A stretch of 64,000 bases of DNA from an uncultured Ruminococcus sp. (lineage in GTDB: Bacteria > Bacillota > Clostridia > Oscillospirales > Ruminococcaceae). This document shows positions 1 through 64,000 of the stretch, in pieces. The translations under genes and the position numbers were made by a program. Every line of letters starts with the position of its first letter. The first letter of the stretch is position 1. The notes beneath the pieces are model-generated. The model was not told where the DNA came from and did no database searches. It saw only the letters and a list, made by a program, of their open reading frames with translations. Location of the stretch: the NCBI GenBank assembly GCA_947624295.1, contig CANQJV010000002.1:1-64000 (forward strand), given 5' to 3'.

Positions 1-1392
1 TTGCCTATATTCTGCATTGCTTATATAATTATCGCTCTGCTCAACAAACCCGGTAAAAAATTCAAGAAACCTCTCGTATATACCGCTCGTGTGAAACGCA
101 TGATGACAACTTTTTTCATAATAATTGCAATATGCTTTATATCAGCGTTTCTTGCGGCTTATAAAGGCGAAACAGGTGCGGAAAAACATATTCCGTTTTT
201 CGTTCCGCAGGCGTATTTTATTATAAATACTTTCACATGGCTTACTCCGGTACTTGTGCCTTTGTCAAATCTTATAAACAAACCGCTTGAAACATATATT
301 CAGCATTGGTATATAAACGATGCCAAAAGAATTTTATCTGAAATGCCTGATTTGCATAAAGTCGGTATTACAGGCAGTTACGGTAAGACAAGTATGAAAT
401 TCTATCTGAGTGAATTACTCTCCTCGCAATACGAAACTCTGAAAACTCCCGAAAGTTTCAATACACCTATGGGCGTTACAATCACAGTAAGACGTGACCT
501 GAAACCGACTCATGAATATTTCATCTGTGAAATGGGTGCAAGACGTGTCCACGAAATAAAGGAACTTTGTGACATTGCTAATCCGCATGACGGTATTATA
601 ACATCGGTCGGCGAACAACATCTTGAAACATTCGGCTCAATAGATAACATACTTAACACAAAGTTTGAACTTGCGGACAGTGTGTCAGCAGTCGGCGGTA
701 AAATTTACCTGAACGGCGACAATGAACTCATCAGGAGTAAACTCGGCAAGTACCCTACAGCAATAACTTACGGGCTGAACAGCAATAACGACTGGAAAGC
801 AAGTGATATTACAGTGTCCGAAAACGGTACGGAATTTACAGTAACATCGCCCGAAAATAAATCGTGCAGATATACAACAAAACTTTTAGGGGAACATAGT
901 GTCCTTAACCTCGTCGGAGCAATCGCATATGCAGCCGGTACGGGTATCCCTATGGAAAAACTTGTTCTTCCCGTGAAACGTATCGCATCAGTACCGCATA
1001 GATTGCAGCTGCTTGACAAGGGCAACGGAATTACTTTCATAGATGACGCATATAATTCAAATCCGAACGGTTGCCGTGCTGCACTCAATGTTCTCGGACT
1101 ATTCAACGCTTGCCGTATACTTGTAACGCCCGGTATGGTTGAACTCGGTGCAAAACAAGAGGAACTCAATTACGAATTCGGGCAGGAGGCTACAAAAGCT
1201 TGCGATTATATAGTACTCGTCGGTAAAAATCAGACCGTACCTATTTACAACGGCATAAAGGATTCAGGCTATAATATGGAACAAGTCTATGTTGCTGACA
1301 GTCTGAATGAGGCTCTTGCAAAAGTACGGGCATATCAAACTGATAAGAAAAAAATAGTCCTGCTTGAAAATGATTTACCTGATAATTATTAA
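1..1392 (+). CDS. MurF-like Mur ligase with N-terminal membrane segments (5' end cut by window)
   Basis: Mur ligase-type, ATP-dependent amide-forming enzyme, closest in pattern to MurF, which adds D-Ala-D-Ala to UDP-MurNAc-tripeptide. The P-loop-like GITGSYGKTS lies near residue 123, followed by the ligase signature FICEMGARR and the AYNSNPNG segment of the C-terminal domain. About 100 residues of hydrophobic, basic-flanked sequence precede the ligase core, so this is a membrane-tethered variant and not the soluble MurF of about 450 residues. The reading frame is open to base 1, so the true start probably lies upstream. D-Ala-D-Ala ligase follows immediately, which supports a peptidoglycan precursor role. 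The exact substrate is inferred. Confidence 0.8.
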   Translation: MPIFCIAYIIIALLNKPGKKFKKPLVYTARVKRMMTTFFIIIAICFISAFLAAYKGETGAEKHIPFFVPQAYFIINTFTWLTPVLVPLSNLINKPLETYIQHWYINDAKRILSEMPDLHKVGITGSYGKTSMKFYLSELLSSQYETLKTPESFNTPMGVTITVRRDLKPTHEYFICEMGARRVHEIKELCDIANPHDGIITSVGEQHLETFGSIDNILNTKFELADSVSAVGGKIYLNGDNELIRSKLGKYPTAITYGLNSNNDWKASDITVSENGTEFTVTSPENKSCRYTTKLLGEHSVLNLVGAIAYAAGTGIPMEKLVLPVKRIASVPHRLQLLDKGNGITFIDDAYNSNPNGCRAALNVLGLFNACRILVTPGMVELGAKQEELNYEFGQEATKACDYIVLVGKNQTVPIYNGIKDSGYNMEQVYVADSLNEALAKVRAYQTDKKKIVLLENDLPDNY

Positions 1393-1421
1393 ACAAATTA
1401 AATAAAAGGAGAATGATTTTT

Positions 1422-2618
1422 ATGAAAATAAATCTTGCTGTATTATTCGGCGGAAGAAGTGTTGAACACGAAGTTTCTGTTATTTCAGCTTGTCAGGCTA
1501 TGGCAAATATAAATGCAGAAAAATATAATATCATACCTGTATATATGACCAAAAAAAGCGAATTTTATACAGGTGAGAAACTTATGGACATCAATAATTA
1601 CAAGGATATTCCGTCACTCCTGAAAGAATGCACCGAATGCGTATTCGTGAGAAGTGAGGGCAAAGTACAGCTTATCCGCCAGAAAATGAAGAAATTCGGT
1701 TCAAATCTCATCTCTGATGTTGATATAGCTTTCCCCGTAGTACACGGCACTAACGTTGAGGATGGTGCTTTACAAGGCTATTTGCAGACACTTGATTTGC
1801 CGTATGTAGGCTGCGACGTACTTGCTTCAGCAGTGGGTATGGATAAATATGTTATGAAAATTCTGCTTAAAGAGGCAGGTTTCCCTGTACTTGACTGCTG
1901 TCGTTTTTCGTCGTATGACCTCGATAAAACTGATGAGTGTGCAGACGAAGTTGAAAATAAATTCGGCTATCCTGTAATTGTAAAGCCTATAAATCTCGGC
2001 TCAAGCGTTGGAATTTCGAAAGCAAATGACCACGATTCACTCGTGAAAGCTATTGAACTTGCCTTTGAATTTTCAGACAGGGTACTTGTTGAACCTGCTG
2101 TAGTACAGCTGAAAGAAATCAATTGCTCCGTAGTAGGCGACAGTGAATCGGCTGAAGCGTCTGTTTGCGAAGAACCTGTACAGGCAACAGGTGAGGATAT
2201 ACTCAGCTTTGAACAGAAATACGTCGGCGGAGGAAAATCGGGCGGAAGTAAGGGAATGGCATCGCTTAAAAGAAAAATCCCTGCTGAAATTTCGAAAGAA
2301 CAGGAAGAAACTATACGCCGTCTTGCAGTTGATGCGTTCAGATATCTGGGCTGTAACGGTGTCACACGTATTGATTTTATGATTGATATGGCAACAGATA
2401 AAATCTATATCAACGAAATCAATACAATACCCGGCTCACTTGCGTTTTATCTTTGGGAGGCTAAAGGCGTGAAATACCCTGAACTCATCGAGAAACTGAT
2501 ACAGCTTGCTCTGAAACGCCATAGACAAGGGCAGAAAATAAATTACACGTTTGACAATAATATTCTCTCTATGGGCGGAAGTTTCGGGGCAAAAGGCTCT
2601 AAAGGAAGTAAACTCTGA
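1422..2618 (+). CDS. ddl: D-alanine--D-alanine ligase
   Basis: ATP-grasp enzyme joining two D-alanines for peptidoglycan precursors in the cytoplasm. Visible family marks are LFGGRSVEHEVS at the N-terminus, FPVVHGTNVEDGALQGYL, the KPINLGSSVGI ATP-binding stretch, and the metal-binding NEINTIPGSLAFYLWE. At 398 residues it is slightly longer than typical Ddl because of a glycine-, serine- and lysine-rich C-terminal tail. The ORF track starts at 1413, but AGGAG at 1407-1411 is only 1 nt from that ATG and 10 nt from the ATG at 1422, so 1422 is preferred. It sits 29 nt after the MurF-like gene and very likely shares its transcript. Confidence 0.93.
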   Translation: MKINLAVLFGGRSVEHEVSVISACQAMANINAEKYNIIPVYMTKKSEFYTGEKLMDINNYKDIPSLLKECTECVFVRSEGKVQLIRQKMKKFGSNLISDVDIAFPVVHGTNVEDGALQGYLQTLDLPYVGCDVLASAVGMDKYVMKILLKEAGFPVLDCCRFSSYDLDKTDECADEVENKFGYPVIVKPINLGSSVGISKANDHDSLVKAIELAFEFSDRVLVEPAVVQLKEINCSVVGDSESAEASVCEEPVQATGEDILSFEQKYVGGGKSGGSKGMASLKRKIPAEISKEQEETIRRLAVDAFRYLGCNGVTRIDFMIDMATDKIYINEINTIPGSLAFYLWEAKGVKYPELIEKLIQLALKRHRQGQKINYTFDNNILSMGGSFGAKGSKGSKL

Positions 2619-2654
2619 TAAAATATGATTTAACTAAACAAAGGAGAATTTGAA

Positions 2655-3242
2655 ATGACTGAAAAGGAAAAACAACAGGCGGGTGAACTCTATAACGGCA
2701 ATGACCCTGAACTTGTTGCGGAAAGAGTTACCGCAAAAAAATTGTGTGCGGAATATAATGCCGTTACTTATAACGACTATCAGAAAAAAAATCGCCTGCT
2801 TGACAGACTTCTCACGTTCAGAGGCGAAAATACGTGGATTGAGGCGAATTTTTTCTGCGATTACGGCTATAACATCATAATCGGTGACAATTTCTATGCG
2901 AATCACAATCTCGTGATTCTTGACTGCGCTGAAATCACATTCGGGGATAATATTTTCATAGGTCCGAATTGCGGATTTTATGCGGCAGGGCACCCTATTG
3001 ACGTTGAACAGAGAAATCAGGGGCTTGAGTACGCTAAGCCGATAAAAGTCGGAAATAATGTATGGTTCGGCGGTAATGTGTGCGTTATGCCGGGAGTTAC
3101 AATCGGCGATAATGTCGTTATAGGCGGTGGAAGTGTTGTTGTACACGATATTCCGTCCGACAGCGTTGCTGTTGGTAATCCCTGTAAAGTTATCCGCAAA
3201 ATAACTGCTGATGATAAAATGAAAGTTGAAGAAACTGAATAA
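2655..3242 (+). CDS. Hexapeptide-repeat O-acetyltransferase (Maa/LacA/NodL type)
   Basis: Acetyl-CoA-dependent sugar O-acetyltransferase of the maltose/galactoside acetyltransferase family. The N-terminal helical region has the family's AGELYNGNDPEL motif. The rest is a left-handed beta-helix of hexapeptide repeats (for example IIIGDNFYANHN, ITFGDNIFIGP, VTIGDNVVIGGGSVV) with the usual catalytic histidine in AAGHPID. Its 195 residues match the normal family length. An AAAGGAG ribosome binding site precedes the ATG. It lies between ddl and a LysR gene, so the physiological acceptor cannot be read from context. Confidence 0.88.
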   Translation: MTEKEKQQAGELYNGNDPELVAERVTAKKLCAEYNAVTYNDYQKKNRLLDRLLTFRGENTWIEANFFCDYGYNIIIGDNFYANHNLVILDCAEITFGDNIFIGPNCGFYAAGHPIDVEQRNQGLEYAKPIKVGNNVWFGGNVCVMPGVTIGDNVVIGGGSVVVHDIPSDSVAVGNPCKVIRKITADDKMKVEETE

Positions 3243-3257
3243 TACAGGGACTTGACT

Positions 3258-4208
3258 ATGAATACACTTCATTTCAGATATGCGGTTGAAATTGAAAAGA
3301 CACGTTCTATTACTCAGGCGGCTGAAAATCTGTATATGGCTCAGCCGAATCTCAGCAAGGCTATGAAAGAACTCGAAAATTCGTTGGGAATTACGATTTT
3401 CCGCCGTACTTCAAAGGGAGTTATTCCGACTGAACAAGGCGTGAAATTCCTCGAATGTGCAAAGAAAATCCTCATACAGATTGATAATATGGAATCAATT
3501 TCAACGCCTGCACGACAGGAAAAACGCCGTATGCGTGTATCAGTACCACGGACGGCTTATATATCAAAGGCTTTTTCGGACTATATTTCAAGTTCCGAAT
3601 ATCCAGAAGATATGGAAATATACTTCTGCGAAACAAGCTCAATGCGTACTATTGAAAATGTACGTGAAAATAATTATAATTTCGGTATAGTGAGGCTGAA
3701 CGCTGTACACGAAAAGTATTTTGCGGATTTCTTTGCTGAGAAAAATCTTGAGAGCCGTCTTTTATGGGAATATGAAATCCTTGCGGTTATGTCGGCTGAA
3801 CACCCTGCTGCTGAAAAGGAAAATCTTACATACGGAGAACTTTCAGCGAATTATACCGAAATTACACAAGGCGATGATGCTGTACCGTATATAGCAGGCG
3901 CAATTGAAAGGCTGTACTCCGCTAACCGCCCCGAAAATACCAAAACACGCAGAATTTATATGTACGACCGTGGCAGTACACTCGATTTTCTGCTGACAGT
4001 CCCGCAGTCGTTTATGCTTGATTCGCCTGTACCGGAAAATCTTTGCGGAAAATATAATATCGTACAGAGAAAATGCAGTTTTCAGGATAATTGTTTCAGG
4101 GATTACATAATTTATACGGCAGGACATAAGTTATCAGACAGTGAACTTGCTCTCGTCAATAAATTATATGAAGTACGTAATGAACTTGCTTTTAATAAAT
4201 ATATTTAG
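3258..4208 (+). CDS. LysR-family transcriptional regulator
   Basis: DNA-binding regulator with an N-terminal winged helix-turn-helix (residues about 1-60; the ITQAAENLYMAQPNLSKAMKELE segment is typical) and a C-terminal effector domain. Its 316 residues are ordinary for the family. The track uses a TTG at 3252, but AGGG at 3246-3249 is better spaced for the ATG at 3258, which gives the standard LysR N-terminus. It lies in the same direction about 15 nt after the acetyltransferase, not divergent from a target as LysR genes often are, so its target is unknown. The Nfn/GltA genes 55 nt downstream are possible targets. Confidence 0.9.
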   Translation: MNTLHFRYAVEIEKTRSITQAAENLYMAQPNLSKAMKELENSLGITIFRRTSKGVIPTEQGVKFLECAKKILIQIDNMESISTPARQEKRRMRVSVPRTAYISKAFSDYISSSEYPEDMEIYFCETSSMRTIENVRENNYNFGIVRLNAVHEKYFADFFAEKNLESRLLWEYEILAVMSAEHPAAEKENLTYGELSANYTEITQGDDAVPYIAGAIERLYSANRPENTKTRRIYMYDRGSTLDFLLTVPQSFMLDSPVPENLCGKYNIVQRKCSFQDNCFRDYIIYTAGHKLSDSELALVNKLYEVRNELAFNKYI

Positions 4209-4263
4209 TTTTATCTGCATCAATGGTGATGCTGAAATAAATTTTTAAGGAAGGTAAAGAGAA

Positions 4264-5112
4264 ATGTTTGAAATTCTCGAAAAGAAAAGTCTGAACCCGA
4301 CTGTAACTCTCATGAAAATAAATGCACCGAGAGTTGCAAAAAAAGCAGAGCCGGGACAATTCATTATCTTGCGGACAGATGACAATGGTGAACGTATTCC
4401 GCTTACTATTGCCGATTATGACCGCATTGCAGGCACAATTACAATTATTTTCCAGATTGTAGGTGCTACTACTGAAAAACTCAACCATATGAACGAGGGC
4501 GACTGCCTGCACGATTTTGTAGGACCGCTCGGACGTGCTACGGAAACTGACGGTCTTAAAAAAGTTGCTGTAGTAGGCGGAGGTGTAGGCTGTGCAATTG
4601 CTTACCCTGTTGCTAAAAAACTCCATGAGCTTGGTGTTGAAGTGCATTCAGTCGTCGGATTCAGAAACAAGGATTTAGTTATTCTTGAGGACGAATTCAG
4701 AAACGCTTCTGCAAAGTTTGTACTTATGTCGGACGACGGTACAGCAGGCGAAAAAGGTCTTGTTACAGACGCTCTCAGGAAACTCATTGAAAGCGGTGAA
4801 AAATATGACAGAGTTATAACAATCGGTCCGCTTATTATGATGAAATTTGTTTGTGCGTTGACTAAAGAATACAATATTCCTACTGTTGCATCAATGAACC
4901 CCATTATGATTGACGGTACGGGAATGTGCGGAGGCTGTCGTCTTACTGTTGGCGGTGAAACAAAATTCGCTTGCGTTGACGGTCCCGAATTTGACGGTCA
5001 TCTTATCGATTTCGACGAGGCTATGGCAAGAAGCGCAAGTTACCGTGAATTTGAACGAAAAGCCCATGAAGATACTTGTAATCTTTTCAAGGAGGTAGGA
5101 AAAAATGCCTAA
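4264..5112 (+). CDS. FAD/NAD-binding [2Fe-2S] reductase subunit (NfnA / GltB-partner type)
   Basis: Member of the dihydroorotate dehydrogenase electron-transfer (PyrK/NfnA) family. The N-terminal FAD-binding barrel includes ERIPLTIADY, a Rossmann NAD(P) site follows (VAVVGGGVGCAIAYPVAK), and a C-terminal cysteine cluster GMCGGCRLTVGG...FACVDGPEF ligates a [2Fe-2S] centre. At 282 residues it matches the small subunit of the NADH-dependent ferredoxin:NADP+ oxidoreductase. It overlaps the next gene by 8 nt, so the two are probably translationally coupled partners. Sequence alone cannot separate electron-bifurcating NfnAB from a simple ferredoxin-NADP+ reductase. Confidence 0.85.
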   Translation: MFEILEKKSLNPTVTLMKINAPRVAKKAEPGQFIILRTDDNGERIPLTIADYDRIAGTITIIFQIVGATTEKLNHMNEGDCLHDFVGPLGRATETDGLKKVAVVGGGVGCAIAYPVAKKLHELGVEVHSVVGFRNKDLVILEDEFRNASAKFVLMSDDGTAGEKGLVTDALRKLIESGEKYDRVITIGPLIMMKFVCALTKEYNIPTVASMNPIMIDGTGMCGGCRLTVGGETKFACVDGPEFDGHLIDFDEAMARSASYREFERKAHEDTCNLFKEVGKNA

Positions 5113-6493
5113 GAATATGTCACTGACTAAAAACGAAATGCCTGTACAAGCTCCCGATGTGAGAAATAAAAATTTCAGCGAAGTTGCATTGGGTTACACT
5201 GAAGAACAGGCGATAGATGAGGCAAACCGCTGTCTGAACTGCAATAATAAGCCGTGTGTTACAGGCTGCCCTGTTCAGATTGATATACCGGCTTTTATTG
5301 CGGAAGTCGCACAAGGTAATTTTGAGGAGGCTTATAAAATTATCACTAAATCAAGCTCACTCCCTGCTGTATGCGGACGTGTATGCCCTCAGGAAACGCA
5401 GTGCGAAAGCAAATGCGTGCGTGGTATAAAAGGCGAACCTGTTGCAATAGGTCGCCTTGAAAGATACGTTGCGGACAGACATAATGCACTTGCTGAAACA
5501 ACTTCCGAAAAACCTGCATCAAACGGTCACAAAGCGGCTGTAATCGGTTCAGGACCGTCAGGTCTTGCGTGCGCAGGCGATTTAGCTAAAAAAGGTTATG
5601 ATGTCACTGTATTTGAGGCACTTCACGTTGCAGGCGGTGTGTTGTCCTACGGTATCCCGGAATTTAGACTGCCGAAATCAATTGTTCAGAAAGAAATTGA
5701 GGGACTTAAAGCTCTCGGCGTAAAAGTTGAAACAAATACTGTTATCGGCAAATCGGTTTCAATTGACGAACTCATGAAAGAAGAAGGCTTTGAAACTGTA
5801 TTTATCGGTTCGGGAGCAGGTCTGCCCCGCTTTATGAAAATACCCGGCGAAAATCTTAACGGAGTTTATTCAGCTAACGAATTTCTTACGAGAATTAACC
5901 TCATGAAAGCATACAAACCTGATTCCACAACGCCTATAAATGCCGGAACTAAGGCTGTTGTAGTAGGCGGAGGCAATGTTGCTATGGACGCTGCAAGATG
6001 TGCAAAAAGACTTGGTGCTGATGTGACGATAGTTTACCGCCGTACTGAAAACGAACTCCCTGCACGTGCTGAAGAAGTCGAACACGCTAAGGAAGAAGGT
6101 ATAAATTTCAGATTTTTAACAAATCCCGTTGAGATTACCGCAACAGAAAAAGGTTGGGTGAAAGGTATCGTCTGCCAGCAAATGGAATTATCTGAACCTG
6201 ATGCAAGCGGACGTGCAAAACCTGTCCCGATTGAAGGCGCATTTTCTGAAATTGAGGCGGATTGTGTTATTATGTCAATCGGTACTTCGCCGAATCCGCT
6301 CATCAAATCAACTACATCGGGGCTTGATACGCAGAAATGGGGCGGTATTATTGCCGATGAAAACGGTCTTACTTCCCGTGAGGGCGTTTATGCAGGCGGT
6401 GATGCTGTAACAGGTGCGGCTACTGTTATTCTTGCGATGGGCGCAGGTAAAAAAGCAGCTGCTGCTATGGACGAATATATGCAGAATAAGTAA
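5105..6493 (+). CDS. NfnB / GltA-type NADPH-binding flavoprotein with two [4Fe-4S] clusters
   Basis: Pyridine nucleotide-disulfide oxidoreductase-like protein annotated in most genomes as glutamate synthase small chain (GltA), and also as NfnB. Visible features are the N-terminal cysteine clusters CLNCNNKPCVTGCPV and CGRVCPQETQCESKC for [4Fe-4S] centres, a FAD-binding GSGPSGLACAGDLAKKGYDV, and a second dinucleotide site VVVGGGNVAMDAARCAKRLG. The length (462 residues) matches NfnB. No glutamate synthase large subunit is adjacent, and the partner immediately upstream is NfnA-like, so NfnAB is the better reading. A convergent terminator lies downstream. Confidence 0.87.
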   Translation: MPKNMSLTKNEMPVQAPDVRNKNFSEVALGYTEEQAIDEANRCLNCNNKPCVTGCPVQIDIPAFIAEVAQGNFEEAYKIITKSSSLPAVCGRVCPQETQCESKCVRGIKGEPVAIGRLERYVADRHNALAETTSEKPASNGHKAAVIGSGPSGLACAGDLAKKGYDVTVFEALHVAGGVLSYGIPEFRLPKSIVQKEIEGLKALGVKVETNTVIGKSVSIDELMKEEGFETVFIGSGAGLPRFMKIPGENLNGVYSANEFLTRINLMKAYKPDSTTPINAGTKAVVVGGGNVAMDAARCAKRLGADVTIVYRRTENELPARAEEVEHAKEEGINFRFLTNPVEITATEKGWVKGIVCQQMELSEPDASGRAKPVPIEGAFSEIEADCVIMSIGTSPNPLIKSTTSGLDTQKWGGIIADENGLTSREGVYAGGDAVTGAATVILAMGAGKKAAAAMDEYMQNK

Positions 6494-6590
6494 TATTCGG
6501 GTAACTTGTAAGTTACAGAATATAAACATATTGCTGTAATGAAAAAATATTGACAATATTGCTGTATATTTTGCTGATTTGTTAAATATG

Positions 6591-6627
6591 AAAGCCCTGT
6601 ACTGATTTAATTGCAGTACAGGGCTTT
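6591..6627. terminator. Bidirectional intrinsic terminator between nfnB-like gene and corA-like gene
   Basis: Perfect 14-bp inverted repeat AAAGCCCTGTACTG / CAGTACAGGGCTTT with a 9-nt loop, followed by a T-rich run on the plus strand. It sits between the stop codons of two convergent genes and probably serves both. Confidence 0.85.
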
Positions 6628-6629
6628 TG

Positions 6630-7559
6630 TTATTTCTTTTTCCATTTAAGTAAAATAAACGCTGATACTGATGTGATTACAACGGCAAGCACTATTGGAA
6701 ACCATGTGTACGGTAAGGGCAAATCTACCGTATTTATGCCGTAAAATGCAAATATAATATTGGGTATCTGCATTATGATTGTGACAATTGTAAGCCTCCA
6801 CATGACTATATTAAGATTGTTCGAAATGACAGAGGAAAAACCTTCAGTCATACTTGACAGGATACCTGAATATATACTCGCCATTTCAATTGCCTGCTTC
6901 ATTTCGATAAGAACATCTTCCAGTAAATCTTGGTCCTCGTCGTATAATTTGATTACACGTCCACGGAATATTTTTTCTATTGTTGCCTCGTTTGCTTTCA
7001 GGGAAGTGGAAAAGTATACAAGTGATTTTTCAAGCGCAAGTAATTGCATAAGAAGTTCATTTTTCATTGCATCATGTAACTTTTGTTCTGCTGCTGACGA
7101 TAATTTGTCAATTTGTTTAAGATAATACAAAAACAATGCCGCAATTCTCAGAAGTAACTGCAATACAAATCTTGTCTTGAATGCAGGTCTTAAGTTGCGT
7201 ATTGAACCCCGTACAGCTTCATCAATAAGTTGTGATTCGTGCAGTGATATTGTAATGACGTTCTCGTCAGTGATTATTATTCCTATAGGCATTGTAAAGA
7301 AAATTTTCGAATCGGAATCATCTGTTGATGATACAGGCGTGTCAATTATTATCAGAGTTTGTTCGTCCTCACGTTCAATACGTGAAGATTCTTCTTCGTC
7401 AAGAGCTGATTTTACAAATCCGCTGTCAAGCCCTAAATCATCAATCAGGTATTTTACTTCCTGCTGGCTTGGGTCTATTACGGAAATCCAACAGCCTGAT
7501 GATGCTTTTTCAGTATCGCAGATTCTTCCGCTTTCGGACGTTGTGTAGTATTTTATCAT
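6630..7559 (-). CDS. corA: CorA-family Mg2+/divalent cation channel
   Basis: Inner-membrane divalent cation channel of the CorA/MIT superfamily. The long acidic N-terminal cytoplasmic domain is followed by two C-terminal membrane helices. The pore signature after the first helix reads YGINTVDLPLP, matching the family YGMN motif with Ile replacing Met, a known natural variant of the GxN filter. The protein ends in a basic KWKKK. Its 309 residues are normal. The start is supported by AAAGGAG at 7570-7576. The gene has its own promoter, and its leader contains a short uORF and several stems, so expression is probably controlled after initiation, plausibly by Mg2+. The regulation is inferred. Confidence 0.9.
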   Translation of the reverse strand: MIKYYTTSESGRICDTEKASSGCWISVIDPSQQEVKYLIDDLGLDSGFVKSALDEEESSRIEREDEQTLIIIDTPVSSTDDSDSKIFFTMPIGIIITDENVITISLHESQLIDEAVRGSIRNLRPAFKTRFVLQLLLRIAALFLYYLKQIDKLSSAAEQKLHDAMKNELLMQLLALEKSLVYFSTSLKANEATIEKIFRGRVIKLYDEDQDLLEDVLIEMKQAIEMASIYSGILSSMTEGFSSVISNNLNIVMWRLTIVTIIMQIPNIIFAFYGINTVDLPLPYTWFPIVLAVVITSVSAFILLKWKKK

Positions 7560-7800
7560 TTTATATAATCTCCTTTCACCGTTTCAGCATACCAGAGCGC
7601 ACACGGTGAAAAGGCAGATTTTCTGCCCGAAATCGTGCTTATACCAAACTCTCTTATAATTATAAATATTTAATTACAACAGAGTTTAGTATAGTACTTT
7701 GCTATGCTGTTAAATTTGTTCTCCCATACGGGTCGGAACTCATATATATGCACCTCCGGAAAATTTTTTCAACAGACTTATTATTTTTCAGATAAGTCCA
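7560..7800 (-). promoter_or_regulatory. Structured 5' leader of corA with candidate attenuator
   Basis: The leader holds three inverted repeats in order. The first is a 13-bp stem with one G-U pair (7681-7693 with 7640-7652). The second is a 6-bp GGCAGA/TCTGCC hairpin (about 7613-7627), followed on the minus strand by TTTT. The third is a 9-bp stem (7603-7611 with 7574-7582) whose 3' arm overlaps the corA Shine-Dalgarno. A short ORF with its own strong SD ends at 7702, just upstream of the first stem. I compared it by eye with the M-box and yybP-ykoY consensus and saw no match. Confidence 0.6.
7702..7743 (-). CDS. Candidate 13-residue leader peptide upstream of corA
   Basis: On the minus strand GGAGG (7757-7753) is 9 nt from an ATG that opens the frame MSSDPYGRTNLTA, then TAG. 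The spacing and SD strength are as good as those of the real genes in this window. It lies between the mapped promoter (7807-7835) and the stems of the corA leader, so a ribosome stopping at 7702 would cover the start of the 13-bp stem. By analogy, enteric corA and mgtA have the leader peptides CorL and MgtL, but this sequence is not obviously related. It is too short for the ORF track. Confidence 0.6.
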   Translation of the reverse strand: MSSDPYGRTNLTA

Positions 7801-7806
7801 ATTATT

Positions 7807-7835
7807 ATTATATCACATAACCGCTGTAATTTCAA
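7807..7835 (-). promoter_or_regulatory. Sigma-A promoter of corA transcript
   Basis: TTGAAA (7830-7835) and TATAAT (7807-7812) on the minus strand are separated by 17 nt, with a TG one base upstream of the -10 (extended -10). The predicted start is near 7800, giving a leader of about 240 nt. Confidence 0.8.
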
Positions 7836-7882
7836 GAGTTTTGTAAAAATTAACTCATTGCAAATATTTTTTGTTTATTTAC

Positions 7883-7911
7883 TTGACAACTGCACGAATA
7901 AATGATAAAAT
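7883..7911 (+). promoter_or_regulatory. Promoter of the GH5-dockerin gene
   Basis: TTGACA (7883-7888), 17-nt spacer, TAAAAT (7906-7911). It lies divergent from and about 50 bp away from the corA promoter, upstream of the cellulase. Confidence 0.75.
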
Positions 7912-7958
7912 ATATAAAAAAGCAGATTTTTACTGCAAATTGAGAGGGGTAATATATA

Positions 7959-9842
7959 ATGAAAAAATTAACAAAGACTTTGCTTTCGTTTGTATCAGCA
8001 TCAGCATTGTCCGTTACTATGGGCTCATCTATACCTGCTGTAATCGGTCAGACTGAAACTGTATCGGCTGTTGATACTAATAACGATGACTGGCTCCACG
8101 CTGAAGGCAGCCGTCTTTACGATATGAACGGCAACGAAGTATGGATTACAGGCGCAAACTGGTTCGGTCTGAACTGTATCGAATATTCTCCGCATTATCT
8201 CTATGCAGGTGATATTGACGATATGCTTCAGGAAGTCGCTGACAGAGGTATCAATGTTATCCGTTTCCCTATTTCGACTGAACTCATTCTCTCGTGGATG
8301 AACGGTACGCCTTATCAGATAAGCTCGGGCGGTATGCAGGCTGTATATAATCCTCCTGTAGACCAAGATGACGGAAACGGCGGTGTCATTAAAGCAGGAA
8401 CTTATGGTAATCTTAACAAGGATTTCGTTGAGGCTGACGGTAAAACTCTCATCACAAGTGACCGTGGTTTTGATATTATCCTCGATAAGTGCAAAAAATA
8501 CGGTATTAAGGCTTTCATCGATATTCATAGCCCTCACGCTGATAATTCGGGTCATAACTACAATTTGTGGTACGGCAAGGAAACAGCTGACGGTACTATG
8601 ATTACAACGGAAATATGGCAGGATACACTTGTGTGGATTGCTGATAAATACAAAAATAATGATACACTTATCGGCTACGACCTCAAAAATGAACCGCACG
8701 GCAAAGGTCCTGAAGGCGATAAGGCTGCTAAATGGGACGGCTCTACTGATGAGAACAACTGGGCTTATGCCGCTACAAAATGCGCTGAGGCTATACTCGA
8801 TGTCAACCCTAATGCTCTTATTTTCATTGAGGGCGTTGAACAGTCCCTTAGCGGTGCAATGCCCGGCGATTACTGGGGTATCGCTGACAGACGTGATAAT
8901 TCCCCTTATATCGGAGCTTGGTGGGGCGGTAACTTCCGTGGCGCAAGAGAATACCCCATTCAGCCTAAACAGGGTACAAGTCAGATTGTCTACTCTCCGC
9001 ACGATTACGGTCCGTCAGTTTACGCTCAAACATGGTTCGATAAGGATTTCACAACACAAACTCTCCTCGATGATTACTGGTATGATACTTGGGCATATAT
9101 CAACGCTGAAGATATTGCTCCCGAACTCATCGGCGAATGGGGAGGTCATATGGACGGTGCTGAAAATCAGAAGTGGATGGAACTCCTCCGTGACTATATG
9201 ATTAGCCACCATATCAATCATACTTTCTGGTGCCTTAATACAAACTCCGGCGATACAGGCGGATTATGGGCAAATATTTCGTGCGGTCAACAGGCAGGCT
9301 CTACTCAGATTACATGGGAAGAAGAAAAATACGCCCTTCTGGAAAAAGCTCTCTGGCAGACGCAGGAAACAGGTAAATATATCGGTCTCGACCACCAAAT
9401 CGCTCTCGGACAGAACGGTCTTTCACTGAATCAGTTCTATGCTGATTACGCAGGAACTGAGGGAAGTAACCTCGACGGCGGTACTGTCGTAAAGGACGGC
9501 AAACCTGTTGTGACAAATCCCGATGAAAAGCCGACAACTGCACTATCAACTGAAAATCCGACTACCGCAAAACCGTCTGATACTACTACTTCAGCAACCA
9601 CTGACGGCGGACAAAGTGATACAAATCTCCTCGGTGATGCAAATTGCGACGGCGAAGTCAATATGGCTGATGTTGCATCGATAATCCAGCATATAGGTAA
9701 TCACGATGCATATGCGTTGTCGGAACAGGGCGTTGCAAATGTTGATATGTGCGACGGCACTGCCGGTATCACGGGCAATGATGCTTTAGCAGTGCAGTTG
9801 CTTGTGGCAAAACAGATTACTAAGCTCCCGTATGTTGAATGA
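7959..9842 (+). CDS. Secreted GH5 endoglucanase with C-terminal type I dockerin
   Basis: Cellulosomal glycoside hydrolase family 5, probably an endo-beta-1,4-glucanase. A signal peptide covers about residues 1-37. The catalytic (beta/alpha)8 domain spans about 45-500. The acid/base glutamate is in YDLKNEPHG (near residue 245) and the nucleophile in ELIGEWGGH (near 392). A Thr/Ser/Pro-rich linker (about 520-555) leads to a dockerin with two calcium-loop repeats, LLGDANCDGEVNMADVASII and a more divergent second one containing GITGNDALAVQLL. The dockerin is almost the same type as that of ScaC, so both probably dock on the same cohesin. AGAGGGG precedes the ATG. Exact substrate preference is not readable here. 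Confidence 0.93.
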   Translation: MKKLTKTLLSFVSASALSVTMGSSIPAVIGQTETVSAVDTNNDDWLHAEGSRLYDMNGNEVWITGANWFGLNCIEYSPHYLYAGDIDDMLQEVADRGINVIRFPISTELILSWMNGTPYQISSGGMQAVYNPPVDQDDGNGGVIKAGTYGNLNKDFVEADGKTLITSDRGFDIILDKCKKYGIKAFIDIHSPHADNSGHNYNLWYGKETADGTMITTEIWQDTLVWIADKYKNNDTLIGYDLKNEPHGKGPEGDKAAKWDGSTDENNWAYAATKCAEAILDVNPNALIFIEGVEQSLSGAMPGDYWGIADRRDNSPYIGAWWGGNFRGAREYPIQPKQGTSQIVYSPHDYGPSVYAQTWFDKDFTTQTLLDDYWYDTWAYINAEDIAPELIGEWGGHMDGAENQKWMELLRDYMISHHINHTFWCLNTNSGDTGGLWANISCGQQAGSTQITWEEEKYALLEKALWQTQETGKYIGLDHQIALGQNGLSLNQFYADYAGTEGSNLDGGTVVKDGKPVVTNPDEKPTTALSTENPTTAKPSDTTTSATTDGGQSDTNLLGDANCDGEVNMADVASIIQHIGNHDAYALSEQGVANVDMCDGTAGITGNDALAVQLLVAKQITKLPYVE

Positions 9843-9850
9843 TATAACCA

Positions 9851-9880
9851 AAAGCGAATCCTAAGGGGTTCGCTTTTTTT
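9851..9880 (+). terminator. Terminator after GH5-dockerin gene
   Basis: AAAGCGAATCC / GGGTTCGCTTT stem with one T-G wobble, 4-nt loop and TTTTTTT tail. The same stem sequence recurs after the next gene at 11005-11036. Confidence 0.85.
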
Positions 9881-9948
9881 GATATTTTTTTCCGTAAAAT
9901 TCCTTGATTTTTGTATATAACATAGATTTTCTTATGCAATTTTCATAT

Positions 9949-9967
9949 AAAAAAAAAAAAAAAAAAA
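9949..9967 (+). repeat. A19 homopolymer in the promoter region of the LRR-dockerin gene
   Basis: A run of 19 adenines ends 4 nt before TATAAT (9972-9977), which is the likely -10 of the next gene. No good -35 is seen at 17 nt because the tract occupies that position. Length changes by slippage would shift any upstream element relative to the -10. Confidence 0.75.
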
Positions 9968-10004
9968 CTATTATAATTATATAAAAATTTCATGGAGGTA
10001 TTAT

Positions 10005-10997
10005 ATGAATATCAAAAAATTTGTTGCAGGTGTTCTTTCTTTTTGTGTGGTTGCAGGTGCAGTGCCTGTCAGTGCTGTAAAATTTGTTGACAATTCAATT
10101 GTCGCAAGCGCAGCTGATTACACTGAGGGTACTTATGAATCACTCACTTATCAAAAATATGATGACTATGTTGTTATTTCAGGTTGTGACGAATCCGCCG
10201 AAAGTGTTGACATTCCTGCTGAAATAGAGGGATTGCCCGTTACAGAAATAGGTTTTGGGGCTTTTAGAAATTGTTCAAGCCTTACTAATGTAACAATTCC
10301 TGATAGTGTTACAAAAATAGGCGACTATGCTTTTTCTGGAACTCCATGGTTTGAAAACAAACGAGAAGAAAATCCATTAGTAATTGTAAATAATATTCTT
10401 ATTGATGGATCAACTTGTGAAGGAGATATAATTATCCCTGATTCTGTGACAACAGTTGGTGGACGGGCATTCTATGAGTCTAAAATTACATCAATTGTAC
10501 TTCCAGAAAGTGTAACAAAAATAGAGGCTTTAGCATTCGGATACTGTGAATCTCTTAAGGATGTCACTATCTTAAATGCTAATTGTGATATTCATGATTG
10601 GCATGATATTGGAATGTATGATTCACATATATTTTATGATGGTTACTACAATGAGAGCTTAAAACCTATTCTTCATGGATATGATGATTCAACCGCACAA
10701 GCATATGCTGAAAAATTTAGCTTAGAATTTGTAATCATAGGAACAGATATTGTACTCGGTGATGTCAACGGCGATAATCTGATTGACGCAAGTGACGCTT
10801 CGCAGATACTCGCTATCTACTCAGTGCAGTCAACAGGCGGTACTCCCGTAGAATCAGCAGAACAGCTTTTGTCGGCTGATGTCAACGGCGACGGTCTGAC
10901 TGACGCAAGCGACGCATCAACAATTCTCGCATATTACGCTTATGTTTCAACAGGCGGAACAGATAACATAGAAACATTTATGGCAAATAATGTCTGA
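10005..10997 (+). CDS. Secreted leucine-rich repeat (BspA-like) protein with C-terminal dockerin
   Basis: Extracellular protein of 330 residues. After a signal peptide (about 1-36) come LRR_5/BspA-type repeats (for example LTNVTIPDSVTKIGDYAF and IVLPESVTKIEALAFGYCE, residues about 75-210), a fold used for binding and not catalysis. The C-terminus (about 245-330) is a dockerin with two clear calcium repeats, GDVNGDNLIDASDASQIL and ADVNGDGLTDASDASTIL. These resemble the ScaB/CttA dockerins (DASxAS...YYS..STGG) more than the GH5 dockerin. GGAGG precedes the ATG. The middle repeat region looks more AT-rich than the dockerin end, which may reflect recombination. Ligand unknown. Confidence 0.87.
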   Translation: MNIKKFVAGVLSFCVVAGAVPVSAVKFVDNSIVASAADYTEGTYESLTYQKYDDYVVISGCDESAESVDIPAEIEGLPVTEIGFGAFRNCSSLTNVTIPDSVTKIGDYAFSGTPWFENKREENPLVIVNNILIDGSTCEGDIIIPDSVTTVGGRAFYESKITSIVLPESVTKIEALAFGYCESLKDVTILNANCDIHDWHDIGMYDSHIFYDGYYNESLKPILHGYDDSTAQAYAEKFSLEFVIIGTDIVLGDVNGDNLIDASDASQILAIYSVQSTGGTPVESAEQLLSADVNGDGLTDASDASTILAYYAYVSTGGTDNIETFMANNV

Positions 10998-11004
10998 AAA
11001 CAGT

Positions 11005-11036
11005 ACAAAAGCGAATCCTACGGGGTTCGCTTTTGT
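11005..11036. terminator. Bidirectional terminator between LRR-dockerin gene and DUF4363 gene
   Basis: ACAAAAGCGAATCC / GGGTTCGCTTTTGT inverted repeat between convergent genes, near-identical to the stem at 9851-9880. Confidence 0.8.
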
Positions 11037-11414
11037 TCAGAATATACTGTTTATTTTCGGGATTTCGCCGTTACGGAGCAAATCAAGCATATTTTCAAGT
11101 TCCGTGAGTTCGGACAGAAGTTCATCGCTGTCATTTTCGGCAAGATGTTTTACTCTTGCACATATTCTGTCGATTTCAGCAAGTTTGTTGTTTTGTATGA
11201 GGACTGCCGCACCTGCACGGAAATTCTCCCATTCCGTTTCGATTTCTTTTGTTAATTCAATTGCTTTTTCTTTTTCGTCCGAAGAAAAAAGTTCTTCTGC
11301 CTGCATGGAAAGCGATATAATATATTTACATTTGCCGTTTATCCATGTACCCGAAAATATGCTTGTCAATATAAGCAGGCATATTATAAATACACTTATC
11401 TTAATTCTTGTCAT
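11037..11414 (-). CDS. DUF4363-type small membrane-anchored protein
   Basis: A 125-residue protein with one N-terminal membrane segment (ISVFIICLLILTSIFSG) and a helical, Glu/Lys-rich outer domain. The family call DUF4363 rests on size, topology and its place directly behind a DUF421 gene, a pairing known in spore-forming Firmicutes. The track starts at 11465, but a GGGGG-type SD fits the ATG at 11414 and removes 17 non-membrane residues. It overlaps the DUF421 gene by 14 nt, so the two are probably coupled. Function is unknown. Confidence 0.7.
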   Translation of the reverse strand: MTRIKISVFIICLLILTSIFSGTWINGKCKYIISLSMQAEELFSSDEKEKAIELTKEIETEWENFRAGAAVLIQNNKLAEIDRICARVKHLAENDSDELLSELTELENMLDLLRNGEIPKINSIF

Positions 11415-12126
11415 TTTCTTTTCCCCCTTTAATTTCAGTGGGCGATTGGTCTTTTTTTGGTGCAATAAAGCAATTACCAGTGCCGTCAGCGGTCATTATG
11501 AAAATGTCTGAAGTTTTTATTCCTGATTTTTTGGAAACATTTTTAACAAATTGCTCATTGAATCCGAGTGATTTCAATGCTGCCCGCATAACAACACCGT
11601 CCGAAACAATAACTTGCGGAGGGTCAATATTATCAGCAGGTATATTCAAATCCTCTCTTGTTGGAATGTCCTTTTCAGGTTTTTTCATGATTGAAATACT
11701 GCCTGTTGTTTCAACAATAGCAAACTGTACTTCAGATATATCAAAAATATCTCTTCCTCTAAGTGCGGTCATGAGGTCATCAACTGAAAAACGCAGTTCA
11801 CGCATAACATTTCTGTTGATTTTGCCGTTGCTGATGATGATTTTCGGGCTTCCTGAAATTATTTTGCGCAGTTTAGGCATACGCAGTATAAGCCATGAGA
11901 CAATTACTTCAAAACAGACAAGCGAAAGAATAGGCGTTACTCCTACTATTACAGGTATATCTGTATCTTCCAGAGGCAAGGTTGCTATGTTTGATACAAG
12001 TATCGTTATTACAAGTTCAGACGGCTGTAATTCACCCAGTTGACGTTTCCCCATAAGCCGTACAGAGAAAACAACAAGTATATATAGTATAAGTGAACGT
12101 ATAATAATTATTGACAATAAAAACAA
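11401..12126 (-). CDS. DUF421 (YetF-like) membrane protein
   Basis: Protein of 241 residues with about three N-terminal membrane helices and a cytoplasmic DUF421 domain. Family marks are VRLMGKRQLGELQPSELVITILVSNIA near the N-terminus and the later ELRFSVDDLMTALRGRDIFDISEVQFAIVETTGSIS. YetF-domain proteins are widespread in spore-formers. Some have been tied to spore germination, but this one is functionally unassigned. It is transcribed with the overlapping DUF4363 gene. Confidence 0.85.
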   Translation of the reverse strand: MFLLSIIIIRSLILYILVVFSVRLMGKRQLGELQPSELVITILVSNIATLPLEDTDIPVIVGVTPILSLVCFEVIVSWLILRMPKLRKIISGSPKIIISNGKINRNVMRELRFSVDDLMTALRGRDIFDISEVQFAIVETTGSISIMKKPEKDIPTREDLNIPADNIDPPQVIVSDGVVMRAALKSLGFNEQFVKNVSKKSGIKTSDIFIMTADGTGNCFIAPKKDQSPTEIKGGKENDKN

Positions 12127-12244
12127 CTCCTTTTTTGAATATTATTTCTCAGGAAAATTTTTTTATTCATGAATATTATTTTTGATATGTGCAATAATAT
12201 AATCAGGCTTACGAAAGCTGAAAAATAAAAAGGAGTGTTTAGTT

Positions 12245-12427
12245 ATGGATAACAAGCACAAAAATGACAGCATCAAATGTACCGTTTCACAGTGTCAGCA
12301 CAACATGGTGACAGAGAATTACTGTTCACTTGGCTGTATCTCAGTCGGCACACACGAAAGCAACCCCACTGTACCTGAATGTACAGACTGCAATAGCTTT
12401 GTAAAACGTACAGGCTGTTGCCAGTAA
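12245..12427 (+). CDS. DUF1540 cysteine-rich small protein
   Basis: A 60-residue protein with eight cysteines, including the family spacing CTVSQCQHN and a terminal GCC. DUF1540 proteins are thought to bind metal through their cysteines, but their role is unknown. AAGGAG precedes the ATG and a terminator follows at once, so it is monocistronic. Confidence 0.85.
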   Translation: MDNKHKNDSIKCTVSQCQHNMVTENYCSLGCISVGTHESNPTVPECTDCNSFVKRTGCCQ

Positions 12428-12430
12428 ACA

Positions 12431-12451
12431 AAGGCGGATTTTTTCCGCCTT
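12431..12451 (+). terminator. Terminator after DUF1540 gene
   Basis: AAGGCGGA / TCCGCCTT 8-bp stem with a T-rich loop just after the stop codon. The tail is only weakly T-rich. Confidence 0.6.
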
Positions 12452-12461
12452 ACATATATAC

Positions 12462-12610
12462 TAAAGGCAACATCGCATAAAGTTAATTTAACAAGCACAT
12501 TTGTTTGTACTTTTCGTCACTTTGCACAAGAACTTCTTGCCAAATCTCAATTAAAATGTGTTGTTTTTATAAAATTTGCCGAAAATATGATTGCATATCT
12601 GCATTGCCGT
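12462..12610 (+). repeat. MITE-like element, degenerate copy A
   Basis: Begins CTAAAGGCAACATCGCATAAA and shares the inner core TTTTCGTCA...TGCACAAGA with copies at 50910-51055 and 51757-51901. The right end is decayed. It fills most of the 395-bp gap between the DUF1540 gene and ireB. The rest of that gap holds only the ireB promoter. Confidence 0.55.
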
Positions 12611-12743
12611 TCTGTACAGCGTTATTTTTAGCATACTTGCAATTTATATGTTGAACAGCAACAGCTTTTCAACAGAACATTTGTGCATATCAGCCAAAAT
12701 TTATATGTAAATACAGTCAAATCGGGAAAATTTTTTTAAGTGC

Positions 12744-12772
12744 TTGCATTTTCTATGATTTTTTGTTATAAT
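12744..12772 (+). promoter_or_regulatory. Promoter of ireB
   Basis: TTGCAT (12744-12749), 17-nt spacer, TATAAT (12767-12772), with the gene starting about 45 nt downstream. Confidence 0.75.
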
Positions 12773-12822
12773 ATATATATTAAGCTGTTAATAAATAAAT
12801 TTTCCTTAAGGAGGCTTTAATA

Positions 12823-13068
12823 ATGGTTGACCAGACAATGACGTTCAAAGTCGGTGATGACGGACAGGAAGATATAAGAAAAAATCTTCGTATTATTTAT
12901 GATGCCCTCGTCGAAAAAGGTTATAATCCCATAAATCAGATTGTAGGCTATATTCTTTCAGAGGACCCGACCTACATAACTACTCACAATAACGCAAGAA
13001 ATCTCATACGCCATATTGACCGTGATGAACTTCTTCAGGTGCTTGTGAAATCATATCTTCAGGTGTGA
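12823..13068 (+). CDS. ireB: IreB family regulatory phosphoprotein (UPF0297)
   Basis: An 81-residue protein matching the IreB/YrzL family along its whole length ([17 protein letters not shown]...[26 protein letters not shown]). In Enterococcus faecalis IreB is phosphorylated by the Ser/Thr kinase IreK and affects cephalosporin tolerance. The N-terminal threonine region that carries the phosphosites is present. The usual neighbours ruvX and DUF1292 are absent, and a Uma2 gene follows after 4 nt. AAGGAGG lies 8-9 nt before the ATG. Confidence 0.92.
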
Positions 13069-13072
13069 GACT

Positions 13073-13618
13073 ATGCCTGTATCTAAAGAAAAATATACAG
13101 CAGAGGAATATTTTTCACATACGTCTGAAAATAATCTGCATTGTGAACTTGTTGAGGGCGAAATAGTTTGTTTTGCCTCTCCAAACCGCATTCATCAGGA
13201 AATAACAGGCGAAATCTATGCCGAAATACGTAATTTTATAAAAAACAAAAAAGGCTTATGTAAAGTATTTGTATCGCCTTTTGATGTTAAATTAGATGAC
13301 TGTAACGTTGTACAGCCCGATGTTTTTGTTGTATGCGATTCTTCCAAAATTAACGACAAATATTGTGACGGAGTCCCTGATTTTATTGTTGAGGTGATTT
13401 CAACAAACAGGAGCGATGATATTGTGCGGAAACTTGCCCTTTACAGCCGTCACGGCGTGCGTGAATACTGGATTGTTGACCCGAAAAACAAAAGAACTAT
13501 TGTTTATTTTTTTGAGAAAAATAATTTCCCTGATATATATACTTTCGATACGGATATTCCCGTAAGCATATATGACAGCAAAATTTCAATAAACATAGCT
13601 GAATTGTTAAATTACTAA
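13073..13618 (+). CDS. Uma2-family (DUF820) putative PD-(D/E)XK nuclease
   Basis: A 181-residue Uma2/DUF820 protein. The nuclease-like core is visible as HCELVEGEIV near the N-terminus, VVQPDVFVVCD in the middle, then DFIVEVIST and the conserved LALYSRHGVREYWIVDPKNK. The family is predicted to be an endonuclease and is abundant in cyanobacteria; its function in Firmicutes is unclear. It follows ireB by 4 nt, presumably co-transcribed, and ends at a strong terminator. Confidence 0.87.
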   Translation: MPVSKEKYTAEEYFSHTSENNLHCELVEGEIVCFASPNRIHQEITGEIYAEIRNFIKNKKGLCKVFVSPFDVKLDDCNVVQPDVFVVCDSSKINDKYCDGVPDFIVEVISTNRSDDIVRKLALYSRHGVREYWIVDPKNKRTIVYFFEKNNFPDIYTFDTDIPVSIYDSKISINIAELLNY

Positions 13619-13622
13619 AATA

Positions 13623-13650
13623 AAAAGCAGACGGACAAGTCTGCTTTTTT
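13623..13650 (+). terminator. Terminator of ireB-uma2 transcript
   Basis: AAAAGCAGAC / GTCTGCTTTT 10-bp stem with 6-nt loop and T6 tail. Confidence 0.9.
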
Positions 13651-13710
13651 ATTGTCAGTAACTTTATGTTAATATTATTATCCGTTTAGTGTATGTAATT
13701 ATTCGAAAGA

Positions 13711-13759
13711 AATAAGTTATACTAATAGTATGTTATAATAACTGTTAGTAGGTGACTTT
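13711..13759 (+). promoter_or_regulatory. Promoter/operator region of XRE regulator
   Basis: ACTAATAGTA (13721-13730) lies just before TATAATAACTGTTAGTAGG. Near-identical TATAATAACTATAAGTAG and ACTAATAGT occur before the next gene (14164-14201), suggesting one regulator binds both sites. Confidence 0.5.
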
Positions 13760-14083
13760 ATGAATTTTGAATCAGTCGGTAAAAATATAAGAAAGTACAG
13801 AACAGATAAGAAAATGAGTCAGGAAAAACTTGCTGAACTTTCATATCTTTCACCAACTTATATAGGTATGATTGAACGTGCGGATAAAACTCCGTCCCTC
13901 ACAACATTGGTAAATATCGCAAATGCTCTTGATGTTACTGCTGATATGCTTCTTTGTGATGTCCTTAACAGGCACAATGAAATTAAAAGCTCAATTCTTA
14001 TTGACAAGATAAACAGTCTTTCAGAAAAAGACAGAAAATGTATTTATGCTGTTATTGAAACATTTCTTGAAAATTCTGAGTAA
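13760..14083 (+). CDS. XRE-family helix-turn-helix regulator
   Basis: A 107-residue DNA-binding protein. The Cro/CI-type HTH fills residues about 5-62 (IRKYRTDKKMSQEKLAELSYLSPTYIGMIERADKTPSL), followed by a short helical tail that may dimerise. No sensor domain is present. The promoter carries ACTAATAGT-like repeats that recur before the next gene, so self-regulation plus control of that neighbour is likely. A hairpin with a T-run (AAAAAGTCTG...CAGACTTTTTTT, about 14101-14133) separates the two genes. Confidence 0.87.
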   Translation: MNFESVGKNIRKYRTDKKMSQEKLAELSYLSPTYIGMIERADKTPSLTTLVNIANALDVTADMLLCDVLNRHNEIKSSILIDKINSLSEKDRKCIYAVIETFLENSE

Positions 14084-14222
14084 TTTTAGACATCTTAGTA
14101 TAAAAAGTCTGTATTTATTGCAGACTTTTTTTATTTTTAACTTGATTTCTCAGGAAATATATATTATAATAACTATAAGTAGTTTAAGTATTACTAATAG
14201 TTACAAAAAGGAGAAATCAGAA

Positions 14223-14435
14223 ATGAATGATATTTTTAAGAAAATTGCAGAATCACAAAGTGTTTCAGAAGATGAGGTGAAAAACGAAATCTCAAAAGCT
14301 GTCAGAATTGCAATGAAGTCTGATGACCCGATAGCAAGAGAATTTTGGGATAAAATTGCTCCAAACAGTGAAGAACTATCTACAGAAGAAGTTATTGAAA
14401 AAATAGCCTTTTTTATTAGAAAATTTTACATATAA
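14223..14435 (+). CDS. Small Spo0A C-terminal-domain-like protein
   Basis: A 70-residue protein. The ORF track starts far upstream at 14046, but AAGGAG 8-9 nt before the ATG at 14223 fixes the start. The sequence (VSEDEVKNEISKAVRIA...DPIAREFWDKIAPNSEELSTEEVIEKIAFFI) follows the pattern of small clostridial proteins annotated as Spo0A C-terminal-domain-like, without a receiver domain. DNA binding is not proven. Its promoter repeats the operator-like sequence of the adjacent XRE gene, so the two are probably co-regulated. Confidence 0.6.
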   Translation: MNDIFKKIAESQSVSEDEVKNEISKAVRIAMKSDDPIAREFWDKIAPNSEELSTEEVIEKIAFFIRKFYI

Positions 14436-14506
14436 TAAAATCCTTCATATGTGATATAATACTTTTGCGGAAGAAATTCCGCACTCCACTCAGGGAGTGA
14501 TTGCAA

Positions 14507-15238
14507 ATGAAGTATATTATTCCTGCCGTCCTTACTGCAATAGCTATGCCTGTATCGTCAGTGTACGCACTTGACAATACTGTAATAGGCTACGGACAAG
14601 GCGTGTCGAAAGATAACCTTAACCGTCCGCTTGACGCTTTGCAGTTCAACGAAAAATACAGCGACTATGATGCCTTCGCTGTATCTCAGGACGAAAAAAG
14701 AATCATCATAACTTTTGACCAAGGTTATGAAAACGGCTATACTGCTGATATACTCGATACCCTGAAAGAAAAAAATGTAAAAGCAATTTTCTTTTTAACA
14801 GGCGATTACGCTAAAAAAGAAGAATCACTTGTAAAGCGAATGATTCAAGAGGGGCATACTCTCGGGAATCATGGTATGACACACGCAAGTATTCCTAAAC
14901 TTTCGCAGACAGAGGCGGAAGAAGAAATAATGTCACTGCACAACTTCGTACTAAACAATTACGGCTATGAAATGCAGTATTTCCGATGTCCGTGCGGTGA
15001 ATATTCGGAGCAGGCACTTGAAACTGTTCAGAAATGCGGTTACAAGACTGTTTTCTGGAGTTTCGCCTATGTTGACTGGATAACAGATAAACAGCCGTCT
15101 ACAGCAGAGGGTTTGCAGAAACTTACTGAATCGGCTCACGGCGGAGAAATTCTGTTACTGCATTCAGTTTCAGCGACAAATGCACAAATTTTAGGAGAAG
15201 TAATAGACAATTTCAGGGAACAGGGGTTCACGGTATAA
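14507..15238 (+). CDS. PdaA-type secreted polysaccharide deacetylase
   Basis: NodB-fold deacetylase resembling PdaA, which removes N-acetyl from muramic acid for spore-cortex muramic-delta-lactam. A signal peptide (about 1-24) precedes the domain. Motif 1 reads TFDQGYENGY (PdaA has FDNGYENG), the metal histidines are in GNHGMTH, and motif 3 reads FRCPCGEYS where the family usually has RPPRG. VFWSFAYVDW and LLLHSVS complete the fold. The track uses TTG at 14501, but AGGGAG (14492-14497) is 9 nt from the ATG at 14507. The muramic-lactam role is inferred from similarity and fits the germination genes nearby. Confidence 0.83.
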   Translation: MKYIIPAVLTAIAMPVSSVYALDNTVIGYGQGVSKDNLNRPLDALQFNEKYSDYDAFAVSQDEKRIIITFDQGYENGYTADILDTLKEKNVKAIFFLTGDYAKKEESLVKRMIQEGHTLGNHGMTHASIPKLSQTEAEEEIMSLHNFVLNNYGYEMQYFRCPCGEYSEQALETVQKCGYKTVFWSFAYVDWITDKQPSTAEGLQKLTESAHGGEILLLHSVSATNAQILGEVIDNFREQGFTV

Positions 15239-15243
15239 AAAAT

Positions 15244-15272
15244 ACACCGCTCGTTAAAAAAACGGGCGGTGT
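15244..15272. terminator. Convergent terminator of pdaA-like gene and the SPFH operon
   Basis: ACACCGCTCGTT / AACGGGCGGTGT stem with an A-rich loop. A second hairpin GTGCGGA...TCCGCAC follows at 15278-15310. Confidence 0.75.
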
Positions 15273-15334
15273 TGTTTGTGCGGACAGTTCCCCAACTGTT
15301 TCCTCCGCACTATTCCCTAAATATGGCAGATGGC

Positions 15335-15433
15335 TTAGTCAAATATATCAAATATAAGGTCAAATGCACCCATAATAATGTCTATTATTATATCGATTGT
15401 ATCGGACAAAAACCTTTTTTTACGTTTCCTCAT
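15335..15433 (-). CDS. Candidate 32-residue amphipathic micro-protein
   Basis: On the minus strand AAAAGGAG is 7 nt from an ATG opening a 32-codon frame. It has a basic head, MRKRKKRF, then a hydrophobic stretch with regularly spaced aspartates ending FDLIFDIFD. The preceding micro-ORF ends in the similar FNVIFDFMFN, which suggests an ancient duplication. It is too short for the ORF track and its function is unknown. A membrane-active or membrane-bound peptide is inferred. Confidence 0.5.
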   Translation of the reverse strand: MRKRKKRFLSDTIDIIIDIIMGAFDLIFDIFD

Positions 15434-15460
15434 ATTAACGCTCCTTTTACGGCATATGTT

Positions 15461-15562
15461 TTAATTAAACATAAAGTCAAATATTACATTAAATGTAAAA
15501 CCGCATATATTCGCAAATATGCCTGCAATAATTTCAATTGCCAATGCAATAATTATACTCAC
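15461..15562 (-). CDS. Candidate 33-residue hydrophobic micro-protein (GTG start)
   Basis: A GTG start about 6 nt after AAAAAAGG opens MSIIIALAIEIIAGIFANIC and runs to FDFMFN, then TAA. The peptide is almost entirely hydrophobic, consistent with one membrane helix. It lies about 20 nt behind the SPFH gene and 27 nt ahead of the second micro-ORF, so all three probably share a transcript. The SD is weaker than that of the next ORF. Confidence 0.42.
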   Translation of the reverse strand: MSIIIALAIEIIAGIFANICGFTFNVIFDFMFN

Positions 15563-15580
15563 CAAAAGCCTTTTTTATTA

Positions 15581-16516
15581 TTATTCATCGCTGTTATCAG
15601 CAGGAGTTGTTGCGGGCGGAGTATATGTTGACGACGAACCAAGGTCGTCAGGGTCAATATTCACGAGCATACCATTGCTGTCACCGCTTACGACTTTCGG
15701 CATAACACCGTCCCACTTATCAATTTGTTCGTATGCGATTACCTTATCAGACAGAGATGCTTCAAGCAGGCGGTTAGCTTCAGCCTGCGCCTCAGCCTCA
15801 GCAAGTATAGCATCTGCGTTAGCCTCAGCAGCAATTACTTTTTGTTTAGCTTGCGCCTCAGCAACTGTAATTGCCTGCTTTTGTTCAGTCTCTGTTTTAA
15901 GGAGGTTTTGTTCTGCAACCTGTTTAGCCTCGATTGCATTATTAAATTCTTCCGAAAAATCGAAGTTTACGATGTTGAATTTCTCAATATAGATACCGTA
16001 TGTGTTGAGTTTCTCGTCAAGTGATAATTTTACTTCATCGCCTACAGCCTGACGGTCTGTAATAAGCTGTTCAGCGGTATACTTAGCAGTTGCCGCTTTC
16101 ATACACTCCTGAACTACAGGGGCAATGAGTACAGTCTGATATTCAGTACCGACATTTTTATACATATCGTCTGACTTGTCCGAAACAAGTCTATAGTTTA
16201 CGGCAACATTTGAGTTTACACTCTGCAAGTCCTTTGAAACAGCTGTTGCAGGAGTTTCATATACCTGAATTTTATTTGACATATTTTCAACAGTCTGTAT
16301 GAATGGTATTTTCAGGTGAAAACCCTCGCTGAAAGACGTATTTGAGACTTTGCCCAAAGTGAGGATAACGCCTGTATTACCGGCAGGGACAATTGTAAAA
16401 GCACCTAACAAAAGGAATATTACAATTGCAAATACGATAAATATTGTAACAATTTTCCCTAATGAATTTTTAGGCGGTTTGAGGTTACCTGTTCTTATAT
16501 CGTCAAAATTATTCAT
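15581..16516 (-). CDS. SPFH/prohibitin-domain membrane protein
   Basis: A 311-residue membrane-scaffold protein of the stomatin/prohibitin/HflK superfamily. One N-terminal membrane helix (about 20-45) precedes an SPFH domain (about 47-210; IVPAGNTGVILTLGKV is typical) and an Ala/Glu/Gln-rich coiled coil (about 205-265, EAQAKQKVIAAEANADAILAEAEAQ). The C-terminus is Pro/Thr/Ser-rich. Such proteins organise membrane microdomains or control proteases. The DUF1836 gene ends 2 nt upstream, so they form an operon, with two micro-ORFs behind. Confidence 0.9.
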   Translation of the reverse strand: MNNFDDIRTGNLKPPKNSLGKIVTIFIVFAIVIFLLLGAFTIVPAGNTGVILTLGKVSNTSFSEGFHLKIPFIQTVENMSNKIQVYETPATAVSKDLQSVNSNVAVNYRLVSDKSDDMYKNVGTEYQTVLIAPVVQECMKAATAKYTAEQLITDRQAVGDEVKLSLDEKLNTYGIYIEKFNIVNFDFSEEFNNAIEAKQVAEQNLLKTETEQKQAITVAEAQAKQKVIAAEANADAILAEAEAQAEANRLLEASLSDKVIAYEQIDKWDGVMPKVVSGDSNGMLVNIDPDDLGSSSTYTPPATTPADNSDE

Positions 16517-16518
16517 AA

Positions 16519-17091
16519 TTAACTCTCCATTTCTTTTATTATTTCGTTCATACCGCTTTCAGCTTCGTCTTTGAGGCAGGCACTTCTGTAAGCCATAACC
16601 ATTACGTACATAGCCTTGCGGAGTTTTACAGGGTCAGTGATTTCGCTTGAATTTGCTGATATTTCACGGGAAATAAGCTCCTGAACTGATTCGGTTGTGA
16701 ATGCGCCCTCGTCCTCAGCCGTGAAAATAATCCTGCAAAGTATGTTATAAAGCGTAATATCGGCGATTATATCATCTGAAGTATCTTCAACATCACCGTT
16801 TATGTATGTCATAAGCTGTGCTATTTTCTCGAATGTCATTGAACCTCTCAGCATATTGAAAAGAAGTATTCGTATCACCTGTTTTTCGGAATATTTCTTA
16901 CCTTTTGTGGAGGCAATCCAGCCACGTTTTATCCAGTTCTGTATTGTTGAGCCCTCCAGCCCCGTGAGTTTTGAAAGCTGTGATAATGTAAGTCCGCCTG
17001 TAGCCTCAAGTATAGGCGATATGACTGAAAATGCCGAATTTCTTGCCTCTTCTGAAAATTTCATTGTAGTAGCAGGGATAAATCTTTGCAC
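16519..17091 (-). CDS. DUF1836 putative DNA-binding protein
   Basis: Protein of about 190 residues. The N-terminal part carries a MerR-like helix-turn-helix (LTLSQLSKLTGLEGSTIQNWIKRGW, then KKYSEKQVIRILLFNMLR). The rest is helical. The track starts at 17139, but that codon lies upstream of the -10. AGGAG (17101-17105) is 9 nt from a GTG at 17091 and only 3 nt from the ATG at 17097, so GTG is preferred, though the ATG remains possible. A perfect 16-bp palindrome sits in its promoter spacer, which suggests self-repression. Confidence 0.8.
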   Translation of the reverse strand: MQRFIPATTMKFSEEARNSAFSVISPILEATGGLTLSQLSKLTGLEGSTIQNWIKRGWIASTKGKKYSEKQVIRILLFNMLRGSMTFEKIAQLMTYINGDVEDTSDDIIADITLYNILCRIIFTAEDEGAFTTESVQELISREISANSSEITDPVKLRKAMYVMVMAYRSACLKDEAESGMNEIIKEMES

Positions 17092-17121
17092 GGTCATCAG
17101 CTCCTTTGATATGATAATATG

Positions 17122-17150
17122 ATTATAACATAAGTTCATATGAACTTCAA
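17122..17150 (-). promoter_or_regulatory. Promoter of DUF1836-SPFH operon with embedded operator
   Basis: TTGAAG (17145-17150), 17-nt spacer, TATAAT (17122-17127) on the minus strand. The perfect palindrome AAGTTCATATGAACTT (17132-17147) fills the spacer and overlaps the -35, an ideal site for a repressor. Confidence 0.75.
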
Positions 17151-17324
17151 ATGCCGTCTGTTGACAATTTAGACCAAAAAACAGTATTTTTTTGAATATA
17201 TCACACTTATTCTTGATTTTTCATAGATTTTCAATAAATTTCTATAAAATTTAATATTTTGCACAATATCTGATAACAGTAATATAAAAAATATTTACAA
17301 ATCGGAAAAAATATGGAAAATCAG

Positions 17325-17353
17325 TTGACTTTATGAGAAATTTGTGATATATT
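17325..17353 (+). promoter_or_regulatory. Promoter of the acidic membrane protein gene
   Basis: TTGACT (17325-17330), 17 nt, TATATT (17348-17353). The DNA between this and the divergent DUF1836 promoter (17151-17324) is AT-rich with no other feature seen. Confidence 0.7.
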
Positions 17354-17418
17354 AAATTTATACTGAACTCTGATAGAGTTTATATAAATAATTTACAGAT
17401 ATATCCGGAGGGGATTTT

Positions 17419-19296
17419 ATGGCAGAATTTAATAATCAGCCGAATGACGTTGTAACAGGCGTTGAACGTGTCAAAAAAGGTAAGGGCAAAGTTATAGCAG
17501 GTATTACTGCCGGTGCAATTGCTGTTGTAGCAGGAGGCGGTGCTATCGCCTATGCTGCATCTGATTACGTCAAAAATCAGGTTAAGCTCACTGTAAGCAG
17601 TCCTGAAAATTACTATGCGTGGGTAAATGAAAAAAATAGTGATGATTTCGCAAAGCAGGTAAGCGAAAAATACCGCCTTGCGCTTGACGAAATGAAAAGC
17701 GGACAAAAATCATCTGTTTCACTCAAATATGAGGCAAATGACGAATTGCGGAATCTTTTTTTAGATGAGGTTTCGGCAACAGATGCTCCTGAACTCGTTG
17801 ATATAATCGAGAATTTCAACAGTATTGCAATTGTCGCAAATTCCGAAGCTAAAGACAGTACTGTAACAGGTAACACGTCAATTGAATGGAACGGCGAAAA
17901 ACTGGTATCTTTTGATTCAGCTTATGATACTTCGGCAATGGATTTCCTTGTCCGTATCCCTGAACTTGCTGAACAATGGATTGATGTTGATATTGCGGAT
18001 ACGCTCTATATCGATGAGGAAACTGAAAATTATCAGAAGTACATGAAAGACCCTGAATCGCTTATTACTCCCGATGAACTCGAAACCGAAATAGCAAAAT
18101 ATACAAATCTCTGGAATGAATGCACTTCAGACGTTGAACTTGAAAAGAAAGCAGATGTCAATATAGCTGATATTACTGTTAATTACACTGTTGCATCTGT
18201 TACACTTGACGAGACAAAAGCAAAAGAAATTGCAGAAAAATTCCTGACCGCATTTAAGGACGACGAAATTATCAAGGGTATTGCTGTTGATAAGTTAGCT
18301 GTTATGACCGCTGACGAATATGTTTCAGGACTTGATGATGAACTTGGCAGTCTTGACGAGAAATACAGCGGAAATCCCGATAAATCTGTAACGCTTAATA
18401 CTTATATTGACGCAACAGGCTGTATCAGAGGAGTTTCGTTTGAGAATACCGAAAATGATTTAATGAAATTCGTTGTCGGTAAGGACGGCAGTGAAGTCCG
18501 TGGCGAATTTGTTATGTCGGAGGACGGTACGGAAGAATTTAACGGTACTCTCACGGCTCAGGAAAATAACGGCAAATACAGCGGTGCAGTTGATATGACT
18601 GCTGACGGCACATCGTTTTCAATAGAATTCAGTGACCTTGAAACTGTCAACGAGGAAAAAGGCTATATGAATGGTGTTGTTACTTTTGTGATTCCGCCCG
18701 AAATAACCGATTCCGAAGCAAATACAATAGTTGCATTGTCATTGAGTTCAGACGGCAATTCTCAGCAGATTTCAATGCCGATTGACGTTGAAAGCACAAA
18801 TTACGGAACAATCGTTCTTGATATTTCTTCTGAAAAAGGCGCAGAACCTGCAATGCCTGATAAATCGGGAGCTTTCACAATCAACGATGAAACAGGCTTT
18901 GTAATTTCAGACTATGTTGAACAGGACAAAACAGAGGAATTTATTAAAAATATTTTCCTGACAATCGGCTTGAATGAGGAAATGGCAGATGAATATGCAA
19001 AAGATTTAGGCGATGAACTGTATTACGACTATTCCTCTGATATTGACCCCGATTTCAGTTATGACGGCAATGACGATTACGGTTGGGACGACGATGATTT
19101 TGAAGATTTTGAATGGGACGTTGCTGAGGATTCAGACGTTAATGATGACTGGGACATTGATGAGGATTCAGATGTTAGTGAAGATTTAGACCTTGATGAC
19201 TTAGAGTTGGATTTTGATGAGGATTTTAGTTTCAGCGAGGAAGATTCATCATCAATTGAAACAACAATAACTGCTGAAGATACTACAAGAGAATAA
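17419..19296 (+). CDS. Large single-pass membrane protein with Asp-rich C-terminal tail
   Basis: I do not recognise this 625-residue protein with confidence. A cytoplasmic, basic N-terminus is followed by one membrane helix (about 25-47, GKVIAGITAGAIAVVAGGGAIAYAA) and a large outer domain with alternating beta-like segments. The last 90 residues are extremely acidic with repeats such as AEDSDVNDDWDIDEDSDVSEDLDLDDLELDFDEDF broken here for length. The tail could bind calcium or act as a spacer. CGGAGG precedes the ATG, and a TTCG-loop terminator follows the gene. No neighbour points to a function. Confidence 0.72.
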   Translation: MAEFNNQPNDVVTGVERVKKGKGKVIAGITAGAIAVVAGGGAIAYAASDYVKNQVKLTVSSPENYYAWVNEKNSDDFAKQVSEKYRLALDEMKSGQKSSVSLKYEANDELRNLFLDEVSATDAPELVDIIENFNSIAIVANSEAKDSTVTGNTSIEWNGEKLVSFDSAYDTSAMDFLVRIPELAEQWIDVDIADTLYIDEETENYQKYMKDPESLITPDELETEIAKYTNLWNECTSDVELEKKADVNIADITVNYTVASVTLDETKAKEIAEKFLTAFKDDEIIKGIAVDKLAVMTADEYVSGLDDELGSLDEKYSGNPDKSVTLNTYIDATGCIRGVSFENTENDLMKFVVGKDGSEVRGEFVMSEDGTEEFNGTLTAQENNGKYSGAVDMTADGTSFSIEFSDLETVNEEKGYMNGVVTFVIPPEITDSEANTIVALSLSSDGNSQQISMPIDVESTNYGTIVLDISSEKGAEPAMPDKSGAFTINDETGFVISDYVEQDKTEEFIKNIFLTIGLNEEMADEYAKDLGDELYYDYSSDIDPDFSYDGNDDYGWDDDDFEDFEWDVAEDSDVNDDWDIDEDSDVSEDLDLDDLELDFDEDFSFSEEDSSSIETTITAEDTTRE

Positions 19297-19315
19297 TTAA
19301 CAAATCAAATAACTG

Positions 19316-19344
19316 AAAAAAGACTGCTTCGGCGGTCTTTTTTT
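19316..19344 (+). terminator. Terminator with UUCG tetraloop
   Basis: AAAGACTGC-TTCG-GCGGTCTTT followed by TTTT, immediately after the acidic membrane protein gene. Confidence 0.88.
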
Positions 19345-19391
19345 GTTATAATTTTAATTTTAAGCGGCATAATAACTTCTGAGGTGAGATT

Positions 19392-20843
19392 ATGCAGGAT
19401 AACAGAATAATATCTGAACTTAACCGTAATATAGCCGAAATAAAACGTATTTCGGGCGATTCATCGGACGTACTTGTCAGCGAATTTACAACAGGCGGAA
19501 TAAAATGTGCCTTGATTTGTTGCGAAGGTATGATGTCATCGCAGACCGTCACTGAAATGGTGCTTGAGCCTATAACTGATATTCCGCAACAGGAAAATCC
19601 CGCAAAACTATTCAGTTATATTACGAAATACAGGCTTTTATCAACAGACCGCCCTGAAGCAAATGATTATGATACACTTTTCCGCCTGCTCCATTCGGGA
19701 TTTGCTGTACTGATTGCCGACGGAATAAATAAAGCTATTGCATTTGGGGTGCAGGGGTATGCATCAAGAAGTATACAAGAGCCGTCAGGAGAAGGGAATA
19801 TTTTAGGAAGTCACGAGGGATTTGTTGAAACAGTCCGCACAAATATGTCAATGGTACGCCGGCGGTTGAAAACACCTGAACTTGTAATGAAACTTATGAT
19901 AAAAGGGAGTAAAAGCCGGACGGATATATGTTTGTGTTATATGAAAGACCGTGTTCCGTCTGAATTACTTGACCGCATACAGAAATCGCTTGATGATATG
20001 GAACTTGAGTCGATACTTTCAACAGGCTATATACGCCCGTTTGTTGAGAAAAAGAGCTTTGAACTTTTCAGCTCAACGGGCTTGACAGAACGCCCTGACG
20101 TACTTTGTTCTAAACTGATAGAGGGCAGAATTGCTATACTTGTTGACGGAGTACCGTACGGGATAATAATACCACGTCTTTTTTGCGAAAGTTTCCAGAC
20201 ACTTGACGACTACGCATATAAGCCGTATTATGCTGTATTTATCCGTTGGTTAAAATACGGTGCGTTTATTCTTGCAATATTATTGCCTGCTGTATATACT
20301 GCAATAGTTATGTATCACCCTGAACTGCTTAACAGTACGCTTTTACTTTTGCTTGTTGAGGAAGAAAAAAATGCACCGCTTTCTATAATAACAGAATCGT
20401 TTCTTGTGCTGATAATGTACGAAGTCATACGTGAAGCAGGAGTGCGTTTACCCAAACCTGTAGGCGGTGCTGTAAGTATAATAAGCGGTCTTATAATTGG
20501 AGATGCAGCTGTAAAATCGGGGCTTGTGAGTACTCCTCTGCTTACAATGACCGCACTTTCAGTACTTGCAGGTCTTGTGTTGCCTGACTTGAATCCTCAG
20601 ATAACTGTATTAAGGTTTGCGTTTTTGTTATCAGGAGGATTATTGGGGTTGTTTGGGGTGAGTATACTTGCATGTGCTGTACTCACGAATATATGCGGTA
20701 CGGAAGATTATGGTTTCCCGTTTACTGCACCGCTTTCGCCGTTTTCGAAAAAAGGTATGGGCGATACAGTTATTCGGCAGGGATTCCGTAAAATGCAGAG
20801 CAGAGGTTTTACAGTGGAGGATTACCATGAATCAGATAAATAA
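19392..20843 (+). CDS. gerA: Spore germination protein, GerA (GerAA) family
   Basis: A subunit of a spore germinant receptor in the inner spore membrane. The N-terminal soluble domain (about 1-280) contains GFAVLIADGINKAIAFGVQGYASRSIQEPSGEGNILGSHEGFVETVRTN, the core GerA signature, shown only in part here. About five membrane helices follow (about 290-440), including the conserved PLSIITESFLVLIMYEVIREAGVRLP. The 483-residue length is normal. It overlaps gerB by 17 nt, and gerC follows, the usual A-B-C tricistron. The GAGGTGA ribosome site is clear. Confidence 0.93.
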   Translation: MQDNRIISELNRNIAEIKRISGDSSDVLVSEFTTGGIKCALICCEGMMSSQTVTEMVLEPITDIPQQENPAKLFSYITKYRLLSTDRPEANDYDTLFRLLHSGFAVLIADGINKAIAFGVQGYASRSIQEPSGEGNILGSHEGFVETVRTNMSMVRRRLKTPELVMKLMIKGSKSRTDICLCYMKDRVPSELLDRIQKSLDDMELESILSTGYIRPFVEKKSFELFSSTGLTERPDVLCSKLIEGRIAILVDGVPYGIIIPRLFCESFQTLDDYAYKPYYAVFIRWLKYGAFILAILLPAVYTAIVMYHPELLNSTLLLLLVEEEKNAPLSIITESFLVLIMYEVIREAGVRLPKPVGGAVSIISGLIIGDAAVKSGLVSTPLLTMTALSVLAGLVLPDLNPQITVLRFAFLLSGGLLGLFGVSILACAVLTNICGTEDYGFPFTAPLSPFSKKGMGDTVIRQGFRKMQSRGFTVEDYHESDK

Positions 20844-21822
20844 GGCACAATTTATATCACTTTTGCTTATAGAGGACTTATTTGTGATGTTCTGCCTTAC
20901 GGAAACTATAACTGTAATAACTGCTATTGGTTTTGTTTGCGGAATTATATTGCAATTTATTTTATCTTTACCCGTAATAAGATTGTACAGTAAAGGGAAA
21001 TCGCTTAAAGACTGCGGAAAAACAGCTGAAATTGTAATACTTGCGTATATAGTGATGTGGGGCGGAATGCTTTTTTCGATGTTGTGGAATGCCGGCGATA
21101 TAATATATATTCCCTATGATTCGGGCTTTTCAGGGAAATTTATGGTATCTGCAATTATAGGTATTCTTTGCGTATATATTTCGTCGTCGGGAATAAAAGC
21201 ACTCGGACGGTCAGCGTTCATAGCGTCAATATTAGGGGTGATATGCCTGCTTATTGTCATTGTCAGTGCGCTGATACAGTCTGATATGAGAAATCTCACT
21301 GAAACAAAGGGAAAAAGTTTCCTGATTGAACTTAACAGAGGTTTTGCGTTAAGCGGAGGTCTTGGGAGTTTTATACTGATACTCGGATTCACAAAAGGTA
21401 ATCCCCTAAGAAATGCAGTCGGATATTTTGCCGGTAAAATCATATTGACAACTGTCGTAATATTGACAGGAGTGCTTGTAAGCGGAGGAATTATGGATAT
21501 AACTGATTTCCCGATTGCAACAGCCGCACAACTTTCTCAGCCGTTCCCTGTACAAAGAATAGACTCGCTTTTCCTGATAGTATTTTCAGTATCTGCCGTA
21601 TATTCCATAGCAATACAAGCTACATCAGCCGACTATCTTCTTGACGAAGTATCGCCTATGAAAAAATACAGGAGTACTCTTATGCTTATTGCAATGGTGA
21701 TAACAGGGTTTATTTTCGGCGGTAAAATTCACTATGGGATAGGGTTCAGTATTGCAGTTGCAGGTGTATTGCTTTTTGCACCTGTATCATATTTTATTAA
21801 AAGGAAATTGAAAAATGGTTAA
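20827..21822 (+). CDS. gerB: Spore germination permease, GerB (GerAB) family
   Basis: A 331-residue, about ten-helix membrane protein of the APC amino-acid permease superfamily, the B subunit of germinant receptors that binds the small-molecule germinant. The track ORF starts at 20668 inside gerA, but GGAGG is 6-8 nt before the ATG at 20827, giving MNQINKAQFISLLLIEDLF. It overlaps gerA by 17 nt and gerC by 8 nt, so translational coupling is likely. Confidence 0.88.
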   Translation: MNQINKAQFISLLLIEDLFVMFCLTETITVITAIGFVCGIILQFILSLPVIRLYSKGKSLKDCGKTAEIVILAYIVMWGGMLFSMLWNAGDIIYIPYDSGFSGKFMVSAIIGILCVYISSSGIKALGRSAFIASILGVICLLIVIVSALIQSDMRNLTETKGKSFLIELNRGFALSGGLGSFILILGFTKGNPLRNAVGYFAGKIILTTVVILTGVLVSGGIMDITDFPIATAAQLSQPFPVQRIDSLFLIVFSVSAVYSIAIQATSADYLLDEVSPMKKYRSTLMLIAMVITGFIFGGKIHYGIGFSIAVAGVLLFAPVSYFIKRKLKNG

Positions 21823-22348
21823 AAGATTTTTGTTGATATTGCTAACCGCTGTAACTTTTACGAGTTGCTCCTCTCATGGGAATGTAAGTACAAAGGCGTA
21901 TCTTAAAGCAGCAGCACTTGACGGGAATAAACTCACGCTTGCATTTTATTCAGAGGAGCAGGAAGCGATTACAGTGACAGCGGATAATCCTGCTGAAGCT
22001 AAAAAAATAGCTGAACTTTCAATCGGCAAGGAAATTTTCACGGGACACACAGAACTCGTCTTGCTTGCGGACTGCAATAACCTTGAAACGCTTGATTTTA
22101 TGTTACATGAGTGGAAATTATCACCGTCCTGTATAATTGCAGAGCCTGAATACAGCGGGAGAATGATACTTGCGCAGGCGAACCCAGAAAATTTAACAGG
22201 TTCAATAAAAATAGCGCAGGAACAGGAACTTGCTCCGGAATGCGATATTATCACGGTATTAAGCGGATTATTAGGGGAAAATGAATCAGCGGAAGTAGCT
22301 GAATTATCAGAGAAAGGGTTCAGCGGTACTGTATTGATAAAAAAATAA
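21815..22348 (+). CDS. Short GerC (GerAC)-like lipoprotein
   Basis: The third gene of a gerABC tricistron. A lipoprotein signal peptide with lipobox FTSC (cleavage before Cys18) is followed by about 155 residues resembling the start of GerAC (LAFYSEEQEAITVTADNPAEAKKIAEL; GHTELVLLA). Canonical GerAC proteins are about 360-400 residues, so this one is about half length. The gene ends cleanly with no frame-shifted remainder before spoIIID, so the short form may be native. It overlaps gerB by 8 nt. Confidence 0.75.
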   Translation: MVKRFLLILLTAVTFTSCSSHGNVSTKAYLKAAALDGNKLTLAFYSEEQEAITVTADNPAEAKKIAELSIGKEIFTGHTELVLLADCNNLETLDFMLHEWKLSPSCIIAEPEYSGRMILAQANPENLTGSIKIAQEQELAPECDIITVLSGLLGENESAEVAELSEKGFSGTVLIKK

Positions 22349-22465
22349 CAGGATAGCCGGGAAAATTCCGGTATCCGTACATATAAATTATATTATACAC
22401 TCATTATTTCTGAAAAATCCGCATATATATTATTGTCCGCAGAACAGGATAAGGGAGTGATATAA

Positions 22466-22738
22466 TTGAAAACACAACCTGCTCAGAGGGCAGTAACATT
22501 GGGGCAGTACATAATTGAAAACAAGGCTACTGTCCGGAGTACAGCGAAAAAATTCGGAATTTCGAAAAGTACCGTGCATAAGGACGTAAGCGAACGGCTG
22601 AAAAACGAAAATCCTGCACTTTATGAGCAAGTGAGGGGGATACTTGAAATAAACAAACAGGAGCGTCATATAAGAGGCGGACTTGCAACAAAACGCAAGT
22701 ATATTGAATTATCGGAGAGGAAAAAAAGGGGACGGTGA
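22466..22738 (+). CDS. spoIIID: Sporulation transcriptional regulator SpoIIID
   Basis: A 90-residue HTH protein matching SpoIIID throughout: LGQYIIENKATVRSTAKKFGISKSTVHKDVSERL, then GGLATKRKYIE. In Bacillus and Clostridia SpoIIID acts in the mother cell with sigma E and sigma K. The start is TTG at 22466, set by GGGAG 8 nt upstream. A GGGACGG/CCGTCCC hairpin overlaps the 3' end (22728-22749) but lacks a T-tract. Together with gerABC and the PdaA-like gene it implies a sporulation programme. Confidence 0.93.
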   Translation: MKTQPAQRAVTLGQYIIENKATVRSTAKKFGISKSTVHKDVSERLKNENPALYEQVRGILEINKQERHIRGGLATKRKYIELSERKKRGR

Positions 22739-22749
22739 AAAGCCGTCCC

Positions 22750-22990
22750 ATATCTATATAAAACAGTTGTCTGATATAAGCGGTCTTATTAAAGCTGTTC
22801 ATGGGCAGTGCCGGCACATTCACTGAATCCAGCCACTTTATATAATATAAGACTTATATCGGATTTCTGTATAATATTATTCTATGCAGAAAAACCAAAA
22901 AAGCGACAATGAAAATTTTAGTAATTTTATATACTGCCTTTAATTTTTTGTTACGATTGTAGGAAATTTGTAATAATACTGAAATAATAC
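22750..22990. other. AT-rich intergenic stretch, nothing identified
   Basis: About 240 bp between spoIIID and the small-RNA promoter. Short ORFs on the minus strand (22854-23140) lack ribosome binding sites. I see no RNA gene or repeat that I can support. Confidence 0.4.
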
Positions 22991-22995
22991 TGTTA

Positions 22996-23024
22996 TTGAA
23001 ATATTCAGAAACGTGGTGTATAAT
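22996..23024 (+). promoter_or_regulatory. Promoter of candidate small RNA
   Basis: TTGAAA (22996-23001), 17-nt spacer, TATAAT (23019-23024). Predicted start near 23031. Confidence 0.75.
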
Positions 23025-23030
23025 ATATTC

Positions 23031-23108
23031 ATGGAAAAAGAAATAAGCAAGAAAACACACACTTCAGATAAGAAACTGCTGTAAATTAAAACAGCAGTTT
23101 TCTTTTTT
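23031..23108 (+). ncRNA. Candidate small RNA of about 75 nt (or leaderless 17-codon mRNA)
   Basis: A complete transcription unit: the promoter above and an intrinsic terminator AAACTGCTGT / ACAGCAGTTT (23073-23082 / 23091-23100) with a TTCTTTTTT-like tail. The predicted 5' end coincides with an ATG opening MEKEISKKTHTSDKKLL, whose stop lies in the terminator stem, so a leaderless micro-ORF is possible. The next gene has its own promoter downstream, so this is not simply its leader. Confidence 0.55.
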
Positions 23109-23140
23109 ATCGTCATATTTAACAATTTTGCAAAAAACAC

Positions 23141-23169
23141 TTGAAATATCTGAAAAATATTGTTATAAT
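23141..23169 (+). promoter_or_regulatory. Promoter of gtrA-dus
   Basis: TTGAAA (23141-23146), 17-nt spacer, TATAAT (23164-23169), just after the small-RNA terminator. Confidence 0.75.
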
Positions 23170-23215
23170 AAAATCATCTGATTTTGATTTTTGAAAACTG
23201 AAAGGATTTGAAAAA

Positions 23216-23689
23216 ATGGAAAAGCTGATAAAAGCCTGCGTGGGAATATTACCGCAGAAATTACAGGATATATACTATAAATATGAGGAAAAATGGCTGT
23301 ATGTGCTTTTCGGAGGTCTGACAACCATTGTATCGATAGTAACTAAACTGCTGACATTTGCGTTGATAAAAGGCGAGCCTAAGTGGGAAAGTACAGCAGG
23401 AGTAATTGTTTCGTGGATTTGCGCAGTTACTTTTGCATTTTTCACAAATAAAAAGTATGTTTTCAAGAATGAAACCAAAACTGCCGGTGAATTTTGGAAA
23501 GTTTTTGTTTCTTTTTACGGAGCAAGGCTTGCGACTTTGGCAATGGAGGAACTTATATTCGTTGTATGTTGTGATTTACTCGGCTGGAACAAGACAATAA
23601 TCACGTTTGCAAGTCAGGTTATTATTTTTGTTGCGAATTACGTACTCAGCAAAGTTTTTGTGTTCAGGAAAAGTAAATCCGATGATTAA
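23216..23689 (+). CDS. GtrA-family membrane protein
   Basis: A 157-residue protein with four predicted membrane helices. The family pattern includes LYVLFGGLTTIVSI, ICAVTFAFFTNKKYVFKN and the closing QVIIFVANYVLSKVFVFRK. GtrA proteins are thought to help flip polyprenyl-linked sugars for cell-surface glycans. No glycosyltransferase is adjacent. AAAGGA precedes the ATG, and the gene overlaps dus by 8 nt. Confidence 0.88.
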   Translation: MEKLIKACVGILPQKLQDIYYKYEEKWLYVLFGGLTTIVSIVTKLLTFALIKGEPKWESTAGVIVSWICAVTFAFFTNKKYVFKNETKTAGEFWKVFVSFYGARLATLAMEELIFVVCCDLLGWNKTIITFASQVIIFVANYVLSKVFVFRKSKSDD

Positions 23690-24680
23690 GATAGGCAATG
23701 TTGAAATAAAAAAGACCGCTTGTCTTGCGCCTATGGCGAGTGTTGCGGACAGGGCTTACCGCCTTATGTGTAAAAAATACGGTTGTGCGTATTGCGTGAG
23801 CGAAATGGTATCGGCGAAAGGCATATGTTACAATAACAATAAAACTGCTGAACTTTGTACGGTTACGGACAGCGAAAGACCTATGGCAATACAGCTTTTC
23901 GGGAATGAACCCGATTTTATGGCGGAAGCTGTCAGGATAGTGCTTGAATACAAGCCTGATATAATTGATATAAATATGGGCTGTCCCGTGCCTAAAGTTG
24001 TAAATACGGGAGCAGGTTCAGCACTTATGAGGAATATCCCTCTTGCCGTTGAAATTGCGGAATCTGCTGTAAAATCAGCGGGCGATGTCCCTGTAACTGT
24101 CAAAATCCGCAGCGGTTGGGACAGTGATAACATAAATGCACCTGAAATGGCGAAAGCTCTCGAATCAGCCGGAATATCGGCGATAGCGGTTCACGGCAGA
24201 ACACGGGAACAATTTTACGGCGGTTCAGCTGACCGTGCTGTAATAAAAGCCGTCAAAGAAGCTGTCAATATACCTGTTATTGCTAACGGTGACGTTATTG
24301 ATGCTGATTCGTGCATTGATATGTATAATCAGACGAATTGTGACCTTGTGATGATTGGTAGGGGAAGTTACGGTAATCCGTTTATTTTCAGGGAAACAGA
24401 GGCACGCCTGAACAATATGCCGTATAATCCGCCGACTGTTGAGGAAAAAATGCGTGTGATGCTTGAACATATCCGCCTTATTATCGAGTTAAGCCCGAAA
24501 ACAGAGGAACTTGCAATTCACGAAGCCCGCAAACACGCTGCATGGTATATGAACGGCTACTATGGTTCAGCGAAATACAGGGCAAAATGCTATCAGCTGA
24601 CTTCATACGCAGAGGCTGAATTTTTAGCGGAGGAGTTCGTTAAATTGCAATATGGCAGATTGCACAATAATGCGATGTAA
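23682..24680 (+). CDS. dus: tRNA-dihydrouridine synthase
   Basis: FMN-dependent enzyme that reduces uridine in the tRNA D-loop. A TIM-barrel core shows CLAPMASVADRAYR, QLFGNEPDFM, DINMGCPVPKVVNTGAGSAL with the catalytic Cys region, VTVKIRSGWD, IAVHGRTREQFYGG and VMIGRGSYGNPFIF. The track starts at 23607, inside gtrA. The ATG at 23682 (MIKIGNVEIKKTACLAP) gives the normal 332-residue length, overlapping gtrA by 8 nt, and has only a weak AGGA upstream, so coupling to gtrA is likely. Confidence 0.93.
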   Translation: MIKIGNVEIKKTACLAPMASVADRAYRLMCKKYGCAYCVSEMVSAKGICYNNNKTAELCTVTDSERPMAIQLFGNEPDFMAEAVRIVLEYKPDIIDINMGCPVPKVVNTGAGSALMRNIPLAVEIAESAVKSAGDVPVTVKIRSGWDSDNINAPEMAKALESAGISAIAVHGRTREQFYGGSADRAVIKAVKEAVNIPVIANGDVIDADSCIDMYNQTNCDLVMIGRGSYGNPFIFRETEARLNNMPYNPPTVEEKMRVMLEHIRLIIELSPKTEELAIHEARKHAAWYMNGYYGSAKYRAKCYQLTSYAEAEFLAEEFVKLQYGRLHNNAM

Positions 24681-24763
24681 AATTTGTGAATATTGCCATA
24701 TACTGCAAAACGACGTAATATAGCCGTTTTCAAAAAATGACGAAATTTTTGATTCAAAAACAA

Positions 24764-24792
24764 TTGCAAAATTAAAAAATATGTGATATAAT
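24764..24792 (+). promoter_or_regulatory. Promoter of capA-like gene
   Basis: TTGCAA (24764-24769), 17-nt spacer, TATAAT (24787-24792) with TG extended -10. The leader contains AACCGT...ACGGTT that can form a short hairpin. Confidence 0.7.
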
Positions 24793-24848
24793 ATAATTGA
24801 ACCGTAAACAGAATTGAAAAAACGGTTTTACTTCAAAGGAGATTTCAG

Positions 24849-26138
24849 ATGAAATTAAGAAAAGGACGTGCAATAGGTGCATTGGTTGTTTTTACTGCTC
24901 TCGTTGTGTCGGGAGTAAGTTGTGCTGTAAATGCAGTAAGCAGTGTAGGGAAAAAAGCCGGTAATGATTCCTCGGATATTGGGGAAAATAGTTTGTCGGT
25001 GGAAGTCACGACTGAGCCCGAAACGGCTGAACCAACAACCGAGCCTGTTCCGGAGGACAAAAGAGTACACGTTATAGCGGCAGGCGATAATCTTATCCAC
25101 TATTCTGTATATAAAAATGCGGAAAGGCTTGCAGGCGAAGGCGAAAACTATAATTTCAAACCGCTTTATGAAAATGTCAAGTACCTTATTGAGGACGCTG
25201 ACGTTGCTATACTCAATCAGGAAACTATAATAAGCCGGAGTAATGAAGTCCGTGGCGCAAACGGCGGAGCATTGCTTTTCAATTCACCGCCTGAAGTCGC
25301 TGATGCGGTTATTGATTTGGGATTTGACGTGTTCACTATGGCTAACAATCACCTGCTTGATTTTGGTGCGAGTGCCCTTGAGGAATCAATAAATTTCTGG
25401 AATGACAAGGCGCAGACATATGACCTTACGGTACTTGGCGCTTACCTTAACGAACAGGATGCAAACAATATCCGTGTCCGTGAAGTAAACGGCGTGAAAA
25501 TTGCATTTCTTGCGTATGCAGAACATATAAACGGCTTTTCGATTCCTGCGGATTCTCCGCTGAGAGTTGTGATGACCTATGAGGAAGATGTAATTGAACG
25601 TCAGATAAAAGAAGCAAAGGAAATCGCCGATGCAGTTATTGTTTCAGCGCATTGGGGCGTGGAAGATACACATATTGTTTCGGAGGACAGAATAGAACTC
25701 GCAAATAAAATGGTTGACTGGGGTGCAGATGTAATTTTAGGCTGTCATACCCACACCGCCGAAACTATGGAGTGGATTGAGCGTGACGACGGTACAAAAG
25801 GTTTTGTGTACTATTCAATGGGCAACTTTATCTGCTGTCAGACTGATAATTTCAACCTCGTCGGCGAAATGCCTGATTTTGATATTGTCGTTGACGGCGC
25901 AACAGGTGAGGTAAGGCTTGAAGATGTCGGCTGTATCCCGAATATAATCCACTATGAGGCGGGCGATTTTACAAATCTCCGTGTCTACCCGTACAGCAAA
26001 TATTCCCCTGAACTCGCTGCAATTCACGGTATACCGTATGCAGTGCCGGCAGGAACCTATACAACTTTCAGCTGGGATATTATAAATCAGATAATTGATG
26101 AAAATATTCCGAAAGAATTTCAAAAACTTGATAAATAA
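24849..26138 (+). CDS. CapA-family (poly-gamma-glutamate synthesis PgsA-like) secreted metallophosphatase-fold protein
   Basis: A 429-residue exported protein with one N-terminal hydrophobic segment and a Thr/Pro/Glu-rich spacer, then a CapA domain of the calcineurin-like phosphoesterase fold. The metal-ligand motifs are visible in order: VIAAGDNLIH, ILNQETIIS, TMANNHLLDFG, VSAHWGVED, VILGCHTHTAE and YYSMGNFI. In Bacillus CapA/PgsA takes part in poly-gamma-glutamate export. No capB or capC is nearby, so a different cell-surface role is likely. A Cys at about 25 gives only a poor lipobox. Confidence 0.87.
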   Translation: MKLRKGRAIGALVVFTALVVSGVSCAVNAVSSVGKKAGNDSSDIGENSLSVEVTTEPETAEPTTEPVPEDKRVHVIAAGDNLIHYSVYKNAERLAGEGENYNFKPLYENVKYLIEDADVAILNQETIISRSNEVRGANGGALLFNSPPEVADAVIDLGFDVFTMANNHLLDFGASALEESINFWNDKAQTYDLTVLGAYLNEQDANNIRVREVNGVKIAFLAYAEHINGFSIPADSPLRVVMTYEEDVIERQIKEAKEIADAVIVSAHWGVEDTHIVSEDRIELANKMVDWGADVILGCHTHTAETMEWIERDDGTKGFVYYSMGNFICCQTDNFNLVGEMPDFDIVVDGATGEVRLEDVGCIPNIIHYEAGDFTNLRVYPYSKYSPELAAIHGIPYAVPAGTYTTFSWDIINQIIDENIPKEFQKLDK

Positions 26139-26160
26139 CGAACAAATTCATAATTTGTTC
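26139..26160 (+). terminator. Inverted repeat after capA-like gene
   Basis: GAACAAATT / AATTTGTTC with a CATA loop directly after the stop codon. There is no T-run, so termination is uncertain. Confidence 0.45.
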
Positions 26161-26264
26161 ATAAATAACAGCGTTTAGAAGTTTTTAATCGATTTTCTGT
26201 TGTGCAAAATATCTAAAATATAGGTGCTGTGTTTATATAAAACACCAAAAAAACTATAAAACTA

Positions 26265-26293
26265 TTTACTTTTTTAATATCCTGTTATATAAT
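26265..26293 (+). promoter_or_regulatory. Promoter of the sca cluster (scaC)
   Basis: TTTACT (26265-26270), 17-nt spacer, TATAAT (26288-26293). It leaves a leader of about 170 nt with the hairpin CATCAC/GTGATG (26332-26350) and a GATGCATC/GATGCA pairing option. No known riboswitch was recognised. Confidence 0.7.
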
Positions 26294-26469
26294 ATAATCA
26301 TGAATAAATGTAAAGTTTGGGATTGTAAATCTCATCACGGCAGTGTGATGCATCTTAATACCTGCTTCACTGCACCATAATCCTGAAATTTGTTCATGAT
26401 GCAGTTTAAGGTATAACTAAAGGGCATGTTCCTTTATTTATATAATCAATCAAAGAAGGAGGAAAAAAC

Positions 26470-27279
26470 ATGAAGACAAAAAAGATAGTCATCGGAGCTA
26501 TGGCAGCAGCTATGCTCTCACTCTCAGTTTGCTCTCTCGCACCTGCTCTCGCAGCTGACGAAACAGTGCAGATATCCGTTGGAAATGCAACAGCAGAAGC
26601 AGGAGGTACATTTACGGTTGACGTGTCAATCGCAGATATTCCGGCTGAGGGTATCCAGTGTGCACAATTCTCACTCGATTTCGACAGCAGTGTCATCACA
26701 ATCGATTCTGTTGAGGAAGGCGCACTGATTAAGAGCGTTACAAGTGACCCTACAGCATCAGTTCTCCCCAGCTTTAACAGCTTCAAAGATAACAAAAACG
26801 GAAACCTGACATTTATGTGGGCAACTTCTATGGAAGAATCCGGTTACCTGCTGAAAGGTGAGGGCGTGTTCTGTACAATCACAGGCACTGTCGCAAAAGA
26901 TGCAAAGCCCGGAAAGTCCGAAATAAAAATAACTGCTACAAACCGTGAAACATTCACAGATTCAGGTGTTGTAAACGAGGATATTGACGTCGGCTACAAT
27001 AAAGGCGGCGAAAAAGTCAGATACAACGTTGAAGCTGTAAACGGTTCTGTAACTGTCAAGGGCGAAGATACTACAACCGGCAAAAAAGGCGATGCAAATT
27101 TCGACGGTGAAGTAAATATGGCTGATGTGGCTTCTATCATTCAGTATATCGGCAATAAGGATGCTTACAGTCTTACAGACCAAGGTATTGCAAATGCTGA
27201 TACTAATGATGACGGTCAAGTTACAGGTGAGGACGCTTATATTATCCAGCGTGTTCTTGCCGGTGAAATGGAACTCTGA
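26470..27279 (+). CDS. scaC: Adaptor scaffoldin ScaC (cohesin + dockerin)
   Basis: Secreted 269-residue adaptor. A signal peptide (about 1-30) is followed by one cohesin (about 33-198; QISVGNATAEAGGTFTVDVSI at the start and the strand pattern of cohesins) and a short linker to a dockerin (about 205-269) with GDANFDGEVNMADVASIIQ and a second calcium repeat, ADTNDDGQVTGEDAYIIQ. In R. flavefaciens ScaC docks on ScaA and its own cohesin recruits another enzyme subset. The dockerin is nearly identical in type to that of the GH5 cellulase upstream, in agreement. It is the first gene of the cluster, and AGGAGG lies 8 nt before the ATG. Confidence 0.9.
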   Translation: MKTKKIVIGAMAAAMLSLSVCSLAPALAADETVQISVGNATAEAGGTFTVDVSIADIPAEGIQCAQFSLDFDSSVITIDSVEEGALIKSVTSDPTASVLPSFNSFKDNKNGNLTFMWATSMEESGYLLKGEGVFCTITGTVAKDAKPGKSEIKITATNRETFTDSGVVNEDIDVGYNKGGEKVRYNVEAVNGSVTVKGEDTTTGKKGDANFDGEVNMADVASIIQYIGNKDAYSLTDQGIANADTNDDGQVTGEDAYIIQRVLAGEMEL

Positions 27280-27299
27280 TTTCTGAAAAATTCAGAGTT
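27272..27299 (+). other. Intercistronic stem-loop scaC/scaA
   Basis: AACTCTGA / TCAGAGTT, 8-bp perfect stem overlapping the scaC stop codon and lacking a T-tract. It may protect or mark an mRNA end. Confidence 0.5.
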
Positions 27300-27391
27300 A
27301 TGATTATCTGATTTGTCCCCCTTACAGGAATACAAACCCAAGTTATTTTAAGTTATTAAAGGTGAAAACCTAAAGAAAGGAATTATTACAA

Positions 27392-29185
27392 ATGAAGAAA
27401 CTTATTTCTGCAGCTTCCGCACTCGCTATGGCTGCATCAATGGCAGGAGCAGTTATTCCTTTTACAACAGGAGCTGCTGACGCAACAAAAGGCTTTGAAC
27501 TCAGAGCTTTCACAAACAAGGCTGGCGAAGTTGTAAGCACAAACATCTCAACAGAAGAAATCAATGCCGGCGACGTTACTATCCCGATTGCTGTATACGT
27601 AAACGAAAAGACAAACGACTCTAAGTCTATCGTTGCACAGTGGACAGTTGACTCAAAAGACGGCGACGCTTCAAATGCAAATGTAACTTTCGCACCTATC
27701 ATCAGCGGTACACAGTATTTCGATTCACCTCGTACAGTAACTCTTGCTGATGGCTCAACTGTTGAAACAGATTTAACTATTGGTTTCAGCGGAACAATTA
27801 CAGCAGGTAAAAAAGGTACTACATTCGATGAATCATCTTCGAATTATGGATATAATACTGCTGACAAGCAGGTTTCATGGAATTGTCCTAATGCATGGGG
27901 TTCAGTTGTATGGGTAACACCTAACGGTGGCTATACATGGACAGGTGAAACTTCTGATGCTTTCCCGATTTTCGTATTTGAGGCTACATTCAAAAAGGGT
28001 ACACCGGCAGGTACATACTCAATTAACTTCCTTGAGGCAGTTGACGACTCAGGTGTTCCTGCAACATATTTCGAGGCTGGTACTCCTACAGTAAAGCACA
28101 CTGTTGAAAAGAAAAACATTGACCTTAAGGGCATTGACATCGTAATCGGCGATGCTGCAACTCCCGGAACAACAACAGCTACTCCTAAACCAATAACAAC
28201 TGCTCAGAATCCTCCTACAACAACAGCTGCAACAACAGCTGCTCCAAATCCTTCTACAACAACAATTTGGGCAGGCGAAGGCGAATTACAGCCTTCACCA
28301 ATCGTTACTGATGAACATGGTGTAGAGGAAGTAAATGACAAGTTTATCGTAAGAGGTAAAAAGTACACAGCTAAGCCCGGCGAAGACATAGAGGTTGCAT
28401 TTGAAGTTGATACAGGCGACAGCTATGTTTCAACAATGCGTACAGAATTTGCTGACCTTCCTGCTGGAATTACCGTTGAAATGAAAGACTTTACTTGCTA
28501 CGCTGATGCTGATTTGCATAAATGGGAATTTATGAATGGTTTCTCATATCAGATTAAAACTTTAACTAAGGCAGGAAACGACCCTGCAAAACTCCTTGAT
28601 AAAGATACAAGCGATGACCTTAACAACGATGTTATGCAGGTAATAGCACATATTCCTGATGACATTGCTCCCGGAACCTACAATATCGCAATGAAATTCT
28701 TCGAGGTATGTGAATATGGTCAGGTAACTGCTGACCACGAAATAAGCATGTTCAATGCTATCACATATCCGGCACAGATTGTTATTGAGGGCGATGCTCC
28801 GGGTACTACAACTGCTAAGAATCCTCCTGCAACAACAGCAGCTCCTACAACAGCAAAGGGCGATAATCCTACAACAGCTGCTCCAACAACAGCAAAGGGT
28901 GATACTCCTACAACAGCTGCTCCTAAGCCAACAGATAACGTTACAGGCACACCTCTCTATGGTGATACAAACTGCGACAAAGATGTAAATATTGCAGACG
29001 TTGTAGTTCTCAACAAGTGGCTCAACGATGCTAAATCCTACAACATTTCAGCACAGGGTAAACTCAATGCTGACTGCTGCGACGAAAAGGGTGGCGAAGG
29101 TCTCGACAAGAACGACTCTGATGCTATCATCAGAAGCATTGTTCACCTTGTTGAACTTCCGTGCACATCTGCTGACCTTAAGTAA
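27392..29185 (+). CDS. scaA: Enzyme-binding scaffoldin ScaA
   Basis: Secreted 597-residue scaffoldin. After the signal peptide (about 1-29) comes a divergent cohesin-like module (about 30-250), with the strand pattern FVFEATFKKGTPAGTYSINFLE near its end. A Thr/Pro linker and a second cohesin (about 295-467) follow, then a second linker and a C-terminal dockerin (about 517-597; GDTNCDKDVNIADVVVLNKWL, with a noncanonical second repeat). In R. flavefaciens the ScaA cohesins bind enzyme dockerins and its dockerin binds ScaB. The second cohesin is almost identical in DNA to the first module of ScaB. Confidence 0.86.
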   Translation: MKKLISAASALAMAASMAGAVIPFTTGAADATKGFELRAFTNKAGEVVSTNISTEEINAGDVTIPIAVYVNEKTNDSKSIVAQWTVDSKDGDASNANVTFAPIISGTQYFDSPRTVTLADGSTVETDLTIGFSGTITAGKKGTTFDESSSNYGYNTADKQVSWNCPNAWGSVVWVTPNGGYTWTGETSDAFPIFVFEATFKKGTPAGTYSINFLEAVDDSGVPATYFEAGTPTVKHTVEKKNIDLKGIDIVIGDAATPGTTTATPKPITTAQNPPTTTAATTAAPNPSTTTIWAGEGELQPSPIVTDEHGVEEVNDKFIVRGKKYTAKPGEDIEVAFEVDTGDSYVSTMRTEFADLPAGITVEMKDFTCYADADLHKWEFMNGFSYQIKTLTKAGNDPAKLLDKDTSDDLNNDVMQVIAHIPDDIAPGTYNIAMKFFEVCEYGQVTADHEISMFNAITYPAQIVIEGDAPGTTTAKNPPATTAAPTTAKGDNPTTAAPTTAKGDTPTTAAPKPTDNVTGTPLYGDTNCDKDVNIADVVVLNKWLNDAKSYNISAQGKLNADCCDEKGGEGLDKNDSDAIIRSIVHLVELPCTSADLK

Positions 29186-29210
29186 TCAGCTTCAAAGTCC
29201 GAAATAAATA

Positions 29211-29222
29211 GAGCGAAAGCTC
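29211..29222 (+). other. GAAA-tetraloop hairpin scaA/scaB
   Basis: GAGC-GAAA-GCTC directly ahead of the scaB ribosome binding site, with CCGA/TCGG able to extend it. Confidence 0.5.
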
Positions 29223-29240
29223 GGAAAGGAAATGCACAAC

Positions 29241-32200
29241 ATGAAGAAACTGCTTGCGGCAGTTACGTCCATCGCTATGAGTTCTTCACTTGTAACGAGT
29301 GCATTTGCTACGTCTGTTACTGTTAGTGCTGCCGGCGGGTCGACCGCTGTGCAGCCTAACGTTAGTATGGGCGAGGTAATGGACGGAGCTGTCAATAAAA
29401 TTGCAGGACAATCTGATGATTTTCTTGTATTAAATAACAATAAAAAAGATGATGAATTACAGCCTTCACCAATTACTCCTGATGAACATGGTGTAGATGA
29501 AGTAAATGAAAACGTTGTCGTAAGAGGTGGAAAGTACACAGCTAAGCCCGGTGACGATTTAGAGGTTGCATTTGAAATTGATACAGGCGACAGCTATGTT
29601 TCAACAATGCGTACAGAATTTGCTGACCTTCCTGCTGGAATTACTGTTGAAATGAAAGATACGACCTGCTATGCTGATGCTGATTTGCATAAATGGGAAT
29701 TTATGAATGGTTTCTCATATCAGATTAAAACTTTAACTAAGGCAGGAAACGACCCTGCAAAACTCCTTGATAAAGATACAAGCGATGACCTTAACAACGA
29801 TGTTATGCAGGTAATAGCACATATTCCTGATGACATTGCTCCCGGAACCTACAATATCGCAATGAAATTCTTCGAGGTATGTGAATATGGTCAGGTAACT
29901 GCTGACCACGAAATAAGCATGTTCAATGCTATCACATATCCGGCACAGATTGTTATTGAGGGCGATGCTCCGGCTACTACTACGGCTCCTGCTCCAACAA
30001 CAGCTAAGACAGATACACCTACAACAACAAAGGCAGCATCACCTACAACAGTTACTACAGCTGCTCCTACAACTGCTGCACCACAACCATCAGCAACAAC
30101 TGCTCAGGTTACAAATTCGGTTAATCCTGCTGAAGGCAAGGCTGAATGGGTTATCCCTGAAGTAAATGCAAAGCCCGGCGATACTGTAGAAATGCAGGTT
30201 ATTGTAAACGGTGCGAGCGACCTTGCAGTTGCAGGTGCTTCATATAAAGTAACTGCTGATTCTCCTATTGAATTTTCAGGCGTAAGCGGTCAGTCGGCTG
30301 CATATGCTTCTGCTATCGTAAACAATGCGAAAACAAATGAATTTGCATTCGGAGAGGGCAAGGGTGCAGGTGTTACAGCTTCAGACAAGGCTGTTGTAAT
30401 GACTCTTACTTATAAGGTACCGGAAGGCACTCCCGGCGGAAAATATCCTGTAAAATGGTCCGATGCATTCATCAGCGACACAAACGGTCTTGAAATTACT
30501 TCAAAAGTAAAGCTCACAGATGGTGCTATTGTTGTTGAAGATGAAAAATTTGACGGTTCTATTGAATGGGATATTCCAGACAAGGTAAAGGCTAAACCCG
30601 GTGATACTGTAAAAATGGAAGTCGTTGTAAATGACCCAGACGGCGCAGGTCTCCCTGTAGCAGGTGCGCAGTTTGCAGTTGAGGCTGAATCTCCGATTGT
30701 ATTCACTTCAGTTGACGAAACATCTGCCGCTTATAAATCTGCAGTCGTAAACAATTCCAAAACAAATGAATTTGCATTCGGCGAAGGCAAGGGTGCAGGT
30801 GTTGCAGCTAAAAATGGCGACAATGTTCTTGTACTCACATATACAGTTCCCGAAGGAACACCCGGCGGTGAATATGCTGTAAATTGGGGTGGAGATATTT
30901 ATATTTCTGATACAAATGGCAATTCGCTTACAGACCAGATTAAACTCAGCAACGGTTCAATCCTTGTTGAAGATGAAAAGTTTGACGGCGAAATTGCATG
31001 GCAAATCCCTGAAGTTCACGCTAAACCCGGCGAAACTGTATCAATGGAAGTCAAAGTAAAAGACCCTGACGGCGCAGGACTTCCCGTAGCAGGTGCGCAG
31101 TTTGCAATCAATGCTAAGACTCCTATTGAATTTTCTAAGGTAAGTGACTCATCAGCAGGCTATACTGCTTCAATCGTAAACAACGCAAAGACAAATGAAT
31201 TTGCATTCGGCGAAGGCAAGGGTGCAGGCGTTGCAGCAAAAGACGGCGACGATGTTCTTGTGCTTACATATACAGTTCCTAACGGCACACCGGCAGGAAG
31301 ATACGATGTAACATGGGGCGGAGATGTCTATATTTCTGATACAAACGGAAATGCACTCACAGACCAGATTTCACTTATTGACGGTGCTATTATAGTTGAT
31401 GATACAACCGCAGAGGGCGACCTTACATGGACAATTCCAGAGGTTGAGGCTCAGCCGGGCGATACTGTTACAATGGACGTTCTCGTTACAGTAGGCGAGA
31501 AGAATCTCCCCGTAGCAGGTGCGCAGTTCGGTATTTCTGCTGAATCTCCTATCGGTTTCGGCGGTGTAAGCGGTACTTCTGAAGGCTATTCCGCATCAAT
31601 CGTAAACAATCCTGATACAAATGAATTTGCATTCGGTCATGCTAAGGGCGAGGGTATTGAGGCTGCTGACAAATCAAAAGTCCTCACACTCACATACAAA
31701 GTGCCTGATGACATTGAACCGGGCAGATATGATGTAAAGTGGTTCGCTGATAAGTTCGTAAGCGATACAAACGGCAATGACGTTACATCTTCTATAAAAT
31801 TTGTTGATGGTGCTATCATTATTCCTGAAAAGAAAACAACAGCAGCCACTACAGCTGCAACAACCACAGCTACTACAACATCAGCTACAGCTGCTCCTAC
31901 AACATCAGCTACAGCTGCTCCTACAACATCAGCTACAGCTGCTCCCACAACTCAGGCTACAACGGCAGCTCCTACAACAGCGGCTCCGGCTCCTACTACA
32001 ACAGCAGTTCCCGTAACTGCTCCTGAAGGCAAAATCCTTTGGGTTATCGATGAAGTAGATGCAGCTCCCGGAGATGAAGTTACTCTTAATGTGGTTGTAA
32101 ATGATTCAAATGGCGCAAATCTTCCTATCGGCGGTGCACAGTACATAATCAATGAAACAACACCTATTGAATTTGTAAGTGCTTCCGAAAAATCAGAAGG

Positions 32201-34439
32201 ATACGGTGCTGACATCATCTATAACCCTGAAACAGAAGAATTTGCATTTGCTAACGAAAAAGGCGCAGGTGTTTCTGCAAAAGACGGCGCAGTTGTTATG
32301 ACACTTACTTATAAAGTGCCTGAAGACTGCGAAGAAGGCAAATACCCTGTAACATTCGGCGACAGTGCATTCTTTAATATCTCATCAGCTGACGGTATTG
32401 ATATGTCCAACCAGATTCTTACAGTGGACGGCGCAATCAATGTCAAGAAACCTGTTACAACAGCTCCTCCGACAACAGCTGCAACAACAACAGCTGCTCC
32501 TACAACTCAGGCTACAACTCCTACCACAACACTTCCTCCTATTGCAGAAGGTTCAGTAATATGGCAGGGCGAAACTGTAAAGGCTGCTCCGGGCGAACAG
32601 GTTGAACTCAGCTTCCTCGTAATCGACCAGAAAGATTCAAAACTTCCTGTAGGCGGTGCAAACTTCGTTATTACTCCTGACGGCGGTATCAAACTCACAG
32701 GCGGTACAGGTTCAGAGGGATACGATGCAGATATCATTTACAATGAAGAAACAAGAGAATTTGCTTTTGCTCACGAAAAAGGCGTAGGCGTTGCTGCTCC
32801 TGACGGAAGCAAGGTAGTTACACTTACATTTGATGTTCCGGCTGACATCGCTCCCGGCAAATATCCTGTAACACTCAGCGACTTGTTCGCATCAGATACA
32901 AACGGATATGATATAACAAAGAATATTCTTGTTATGAACGGCGCAATCGAAGTTGAACTTCCTGTAACAACTACAGCATCTCCGAAACCTGTTACTACTA
33001 CAGCTTCACCAACTACAGCAGCTCCGAAACCTGTTACTACTACAATTGCAGACGGCGCAGTTATCTGGCAACTCGATGAGGCAGAAGGCAAACCCGGCGA
33101 AACAGTTACACTTACAATGACTGTTCTCGACCCGAACGACACTAAACTCGAAATCGGCGGCGGTCAGTTTGTAATCGTTACAGACCCTGACCTTGTTGCA
33201 GCAGCAGGTACACCTTACGGTGCATCTCTCGTATACAACCCTGAAACAAATGAGTTTGCTTTTGCTGATGCTAAAGGTAACGGCGTTCCTTCCGCTGACG
33301 GCACAAAGATGCTCACAATTGACTTTACAATTCCAGAGGACGCAGTTCCGGGTACAGAATATCCTGTTGATATTACACAAATCACTGCTATTAACGGCAA
33401 TGGTGACGACGTTACAAACAGCGTATTCGGTATGAGCGGTAAAATCAAGGTAATTGCTCCTGATGTTACAACTGCTGCGACAACACAAGCTACAACAGCT
33501 TCAGCTACAGCAACTCCGACAACATCAGCTACAGCAGCTCCAACAACAGCTTCAGCTACAGCAGCTCCAACAACATCAGCTACAGCAACTCCGACAACAT
33601 CAGCTACAGCTGCTCCGACTACTGCATCTACAGCAAAATCAACAACAAAATATGTAGCACCGGGCTCAGATACAAATACAACTGCAACTTCAAGCACACG
33701 TCCTACACTCATTACTCCTAATCCGGAGGTATCAGTAACTGTTATTGACGGTTTCTACTTCAACCACGATCCTAAGCCGTTCAAGACAGGTCATATCACA
33801 AGCATTGAAATGACAGATACAGAAGGTAAACCGATGACTCCTGATGAATCACTCTTCAGATTTGAGGAAGTTAATTCAAAGGCAGATAATCCTCAGGATG
33901 CTTATGACAAGGAAAATACTTCATTTGCTTATAAAGTAAATGTATATTACGGTGATGTACAGCTTGTTGATTCTACAACTGGCGAACCTGTACAGTTTAC
34001 AGCATACATCGGTGTAAAGGGCGATGCAGACCTTGATAATAAGGCAGATGCAACTGATGCTTCTAAGGTACTTGCATACTACTCAGCTATCTCAACAGGC
34101 GGTACAGGCGATGATACATGGCTTAATGACCCTGAAGTTAGTCCGAAATTTGCAGAAAATCCGATGCTTGACCAGCTCGGCGCATTCCTCGCTGACGTTG
34201 ACAAGGACGTATACAATGAGGACAACTGGAAGACAACTAAGACAGGCAGACAGATTATGGCTGACGACGCATCATTCATACTTGCTTATTATTCAATAGT
34301 ATCAACAGGTGAAGATGACCTCCAGAAAGCTTGGAACTCTGTTTTCGCTAACCCAGTTGAGGAAAAGAGCAGAGAGTATCTCTTTGACCAGTACGTAACC
34401 CTCGACAAATTTATTGAAGAACAACAAACTACAGAATAA
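29241..34439 (+). CDS. scaB: Large scaffoldin ScaB with eight cohesin-like modules and X-dockerin
   Basis: Secreted 1732-residue backbone scaffoldin. After the signal peptide, module 1 (about 72-244) copies the ScaA cohesin. Modules 2-5 (about 300-862), 6 (931-1068), 7 (1104-1240) and 8 (1272-1408) form a second cohesin type, each opening with a W-[x3]-E-V-x-A-x-PGD-like strand and holding an EFAF(G/A)...KG core. Thr/Ala linkers separate the later modules. An X-module (about 1495-1590) and dockerin (GDADLDNKADATDASKVLAYY; later ADDASFILAYY) close the protein. ScaB is known to bind ScaA through its cohesins and ScaE through X-dockerin. ATG 29241 is preferred over 29232, because AAAGGA is 10 nt from it. 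Confidence 0.92.
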   Translation: MKKLLAAVTSIAMSSSLVTSAFATSVTVSAAGGSTAVQPNVSMGEVMDGAVNKIAGQSDDFLVLNNNKKDDELQPSPITPDEHGVDEVNENVVVRGGKYTAKPGDDLEVAFEIDTGDSYVSTMRTEFADLPAGITVEMKDTTCYADADLHKWEFMNGFSYQIKTLTKAGNDPAKLLDKDTSDDLNNDVMQVIAHIPDDIAPGTYNIAMKFFEVCEYGQVTADHEISMFNAITYPAQIVIEGDAPATTTAPAPTTAKTDTPTTTKAASPTTVTTAAPTTAAPQPSATTAQVTNSVNPAEGKAEWVIPEVNAKPGDTVEMQVIVNGASDLAVAGASYKVTADSPIEFSGVSGQSAAYASAIVNNAKTNEFAFGEGKGAGVTASDKAVVMTLTYKVPEGTPGGKYPVKWSDAFISDTNGLEITSKVKLTDGAIVVEDEKFDGSIEWDIPDKVKAKPGDTVKMEVVVNDPDGAGLPVAGAQFAVEAESPIVFTSVDETSAAYKSAVVNNSKTNEFAFGEGKGAGVAAKNGDNVLVLTYTVPEGTPGGEYAVNWGGDIYISDTNGNSLTDQIKLSNGSILVEDEKFDGEIAWQIPEVHAKPGETVSMEVKVKDPDGAGLPVAGAQFAINAKTPIEFSKVSDSSAGYTASIVNNAKTNEFAFGEGKGAGVAAKDGDDVLVLTYTVPNGTPAGRYDVTWGGDVYISDTNGNALTDQISLIDGAIIVDDTTAEGDLTWTIPEVEAQPGDTVTMDVLVTVGEKNLPVAGAQFGISAESPIGFGGVSGTSEGYSASIVNNPDTNEFAFGHAKGEGIEAADKSKVLTLTYKVPDDIEPGRYDVKWFADKFVSDTNGNDVTSSIKFVDGAIIIPEKKTTAATTAATTTATTTSATAAPTTSATAAPTTSATAAPTTQATTAAPTTAAPAPTTTAVPVTAPEGKILWVIDEVDAAPGDEVTLNVVVNDSNGANLPIGGAQYIINETTPIEFVSASEKSEGYGADIIYNPETEEFAFANEKGAGVSAKDGAVVMTLTYKVPEDCEEGKYPVTFGDSAFFNISSADGIDMSNQILTVDGAINVKKPVTTAPPTTAATTTAAPTTQATTPTTTLPPIAEGSVIWQGETVKAAPGEQVELSFLVIDQKDSKLPVGGANFVITPDGGIKLTGGTGSEGYDADIIYNEETREFAFAHEKGVGVAAPDGSKVVTLTFDVPADIAPGKYPVTLSDLFASDTNGYDITKNILVMNGAIEVELPVTTTASPKPVTTTASPTTAAPKPVTTTIADGAVIWQLDEAEGKPGETVTLTMTVLDPNDTKLEIGGGQFVIVTDPDLVAAAGTPYGASLVYNPETNEFAFADAKGNGVPSADGTKMLTIDFTIPEDAVPGTEYPVDITQITAINGNGDDVTNSVFGMSGKIKVIAPDVTTAATTQATTASATATPTTSATAAPTTASATAAPTTSATATPTTSATAAPTTASTAKSTTKYVAPGSDTNTTATSSTRPTLITPNPEVSVTVIDGFYFNHDPKPFKTGHITSIEMTDTEGKPMTPDESLFRFEEVNSKADNPQDAYDKENTSFAYKVNVYYGDVQLVDSTTGEPVQFTAYIGVKGDADLDNKADATDASKVLAYYSAISTGGTGDDTWLNDPEVSPKFAENPMLDQLGAFLADVDKDVYNEDNWKTTKTGRQIMADDASFILAYYSIVSTGEDDLQKAWNSVFANPVEEKSREYLFDQYVTLDKFIEEQQTTE

Positions 34440-34451
34440 ATCTTCAGGCGG

Positions 34452-34476
34452 AACAGAACCTTCGGGTTCTGTTTTG
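34452..34476 (+). terminator. Terminator after scaB
   Basis: AACAGAACC-TTCG-GGTTCTGTT stem with UUCG loop and TT tail. It separates scaCAB from cttA-scaE transcription, though read-through is possible. Confidence 0.8.
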
Positions 34477-34520
34477 CTTTAGATTTATTAAAAAAATTTC
34501 AAATTGGTACAATATTACTG

Positions 34521-34549
34521 TTGACAAATTCAAAAAACAGTGATATAAT
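34521..34549 (+). promoter_or_regulatory. cttA promoter P1
   Basis: TTGACA (34521-34526), 17-nt spacer, TATAAT (34544-34549): a near-consensus promoter. Confidence 0.85.
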
Positions 34550-34562
34550 ATATTTGTAAAGG

Positions 34563-34612
34563 TTCTCTTATGGTTTGTTTTACATAAAAATACATGATAA
34601 ACCAGAGAAAAT
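34563..34612 (+). promoter_or_regulatory. Hairpin in cttA leader between P1 and P2
   Basis: TTCTC(TTA)TGGTTT pairs with AAACCAGAGAA across a roughly 25-nt loop just downstream of P1. No known riboswitch motif was recognised. Confidence 0.4.
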
Positions 34613-34701
34613 TTGTAGTATACAAGATTTTATTGTGAGATATATACAAAAAAATGCAAAAATTATCATCAATAATTTTTTATAAAAATATGATGTTTTT
34701 C

Positions 34702-34730
34702 TTGACTTATTGCAATTTGTATGCTAAAAT
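34702..34730 (+). promoter_or_regulatory. cttA promoter P2
   Basis: TTGACT (34702-34707), 17-nt spacer, TAAAAT (34725-34730). Second of two tandem promoters, about 180 bp after P1. Confidence 0.75.
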
Positions 34731-34860
34731 GTAATTATGAATTTTTGGGCATGAGTATAGAAACTCTATATTCCATGTACAAAAAGATGTCTCATTGGTG
34801 TCTGAATCACAGGGATTTAGATAGATAATGAGAAAAAATATGTTAGAGAGGTATAGAACA

Positions 34861-37800
34861 ATGAAGAACTCATCATTATTCAAGAGAGCTTTTGCCACAG
34901 TTGCTACTGTTCCGCTTGCTCTCACACAATGCTTAGCTGTTGCTAACGCTGTAGATGTCGATAATGTCGCAGTTGTGTCATCAACAAAAGCAGCAGCACC
35001 GGCTGAAGACGTGATTTCTGTAGATACTATAATGTATATTGAACCTACAGAATCAGACAATGCAATGTACTACCTGGAAGATGGTAAGTATATTAAGGAT
35101 TCCTACTGGAATACTACAATAAGCAAATTCATTCAGCAGCTTAATGCAAAAGCACCAAATGGAACACTTGACCCGAAACCAATCTTTGAAAAGGTTATAA
35201 ACCGTGCCGGCGCATATGCTGACCTTGCACAGAAAGCCGCTGATAAAGTCAACGAAGCTACATATTCTGTTGATACAAACAACAATATTGTAGTAAATGC
35301 AACAATGGATGATATTGTCCCTGTATTTGAGGACTTTGCAAAAGAAAAAGTAGGTTCGGATCTTGACAAAATTGCTGATGAATACAATATGCCGGAACTT
35401 AAGACTGTTAAATTCTTTGACGGCGTTGAAATTGCAGGCAGTATCGAAATCGTAATTGATGCTTCTGAACTTAGCAATATCGAGGGAAAAACAATAAACG
35501 GTAAAATTTCTTTCACCGATAAGGCTACAGGTACTGTTTACAACGATGATGCAATCGCTGATTACTTCAAAAATAAGCTGAACGAGCTTAAAGATGCTGC
35601 AAGTTCAACTATCGAAAGCCTTAAGACAGATTACGATTTCACAGACGAGGAAATCGCAAAGCGTGTTGAGGAGTCTCAGGAATATAAGGACCTTTTCGCT
35701 AAAGTTAAAGACGGTTATCAGCCTGAAGACGGCGAAATTGAAAGCATGATTCTTGAGTCTGTTGAATTTAAGAACCTCGTAAATGATTACATGGCTGACC
35801 ACGGTGTTGATTACGCTGAGGCTGAATCAAAAATCAAGGAGTCTGAAGACTACCAGAACATGGTTGAAAGATTCACAAACGGTGTAAACCTTACAGACGC
35901 TGAAATCAAGGAGATTCTTAACGAATCAAGCGACTACAAAGACCTCGTTAATCAGTATATGGCTGATAATGCTGTTGACTATGATACTGCTGTTGATGAA
36001 GTCCTCAAGTCTGACGATTATCAGGCACTCCTCGACAAGTACACTGATATGTATACTTATACAGACGATGAAATCCACGAAATGATAAAAGGCTCTGCTG
36101 ATTATCAGGTAAAAATGGCTGAAATCAAGGCTGAATATGAGGATACATATTCTAAGATGGAAGCTAAGGCTGACGATGCACAGAAACAGCTTAATGACAT
36201 TGTAGGCAAAGCTCTCAGCTATATCGACAAAGGTCTTGAAAAATATACTGATATTAAGACTTATACCGGCAGCTATCAGTTCGATTCTTACTCTGATATG
36301 GCTGAAGCAATCAATAATAATGTTCTCTTTAAGAGAGCTGTTGATACCGCAAAGGACAAACTTCCGGATAAGTATGCTTCAAAAGTTCCGGAGAAAGTTC
36401 CGACAGACCTCAGCAAAGTTTCAGGCAATAATAAGGTTCAGGAGATTTTCGCTGAAATCATCAATCAGCTTGGTGCAAAACTTCCGGGCTATGAAGTAAA
36501 CGTTACTCCTGAAGAACTTACTGATATTGTTGAATCATGCACTGATATTGAAATTACAGCAAATGCAGGTCTTGTAACATTCACAGGAATACTTCCTGAT
36601 GAGGATGTAAACAATGATAATATAGATGCTGCAACTTATATTGAGAATACATATGGTGTTGAAGTATCTGATATTGACGGAGATGGCAAAGCTGTTTATA
36701 AAGAGGCTGATATTACTCTTGATTTCACTAACCTTGATACAGATGGCAATGCATCTGTTGAATTCCAGCTTAAGAGAGTAGTTGAGGCTAAAAAACCAGA
36801 TGAAACAACAACTGCAATAACTGCTACAAGTACAGAAACTGAAACAGGTACAGGTACTGAAACAGTTACAACTGCTACAGGCAGCGAAACAGAAACAGGC
36901 ACAGGCACTGAAACAGAAACAGGTACAGGCACTGAAACAGTTACAACTGCTACAGGCAGCGAAACAGAAACAGGCACAGGTACAGGCACTGAAACAGTTA
37001 CAACTGCTACAGGCAGCGAAACAGAAACAGGCACAGGCACTGAAACAGAAACAGGTACAGGTACAGGCTCTGAAACAGAAACAGTAACAACTGCTACAGG
37101 CAGCGAAACAGAAACAGGTACAGGCACAGGCACCGGCACTGAAACAGGTACAGGTACAGGCTCTGAAACAGAAACAGTAACAACTGCTACAGGCAGCGAA
37201 ACAGGTACAGGCACAGGTACAGAAACTGGCACAGGCACAACATCAAGCATTGAAATCGTAGGTACTACAACAGTAACCGTAGAATACACTGTAAGAGATG
37301 TTGAAGTTGAATCTGTTGACGCATTCTACCTCACAATCGATAAGACATTCAACAAGAATCAGGTTCTCTCGGTTAAATATGACGTAGTTATCAGCGAAAT
37401 AACTGTTGACGAGGCAGACCAGATTATATCCAAGATTGACAATACAGTTGCAGGCACACTCACTGCTGACCAGTTCGACTTTGACGGCACACCTGCTGAA
37501 GTTTACAACGGCAATGCAGAAGGTATCGATAAGTTCATTTATGATGTTGCACTCGTTGCAGCAGAAGATATCACTGTTGACGATGTAGTTATCTTCAACG
37601 CTGGCGATGTTATCAAGTCTGATAACACAATCGCTCCTACAGTTACAGCTTACATCGGCGTAAAGGGCGATGCAGACCTTGACGGTAAAGCTGATTCATC
37701 AGACGCATCTGTAATCCTTGCATGGTATTCAAAGGCATCAACAGGTCAGACAGACGCTGCATTCTCAATCAGTGAACTCGTAGTTAACGCAGAAACAGGC

Positions 37801-38043
37801 GAAATTATCAACGCAACACTTGACAGATTCGCAGCATTCCTCTCAGACGTTGACAATGAAAACGACCCTGATAACTGGAAAGAATCAAAGGCTAAGACAG
37901 ACAGAAAAGTTGGTGCTGATGATGCCTCATTCGTTCTTGCTTGCTATTCAACAATGTCAACAACTGCTACTGATGAAAAATATGCATCAAGAGAAGTATG
38001 GAATGAAATCCTTGGCGAAGCATATGCTAAAATAGAAGACTAA
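34861..38043 (+). CDS. cttA: Cellulose-binding cell-surface protein CttA with X-dockerin
   Basis: Secreted 1060-residue protein placed between scaB and scaE, as CttA is in R. flavefaciens, where its two carbohydrate-binding modules tether cells to cellulose and its X-dockerin binds ScaE. Here two CBM-like regions (about 75-235 and 455-645) flank a helical insert of acidic 28-30-residue repeats (for example [20 protein letters not shown], about 255-430). A Thr/Glu/Gly linker made of TETETGTG and TVTTATGS units (about 650-798) leads to the X-module and dockerin ([21 protein letters not shown]). AGAGAGG is 9 nt from ATG 34861, so the track start at 34828 is rejected. The CBM calls rest on context. 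Confidence 0.85.
36830..37255 (+). repeat. Tandem coding repeats in the cttA linker
   Basis: Repeated units such as ACAGGCAGCGAAACAGAAAC and ACTGCTACAGGCAGCGAAAC recur at irregular period, encoding [16 protein letters not shown]. Such DNA is prone to length change. Confidence 0.8.
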
Positions 38044-38072
38044 TTGATTAGTTTTCTGCAAACAAAAAATGT

Positions 38073-38104
38073 TTACTCTGCCGTCGGAAACGGCGGTAGA
38101 GTAA
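38073..38104 (+). other. Stable cttA/scaE intercistronic stem-loop
   Basis: A 14-bp stem (12 Watson-Crick and two G-T pairs) closed by a GAAA tetraloop, with no T-tract after it. I see no promoter before scaE, so this looks like an mRNA-processing or stabilising element. Confidence 0.6.
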
Positions 38105-38142
38105 TACAATAAATATTATTAATCTGAAAGGAAAATATTGAA

Positions 38143-39270
38143 ATGAAAAAGATTTACTTAAAGAAAGTATGTTCTGCAGTTGCTCTCTCAGCAGTTGCTG
38201 CATCAATGGCTTCAATGACATCTTTTGCTGCTGTAAGCAACGTTAATAATCTTAATGCACAGGATTATATGGACGGTGCTATGAACGGTTTCACACAGGA
38301 AGAAATCGATGCATCTACAGTAAAACCAGTTGTTACTGTTACAAGAGCAATCCTTACTCCTGATGCAGCTGGCACTACACAGACAGTTGAAATTTCTGTT
38401 TCAGGCGCACAGCAGAAGTATGCTTCATCCGGTCTCCATGTTTACTTTGATTCACGTCTCACACTTAACTCAACTCCTATCGGTACTCCTGATATTGAAC
38501 AGGGCGACGGAACTAAATATCTTACAGTTGACTCTCCTACACTTGACCCTACAGCTTCAGAACAGGGAATGAGCGGTGTATTTATGTGTTCAGCTGCTAA
38601 GCAGGATTTTGGTGTAGACGGTGTTATGTGGAAAATCAACTTTACAGTTCCTTCTGATGCTGCTGCTGGTGATGTATATCCTATCGACATTTTCTATAAG
38701 TCAAAGCCAGCTGCTGAAGACCTTTTCAACAACGCTGCAAAGACAGAGGAAGGTCAGTTAATGCAGGCTTACTTCTTCACAAGAAGTATCAACAACGGCG
38801 TAACAAGTAGCTTCGAATATACTGACGAAGAAACTGCAAAGTGTGCTGCTATCGCTGAACTTGATGCAAGTACAGACGGTTACATTGCTATCGAGGACGG
38901 CGCACCTGTAACAACAACAGCTACAACAGCTACTCCTACAACAACTGCTACATCTACAACAACTACAAAAGCACCAACAACAGCTACAGCTGCTCCGACA
39001 ACAGCAACAGCTGCTCCGACAACAGCTACAGGTACAGGTACAAATGCTACAGGCTCAGTTTCAACATCTACAGAGAGTGGTACAAATAACGATACAGGTA
39101 CAACAAGCAAGACTACAGTATCAACTACTGCAAAACCGTCTTCAACAACTAAGCCAAGCGGTGATGGTAAGGATTCACCTAAGACCGGTGTTGCTGGCGT
39201 TGGCATTGCAGTTGCAGGTCTCGCTGTAGCTATCGGTACTGCTTTCGTTCTCAGAAAGAAAGAGGACTAA
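38143..39270 (+). CDS. scaE: Cell-wall anchoring scaffoldin ScaE (single cohesin, sortase signal)
   Basis: A 375-residue surface anchor. A signal peptide (about 1-28) is followed by one cohesin (about 60-245; VTVTRAILTPDAAGTTQTVEISV opens it), a Thr-rich linker (about 255-340) and a sorting signal with SPKTG, a hydrophobic helix (VAGVGIAVAGLAVAIGTAFVL) and the basic RKKED end. In R. flavefaciens the ScaE cohesin binds the X-dockerins of ScaB and CttA, and sortase attaches it to the wall. The motif is SPKTG, not LPXTG, a form used by some clostridial sortases. AAAGGA precedes the ATG, and a terminator follows. Confidence 0.92.
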   Translation: MKKIYLKKVCSAVALSAVAASMASMTSFAAVSNVNNLNAQDYMDGAMNGFTQEEIDASTVKPVVTVTRAILTPDAAGTTQTVEISVSGAQQKYASSGLHVYFDSRLTLNSTPIGTPDIEQGDGTKYLTVDSPTLDPTASEQGMSGVFMCSAAKQDFGVDGVMWKINFTVPSDAAAGDVYPIDIFYKSKPAAEDLFNNAAKTEEGQLMQAYFFTRSINNGVTSSFEYTDEETAKCAAIAELDASTDGYIAIEDGAPVTTTATTATPTTTATSTTTTKAPTTATAAPTTATAAPTTATGTGTNATGSVSTSTESGTNNDTGTTSKTTVSTTAKPSSTTKPSGDGKDSPKTGVAGVGIAVAGLAVAIGTAFVLRKKED

Positions 39271-39308
39271 TTAAGTAGTCGAAATTTATAAATTTGTGCA
39301 CAAACGAT

Positions 39309-39337
39309 AAAAAGGCTCTCCTTAGGGAGAGCTTTTT
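39309..39337. terminator. Terminator between scaE and ttcA-like gene
   Basis: AAAAGGCTCTCC / GGAGAGCTTTTT with a TTAG loop and one bulged G, between convergent genes. Confidence 0.82.
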
Positions 39338-39344
39338 GTTTGAT

Positions 39345-40064
39345 TCACCAGCCGTCTACGCCTGAACGCTGTAACGCTCCGAAAATTCTGTTTTTGAATC
39401 CGTGGCTTTTACGCTCCATTTCCGCAATGAAAACTTTTGTTCGCTGACGGTTTGTTTTGCCGTCTGCCGGACAAGCTGATTCCACAACGGGTATGTTGTT
39501 CCTCGTCACTGCCCGTTTGATTTCCTTTTCCGGAGCAAGAACAAGCGGTCTGATTACAGTGAGATTTCTGTTTTCAAGCGACGTAACAGGCGAATAACAG
39601 CCGATTCGACCCTCCGTGAACAAGTTCATTATGAAAGTTTCCACGGTATCGTCAAAATTATGACCGAGCGCAATTTTGTTGCAAGCGAGTTCCGTTGCGG
39701 AGTTGTATAACGCTCCACGACGCATTCTCGCACAAAGACTGCACGGACTTTTCTCGTTCCGCACATCGAACACAATTTCGCCGATTTGCGTATCGATTAC
39801 GTGGTAATCAATGTTAATTGATTTACAAAAATCAGAAATTGACGAGTAGTCACCTGCGATACCGTTGAAATGCGGGTCAATTGTCAAGCCGGTAATTTCG
39901 TAGTCAATGCTGATAAATCGCCTTAGGAGGTGCAGACCGTTCAGCAAAATCATACTGTCTTTTCCGCCCGAAATCCCTACAGCTATTTTGTCGCCGTCCT
40001 GAATCATATTGTACTCCTGCACGGCTTTCCGCAAATATCCGAGAATTTTCTGCATAAATTTCAC
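39345..40064 (-). CDS. TtcA-family tRNA thiolation PP-loop ATPase
   Basis: A 239-residue adenine-nucleotide alpha-hydrolase with the PP-loop VGISGGKDSMILL near residue 30 and a CSLCARMRRG cysteine pair (about 107-116) that holds an Fe-S cluster in TtcA, plus GHNFDDTVETFIMNLF. TtcA makes 2-thiocytidine at tRNA position 32. The length is a little short of E. coli TtcA (311 residues), as in many Firmicute homologues, so substrate assignment is tentative. Its promoter is TTGAAA-17-TATAAT on the minus strand at 40081-40109. Confidence 0.82.
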   Translation of the reverse strand: MKFMQKILGYLRKAVQEYNMIQDGDKIAVGISGGKDSMILLNGLHLLRRFISIDYEITGLTIDPHFNGIAGDYSSISDFCKSINIDYHVIDTQIGEIVFDVRNEKSPCSLCARMRRGALYNSATELACNKIALGHNFDDTVETFIMNLFTEGRIGCYSPVTSLENRNLTVIRPLVLAPEKEIKRAVTRNNIPVVESACPADGKTNRQRTKVFIAEMERKSHGFKNRIFGALQRSGVDGW

Positions 40065-40080
40065 CTGCTTTTTTATTTAA

Positions 40081-40109
40081 TTATATCACATATTCACAAG
40101 AATTTCAAG
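40081..40109 (-). promoter_or_regulatory. Promoter of ttcA-like gene
   Basis: TTGAAA (40104-40109), 17-nt spacer, TATAAT (40081-40086) on the minus strand, with TG extended -10. It is divergent from the ung promoter (TTGCAA 40131-40136, TATAAT 40153-40158, 16-nt spacer). Confidence 0.7.
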
Positions 40110-40191
40110 AAATAAATTTGCAATTATACTTGCAAAAAAATGAAAAATATTATATAATATATTATGGATATTTATACAAGGAGGAATTTTT

Positions 40192-40863
40192 ATGGTTAAT
40201 TTTGGAAATGATTGGGACGAAATCCTTAAGGGCGAATTTCAAAAAGATTACTACATTGAATTGCGGAAAAAACTGATAAATGAGTACAAAACTCAGCAGA
40301 TTTTCCCTGATATGTACGATATTTTCAACGCAATGAAACTGACTGCATACAATGATGTGAAGTGCGTGATAATCGGGCAGGACCCTTACCACAATATCGG
40401 GCAGGCTCACGGGTTGAGTTTTTCAGTCCGCAAGGGTACTGTTCCGCCACCGTCGCTTGTTAATATTTTTAAGGAAATCAAGGACGATGTTGGTGTTGAT
40501 AACCTCGGTAAACATGGTGAACTTACAAAATGGGCTGAAAATGGCGTATTACTGCTTAATTCAGTGCTTACAGTCCGTGCAAATCAGGCAAGAAGTCATC
40601 ACGGTCTTGGTTGGGAAACGTTTACAACTGATGTAATCAAAATCCTCAACGAACGTGAAAAACCTATGGTTTTCATGCTATGGGGCGGTGACGCTAAGGC
40701 GAAACAGAAATTCATTACGAATCCGAATCATCTCGTGCTGAAATCAGCTCACCCAAGTCCGCTTTCAGCTTATAACGGTTTTTTCGGCTGTAAACATTTT
40801 TCGCAGGCAAATGAGTTTCTGAAAGCTCACGGTATAGGCGAAATTGACTGGTCAATCGACTAA
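40192..40863 (+). CDS. ung: Uracil-DNA glycosylase, family 1
   Basis: Base-excision repair enzyme that removes uracil from DNA. The catalytic water-activating motif is VIIGQDPYHNIGQAHGLSFSV and the DNA-binding loop is SAHPSPLSAYNGFFG. VFMLWGG lies between them. Its 223 residues are the usual length. AAGGAGG is well placed before the ATG. The metF start lies 11 nt after the stop, so the two are co-transcribed. Confidence 0.97.
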   Translation: MVNFGNDWDEILKGEFQKDYYIELRKKLINEYKTQQIFPDMYDIFNAMKLTAYNDVKCVIIGQDPYHNIGQAHGLSFSVRKGTVPPPSLVNIFKEIKDDVGVDNLGKHGELTKWAENGVLLLNSVLTVRANQARSHHGLGWETFTTDVIKILNEREKPMVFMLWGGDAKAKQKFITNPNHLVLKSAHPSPLSAYNGFFGCKHFSQANEFLKAHGIGEIDWSID

Positions 40864-40873
40864 TGGAGGACTT

Positions 40874-41734
40874 ATGAAAATTAAGGATATTTTTGCACAA
40901 AAAACAGTCTTTTCTTTTGAAGTTTTCCCACCAAAAAGCACAAGTTCAGTTGATGTCATTTACCGTACTCTTGACGAACTCGGCGATTTGAACCCCGATT
41001 TTATAAGCGTGACATACAGCGCAGGCGGCAGCGGAAACAGCAGTCTTTCGCTTGATATAGCCGAAAAAATAAAGTCTATGGGGATAACCCCTGTACTTCA
41101 TCTGCCGTGTATCAATTACACAAGAGAACAGATTGACAAAACTTTAACAGAGGCGAAATCAAGAGGAATTGAAAATATTCTTGCTTTGAGAGGCGACATA
41201 AATCCCGATATTCCGCCGGCGAAAGATTTCAGATACGCAAGTGACCTGATAACTTACATCAAGTCAAAGGGCGATTTTGATATTGCGGGAGCGTGCTACC
41301 CTGAGGGACACCTTGAGGCTAAAAATCTCGATAAGGATATTGAAAATCTCAAAATAAAGGTTGATTCGGGAGCTGACCATCTCATTACGCAACTTTTCTT
41401 TGATAACGAGTACTTCTATAATTTCCGTGACAAAGCCGCAAAAGTCGGAATAAATGTTCCCATTGAAGCCGGAATTATGCCTGTTGTCAAAAAGCAACAA
41501 ATTGAACGTATGGTGACAACGTGCGGCGCAAGTCTTCCGCATAAATTCGTGAAGATTATGCAGAAATATGAACATAATCCCGATGCTTTGCGTGATGCGG
41601 GTATTGCTTACGCCATAAATCAGATTGTTGACCTGCTTGCAAGCAACGTTGACGGAATACACCTCTACACTATGAATAACGCCTATGTTGCGAGGAAAAT
41701 CAGTGAGGCGGTTGCGGGTATCATCAGCGTATGA
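40874..41734 (+). CDS. metF: Methylenetetrahydrofolate reductase
   Basis: FAD enzyme that reduces 5,10-methylene-THF to 5-methyl-THF for methionine synthesis. The TIM-barrel pattern is clear: FSFEVFPPKSTSS at the start, ITPVLHLPCINYTREQ, NILALRGDINPD and GADHLITQLFFDNEYFY. The track start (40844) lies inside ung. TGGAGGA before the ATG at 40874 fixes the N-terminus, giving 286 residues. The next gene overlaps by 4 nt (ATGA) and supplies a MetH reactivation domain, so the pair serves methyl transfer to homocysteine. Confidence 0.95.
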   Translation: MKIKDIFAQKTVFSFEVFPPKSTSSVDVIYRTLDELGDLNPDFISVTYSAGGSGNSSLSLDIAEKIKSMGITPVLHLPCINYTREQIDKTLTEAKSRGIENILALRGDINPDIPPAKDFRYASDLITYIKSKGDFDIAGACYPEGHLEAKNLDKDIENLKIKVDSGADHLITQLFFDNEYFYNFRDKAAKVGINVPIEAGIMPVVKKQQIERMVTTCGASLPHKFVKIMQKYEHNPDALRDAGIAYAINQIVDLLASNVDGIHLYTMNNAYVARKISEAVAGIISV

Positions 41735-42408
41735 TAAAACTTGAAACTATTTCAAAAGCGGAATCTGCCCGATATATGGGCGTACGTGGAGTGCCTGACG
41801 AAAAAACGGCTGAACTCCTCGATAAATATGAACCGATAGTCCGTCGACGTTTGCGCCCTGCTTACGTGTACCGTGAAACTCCCCTGTATATTGAGGCGGA
41901 CGGCGTGCATTTTGAGGGAATTGATGCTGTTTTCACGGGGAACGATATAAAAAAACATCTCAACGGTTGCGAACGTGCTGTACTTTTAGCGGCAACAGTT
42001 TCAGCGGAGGCTGATAAGCTGATACGGCAGACTTCTGTTGTAGGTATGGCGGAAGCCCTTGCGGTGGACTGCCTTTGCAGTTCAGCTATCGAACAAGTGT
42101 GCGATAAGGCTGAACAGGAGATTTTCTCCGTGAATCCTGCTAAATTCAGAACATGGCGGTTCAGTGCAGGGTACGGTGATTTGCCGATAAATTTGCAAAA
42201 AGATTTAATTATTGCTCTGAACGCTCAACGGCGTATAGGGCTGACTGTTACTGATAATTTCCTGCTTATACCGTCAAAATCGGTCACGGCTATAATAGGT
42301 ATTTCCGATAATCCCGTTGAAAAAGGCGAAAAAGGCTGTACTGCCTGCAATATGCGTGATAACTGCGGTTTCAGGCTGAATGGCGGTTGTGGTAAAAATA
42401 GATATTGA
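41731..42408 (+). CDS. Stand-alone methionine synthase (MetH) activation-domain protein
   Basis: A 225-residue protein resembling the SAM-binding activation domain of B12-dependent MetH (RRRLRPAYVYRE, LAATVSAEADKLI, RFSAGYGDLPINLQKDLI, which carries the family's SxGYxDLP region). In many anaerobes this domain is a separate protein that reactivates cob(II)alamin MetH. The C-terminus has four cysteines, GCTACNMRDNCGFRLNGGC, possibly an iron-sulfur or zinc site. It overlaps metF by 4 nt. The catalytic MetH part is not in the window. Confidence 0.86.
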   Translation: MIKLETISKAESARYMGVRGVPDEKTAELLDKYEPIVRRRLRPAYVYRETPLYIEADGVHFEGIDAVFTGNDIKKHLNGCERAVLLAATVSAEADKLIRQTSVVGMAEALAVDCLCSSAIEQVCDKAEQEIFSVNPAKFRTWRFSAGYGDLPINLQKDLIIALNAQRRIGLTVTDNFLLIPSKSVTAIIGISDNPVEKGEKGCTACNMRDNCGFRLNGGCGKNRY

Positions 42409-42433
42409 CTATTGTGCTTAAAAATGATATAAT
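42405..42433 (+). promoter_or_regulatory. Promoter of first solute-binding lipoprotein
   Basis: TTGACT (42405-42410, overlapping the previous stop codon), 17-nt spacer, TATAAT (42428-42433). Confidence 0.75.
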
Positions 42434-42490
42434 AGTAATAAGAAATAAATTATATTCCGAAAATGTTCGGTTGATGAAAGGAGTTTTTAT

Positions 42491-43864
42491 ATGAAAAAAT
42501 CGGCGGTCTTTATTTTGGCGATTCTCTTTTTGTCTGCCTGCGGAAACTCATCATCAACTTCTGATATTGAAAATGATGTCAGTGCAGAAATCAGAAATGA
42601 AATAAGTAAAAGAGTAAACGAAACTGATTTGCTTGAAAATACTGAACTCGAAAATAAAACTATAAAATGGCTTTCGGACTGGAATATAAACCCTGATTCT
42701 TCGGGGAAAACTAAACCGCCTGAAGTCGTTGCTTTTGAGGAAAAATACGGCGGTAAAATTGAGTGGATTCAGTGTACTTACGAGGAACGCTACGACCAGC
42801 TTGCAACCCTGATTAACAGCGGTGAGGGAGTTGACTTCTTCTATGCAGGCAATATGGACGCTTTCCCACGAGGTGCAGTAAGTGGTATGTTTGTGCCTGT
42901 TGACGACTATATTGACTTCGATTCTCCGATATGGGCAAGTGTCAAGGAAGTCAATGACAGCCTTATGTGGAACGGTCAGCATTATTGTACTGTTTTGCAG
43001 ACTACGGGCGACAAAACTGCCTGCGTTTACAACAGGAAAACTATTCAAGAAGCCGGACTTGATGACCCTGCTGATTTGTACACAAAAGGCGAATGGAATT
43101 GGGATACTTTTCAGGAAATGCTCCGGAAATTTGTTGATGTTGATAATCAGCATTACGGGCTTGACGGCTGGTGGTTTGAATTCGGGCTTATGTCAACTAC
43201 CGGGACTGTACCTGTTACAGTGCAGAACGGTGAACTCGTGAATAATATAGGCACTCCTGCTATGGAACGGGCACAAAATCTGCTGTATAACCTCAATCAG
43301 TCGGGGTATATCGCAATAGGTACAGGCGATTACGGTTGGGAGGCACACCCTGAATACATTGGCGAAGGTAAAATGCTTTTCTATCCCGTGGGAACGTATG
43401 TTTTCTATAAGACGGCTGACCAGTGGAAAGCAACATTCGGTGAAGATGCATTTTTCGTGCCTATGCCGAAAGACCCTGATGCTGATGAGTACTATATTCC
43501 CGTTGGTATGGACGCATATATGTTCGTGAAAGGCGGTCAGAATCCTGAGGGTGTTGCGAAATTCCTCGAATGCAAGCGGTTCACAAAAACTGACGAAACT
43601 GTCAAGAAAATCGGCGATGAACAGTTTCAGAGCGATTACGGCTGGACTGACGAAATGATGACAATGCATATAGGTATGCAGGAACTCGCTGACAAAAATC
43701 CGTCGCTTGATTTGTCAACAGGTGTATCGTCTGAATGCGGTGAACTCCTTGACAGCAATCTGCGCCTTACAGCAAGAGGTGTGCCGTGGAATGAAACTTT
43801 TGATTCTATAAATTCCGTTGTTGATACTTATATTGATGAATTGAATGAACAAAATAAACAATAA
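42491..43864 (+). CDS. ABC-transporter extracellular solute-binding lipoprotein (family 1)
   Basis: A 457-residue lipoprotein with lipobox LSAC (Cys at about 17) and the family-1 sugar-type binding protein fold: KTKPPEVVAFEEKYGGKIEW near the start, LINSGEGVDFFYAGNMDAFPRG, and KGEWNWDTFQEMLRKF. Such proteins deliver oligosaccharides to ABC permeases. None is encoded nearby, so it is an orphan receptor here. It resembles the protein at 52437-53834 in layout and in the EWNWDT motif, so the two are paralogues. Confidence 0.87.
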   Translation: MKKSAVFILAILFLSACGNSSSTSDIENDVSAEIRNEISKRVNETDLLENTELENKTIKWLSDWNINPDSSGKTKPPEVVAFEEKYGGKIEWIQCTYEERYDQLATLINSGEGVDFFYAGNMDAFPRGAVSGMFVPVDDYIDFDSPIWASVKEVNDSLMWNGQHYCTVLQTTGDKTACVYNRKTIQEAGLDDPADLYTKGEWNWDTFQEMLRKFVDVDNQHYGLDGWWFEFGLMSTTGTVPVTVQNGELVNNIGTPAMERAQNLLYNLNQSGYIAIGTGDYGWEAHPEYIGEGKMLFYPVGTYVFYKTADQWKATFGEDAFFVPMPKDPDADEYYIPVGMDAYMFVKGGQNPEGVAKFLECKRFTKTDETVKKIGDEQFQSDYGWTDEMMTMHIGMQELADKNPSLDLSTGVSSECGELLDSNLRLTARGVPWNETFDSINSVVDTYIDELNEQNKQ

Positions 43865-43892
43865 AATTTAACTAAAGGAGATGTGAATTAAA

Positions 43893-44849
43893 ATGCAGAC
43901 AGTTCTTGTTACAGGCGGTTGTGGCTTTATCGGGCAATATATTTGCTCCGGTCTTATCAAAAAAGGCTATGAAGTAATTTCGGCTGATAAAGAAGAAGGC
44001 GTGTATAATATAGGCAAACTTCACTATACTTATGTAAAATGGACTCCTGACGATAAAGAGGGATTTGAGAAAATTTTGTCGGATTATAAGGTAAATGTTT
44101 TAATTCATACTGCCTGCACTGTTGATAACGATTTCCCCGCAATTGTCACTGAAAAAGAAATGGAATTGTCAAAACAGTGCGATGAATATATTTACAAATC
44201 CGCTATGTCGTCCGAACATATGAAACAGGTAATCAGCATAAGCACTGAAAAAGTCTATGCATTCCCGAAAACAAGAGAGCCTATTCGGGAAGATGCCGAT
44301 ATAAAGACGACTTCTAATTACGCTGTAATGAAATATGATTCCGAAAAAGCTCTTGTCAATGAATTAAGGAATCACAAAAATATCATATGTTGTGTTGCAA
44401 GAGTTGCACCGGTATATTCAAAAAAATATACTGAAAATCTTATGGCAAAAATAACTGACCCTAAAGATAAGACAAAATTTGTTCTCGGTACAGGGCAATA
44501 CGGTTTTCAGATGTGTTGTGTGCATAATCTTGTTGATTTCATACTATGTTTTGTGAAAATCGCTGAAGATACTACTTTTTCAGGGAATTACAACGTAGCT
44601 GACAAAACACTCACTACTGCCGCTGATATTATTGCTTTTATGCGGAAATACTACACTCTCGGGACGGTCGTACAGAAATCCGGTGGAAGTCCTATTTCCA
44701 AAATCAAGAAGATTTTCAAGCCCGATAAGGAATACAAAACGAATTACCGATATCTTGATATGACGAAACTCGAAAATAACAATATGCTTGATACTACAAA
44801 AGCATCAAAAATTGTTACGTTCCGTTGGGACATCAATAATACAAAATAA
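43893..44849 (+). CDS. NAD-dependent epimerase/dehydratase family protein
   Basis: A 318-residue extended short-chain dehydrogenase. The Rossmann motif VTGGCGFIGQYI starts at residue 5, the catalytic Tyr-Lys pair is in SNYAVMKYDSEK, and ISISTEKVYAFP supplies the Ser/Thr position. Substrate is probably a nucleotide sugar but cannot be specified. It lies 28 nt after the solute-binding lipoprotein with AAAGGAG, likely co-transcribed, and ends at a strong terminator. Confidence 0.87.
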   Translation: MQTVLVTGGCGFIGQYICSGLIKKGYEVISADKEEGVYNIGKLHYTYVKWTPDDKEGFEKILSDYKVNVLIHTACTVDNDFPAIVTEKEMELSKQCDEYIYKSAMSSEHMKQVISISTEKVYAFPKTREPIREDADIKTTSNYAVMKYDSEKALVNELRNHKNIICCVARVAPVYSKKYTENLMAKITDPKDKTKFVLGTGQYGFQMCCVHNLVDFILCFVKIAEDTTFSGNYNVADKTLTTAADIIAFMRKYYTLGTVVQKSGGSPISKIKKIFKPDKEYKTNYRYLDMTKLENNNMLDTTKASKIVTFRWDINNTK

Positions 44850-44852
44850 ACG

Positions 44853-44880
44853 AAATCCCCGATAAAAACGGGGATTTTTT
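44853..44880. terminator. Convergent terminator epimerase gene / rqcP
   Basis: AAATCCCCG / CGGGGATTT stem with a 6-7-nt loop and TTTT tail. Confidence 0.88.
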
Positions 44881-44881
44881 G

Positions 44882-45124
44882 TTACTCTATAACAGTGTAG
44901 TTATCAGCAGCATTTTCTTTTGTTGCGTATTCAGTCACGTTCAGAACTTTTACTTTAAGCGGACGTGTTCCCATATTGATTTCAATAATATCGCCGACTT
45001 TTACATCATAAGATGCACGGGCAACTTTACCGTTGACGACTATTTTTTCGGCATCGCAAGCCTCATTCGCAACAGTACGGCGTTTTATAAGCCTCGTAAC
45101 TTTGAGATATTTGTCTAATCGCAT
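44882..45124 (-). CDS. rqcP: RqcP (YabO) S4-domain RNA-binding protein
   Basis: An 80-residue S4 domain protein (MRLDKYLKVTRLIKRRTVANEAC; VVNGKVARASYDVKVGDIIEI) of the RqcP/Hsp15 type. In Bacillus RqcP binds the 50S subunit and helps RqcH build poly-alanine tails on stalled chains. It follows HU and mazG on the minus strand, the order found across Firmicutes, which supports the ortholog call. Confidence 0.92.
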   Translation of the reverse strand: MRLDKYLKVTRLIKRRTVANEACDAEKIVVNGKVARASYDVKVGDIIEINMGTRPLKVKVLNVTEYATKENAADNYTVIE

Positions 45125-45184
45125 ATAAACTCCTTTGAAAATCGAAAAAAGAAAGTCGGAGCAGGATAGCCTGCCCCGAAATGA

Positions 45185-45460
45185 TTACTTGTTTACAGCG
45201 TCCTTGAGAGTCTTGCCTGCCTTGAATCCGGCAGTTTTGCTTGGCGGACATACCATTTTTTCCTTGGTTCTGGGGTTCACACAAGTTTTCTCGCTTCTCT
45301 CACGAACTTCAAATGTACCAAAGCCCATAATTGAAACTTTTTCGCCGTTTACAAGACCTTCCTCAATTGCAGAAAGTACAGAATCAAGGATTGATGTGGC
45401 ATCTTTTTTTGAGCAGTTTGCCTTATCTGCAATAGCGGTAATGAGTTCAGATTTAGTCAT
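45185..45460 (-). CDS. hup: HU-family DNA-binding protein
   Basis: A 91-residue nucleoid protein of the HU/IHF family. SIMGFGTFEVRERSEKTCVNPRTKEKM includes the beta-arm and the conserved R-x-x-x-NP core. In place of the common GRNP it reads CVNPRT, and the protein has extra cysteines (positions about 16, 60 and 72). It starts 1 nt after mazG ends, so it is co-transcribed with it. Confidence 0.93.
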   Translation of the reverse strand: MTKSELITAIADKANCSKKDATSILDSVLSAIEEGLVNGEKVSIMGFGTFEVRERSEKTCVNPRTKEKMVCPPSKTAGFKAGKTLKDAVNK

Positions 45461-45461
45461 T

Positions 45462-46274
45462 TTAATTTTCCTCCATACTTATAATATTTTTAGCTTTTTC
45501 CCAGTAAATGTCAAGTTCCTCAATTGTCATAGATTTCATATCAAGATTTTCTGCCCGTGTGAGTTTTTCGGTAATTGCAAAACGCTTTATGAATTTTTCG
45601 GTTGAAGATTTAAGTGCCATTTCCGCATCAACACCAAGATGACGTGCGGCATTGACACATGAAAAAAGCAAATCGCCTATTTCTTCTTCTATATTCTGTT
45701 TGTCACCGTTCACAATAGCCTTGTCAAGTTCAGCTTTTTCGTTTTCGATACAGGCAACAGCGTCCTCAGCACTACTGAAGTCCATACCGGCACGCATTGC
45801 ACGTTTGCCGATTTTCTGCGCCCTCATAAGTGCAGGCAACGGTTTTGCGACGCTTGTGAGCGTATCAGTGTAAGTTTCCTGTCCTTTTGTTTCCATTTTG
45901 ATTTTATGCCAGTTTTCAAGCACCTGTTCAGTATCGTCAGCTTTTACGTCACCAAAAACGTGCGGATGACGGATAATAAGTTTTTTGCACACTTCGTCGC
46001 ACACGTCATCAAAATTAAACGCTGAATTTTCTTCTTCAATTCTTGTATGGAAAACGACTTGTAACAGCACATCGCCCAGTTCCTCACGGAGCATTTCAGG
46101 GCTTTTGCAGTCGATAGCCTCAATAACCTCATAAGTTTCTTCAAGAAAGTCATTCCTGATTGATTCGTGAGTCTGCTCTCTGTCCCACGGACAACCGCCT
46201 TCACCACGCAGTAACTTGACAATTTCAAGCAGGTCATAGATAGAATACCTATCTTTTTTCTGATATTCAACCAT
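45462..46274 (-). CDS. mazG: Nucleoside triphosphate pyrophosphohydrolase MazG
   Basis: House-cleaning enzyme that hydrolyses NTPs/dNTPs to monophosphates. Two MazG helical domains are visible. The first has CPWDREQTHESIRNDFLEETYEVIEAID and EELGDVLLQVVFH; the second, after MRAQKIGKRAMRAGMDF, has EIGDLLFSCVNAARHLG. The track starts at 46313, but AAAGGAG upstream of the ATG at 46274 (spacing about 12 nt) and the lack of an SD for the longer form favour 270 residues. It heads the mazG-hup-rqcP operon. Confidence 0.93.
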   Translation of the reverse strand: MVEYQKKDRYSIYDLLEIVKLLRGEGGCPWDREQTHESIRNDFLEETYEVIEAIDCKSPEMLREELGDVLLQVVFHTRIEEENSAFNFDDVCDEVCKKLIIRHPHVFGDVKADDTEQVLENWHKIKMETKGQETYTDTLTSVAKPLPALMRAQKIGKRAMRAGMDFSSAEDAVACIENEKAELDKAIVNGDKQNIEEEIGDLLFSCVNAARHLGVDAEMALKSSTEKFIKRFAITEKLTRAENLDMKSMTIEELDIYWEKAKNIISMEEN

Positions 46275-46398
46275 AAGAGAAAAGCACTCCTTTATATAAT
46301 ACTCCAAATTCACGCAAAAAGCAATATATTTTTGAAAATTTCGTTACTTTTTGCGGAAACATTGTGAAATTTGTGAATGTATTTGTATATTTTTACAA

Positions 46399-47397
46399 TC
46401 AGCCTTTGTCAACAAAACCAACTTTCCGGTAAACTTTTGACAGCGTTCTCTGCGAGTAGCGGAGAGCCTTTTCAGCACCTGCCGTATAGCAATCTTTAAG
46501 ATATGCTTTATCCTGAATAAGACGGGCAAATTCAGTACGAACGGGTTCTAAGTGGTCAGCTACAGCTTCACCTACAGCAATTTTGAAGTCGCCGTAGCCT
46601 TTGCCTGCAAATTCAGACTCAATATCAGCGTAACTTTTCCCCGTAACAGTGGAATATATCGTCATCAGGTTATTTATGCCGTCCTTGCCCTCACGGTAAA
46701 CGATTTCCGCCTCACTGTCAGTAACAGCACGTTTGCATTTGCGGATAATCGTATCCTTGTCGTCGAGGATAAGTATTACAGAGTTCGGATTATCGTCTGA
46801 TTTGGACATTTTCTTTGAAGGGTCCTGCAATGACATGATTTTCGCACCGACTTCCGCAATATACGGTTCAGGTACAGTGAAAAATTCACCGTAACGCTGA
46901 TTGAAACGCTGTGCAATATTCCTTGCAAGTTCAAGATGTTGTTTCTGGTCAACGCCTACAGGCACTAAATCCGCATTATATGCGAGAATATCAGCTGCCA
47001 TAAGTGACGGGTAAGTAAACAGACCTGCATTTACGTCATCAGGGTGACGCTGGCTTTTGTCTTTGAATTGTGTCATTCTTGACAATTCGCCGAATTGCGT
47101 ATTACAGCACAAAATCCAGTTGAGTTCAGCATGAGTTTTTACGTGGCTCTGAATGAACAGTATGGACTTTTCCACATCAATTCCGCACGCCATAAGAAGT
47201 GCATATGAATTGAGGGTATTTTGTCTTAATTTTACGGGTTCCTGACGGACGGTAATAGCGTGCATATCGGCAATGCAGTAAATGCAGTTATATTTGTCCT
47301 GAAGTGTTTTCCAGTTCTGTACAGCACCGAGGTAGTTACCGAGAGTAAATGTACCTGTTGGCTGTATTGCGCTGAAAATTAGCTTTTTATCTTCCAT
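46399..47397 (-). CDS. trpS: Tryptophanyl-tRNA synthetase
   Basis: Class I aminoacyl-tRNA synthetase of 332 residues. The HIGH-equivalent is QPTGTFTLGNYLGA and the KMSKS loop is KKMSKSDDN. DLVPVGVDQKQHLELARNIA and PSLMAADILAYNADLVPVG are typical TrpRS stretches. It lies only 23 nt behind an unknown 170-residue gene, which leaves no room for a T-box leader, unusual for a Firmicute trpS. An inverted repeat CGCAAAAAG/CTTTTTGCG (46313-46355) downstream may terminate it. Confidence 0.97.
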   Translation of the reverse strand: MEDKKLIFSAIQPTGTFTLGNYLGAVQNWKTLQDKYNCIYCIADMHAITVRQEPVKLRQNTLNSYALLMACGIDVEKSILFIQSHVKTHAELNWILCCNTQFGELSRMTQFKDKSQRHPDDVNAGLFTYPSLMAADILAYNADLVPVGVDQKQHLELARNIAQRFNQRYGEFFTVPEPYIAEVGAKIMSLQDPSKKMSKSDDNPNSVILILDDKDTIIRKCKRAVTDSEAEIVYREGKDGINNLMTIYSTVTGKSYADIESEFAGKGYGDFKIAVGEAVADHLEPVRTEFARLIQDKAYLKDCYTAGAEKALRYSQRTLSKVYRKVGFVDKG

Positions 47398-47420
47398 TTG
47401 AAATAATGCTCCTTGTGAAA

Positions 47421-47933
47421 TTATCCGTTTCTGCGTGCTTCAGCTGCATCTTTAAGCTGACAGTTTCTGAGTTCGTTGAGTACACGCTGGTAAAGTATAT
47501 AAACAGTACGCTTTTCAGGTTCAGTTTCGGGGATTACGCCCGGACGAAATTCTGTTTTATATGTTCCGCCTTTCGTGAGCAGGAAAACATTGTGGACTTT
47601 TCCTCTCGGAATATCAAAGTGAGTTGTCTTTTCGCATTTTGGCAAAAGCATACCGGCATTTGCGACAAGATTATGTGCAGCTTGCACAAGATTCCTGTAT
47701 TTTTGAGATGCGCCTGTATATTCTCCGCCGTTGTTGAAGTAGAGGTTAGCTGCACCGTTGATGAAGCAAACCATTGAAGTGAGTACGTTATTAGGCATCG
47801 GTATATCGATTACAACGCCGTAAACATCGTTTTTCTTGAAATCGCCCTGAAAGAAGTTTATAGGGAAATTGAGTGCCTGACTTCTTGTCATAAGGTATTT
47901 TTGTGTAACGGGGTATCTGTCTGTATTAGCCAT
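47421..47933 (-). CDS. Uncharacterised 170-residue cytoplasmic protein
   Basis: Not recognised. There is no signal peptide or membrane helix. The sequence begins MANTDRYPVTQKYLMTRSQA and contains a hydrophobic core VYGVVIDIPMPNNVLTSMVCFINGAANLYF, quoted here in part, and FDIPRGKVHNVFLLTKGG. A good AAAGGAA ribosome site precedes it. It sits between an aminotransferase gene (37 nt upstream) and trpS (23 nt downstream) on the same strand, so it is probably part of that operon. Confidence 0.7.
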   Translation of the reverse strand: MANTDRYPVTQKYLMTRSQALNFPINFFQGDFKKNDVYGVVIDIPMPNNVLTSMVCFINGAANLYFNNGGEYTGASQKYRNLVQAAHNLVANAGMLLPKCEKTTHFDIPRGKVHNVFLLTKGGTYKTEFRPGVIPETEPEKRTVYILYQRVLNELRNCQLKDAAEARRNG

Positions 47934-47970
47934 AGTTAAAAGTTCCTTTCAAATTAAGTTATAAATTTTA

Positions 47971-49164
47971 TCAGTCAAGAAGTTCTCTTGTCATACGTGA
48001 GAGAATTTCCATACCTTTTTTGATTTGTTCGTTTGTGGGAGTTGAATAGTTCAGGCGGAAAGAGTGACTTATTTCGTTTTCGTCAATGCTGAAAGAGTTA
48101 CCCGGAACAACAGCGACTTTGTATTCCTCGACAGCTTTTTGACAGAATGCGTTCATATCGCAGTCATCGGGGAGGGTACACCATACGAATAATCCGCCCT
48201 GAGGTCTGATATAGGTGATTTTCTTTGAAAACTCATTGTCGATATATCCGCACATCAGGTCACTTTTTTGCCTGTAAATTTCACGCAGTTTCCTGAAATG
48301 TTCCTCACGGTTGACAGTTGTCATAAAACGGTAGGAAACAACTTGCGCCCATATATTCGAGTGAACGTCTGAAACTTGTTTGCAGACGACTATTTTCTGT
48401 ATAATCGGGGCAGGAGCAGATACAAAACCTGTTCTGAAGCCCGAAGAAATCAGTTTTGAGAATGTGCTTGAGTAGATAACACGTCCCTCTGTATCGAGGC
48501 TTTTGATTGACGGGACATTTTCGCCGGCGAATCTTAATTCACCATAGGGGTCGTCCTCAAGTATAATGAAATCATAACGGCAGGCGAGTTCATAGACAGC
48601 CTTACGTTTTTCGAATGACATTGTACGTCCTGTAGGATTCTGGAAATTCGGGATAAGATACAGGATTTTCACGTTCGGCTGAGTTTTCAGCGCATTTTCG
48701 AGTTTGTCAATATTTATGCCGTCATCGTCCATATCAACGCCGACAAGATTGACATTATACGAACGGAAAGCGTTAAGAGAGCCTATAAAACTCGGTGATT
48801 CGCAAAGAAGTGTATCGCCCTCATTGAGCAGGACTTTGCAGGAGAGTTCATTAGCCTGTTGACCGCCTGATGTAACAATTAAGTCATCAAATTCTGAATG
48901 GAAACAGTTTTTGCTTGCAAGCCAGTCTTTCAGGAAGTCACGGAGCGGAGTATATCCTTCAGTGATACTGTATTGCAGTGCAAGAACAGGGTCATTTTCA
49001 AGCAGTTCTGCGGAAATTTCAGCGATTTTTTCAGTCGGGAATGCTTCAGGAGCAGGATTTCCGGCAGCAAATGAAATGACATTCGGGTCGGAGGTAAATT
49101 TAAGAATTTCCCTTATGGCGGAAGCCTTAAGACCGCTGACCTTATTGGAAAATTTATATTCCAT
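47971..49164 (-). CDS. PLP-dependent aminotransferase, class I/II (LysN/2-aminoadipate type)
   Basis: A 397-residue fold-type I aminotransferase. Marks are ISFAAGNPAPEAFP at the N-terminus, LQYSITEGYTPLRDFL, LIPNFQNPTGRTMS, ILEDDPYGELRF, and the Schiff-base lysine in SSTFSKLISSGFRTGF. This grouping (2-aminoadipate/aromatic/valine-pyruvate transaminases) has broad specificity, so the substrate stays open. It starts a likely operon with the 170-residue protein and trpS. Two perfect tandem 14-bp repeats lie in its 5' leader. Confidence 0.9.
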   Translation of the reverse strand: MEYKFSNKVSGLKASAIREILKFTSDPNVISFAAGNPAPEAFPTEKIAEISAELLENDPVLALQYSITEGYTPLRDFLKDWLASKNCFHSEFDDLIVTSGGQQANELSCKVLLNEGDTLLCESPSFIGSLNAFRSYNVNLVGVDMDDDGINIDKLENALKTQPNVKILYLIPNFQNPTGRTMSFEKRKAVYELACRYDFIILEDDPYGELRFAGENVPSIKSLDTEGRVIYSSTFSKLISSGFRTGFVSAPAPIIQKIVVCKQVSDVHSNIWAQVVSYRFMTTVNREEHFRKLREIYRQKSDLMCGYIDNEFSKKITYIRPQGGLFVWCTLPDDCDMNAFCQKAVEEYKVAVVPGNSFSIDENEISHSFRLNYSTPTNEQIKKGMEILSRMTRELLD

Positions 49165-49191
49165 TATATACCAGCCTTTCTGTTATATTTT

Positions 49192-49219
49192 TTAATCAGT
49201 ATAAGTTAATCAGTATAAG
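49192..49219 (-). promoter_or_regulatory. Tandem 14-bp direct repeats in aminotransferase leader
   Basis: TTAATCAGTATAAG occurs twice head-to-tail without a gap, about 20-45 nt downstream of the predicted start of transcription. This looks like an operator or RNA-binding site. Confidence 0.6.
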
Positions 49220-49236
49220 CATTACTTATTACTTCT

Positions 49237-49265
49237 ATTATAACACATATTTTCAGATTCTGCAA
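49237..49265 (-). promoter_or_regulatory. Promoter of aminotransferase-trpS operon
   Basis: TTGCAG, 17-nt spacer, TATAAT (49237-49242) on the minus strand. Confidence 0.7.
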
Positions 49266-49305
49266 CATATTTATTAAAAAAAATAGAAAGTAAGGTTATG
49301 ATTTA

Positions 49306-50913
49306 TTGAAAAAGCAAAATTTTATAAAAAGTTCAGTTATTTTAATGTTCTCGGCAATCGTCGCAAAAGGTCTGGGAGCATTGTTTAAGATACCGCTCAC
49401 AAATATGCTTGGCGGTGTGGGAATGAGTTACTTCAGTTGTGCGTACAGCTTGTTTATGCCTGTATACGCTCTCACTGTAACGGGATTATCGTCTGCTGTC
49501 GCAAGAATGACAGCGAAAAGTATGGCTCTCGGAATGTATAATAATATAACAAAAATACGCCGTACTGCTATGTTGATTTTCTCAATATTTGGTCTTGTCG
49601 GGAGTATTGCAGTATTTTTTCTTGCGAAACCGTTCAGTCTTTTTTCGTCGGGCGGAACTGAATCGGCTCTTGCAGTCGCAATGATAGCACCGTCAGTATT
49701 TTTCGGCTGTATTACGGCAGTAGAACGGGGATACTATGAGGGTATGAGTAATATGTATCCTACCGCAATTTCACAAGCTGTTGAGGGTATTGTCAAAGTC
49801 GGAGCAGGTTTGTGGTTATGTGGTTATGTGAATGCCCATAGCAGTGAAATTATGGCGCATTTCCCCGAAATCACGGATATAAGAGCTGTTTCGGCAGCTG
49901 CGGGTATACTTGGCGTAACTCTTTCTTCTGTCGGAGCAACGCTGTTTTTTGCAGTTATGAGTGTGTTCAGGAAAAAATATAAAGGCGGTGAAAATGCGGT
50001 TATGAGTTACAGGGATATTTCCCATGAACTCATTTCGACAGCATTGCCTACAGGTATAAGTGCGGTTGTTACGAATCTCACGGCAATTATTGATATGTGG
50101 ACGATTATAGGCTGTATTTCATATTTCGGGTGCAGGCAGAAAATGCCGTTGGGTATTGCGGAGGAAGATATACCTGATTTTATTTACGGTTCTTTTGCAG
50201 GTATCGCCCTTACAGTGTTCAATCTCGTGCCGTCTGTTACAAATATGCTCGGTAAAGGCATTTTGCCGTGTATTACTGAATCATGGGCTGAAAATGACAA
50301 AACAGCGTTACAGCATCATACATTGCAGGCACTCCTTACCGCCTCTGTAATTGCAGTACCGTGTGCGTTCGGGCTTGGAGTGCTTTCCCACGAAATACTG
50401 CTGTTTTTGTTTGCAAGGCAAAGTGAAGAGGCTGAAATATGTGTGAATGCTCTCCGCTTACTTATGCCGGGAATGGTTTGCTTGTGTTTATCGTTTCCGC
50501 TGTTCAGTATGTTACAGGCAATTGGTAAACCGTCTGCACCGCTGAAAATAATGCTGATTGGCACTGCAATAAAATTTGTCGGGAATCTGATACTTATACC
50601 GTTTATGAGTGCGGACGGCGCATCAGTTTCAACTTCCGTCTGCTATATCGTCATACTTGCTGTATCGCTTGCGGTGTACGTGAAATCAACAGGCATTTCA
50701 ATCAACATAGCACCGTTCATATCAGTTGCATATGCCGGACTTCTATGCGGTGTAACAGCTTATCTTGCATCGGATTTATGCGGAAAATATGGTATATCGG
50801 GATTTTCTGCAATAGTTTGTGCTGTAATTTCAGGCGGATTTGTATATATATTGTCGTTATGGCTTTTGTCCGTGAAAAAATACAGGAAATCAGTCAAAAA
50901 GCAAACAATTTAA
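49306..50913 (+). CDS. Polysaccharide flippase of the MOP/SpoVB-like family
   Basis: A 535-residue membrane protein with about 14 helices, of the MOP exporter superfamily (Wzx/MurJ/SpoVB). ASAIVAKGLGALFKIPLTNMLG-type N-terminal sequence (actual text SAIVAKGLGALFKIPL), CITAVERGYYEGMSNMYPTAISQ and GIPLFSMLQAIGKPS-like C-terminal repeats fit SpoVB, which is tied to spore cortex synthesis. A TTG start at 49306 is used, because the nearby ATG is followed by a stop. The TAA stop is part of the left end of a MITE-like element. Confidence 0.83.
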   Translation: MKKQNFIKSSVILMFSAIVAKGLGALFKIPLTNMLGGVGMSYFSCAYSLFMPVYALTVTGLSSAVARMTAKSMALGMYNNITKIRRTAMLIFSIFGLVGSIAVFFLAKPFSLFSSGGTESALAVAMIAPSVFFGCITAVERGYYEGMSNMYPTAISQAVEGIVKVGAGLWLCGYVNAHSSEIMAHFPEITDIRAVSAAAGILGVTLSSVGATLFFAVMSVFRKKYKGGENAVMSYRDISHELISTALPTGISAVVTNLTAIIDMWTIIGCISYFGCRQKMPLGIAEEDIPDFIYGSFAGIALTVFNLVPSVTNMLGKGILPCITESWAENDKTALQHHTLQALLTASVIAVPCAFGLGVLSHEILLFLFARQSEEAEICVNALRLLMPGMVCLCLSFPLFSMLQAIGKPSAPLKIMLIGTAIKFVGNLILIPFMSADGASVSTSVCYIVILAVSLAVYVKSTGISINIAPFISVAYAGLLCGVTAYLASDLCGKYGISGFSAIVCAVISGGFVYILSLWLLSVKKYRKSVKKQTI

Positions 50914-51055
50914 GGCAACACCGCATAAAACTGAAAATGCAGATATTTTTCGTCAAATTGTACAAAAGCAGTACATCTTAATTGACATTCAGCAAGTAAT
51001 TTTAATGCAAAATAACGAAAATGCTGTCAAGCGGTTTTGTGCGGTTGTTGCTTTA
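50910..51055 (+). repeat. MITE-like element, copy B
   Basis: A 146-bp unit beginning TTAAGGCAACACCGCATAAA and ending TTGTGCGGTTGTTGCTTTAA, with imperfect terminal inverted repeats and inner inverted TTTTCGTCA / AACGAAAA. Its first TAA is the stop codon of the flippase gene. Confidence 0.75.
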
Positions 51056-51100
51056 ACAAAAAATCCGCATACAATTTGCATACGGATTCAGATAACACTT

Positions 51101-51141
51101 TTAAGGCGATACTGCACAAAGATTGTGCGGTGTTGCCTTAA
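51101..51141 (+). repeat. Mini-element B' (paired ends only)
   Basis: A 41-bp palindrome TTAAGGCGATACTGCACAAA-G-ATTGTGCGGTGTTGCCTTAA, the element ends without an interior. It closes the 50910-51141 block with the same TTAAGGCAACACCGCA end in reverse and supplies the stop codon of the next gene. It could act as a convergent terminator. Confidence 0.7.
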
Positions 51142-51737
51142 CTTAATTTGTCAAGATTTTGTGCGGAAACATTAACTTTTACAACATTTGATTTGTCGCT
51201 TTTGTTGTCCTGAGTCGGGAAAAAACATACAGTGAAATCCTGCGCATCTTTCGGGAGAATGAAACCGCCGATAATTCCGGAAAAGTCACTGTTTGCCGGA
51301 ATTGTGAACGGGCTTGCGGAATAGTTATCGATGTTTTTTGTTGCGTAAATCTGCGTTTTTATGTCAAAGTGGATTTCGTTTTCACCGGCAAGAAGATAGA
51401 AATTATTCAGCACACTGAGGTCATACTCCTTGTCAGTAGCGTTTGAAATTGTCACATCAAGGTAAATATACGGATTACCATTATCGTCAGTTGTTCCCGA
51501 ATCAATGACCCTGTTCAGACGGAATGTTGTATCGTTCATATTTGCGTCTTCAGTGATATTAACATCAACTTCATTTTCGGCAATGTCGTTGAGAGAAACA
51601 TTGTTGCCGTCACCTGTTGAGACAGGTGTTCCGGGTGTAACTGTTGATGTATTGCTTGAGGCGGGACTATTTGAACAGCCTACGGAAAGAGCCGTTACAG
51701 CTAAAAGGGCGAATGCAATAAATTTATTTTTTTTCAT
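51138..51737 (-). CDS. DUF4352-like secreted lipoprotein
   Basis: A 199-residue lipoprotein with lipobox SVGC (Cys at about 21), a Ser/Thr/Pro spacer and an immunoglobulin-like beta domain (NDTTFRLNRVIDSG; YIYLDVTISNATDKEYDLSVL; ILPKDAQDFTVCFFP) in the pattern of the DUF4352/Telomeric-repeat-like family. The track starts at 51773, but CGGAGG before the ATG at 51737 fixes the start. MITE-like elements abut both ends, and its stop codon lies inside element B'. The function is unknown. Confidence 0.78.
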   Translation of the reverse strand: MKKNKFIAFALLAVTALSVGCSNSPASSNTSTVTPGTPVSTGDGNNVSLNDIAENEVDVNITEDANMNDTTFRLNRVIDSGTTDDNGNPYIYLDVTISNATDKEYDLSVLNNFYLLAGENEIHFDIKTQIYATKNIDNYSASPFTIPANSDFSGIIGGFILPKDAQDFTVCFFPTQDNKSDKSNVVKVNVSAQNLDKLS

Positions 51738-51756
51738 TTTAGTTATCCTCCGAATA

Positions 51757-51901
51757 TAAGGGCAATACCACACTGAACTAATGCAGAGCGCAGTCAGATT
51801 TTCGTCAAGTGTACAGAACTACAAAACAGCTGAGGGTTTACAAGATTTTTTGTGTAAAATGACGAAAATACTGTTGACTTATTTTGTGCGGTTTTGCCTG
51901 A
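51757..51901 (+). repeat. MITE-like element, copy C
   Basis: A 145-bp unit from TAAGGGCAATACCACAC to GTGCGGTTTTGCCTGA in the same orientation and length as copy B, sharing GATTTTCGTCAAGTGTACA and AAAATGACGAAAATACTGTTGA. It sits in the promoter region of the DUF4352-like gene. Confidence 0.7.
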
Positions 51902-51952
51902 GATATATATTATATATATTATAACATAAAAATATATTTTTGTCAAGAAAAA

Positions 51953-51980
51953 ATGACTGCCGTCCGAAAACAGCAGTCAT
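51953..51980 (-). terminator. Terminator of ferredoxin gene
   Basis: Minus-strand ATGACTGC / GCAGTCAT stem with TTTTTTC tail after the ferredoxin stop. Confidence 0.85.
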
Positions 51981-52003
51981 AAGGGATTCAGTGTGTGTAT
52001 TGA

Positions 52004-52174
52004 TTATTCAGCGGAAGGTGCGCCTACAGGGCATACACCAGCACAAGCACCGCATTCAACACAAGCGTCAGCATCAATCTGGTATTTTCCGTCGCCCTCT
52101 GAAATTGCACTTACAGGGCATTCGCCTGCACAAGCACCGCAGCTAACGCATTCGTCAGAAATAATATAAGCCAT
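52004..52174 (-). CDS. 2[4Fe-4S] clostridial-type ferredoxin (not in ORF track)
   Basis: A 56-residue electron carrier missing from the ORF track because it is under the length cut-off. It has two full cluster motifs, CVSCGACAGECPV and CVECGACAGVCPV, in the CxxCxxCxxxCP spacing, and the standard MAYIISDEC start. The ATG at 52174 follows GGAGGT. The promoter on the minus strand is TTGATT-17-TACAAT (52227-52255). It is a plausible partner of the Nfn-type oxidoreductase in this genome. Confidence 0.96.
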   Translation of the reverse strand: MAYIISDECVSCGACAGECPVSAISEGDGKYQIDADACVECGACAGVCPVGAPSAE

Positions 52175-52226
52175 AATTATGTACCTCCATAGAGAAATTT
52201 TTTTAGGAATAATTCCTGTTGCTATT

Positions 52227-52255
52227 ATTGTATCACAAATAAATTAAAAAATCAA
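52227..52255 (-). promoter_or_regulatory. Ferredoxin promoter
   Basis: TTGATT (52250-52255), 17-nt spacer, TACAAT (52227-52232) on the minus strand. Confidence 0.7.
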
Positions 52256-52376
52256 GAGTTTTTTGTTAGTATTAGCTTATTCGATATACAGAAATCAATT
52301 TTCAAAAAATTTTACAGTATTCTGACGAGTAATTTTATCAGCAAAATTGATTTTCGTGTATTTGAAAAATTTATAC

Positions 52377-52406
52377 TTGACTTTAATATTTCTGTTATAG
52401 TATAAT
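52377..52406 (+). promoter_or_regulatory. Promoter of second solute-binding lipoprotein
   Basis: TTGACT (52377-52382), 18-nt spacer, TATAAT (52401-52406). Confidence 0.7.
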
Positions 52407-52436
52407 ATATAGAGATACATAGAAAGGAGCAGTAAA

Positions 52437-53834
52437 ATGAAAAATTTAACAAGAATTTCTGCTTTGTTAGCCGTTTTATCATTATCAGCCTGTTCGTTTT
52501 TTGAAAAAATACCCGAACATTCTGAAGTATCCGAAATCAGCCGGCAGGAAGAAATACCTACTACAACGGAGTATATTGAGGAAGAAGACCTTTCTGACAT
52601 AAGCGGGCAGACTATAACGTGGCTTGCTGACTACGACCTGAATCCACAGGAAAATCAGGAACGTTCTGTAGCTGTTGCACTTTTCGAGGACGTTTATGGT
52701 GCGAAAATCAATTTTGTACGTACTACAGCCGAAAACAAATACACAAAACTTTCTGAAATGATTGCAGGCGGTGAGGAAGTCGATATGTTCCCATATGATG
52801 AAACTGTTTTCCCGAACGGCGTTATAAAAAACTGGTTTCAGCCTCTTGACGATTATTTTGATATAATGGGCGTAAATGAGGGTTTGTGGGACGATATGAC
52901 AGGCATTATTGATGAATTTCAATATGACGGACAGCATTACGTTATGCCGTATGATATTTCAGACCCTGTTGTTGTCACGTACAGCAGGAAACTCATAGAA
53001 CAGGAAAAACTTGATGACCCGTATGAACTTTATAAAAAAGGCGAATGGAATTGGGATACAATGATGACGCTTATGCGTAAATTTGTTGACAATCACACGG
53101 GCATAACGAAATACGGTATAAATGGCGATTTCGGACAGGCTTTACTTGCGACTTCGGGGAGTACCGTTGTGAATTACAGCAACGGGGAATTTTCGAATAA
53201 TATCAATGACAAGGAACTTGAAAAAGCCGGGAAATTTATGCAGGATATAGCTAAGATGAATCTTGCTGACAACAGGTATATAGGTCATTTCCCTATGGAT
53301 AATTCAACACTTTTCTTTGTTATGGGGTCATGGGCGTTAGGTGAATCAAACGCACTTAATCCTGAAAGTGACTTGATGATAGTACCGTTCCCGACATCGC
53401 CCGATGTTGGTGAAAACTATATTTCTTGCGATTTCAACGCAAGAATGCTGGTAAAAAATTCAACAAAAGGCAATGCAGTAGCGACTTATATAAAATGCGA
53501 GAGAATCGCCTCAACGCAGGAAGAATACAAATCAGCTGAAAAAGAACAGGCTTTAGTTAAAATAAAAACTGCTACAGGTAAAGATAAATACTTTGTAACA
53601 GAAGAACAATATGATGCATTGCAGTCGTATCTTGATACGGGTAAACCTGTATTTGATTTTGCTTACGGTATGGGCGAAAAAATGAACAGCGGCGGTGATT
53701 ATACATATCAGACAAGAGGCGTTATGAATAATATGACGACTGCAATTATTGACGGTACTGTTGAATCGTGGGATAAATTCCGCAAAGAATGGTCAAAAGT
53801 TATTGACAGCACTGTAAAAGAATTTAACAAATGA
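52437..53834 (+). CDS. ABC-transporter extracellular solute-binding lipoprotein (paralogue)
   Basis: A 465-residue lipoprotein with lipobox LSAC (Cys at about 19). The body follows the family-1 binding protein pattern: VAVALFEDVYGAKINFV, MIAGGEEVDMFPYDETVFPNGVI, and KGEWNWDTMMTLMRKFVDN. It is a paralogue of the protein at 42491. Again there is no permease or ATPase gene, and the next gene, overlapping by 4 nt, encodes a glycosyltransferase-like membrane protein, an unusual partner. Confidence 0.87.
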   Translation: MKNLTRISALLAVLSLSACSFFEKIPEHSEVSEISRQEEIPTTTEYIEEEDLSDISGQTITWLADYDLNPQENQERSVAVALFEDVYGAKINFVRTTAENKYTKLSEMIAGGEEVDMFPYDETVFPNGVIKNWFQPLDDYFDIMGVNEGLWDDMTGIIDEFQYDGQHYVMPYDISDPVVVTYSRKLIEQEKLDDPYELYKKGEWNWDTMMTLMRKFVDNHTGITKYGINGDFGQALLATSGSTVVNYSNGEFSNNINDKELEKAGKFMQDIAKMNLADNRYIGHFPMDNSTLFFVMGSWALGESNALNPESDLMIVPFPTSPDVGENYISCDFNARMLVKNSTKGNAVATYIKCERIASTQEEYKSAEKEQALVKIKTATGKDKYFVTEEQYDALQSYLDTGKPVFDFAYGMGEKMNSGGDYTYQTRGVMNNMTTAIIDGTVESWDKFRKEWSKVIDSTVKEFNK

Positions 53835-55921
53835 TACTGCTGATTATATTTTTTGCAGTGATTGAAACGGCTGTATATTTTGTTGTAAAAAACTCCTATA
53901 TACTGCGATTTTTTGCAAAATTATTTGCTGTAGCCGTTTTACTGGAAATTACTCTGTTTCAGTACCCTTCATACAGGCTTGTTTTCGGGGATTACCCTCA
54001 TAAAATATTGCCTGTTTCTGAAGCGGAATGTGTCAACTGCAAATACAGCGAATCGGCAGGCGGTATTGAATTGCACGGTACTGACGAAATAAGCCTTGTT
54101 TACAGGAATATAGGCGTAAAAATAGGGACAGTCCGTGTTAATGTGAAATATCCTGACGATGATAAAAATCAATGTTTTAACTTTTTCGCTGATATGACCG
54201 ATGAAACAGGTTACTATTACCGCATGAAAATTATTGACTCGCAATTCATAAGCGGAAATGAAAATTCGTGCTATGCTATGGTACATCTTTCGGGCGAAAC
54301 GGATACAGCAAGATTCAGATTTTCGGGGATTGACGAGGAAAATACCTGCATAATTGAAAGCATAGAACTGAATAAAAAAATCCCGTTTGATATTATATAT
54401 TTAAGAGTTTTAATTATTACTCTCGCCGGTACTTTCATATATATCTGCCTGAAATCACGGAAAATACATTCATCGGTGTGCAGTAACAGGAAAATCTGCA
54501 ATATTGCGCTGACAGCAGTAACTTCTCTTGCTGTATGCTGTATTATCTGTATGGTGCTTTCGAAAATACCACGGGGAGAATTTGCGGAACGTTTCAGACT
54601 CACGCAGGGCGACCAGTTGACACAAGAACTCGTGCTGGCTTTTGAAAACGGACAAGTGAATTTGCTTGATACGCCTGACGAAAAACTCCTTGAAATGGCG
54701 AATCCCTATGATACAGCATCACGCTATTACAACAATATCCCCATATTATGGGACCATTCGCTTTATGACGGGAAATATTACTCATATTACGGGATAGCAC
54801 CGCTTATTATTTTTCTGCCGTATCACCTGATTACAGGCTATTTTTTCCCGACTGACATAGCAGTTATGATTTTTTCGTGCGTGGGAATAATTTTCCTTGC
54901 GCTTTTCTATGATAAACTTGTAAAGCGTTGGTTTGGCGGAATTTCAATAGCAGTCTATATTTCGGCACTTGTGGTACTTCTTTCGTCGTGCGGGATATGG
55001 TTTTCAGCAGGCAGACCTAAATTTTACGAATGCGCAATTGCATCAGGTTTTATGTGCGTTACAGCAGGAGCATATCTTTTAATTAAATCGGATAAGATTA
55101 AATTGCCTGACATAGCAGTTTCGTCACTGATGTTCGGGCTTGCGGTGATGTGCAGACCTACTCTTGCTATGTACGCAATATGTGCCTGCATTTATTATGT
55201 AAATCTGTTGACAAAATCAAAGAACAAACTGCTGTATTCGGTCAGTGCTTTTGTGCCTATAGCGGTTCTTGCTGTAATACAGATGTGGTATAATTACGCA
55301 AGATTTGGTTCAGTGTTTGACTTCGGGATAAAGTACTCGCTTACGGTAAATGATTTTACTCATACGGAATTTCATATTCATCAAATGTTAATCGGAGTTT
55401 ACAACTTTATTTTTTCGTCACCTGTTTTTATTCCCGAATATCCGTTTGTTAAAACGCCGTTCTCATTGCTTAACATAAACGGCTATTATTACAGTGATAC
55501 GGGTAACTCATCAGGCGTACTGTTTTCTTCAATCGTTGCTTTCGCTTATATTTTCAGCGGAATGACCTTGAAAAAGTTGCCCGATATGAAATCAAAAGCA
55601 AAAAGTGCAGTGCTTATAGGTTTACCGTGCATTGTAATGCCGTTGATTATAGTCTGCGCTTCATGGGAAAGCGGTTATTCAGTGCGGTATATGGCTGATT
55701 TTTCGTGGCAGATTGTTTGCGGAAGCCTTATCATAATATTTTTTAACTATATCAGGAGCAAGAAATTTACAGTTAAAAAAATTTACGGAATAGCTATGGG
55801 ATTTATCGCTGTTTACACTGTAGTCACAAACGGCATTCAGGTCTATAATTTCGCTTTTTCACAAGAGGAATACCCATTTTTGGCGGACTGCTTAAGACGA
55901 TTTGTTGAAATATTTTACTGA
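53831..55921 (+). CDS. Large polytopic membrane protein, GT-C glycosyltransferase-like
   Basis: A 696-residue protein. Two N-terminal helices are followed by an extracytoplasmic beta-rich domain (about 60-185) and then about ten helices (190-680). A conserved-looking outer loop, ENGQVNLLDTPDEKLLEMANPYD...LYDGKYYSYYGIAPLIIFLPYH, resembles uncharacterised membrane proteins related to the PMT/ArnT glycosyltransferases. The catalytic assignment is not certain. It overlaps the upstream lipoprotein gene by 4 nt (ATGA), so translation is coupled. Confidence 0.65.
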   Translation: MILLIIFFAVIETAVYFVVKNSYILRFFAKLFAVAVLLEITLFQYPSYRLVFGDYPHKILPVSEAECVNCKYSESAGGIELHGTDEISLVYRNIGVKIGTVRVNVKYPDDDKNQCFNFFADMTDETGYYYRMKIIDSQFISGNENSCYAMVHLSGETDTARFRFSGIDEENTCIIESIELNKKIPFDIIYLRVLIITLAGTFIYICLKSRKIHSSVCSNRKICNIALTAVTSLAVCCIICMVLSKIPRGEFAERFRLTQGDQLTQELVLAFENGQVNLLDTPDEKLLEMANPYDTASRYYNNIPILWDHSLYDGKYYSYYGIAPLIIFLPYHLITGYFFPTDIAVMIFSCVGIIFLALFYDKLVKRWFGGISIAVYISALVVLLSSCGIWFSAGRPKFYECAIASGFMCVTAGAYLLIKSDKIKLPDIAVSSLMFGLAVMCRPTLAMYAICACIYYVNLLTKSKNKLLYSVSAFVPIAVLAVIQMWYNYARFGSVFDFGIKYSLTVNDFTHTEFHIHQMLIGVYNFIFSSPVFIPEYPFVKTPFSLLNINGYYYSDTGNSSGVLFSSIVAFAYIFSGMTLKKLPDMKSKAKSAVLIGLPCIVMPLIIVCASWESGYSVRYMADFSWQIVCGSLIIIFFNYIRSKKFTVKKIYGIAMGFIAVYTVVTNGIQVYNFAFSQEEYPFLADCLRRFVEIFY

Positions 55922-56109
55922 CAATTTTTTGTATAAAATCTACAAAAATATTCCTGCATATACAGCAAAATGTAAAATTTTCTGAAATTGCGTGACATTT
56001 TCTCTCTGATATGCTATAATATTATAAGGTACATATTGAGGGGAAACGGACAAGTTTTCATCAGAATGTAACACTGCATAATTATGAAATTCAAGGAAGG
56101 TAAAACGCT

Positions 56110-56790
56110 ATGGATAACAACAAGGAAAATAATTCACAAAAAAAACCTGCACCTAAACGTAAAAAAAAGGTGAGCAAAAAAGTAATCAGACAGCGGCAGC
56201 TTGGTGCATTGGCTATAATCGCATTGCTTGTCCTGATAATTATTATTGTTATAGCTAAAGGCTGTTCAAACAGCGGAACAGGCGGCAGCGGAACCAGTGA
56301 ACCGGAAACTACAACTACTACCGGAACTATCGCTACAACTCTCCCGACCGAAACTACTACAACTACAGTCACAACTACAATGAGTCCGCTTGAGGCAAAC
56401 GTACAGCTTGATAAAAGAGAACTTTTTGTTACTGTAGGTGATACAAGTCAGAGCATCTACGCACGTATTTTAAGCTACCCTGACGCAAATACAGGCGAAA
56501 TAAATGAAGTATGGAAGTCTATGGACGAATCAATTGCTACTGTAAATTCATGGGGTGCTGTTACAGGCGTTGCTGAAGGCGAAACGTTTATCATACTTAG
56601 TTTCGATAATCACCCCGAAATAGAAATCGAAATCAAAGTTCACGTTGCATCAGGCGGAGCTGTTACAACGACAGAATCATTCTCCGAAGCACCTATGCCG
56701 GGCGGTATTGTGACTGAACCTATCCCCGATACAGCTACAACTCCTGTTTACGGCTATACAGATGAAACAGTCGGCGGTATGACTGAATAA
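56110..56790 (+). CDS. Membrane-anchored Big_2 (bacterial Ig-like) domain protein
   Basis: A 226-residue protein with a very basic N-terminus (KKPAPKRKKKVSKK), one membrane helix (about 32-50), a Thr-rich linker (about 63-95) and one Ig-like Big_2 domain (about 98-180; VWKSMDESIATVNSWGAVTGVAEGETFIILS is typical). A second Thr/Pro-rich tail follows. The outer domain may bind wall or surface partners. AAGGAAGG precedes the ATG. The upstream promoter has TATAAT at about 56017-56024. It is monocistronic. Confidence 0.85.
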   Translation: MDNNKENNSQKKPAPKRKKKVSKKVIRQRQLGALAIIALLVLIIIIVIAKGCSNSGTGGSGTSEPETTTTTGTIATTLPTETTTTTVTTTMSPLEANVQLDKRELFVTVGDTSQSIYARILSYPDANTGEINEVWKSMDESIATVNSWGAVTGVAEGETFIILSFDNHPEIEIEIKVHVASGGAVTTTESFSEAPMPGGIVTEPIPDTATTPVYGYTDETVGGMTE

Positions 56791-56877
56791 TAAAATCTTT
56801 TAACAGCCGTCACACGTCTATTTTGAGTAAGTCTGTAAAAAAATTTTGAAAATTTTTGAAAAATATTCAAAAAAGAC

Positions 56878-56906
56878 TTGATTTTTTAATCTGAATGTGT
56901 TATAAT
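56878..56906 (+). promoter_or_regulatory. Promoter of the rimP-nusA-infB operon
   Basis: TTGATT (56878-56883), 17-nt spacer, TATAAT (56901-56906). Confidence 0.8.
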
Positions 56907-56928
56907 ATAATATGACGATAGTTGACTT

Positions 56929-56952
56929 AAAGACCGGAACCCTCCGGTCTTT
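56929..56952 (+). promoter_or_regulatory. Hairpin in rimP leader
   Basis: AAAGACCGGA / TCCGGTCTTT, a perfect 10-bp stem with ACCC loop, about 15 nt from the predicted transcript start. The tail (ACGTTTGT) is not a strong terminator, so an RNA-stability or NusA-attenuation role is possible. Confidence 0.6.
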
Positions 56953-56978
56953 ACGTTTGTAACAGAAAGGAGATTTGT

Positions 56979-57455
56979 ATGAAACTTAAAAAATTCGGCG
57001 GAACTGAACAGAAAATATATGACCTTGTGAAACCGATTACAGATGAACTCGGCTATTATCTCTGGGACGTGAGTTACGTAAAAGAGGGCGCATCGTGGTA
57101 TCTCAGAATCTTTATAGACTGCGATGAGGGTATTACTATCGAGGATTGTGAGAGAGTTACCGAACCTGTAAACAAAATTCTCGATGAAACTGACCCTATT
57201 CCGCAAAGCTATACTCTTGAAGTAGGCTCGGCAGGTCTTGAACGTGAACTCCTGAAAGAAGACCACTTTGAAGTCTGCAAGGGCGATAAAGTGCGAATCC
57301 GCTTTATCAGGAGCATTGACGGCGAAAAGGAAATATCTGCTTTCCTTAAAAATGCTGACAAAAATCAGGTGACTGTTGAAGATGACAGCGGTAATGAGAA
57401 AGTATTTCAGCTTGCAGACATAGCTTTTATCAAACTATGGTTTGAATTTGAATAA
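56979..57455 (+). CDS. rimP: Ribosome maturation factor RimP
   Basis: A 158-residue 30S assembly factor. The N-terminal domain shows GYYLWDVSYVKEGASWYLRIFID and DCERVTEPVNKILDETDPIPQSYTLEVGSAGLERELLK in the standard order. The C-terminal SH3-like barrel follows. It is the first gene of the conserved rimP-nusA-ylxR-ylxQ-infB-rbfA-truB cluster. AAAGGAG lies before the ATG. Confidence 0.95.
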   Translation: MKLKKFGGTEQKIYDLVKPITDELGYYLWDVSYVKEGASWYLRIFIDCDEGITIEDCERVTEPVNKILDETDPIPQSYTLEVGSAGLERELLKEDHFEVCKGDKVRIRFIRSIDGEKEISAFLKNADKNQVTVEDDSGNEKVFQLADIAFIKLWFEFE

Positions 57456-57494
57456 ATTGTTAAAAAATAATATTATTTCTGGAGGAAAATTGAA

Positions 57495-58793
57495 ATGGAT
57501 AACTTTTTCGATGCACTGAAAGCACTTGGTGAGGAGAATAGTGTTGAAACTGAACAGCTTATTGAGAAGGTAAAATCGGCAATGCTTAAAGCGGCTAAAC
57601 GTGCTTATCCGCATAGCGAGGACAGAATAAGAGTTGAAATTGACCCTGCTGAAAAGAAATTTTCTATGTATATTGTGCAGGAAATTATTGACGATGAACC
57701 TATTGACGAAAATGAAATCAATATTGAACAGGCGAAACTTGTTGACCCTGATGCAGTTGTCGGCGGTACTATTCTCAAAGAAATTGATATTTCAAAACTC
57801 GGCAGAATGGCTGCACTCTCCGCAAAACAGTCCATAAAAGGCGATTTGAGGGAAATAAACCGTAATCAGATGCTGAGTAAATTCGAGAGCAAAGAACACG
57901 ACTGCATTACTGTAAAAGTTTCACAAATTGAGGAGGGCAGAGGGACTGTTACTGTTGATTATGACGGTACTGAACTCTATCTTTTCAGGAACGAACAAAT
58001 CCCGAATGATTCCAAAATGCAGGTTGGTGCGACTGTAAAAGTCTATATTACGGGGATTGTCGGCAAAACGAAAAAGCCTATTGTTAAAATTTCACGTACA
58101 CATAAAGATTTGGTTAAAAGATTGTTCGAACTCGAAGTACCTGAAATATATGACGGTACTATTGAAATCAAGGCTGTTTCACGTGAGGCAGGCTCAAGAA
58201 CTAAAATGGCTGTATGGTCAAAAGACCCGAATGTTGACGCAATAGGAGCTTGTATAGGCACGAAAATGTCAAGAATTACAGCAGTTGTGAACGAACTCAG
58301 CGGAGAAAAAATTGACATTATCCCGTGGAGCGAAAAACCTGAAGAATTTATTGCCCGTGCGCTTGCACCTGCTGAAGTGCTTAAAACGGTCATAACATCA
58401 GCTGAAGAAAAAGCGTGTACTGTTATAGTGCCGAATAATCAGCTTTCGCTTGCTATCGGCAACAAGGGACAGAACGCAAAACTCGCCGCAAAACTCACGG
58501 GATTCAAGATTGACATAAAGCCTAAGACAGACCCGCTTACAGGCGAAACAGCACCTGAACTCAGTGCAGATTTTGTTGTACCTGTTCCCGAAAAAACAGA
58601 GGAAACTGTTGAAAATGCGGTTGATACTGTTGAAAACACAGTTGATACTGTTGAAAATGCGGTTGATACTGTTGAAAACACGGTTGAAACTGCTGAAAGC
58701 ACGGTTGATACTGTTGAAAACATGGTTGAAACTGTTGAAAACATGGTTGAAACTGTTGAAAATACTGAAAATACAGCGGAATCAGAGGAATAA
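57495..58793 (+). CDS. nusA: Transcription factor NusA with unusual heptad-repeat tail
   Basis: RNA polymerase-binding pausing/termination factor. The N-terminal domain (about 1-125), S1 (about 130-200) and KH1/KH2 (about 205-345; ACIGTKMSRITAVVNELSGEKIDII, LSLAIGNKGQNAKLAAKLTGFKIDI) are complete. From about 370 to the end lies a Val/Glu/Thr repeat, units like TVENAVDTVENTVDTVEN, about eight times, absent from typical Firmicute NusA (about 370 residues). The tail is coded by 21-bp tandem repeats (about 58600-58775). Confidence 0.95.
   Translation: MDNFFDALKALGEENSVETEQLIEKVKSAMLKAAKRAYPHSEDRIRVEIDPAEKKFSMYIVQEIIDDEPIDENEINIEQAKLVDPDAVVGGTILKEIDISKLGRMAALSAKQSIKGDLREINRNQMLSKFESKEHDCITVKVSQIEEGRGTVTVDYDGTELYLFRNEQIPNDSKMQVGATVKVYITGIVGKTKKPIVKISRTHKDLVKRLFELEVPEIYDGTIEIKAVSREAGSRTKMAVWSKDPNVDAIGACIGTKMSRITAVVNELSGEKIDIIPWSEKPEEFIARALAPAEVLKTVITSAEEKACTVIVPNNQLSLAIGNKGQNAKLAAKLTGFKIDIKPKTDPLTGETAPELSADFVVPVPEKTEETVENAVDTVENTVDTVENAVDTVENTVETAESTVDTVENMVETVENMVETVENTENTAESEE
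58600..58775 (+). repeat. 21-bp tandem repeats at the nusA 3' end
   Basis: Units of the form ACTGTTGAAAATGCGGTTGAT repeated about eight times in frame, with AAAACACGG/AAAACATGG variants. They encode the heptad tail of NusA. Confidence 0.85.
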
Positions 58794-58796
58794 TTT

Positions 58797-59075
58797 ATGA
58801 AATCCGTCAAAATACCTATGAGAATGTGCCTCGGTTGCAGCGAAATGAAACCTAAAAAAGAACTTATGCGTGTAGTCAAATCCCCGGCAGGCGAAATAAG
58901 CCTTGATTTTACCGGCAAAAAAAACGGCAGAGGTGCATATATATGCCGTAATGCGGATTGTTTCGATAAAGCAAGAAAGTCACGCAGGTTTGAAAGAACG
59001 TTCTCATGCAAAATAGATGACAGCGTTTATGAGGTGATGAACGATGAACTCAGGAAAGAAACAGAAAACAGCTGA
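58797..59075 (+). CDS. rnpM: YlxR family RNase P modulator RnpM
   Basis: A 92-residue protein matching the YlxR family: KIPMRMCLGCSEMKPKKELMRVVKS, then GKKNGRGAYICRNADCFDKARKSRRFERTF, quoted in part. The GRGAYIC motif is conserved. The Bacillus homologue binds RNase P RNA. It overlaps the downstream L7Ae-like gene by 32 nt. Confidence 0.93.
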   Translation: MKSVKIPMRMCLGCSEMKPKKELMRVVKSPAGEISLDFTGKKNGRGAYICRNADCFDKARKSRRFERTFSCKIDDSVYEVMNDELRKETENS

Positions 59076-59370
59076 TTTGCTCACAATATGCATAAAAGCA
59101 GGGAAAACAGTCAAAGGATTTGACAGCGCAGCGGAATCGGTCAGAGGCGGTAAGGCGTGCAGTGTATTGACAGCCTGCGATATTTCGCCGAAAACGTTAA
59201 AAGAAGTACGTTTTGTGTGCGGGAAAAATAATATCCCTGTACTTGTGACGGAACTCGGAAAAACTGAACTCGGTATTCTTTGCGGTAAGGAAATTGCTGT
59301 TATTGCGATATGTGACAAGGGATTTTCAGAGGGATTCACTAAGATAATCGTTGATAAAGATAACACTTGA
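59044..59370 (+). CDS. YlxQ/L7Ae-family K-turn RNA-binding protein
   Basis: A 108-residue protein of the ribosomal L7Ae/L30e/YlxQ family, typical between rnpM and infB. LLTICIKAGKTVKGFDSAAESVRGGKACSVLTACDISPKT is the family pattern, shortened here. GAGGTG is 7 nt before the ATG. A 24-bp imperfect tandem duplication covers the stop codon (59347-59395), followed by a short ACACTT/AAGTGT hairpin. Confidence 0.9.
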   Translation: MNSGKKQKTADLLTICIKAGKTVKGFDSAAESVRGGKACSVLTACDISPKTLKEVRFVCGKNNIPVLVTELGKTELGILCGKEIAVIAICDKGFSEGFTKIIVDKDNT

Positions 59371-59452
59371 TTCGTTGATAAAAATGACACTTAATTAAAA
59401 GTGTTGACATAAATTCATATAGCCGTGATTAGATTAAGGAGGTTTTCAGCCT

Positions 59453-62005
59453 ATGGCAAAAAAAATAAAACTTAGCGATGCTGCAAAAGATTTAGATGTT
59501 TCTTCAAAAGAAATAATAGACTTTTTTGCAGGAAAAGGTGACAATAAAAAAAAGCCGGCATCAATTCTTACTGAAAAAGAAATGAATCTTCTTCTTGAGT
59601 ACGTTACAAGAAAAAATGAGGTTGATTCTTTTGATGAGTATTTCGCATCAAAAAATGAGTCCGATTCAAAACATGATAAGAAATCAGATTCAAAACACGA
59701 CAAGAAAAACGGTAAGGATAATAAAGACAATAAGGACAGCAAAGACAACAAGGATAACAAAGATAACAAAGACGGCAAAAAAGATAAAAAACAGGACAAA
59801 AAACAGTCCCGTAATGAAAACGATGTGAAAGATTCCCCGAAGATTCAGGAAAAATCTGAGAAATCTGAAAAATCTGAAAAACCTGATGTACAGGAGTCAA
59901 AACCCACTGAATCTAAAAAATCAGGTGACAACAGAAAAAAGAAAAAAGAACAGGCAAAAGCTCGTGACAGAGGCGAAAGTACTAAACTTAATGCGAATTT
60001 CTCGTCCGAAACAGCGTCAACTGCTACACAAAGACGTACTGTTGATACAAGAGGCAGTTATGTTGACCTTGACAAATACAACGAACGCTATGACCAGATG
60101 GCATCGTCAAATAACAGGCATAACGATAACTATTCGTCCAAAAAACAGAAGATTAACCAGAAATCCGCACAAAGAAACCGCCAGCAATTCTCAAAAAAAG
60201 AGTCTGAAGCTGAAAAGCTAAAAAGGCTTGAACTTGAGCGTGCGAGAAAACAACAGCTGAAAGTTATGATTCCTGATGTGATTACTGTAGGCGAACTTGC
60301 TGCACGTCTGAAAGCTACTGCGACTGAAGTCATCAAGAAACTTATGGGCTTAGGAGTTATGGCGTCTATCAATCAGGAGATTGATTTTGATACAGCATCA
60401 CTTGTTGCTGATGAAATGGGCGCAAAAGTAGAAAAAGAAGTTATTGTCACAATTGAAGAACGCCTTATTGACGACAGTGACGACGATGACACAAACCTTG
60501 AGCCACGATGCCCTGTAGTTGTTGTTATGGGACACGTTGACCACGGTAAAACGTCAATTCTCGATAAAATCAGGAACGCTCACGTAGCAGACGGTGAAGC
60601 AGGCGGTATTACACAACATATCGGTGCTTATCAGGTGAAAGTAAACGGGCAGAAGATAACATTTCTTGATACTCCCGGACACGAGGCTTTTACTTCAATG
60701 CGTGCAAGAGGTGCTAATATTACCGATATTGCGATACTTGTTGTAGCAGCAGACGACGGTATAATGCCTCAGACTGTTGAATCAATCAATCACGCAAAAT
60801 CGGCAGGAGTACAGATTATTGTTGCAATCAACAAAATGGATAAAGAGGGCGCAAATCCCGACAGAATCAAGGAAGAACTTACAAAATATGACCTTGTGTG
60901 CGAAGAATGGGGCGGTAACGTAATATGCGTACCCGTATCAGCTAAAACAGGCGAGGGCATAGACGAGTTGCTTGAATCAGTCCTTCTTGTTGCGGAAGTA
61001 CAGGAACTTAAAGCAAATCCCGACAGGCTTGCAAAAGGTACTGTTATAGAGGCACGCCTTGATAAAGGCAGAGGACCTATAGCAACACTTCTTGTGCAGA
61101 ATGGTACACTTAAACAGGGCGATGTGCTTATTGCAGGTACAGCAGTAGGACGTGTGCGAGTTATGACGAATGACAAGGGTAAAACTGTAAAATCAGCAGG
61201 ACCGTCTGTACCTGTTGAAATTACAGGTCTTGCGGAAGTCCCGAGTGCAGGCGATACTTTCAATGCGGTTGAGGACGAAAGACTTGCAAGGGAACTTGTT
61301 GAACAGCGTAAACACGAGGCAAAACAAGAGCAATTTAATGCGTACAGGAAAGTTACACTTGATAATCTGTTCAGCCAGATTGCGGAGGGCGAAATAAAAG
61401 AGTTGCCTGTTATCGTCAAGGCTGACGTGCAAGGTTCAGTGGAGGCTGTAAAGCAGTCGCTTGAAAAGCTCTCAAATGATGAAGTAAGAGTGCGTGTAAT
61501 TCACGGTGCAGTAGGTGCAGTCAAGGAAAGTGACGTTATGCTTGCGAACGCTTCAAATGCTATCATAGTAGGCTTCAACGTGCGCCCTGACCCTGTTGCT
61601 GCTGAAAATGCAGCCCGTGACGGTGTTGACATACGTCTTTACCGTATTATCTACGATGCAATTGAGGAAATTTCAACTGCTATGAAAGGTATGCTTGCAC
61701 CGAAATTCCGTGATGTTGAACTCGGACGCATTGAAGTCCGTCAGGTTTATAAGATTTCAAATGTCGGAATGGTTGCGGGTTGTTACGTGCTGAACGGCAA
61801 AGTTACACGAGGCTGTCAGGTGAGAGTAGTCCGTGACGGTATTATTATAGCTGACGACAAAATTGCAGGGCTTAAGCGATTCAAGGACGATGCAAAAGAA
61901 GTAGCTGAAGGTTACGAATGCGGAATAAGTCTTGAGAAATTCAATGATGTCAAAGAGGGCGATATTTTCGAAACGTATATGGTTGAGGAATACAGAGAAG
62001 ATTAA
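59453..62005 (+). CDS. infB: Translation initiation factor IF-2
   Basis: An 850-residue GTPase that places initiator tRNA on the ribosome. The first IF2_N motif ([22 protein letters not shown]) is followed by a long lysine/aspartate-rich disordered region (about 60-240, with [10 protein letters not shown] runs) and a second IF2_N domain (about 275-330). The G domain follows, with [16 protein letters not shown] (G1), DTPGHEAF (G3) and AINKMD (G4), then domains II-IV. AAGGAGG is about 10 nt before the ATG. The disordered region is longer and more repetitive than in many Firmicutes. Confidence 0.97.
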
Positions 62006-62017
62006 GGCGGTTTACTA

Positions 62018-62042
62018 CAGTCCGGATTTGATTCCGGACTTG
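62018..62042 (+). other. Hairpin between infB and the next gene
   Basis: AGTCCGGA / TCCGGACT 8-bp stem with 6-nt loop. GTTTAC and GTAAAC outside it can extend the structure. It lacks a T-run. Confidence 0.55.
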
Positions 62043-62080
62043 TATACAGTCTGTAAACGGCATTATGAGGGGTATTTTTT

Positions 62081-62485
62081 ATGAACGATGAAAGAATGAG
62101 CAATGCGGATATGATTCAGTACTGCAATGAGGCTCTTGCGTGGGAGGATTTCGGACCTGTAGATATTTATTTTTTCGAGTCCGTTAAAAAAATCCTGCTG
62201 GGCGAATCAAGTCAATTTGAGAATACGGATAATTTTCCTAACGAACTTATGGGAGTAGAAAGACCCGTAAGCGATATTGAACTTGAACCTGAATATCATA
62301 AATTCGCTGATATATATTACGAGGAGGGCGACGAAAATCTTCCTGATTACAGTAAAACAGAAGATGAATATGATGACGACGAGGAGGGATTTTTTGCGAA
62401 ACCTGATTCGGATTCATTGCAGAAACATTCTGAAAGGAAATCAGGCGGATTCAAAGTCAAGCTCCGTGCAGTAAAGAAAGGATAA
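62081..62485 (+). CDS. Uncharacterised acidic protein between infB and rbfA
   Basis: Not recognised. A 134-residue cytoplasmic protein with a short helical N-terminus (MSNADMIQYCNEALAWEDFGP), a long acidic middle (EDEYDDDEEGFF) and a basic tail (KVKLRAVKKG). GAGGGG precedes the ATG. rbfA starts 2 nt after its stop, so it is part of the translation-factor operon. This position is usually empty in Firmicute clusters. Confidence 0.75.
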   Translation: MNDERMSNADMIQYCNEALAWEDFGPVDIYFFESVKKILLGESSQFENTDNFPNELMGVERPVSDIELEPEYHKFADIYYEEGDENLPDYSKTEDEYDDDEEGFFAKPDSDSLQKHSERKSGGFKVKLRAVKKG

Positions 62486-62487
62486 AT

Positions 62488-62826
62488 ATGGCAAATTATA
62501 AAACAAACCGTATGGCAGAAGATATAAAAAGAGAAATGACTGCTGTTCTGCGAGAACTGAAAGACCCACGTATTGACAAGATGCTTACTGTTGTAAGAGT
62601 TGATTTATCGGGGGATATGTCTGTCTGTAAAGTATACGTTTCAAGTCTTGGCGGAATGGAAAAGACTGCTGAGTCAGTACAGGGGCTGAAAAGTGCAGCA
62701 GGCTTTATCCGCCGTGAACTTTTTCACCGCCTGCAAATGAGGAAATCTCCCGAACTTACGTTCATAGCTGATAATTCAATCGAAAGAGGTGCGGAGATAA
62801 GCAGGAAACTTAATGAAATTCTGTAG
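62488..62826 (+). CDS. rbfA: Ribosome-binding factor A
   Basis: A 112-residue 30S maturation factor with a KH-like fold. RMAEDIKREMTAVLRELKDPRI opens the protein, followed by VVRVDLSGDMSVCKVYVS and IRRELFHRLQMRKSPELTFIADNSIERGAEI, quoted in part. Its normal length and cluster position support the call. Confidence 0.96.
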   Translation: MANYKTNRMAEDIKREMTAVLRELKDPRIDKMLTVVRVDLSGDMSVCKVYVSSLGGMEKTAESVQGLKSAAGFIRRELFHRLQMRKSPELTFIADNSIERGAEISRKLNEIL

Positions 62827-62846
62827 GAACAGCAGGAGGAATTACT

Positions 62847-63800
62847 ATGTTTATTAGTATGAATGAAGCCGTTGAGTTTCTGAAAAATTGCGATAATGTG
62901 TATATTCTCACTCACCAGAGCCCTGACGGTGACTGTACCGGAGCAGGATTTGCACTTCACGATATTTTGCGGAATATGGACAAAAAAAGTGCTGTTCTAT
63001 GTTGTGACGAATTTCCCGATAAATTCAACTTTATGACTGATACTGAAAATAATGCCGATTTTACGCCGGAAACTTTTATTACTGTTGATGTTGCCGACAA
63101 AAGACTTCTCGGGAAATATGAGGAAATTTACGGCGATAAGATAAATCTCTGCATAGACCATCATATTTCGAACAAGGACTATGCTGAACGCACTTTACTT
63201 GAGGCAGATTCCGCAGCAGCTTGTCAGGTACTTTACAGATTATCGTGTGCTATGGGCGTGGAACTCTCTGACTATGCGGCTTGTTGTATATATACGGGCA
63301 TAGCTACAGATACGGGCTGTTTCAAATTTGAGAATGCAGGAGCGGAAACTCATAGGATAATTGCGGAAATCATGTATCGCCATAAACTGAAATATGCTGA
63401 TATTAACCGTAAAATGTTTGATATAAAATCAAAGGCGAGAATGATACTTGAATCGAGATTTATCAATCTTATGGAGGAATACCTTGATAACAGGCTTATT
63501 ATTGCCCCTGTAACTATCGATATAATAAATGAAATAGGTATAGATTACGATGAATTTGAAGGGCTTGCACCTATGACTATTGAACTTGACGGCACTGAAG
63601 TAGGTGTACTTATGAAAGAACGTGAACCTAATATATACAGATGTTCATTCCGTTCTGCAAACGACGTGAATGTTTCCGAAATATGTAAAATTCTTGACGG
63701 AGGAGGTCATGCAAAAGCAGCAGGCTGTACAATAGAGGGCTGTACTCTTGAGGAGGCTAAAAGACGTATTATAGAGGCTGTAAGAAAGGTGATGCCATGA
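62847..63800 (+). CDS. nrnA: DHH-family phosphoesterase, NrnA type
   Basis: A 317-residue DHH/DHHA1 protein. Metal motifs are [27 protein letters not shown], and [12 protein letters not shown] (the DHH core). The C-terminal DHHA1 motif is [15 protein letters not shown]. NrnA degrades nanoRNA and converts pAp to AMP. It sits between rbfA and truB, as in Bacillus and Clostridia, with AGGAGG 7 nt before the ATG and a 4-nt overlap with truB. Confidence 0.94.
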
Positions 63801-64000
63801 ACGGTATATTGTGCGTGAACAAACCGCAGGGATTCACATCTTTTGACGTTGTCGCAAAATTGCGTGGTATACTGAAAATAAAGCGTATTGGTCACGGCGG
63901 TACTCTTGACCCTATGGCGACAGGTGTTCTGCCTGTATTCATAGGGACAGCTACAAAAGCGTGTGATATTGTGCCTGATACGTCTAAATCATATCGTGCA
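63797..64000 (+). CDS. truB: tRNA pseudouridine synthase B (3' end cut by window)
   Basis: The first 68 residues of the enzyme that makes pseudouridine 55 in the tRNA T-loop. The catalytic aspartate lies in [16 protein letters not shown]. The start codon overlaps the nrnA stop (ATGA). The frame is open at the window end. Confidence 0.96.

Follow-up and report, generated by a model that had tools for sequence, protein, structure and literature searches.

Sensing of Mg2+ through the stability of the translating ribosome is understood for a small number of enterobacterial leaders, and in Gram-positive bacteria cis-acting Mg2+ control of transporter genes is exerted by the M-box (ykoK) riboswitch. 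The E. coli leader peptide MgtL carries the destabilising motif E2-P3-D4-P5, where ribosomes drop off when Mg2+ is low and thereby switch mgtA on; changes of E2 and D4 abolish the effect (PMC11282234). In a study of EttA, an artificial construct required at least the sequence DPEE (PMC11282234). The Salmonella leader ORF mgtQ, which has 8 codons including Asp2 and Glu5, frees the mgtB ribosome-binding site (RBS) via alternative stems (PMC8092293). In E. coli, corL translation and corA expression vary inversely, and the leader of corA responds to Mg2+ (PMC11552253). A structured corA motif has been reported from Gammaproteobacteria only (PMC6429828).

We analyzed the leader of a corA gene from an uncultured Ruminococcus sp., located in a stretch of 64,000 nucleotides (contig CANQJV010000002.1, positions 1 to 64,000, hereafter the window), and compared it with corA leaders from the same genus and from other genera, families, orders and classes. 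No Firmicute corA leader peptide is reported in the literature searched, subscription papers and preprints being outside the search, and we provisionally consider the family to be undescribed so far in Firmicutes.

Results

The corA locus and its leader

The corA gene (6630..7559, minus strand) encodes a Mg2+ transporter of 309 amino acids (PF01544, E 1.1e-47), and is the sole CorA match in the source assembly, which is about 85% complete. The leader promoter, TTGAAA-17-TATAAT (7807..7835, minus strand), matches the consensus at 11 of 12 positions in a consensus scan, and its second hexamer is preceded by TG, as in promoters of the extended sigma-70 type. The leader that runs from this promoter to the corA ATG is about 240 nt long and contains a short upstream ORF (uORF; 7702..7743, minus strand) encoding the 13-codon leader peptide MSSDPYGRTNLTA, with its ATG at 7743-7741 and its TAG stop at 7704-7702. 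The uORF is preceded by the Shine-Dalgarno (SD) sequence GGAGGTGC (7750..7757, minus strand), in which GGAGGTG is kept in relatives. The promoter, the leader of this length, the SD-preceded ORF and a stem covering part of the corA SD, all of which had been noticed in a preliminary description of this DNA, are present in the window sequence. The divergent neighbor of corA (7883-9842, plus strand) encodes a 627-aa GH5 cellulase with a strong promoter of its own (TTGACA-17-TAAAAT) and a C-terminal region that by eye resembles a dockerin.

The window leader is predicted to fold far more stably than expected from its composition (z -5.6, with 0 of 200 shuffles as stable), and this strong fold owes much to the insertion of a palindromic repeat, described below. 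A small hairpin, GGCAGA-AAA-TCTGCC, is followed by TTTT; a scan for intrinsic terminators on the minus strand of the window leader found none, and T-runs occur in a few of the distant leaders. Comparison of the window leader with Rfam gave no useful match under either the strict (gathering score) or the permissive (E<=5, positions 7400-8000) threshold. For the M-box model in particular, there was no gathering-score match in the window and none at E<=5 within 7400-8000.

Conservation of the uORF within the genus

A uORF of the form M-x-x-D-P-[Y/C]-G was found at the same place in 77 of 80 related corA loci, the three loci without it being L010, L018 and L025. An additional 40 loci, partly from the same species as the first 80, contributed more uORF variants and one more locus without a uORF (L157). 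Among the 94 distinct genus leaders, the peptide starts with M-[S/N/T/K]-[S/A/P/T/V]-D-P-[Y/C/F]-G (M-S-D-P-Y-A in two), has a variable remainder and is 10 to 45 residues long; in Ruminococcus flavefaciens FD-1, for example, it is MSSDPCGSLLNIP. The Asp-Pro pair is present in all 94.

A sequence pattern built on the uORF start matched 96 of the 125 genus genomes, with one match each, except for two matches in the single genome where corA is present as two full-length genes; as a control, the pattern was reversed and gave 0 matches in the 125 genomes. A subset of the non-matching genomes was examined, and these had no CorA match, no uORF, or an SD or start outside the coverage of the pattern. 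The conservation of the uORF is thus far beyond chance, and the check in related genomes that the preliminary description had proposed came out in its favor. One pattern match from another family (L142) lies, by eye, inside a coding gene and was treated as a chance occurrence. In genome G107, contigs C31 and C213 (L020 and L023) carry two corA genes with one Asp-Pro uORF apiece. The genus corA genes that have no uORF (L147, L149, L157 and L159, of which L147, L149 and L159 are the same as L010, L018 and L025, respectively) include three, L149, L157 and L159, in which only a short distance separates the promoter from the corA SD, suggestive of a lost leader.

Constraint at the nucleotide level was also found within the genus uORFs. 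Codon 7 (7723..7725, minus strand, in the window) is GGG in 92 of 94 leaders, compared with a GGG share of Gly codons of 6.5% in the long ORFs of the window and 8.5% in corA genes, the two sets used as the codon-usage reference. GAC (90 of 94) and CCT (79 of 94) are likewise over-used. The segment CCC-UUAU-GGG could form a 3-bp mini-hairpin that is paired in 98.9% of cases and is nearly invariant, so that it offers no covariation. The preference for GGG at codon 7 could reflect this mini-hairpin or a choice made for decoding.

Conservation of Asp-Pro outside the genus

To follow the uORF farther, up to 320 nt upstream of corA were taken from loci of other genera, families and orders, whose CorA proteins are mostly 42-63% identical. 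Of these 132 loci, 83 carry an ORF that follows an SD and whose fourth codon specifies Asp or Glu and fifth codon Pro; dinucleotide shuffles yielded a mean of 1.55 loci (range 0-5) with this pair at codons 4-5. At any other codon position, the acidic-Pro pair occurred in 0-3 loci, as in the shuffles. By taxonomic rank, the motif was present in 46 of 66 loci from the same GTDB family, in 21 of 26 from other families of the order, and in 16 of 40 from other orders of the class, 24 of the 40 having no such motif. These counts are phylogenetically non-independent and, judged by family labels, span about 20 GTDB families. Outside the class, the related starts MDDP, MDGDP or VEADP were seen in 11 of 28 loci.

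The two constrained codons (7729..7734, minus strand, in the window) form the invariant element, kept in all 94 genus leaders and, in the comparison with shuffles outside the genus, tied to codons 4-5 alone. The preliminary description had mentioned the single Asp-Pro pair as a weak indication; it turned out to be the most conserved feature, and its place at codons 4-5 is kept both in the genus and in other families, orders and classes. Outside the genus, codon 4 is GAC, GAT, GAA or GAG, codon 5 is any of the four Pro codons, and ATG (41) and GTG (38) starts are about equally frequent. In the more distant genera, Pro at codon 3 (37 of 83) and an acidic codon 2 (21 of 83) are frequent, no residue is fixed past codon 5, and the length of the uORF over all genus and outside loci ranges from 10 to 50. 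Because the codons change synonymously and between Asp and Glu, both ATG and GTG serve as starts, and the position is fixed, the comparison indicates that it is the five N-terminal residues of the peptide that are under selection. Short SD-preceded ORFs also occur upstream of corA in several more distant Firmicutes (L343, L344, L346, L354, L356 and L365), with the related, not identical, starts MDAGP, MDGWP, MDGAP, MDSGP, MDDAG and MDSGD; these are perhaps relaxed versions of the Asp-Pro leader.

Alternative helices downstream of the uORF start

In the genus leaders, three arms follow the uORF start in this order: F, the 5' arm, with its beginning 38-46 nt into the leader in most of them; M, the middle arm; and S, the SD arm. 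F and S are alike and compete for M. Tested against shuffles, 65 of 94 leaders reached p<=0.05 for F:M, 47 of 94 for M:S, and 39 of 94 for both. To assess covariation, we used a structure-blind alignment of 61 genus leaders, with two controls: sliding the columns, which removes relatedness, and shuffling, which leaves relatedness in. F:M was 91% paired with 63 double-sided changes, of which sliding by 1-3 columns left at most 17; for M:S, pairing was 81% and double-sided changes numbered 30, against at most 9 after sliding. Neither value was reached in any of 500 shuffles. The covariation of stems in relatives, which the preliminary description had looked to as a check, is therefore found for both pairings, and two mutually exclusive helices in the genus, one of them covering the corA SD, are supported by the alignment. 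The F:M segment was more stable than M:S in 57 of 75 leaders, and in many it was also longer.

The influence of a translating ribosome was assessed by masking a ribosome-sized footprint at successive uORF positions and predicting SD accessibility. This profile was chosen after a comparison of a ribosome at the stop with a ribosome at Asp-Pro, which, for the 71 genus leaders with a uORF stop at least 20 nt upstream of the SD, revealed no difference overall. Predicted accessibility falls from 0.275 with the A-site at codons 6-9 to 0.197 with the ribosome over F, and climbs again after the ribosome passes about codon 20; the fall is a small effect, followed by 39 leaders and opposed by 6. For free RNA in the genus the predicted value is 0.255, as against 0.275 with a ribosome near Asp-Pro. 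In the 23 remaining genus leaders, the uORF stop lies near or past the SD, and predicted accessibility is 0.54 with the ribosome at the stop versus 0.28 for free RNA.

Outside the genus, predicted SD accessibility is 0.40 with a ribosome near Asp-Pro versus 0.30 for free RNA. The output there appears diverse, with SD hairpins and with stops that abut the SD; in 28 of 82 uORFs from other genera, the stop is past the SD or no more than 13 nt away from it. The three-arm test, applied with a crude choice of SD, gave a weak result outside the genus (11 and 4 of 58 at p<=0.05). The spacing between the corA SD and ATG is bimodal in the genus (L004, L033, L035 and most other loci), at either 6-15 nt or 28-55 nt, and in long-spacing cases inspected by eye a small hairpin lies between SD and start, as if it shortened the distance.

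A palindromic repeat in the window leader

In the window, the middle (anti-SD) arm CTTTTCACCGT (7603..7613, minus strand) is complementary to the SD arm ACGGTGAAAGG (7572..7582, minus strand), which overlaps the corA SD (GGAG, 7573-7570) and is indicated by fold, complementarity and the covariation in the genus. The M:S pairing is clear in this copy (p 0.01), and the F:M pairing is not (p 0.93); a weak candidate for a remnant of the 5' arm, TAAGCACG (7634..7641, minus strand), was found by eye in comparison with L002. A 54-bp palindromic, MITE-like repeat (7640..7693) with the ends TATACTAAACTCT separates the uORF stop from the F/M/S region; its 13-bp stem (7693-7681 / 7652-7640) begins 8 nt past that stop. 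Another copy in the source genome is 82% identical, partial copies are also present (other copies are at L224-L228), and the end sequence occurs at 9 places in the source genome. With up to 2 mismatches allowed, the end sequence was absent from the 124 other genus genomes.

The preliminary description had counted the 13-bp stem among the regulatory parts of the leader. We rejected it as an antiterminator, as it belongs to a dispersed repeat, an insertion outside the conserved regulator that is restricted to this genome. With a ribosome at the window uORF stop, the F region is out of reach, and control in the window's own copy may have been weakened or changed by the insertion. Owing to the insertion and the weak F:M pairing, the window is a good pointer to the family and a poor representative of it.

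Discussion

We estimate a probability of about 0.6 that the uORF encodes a leader peptide with a regulatory role and is a Firmicute functional analogue of MgtL, which would turn corA on at low Mg2+. In the proposed mechanism, the acidic and proline-containing N-terminus (D/E4 and P5, often with P3 or an acid at codon 2) would destabilize the elongating ribosome at low Mg2+. At high Mg2+, the ribosome would pass Asp-Pro and cover the 5' arm (beginning about 40 nt into the leader), leaving the middle arm to pair with the corA SD and corA off. At low Mg2+, drop-off of the ribosome in the vicinity of codon 5 would let the 5' arm pair with the middle arm and keep the SD free, such that the importer is made. 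We infer that a ribosome on the uORF chooses between the helices, that it leaves or pauses at Asp-Pro, and that low Mg2+ is the signal. This reading is supported by the fixed position of the acidic-Pro pair, by the presence of one uORF per genome, in front of corA, and by the covariation of both helices. The accessibility profile also agrees in direction with repression of corA by full translation of the uORF, whereas the ribosome-at-stop comparison does not. Counting against the reading, E-P-D-P is a stronger motif than one D-P pair, the motif is absent from 24 of 40 loci in other orders of the class, and in the 23 late-stop leaders translation is predicted to open the SD.

The resemblance to MgtL of E. 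coli and Salmonella consists of a short SD-preceded uORF before a Mg2+ transporter gene, an acidic and proline-containing N-terminus with D4-P5 at identical codons, conserved as D/E4-P5 in 83 of the 132 outside-genus loci of the corA family, and exclusive leader structures, among which translation of the MgtL uORF selects and which in the corA family are indicated by covariation in the genus. Unlike MgtL, the corA family belongs to another phylum, precedes corA rather than the P-type ATPase gene mgtA, and has neither a fixed acid at codon 2 nor an MgtL-like tail. Moreover, its output in the genus appears to be sequestration of the SD, whereas MgtL acts through Rho-dependent termination. The simplest reading of the shared D4-P5 is convergence. 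With mgtQ of the Salmonella mgtB leader, the family shares a tiny uORF with early acidic codons, alternative stems, and release, predicted in the corA family, of a sequestered RBS at the translational level; however, mgtQ is intergenic within an operon, has 8 codons and no fixed Pro, whereas the corA-family uORF is the first ORF of its transcript, has D/E-P at codons 4-5 and is widespread in another phylum. The corL/corA motif likewise concerns a corA leader that contains a uORF and can adopt either of two exclusive structures, but it belongs to Gammaproteobacteria, is Rho-dependent, and its peptide has fewer acidic and proline residues than that of mgtL. The M-box resembles the control proposed for the family in acting in cis on Mg2+ transporter genes of Gram-positive bacteria, and differs from it as an aptamer that requires no uORF; the window leader matches no Rfam family.

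Several other explanations have to be weighed against the MgtL-like reading. The ribosome might pause at Asp-Pro, in dependence on EF-P or an ABC-F protein, and stay on the mRNA; held at codons 4-6, it would leave the 5' arm free and corA on, and the signal might be translation capacity or the status of Pro-tRNA or EF-P, instead of or besides Mg2+. The invariant Pro at codon 5, the common Pro at codon 3, and a predicted SD accessibility near Asp-Pro at least equal to that of free RNA, in the genus and outside it, fit such a pause. We nevertheless consider it unlikely, as the start contains no Pro-Pro and in many members one proline only, the acidic residue at codon 4 varies as little as the proline, and the target is a Mg2+ transporter. 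A positive role of the uORF, in which finishing ribosomes open a hairpin over the corA SD by translational coupling and drop-off lowers corA, would suit the high accessibility predicted at the stop of the 23 late-stop genus leaders and the stops close to or beyond the SD in other genera. It is a decidedly doubtful explanation for the family: it would have an importer shut down when Mg2+ is low, it does not fit the 71 early-stop leaders, a ribosome sitting at one of these late stops would occlude the SD, and the E. coli leaders corL and mgtL have a negative effect (PMC11552253).

The nucleotide-level constraint seen in GGG at codon 7 and in the over-use of GAC and CCT, together with the strong structure of the leader, might instead be taken to indicate a protein-free riboswitch or a protein-binding RNA in which the ORF is incidental. 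Codons 1-5, however, vary synonymously and between Asp and Glu outside the genus while D/E-P stays behind the SD, and Rfam offers no match, so that we regard an element of this kind as very improbable. The preliminary description had proposed a Firmicute translation-coupled attenuator sensing either Mg2+ or a charged tRNA; comparison strongly supports its Mg2+-linked core and does not support the tRNA part. A classical attenuator responding to charged Asp, Pro or Tyr tRNA would have in its favor just the SD-preceded ORF, as would a small protein with a function of its own, and for either the odds are slight in the extreme: there is no run of one amino acid's codons, the residues after codon 5 vary freely, and the length ranges from 10 to 50. 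The leader-peptide family itself is real and most probably has a mode of action like that of MgtL and mgtQ.

We lean, at slightly better than even odds, toward the view that Firmicutes have their own widespread Mg2+-sensing corA leader peptide, separate from MgtL and acting via ribosome instability at D/E4-P5, with SD sequestration rather than Rho as its output in the Ruminococcus group. If this is true, Mg2+ sensing by ribosome stability would be a general, convergently evolved sensor across Clostridia, and the natural variants, which are available by dozens (MDGDP, VNPDP, VSPEP and MDDP among them), would reveal which short N-termini evolution uses for Mg2+ sensing. It would also predict how Mg2+ uptake is controlled in gut bacteria of the Ruminococcus group.
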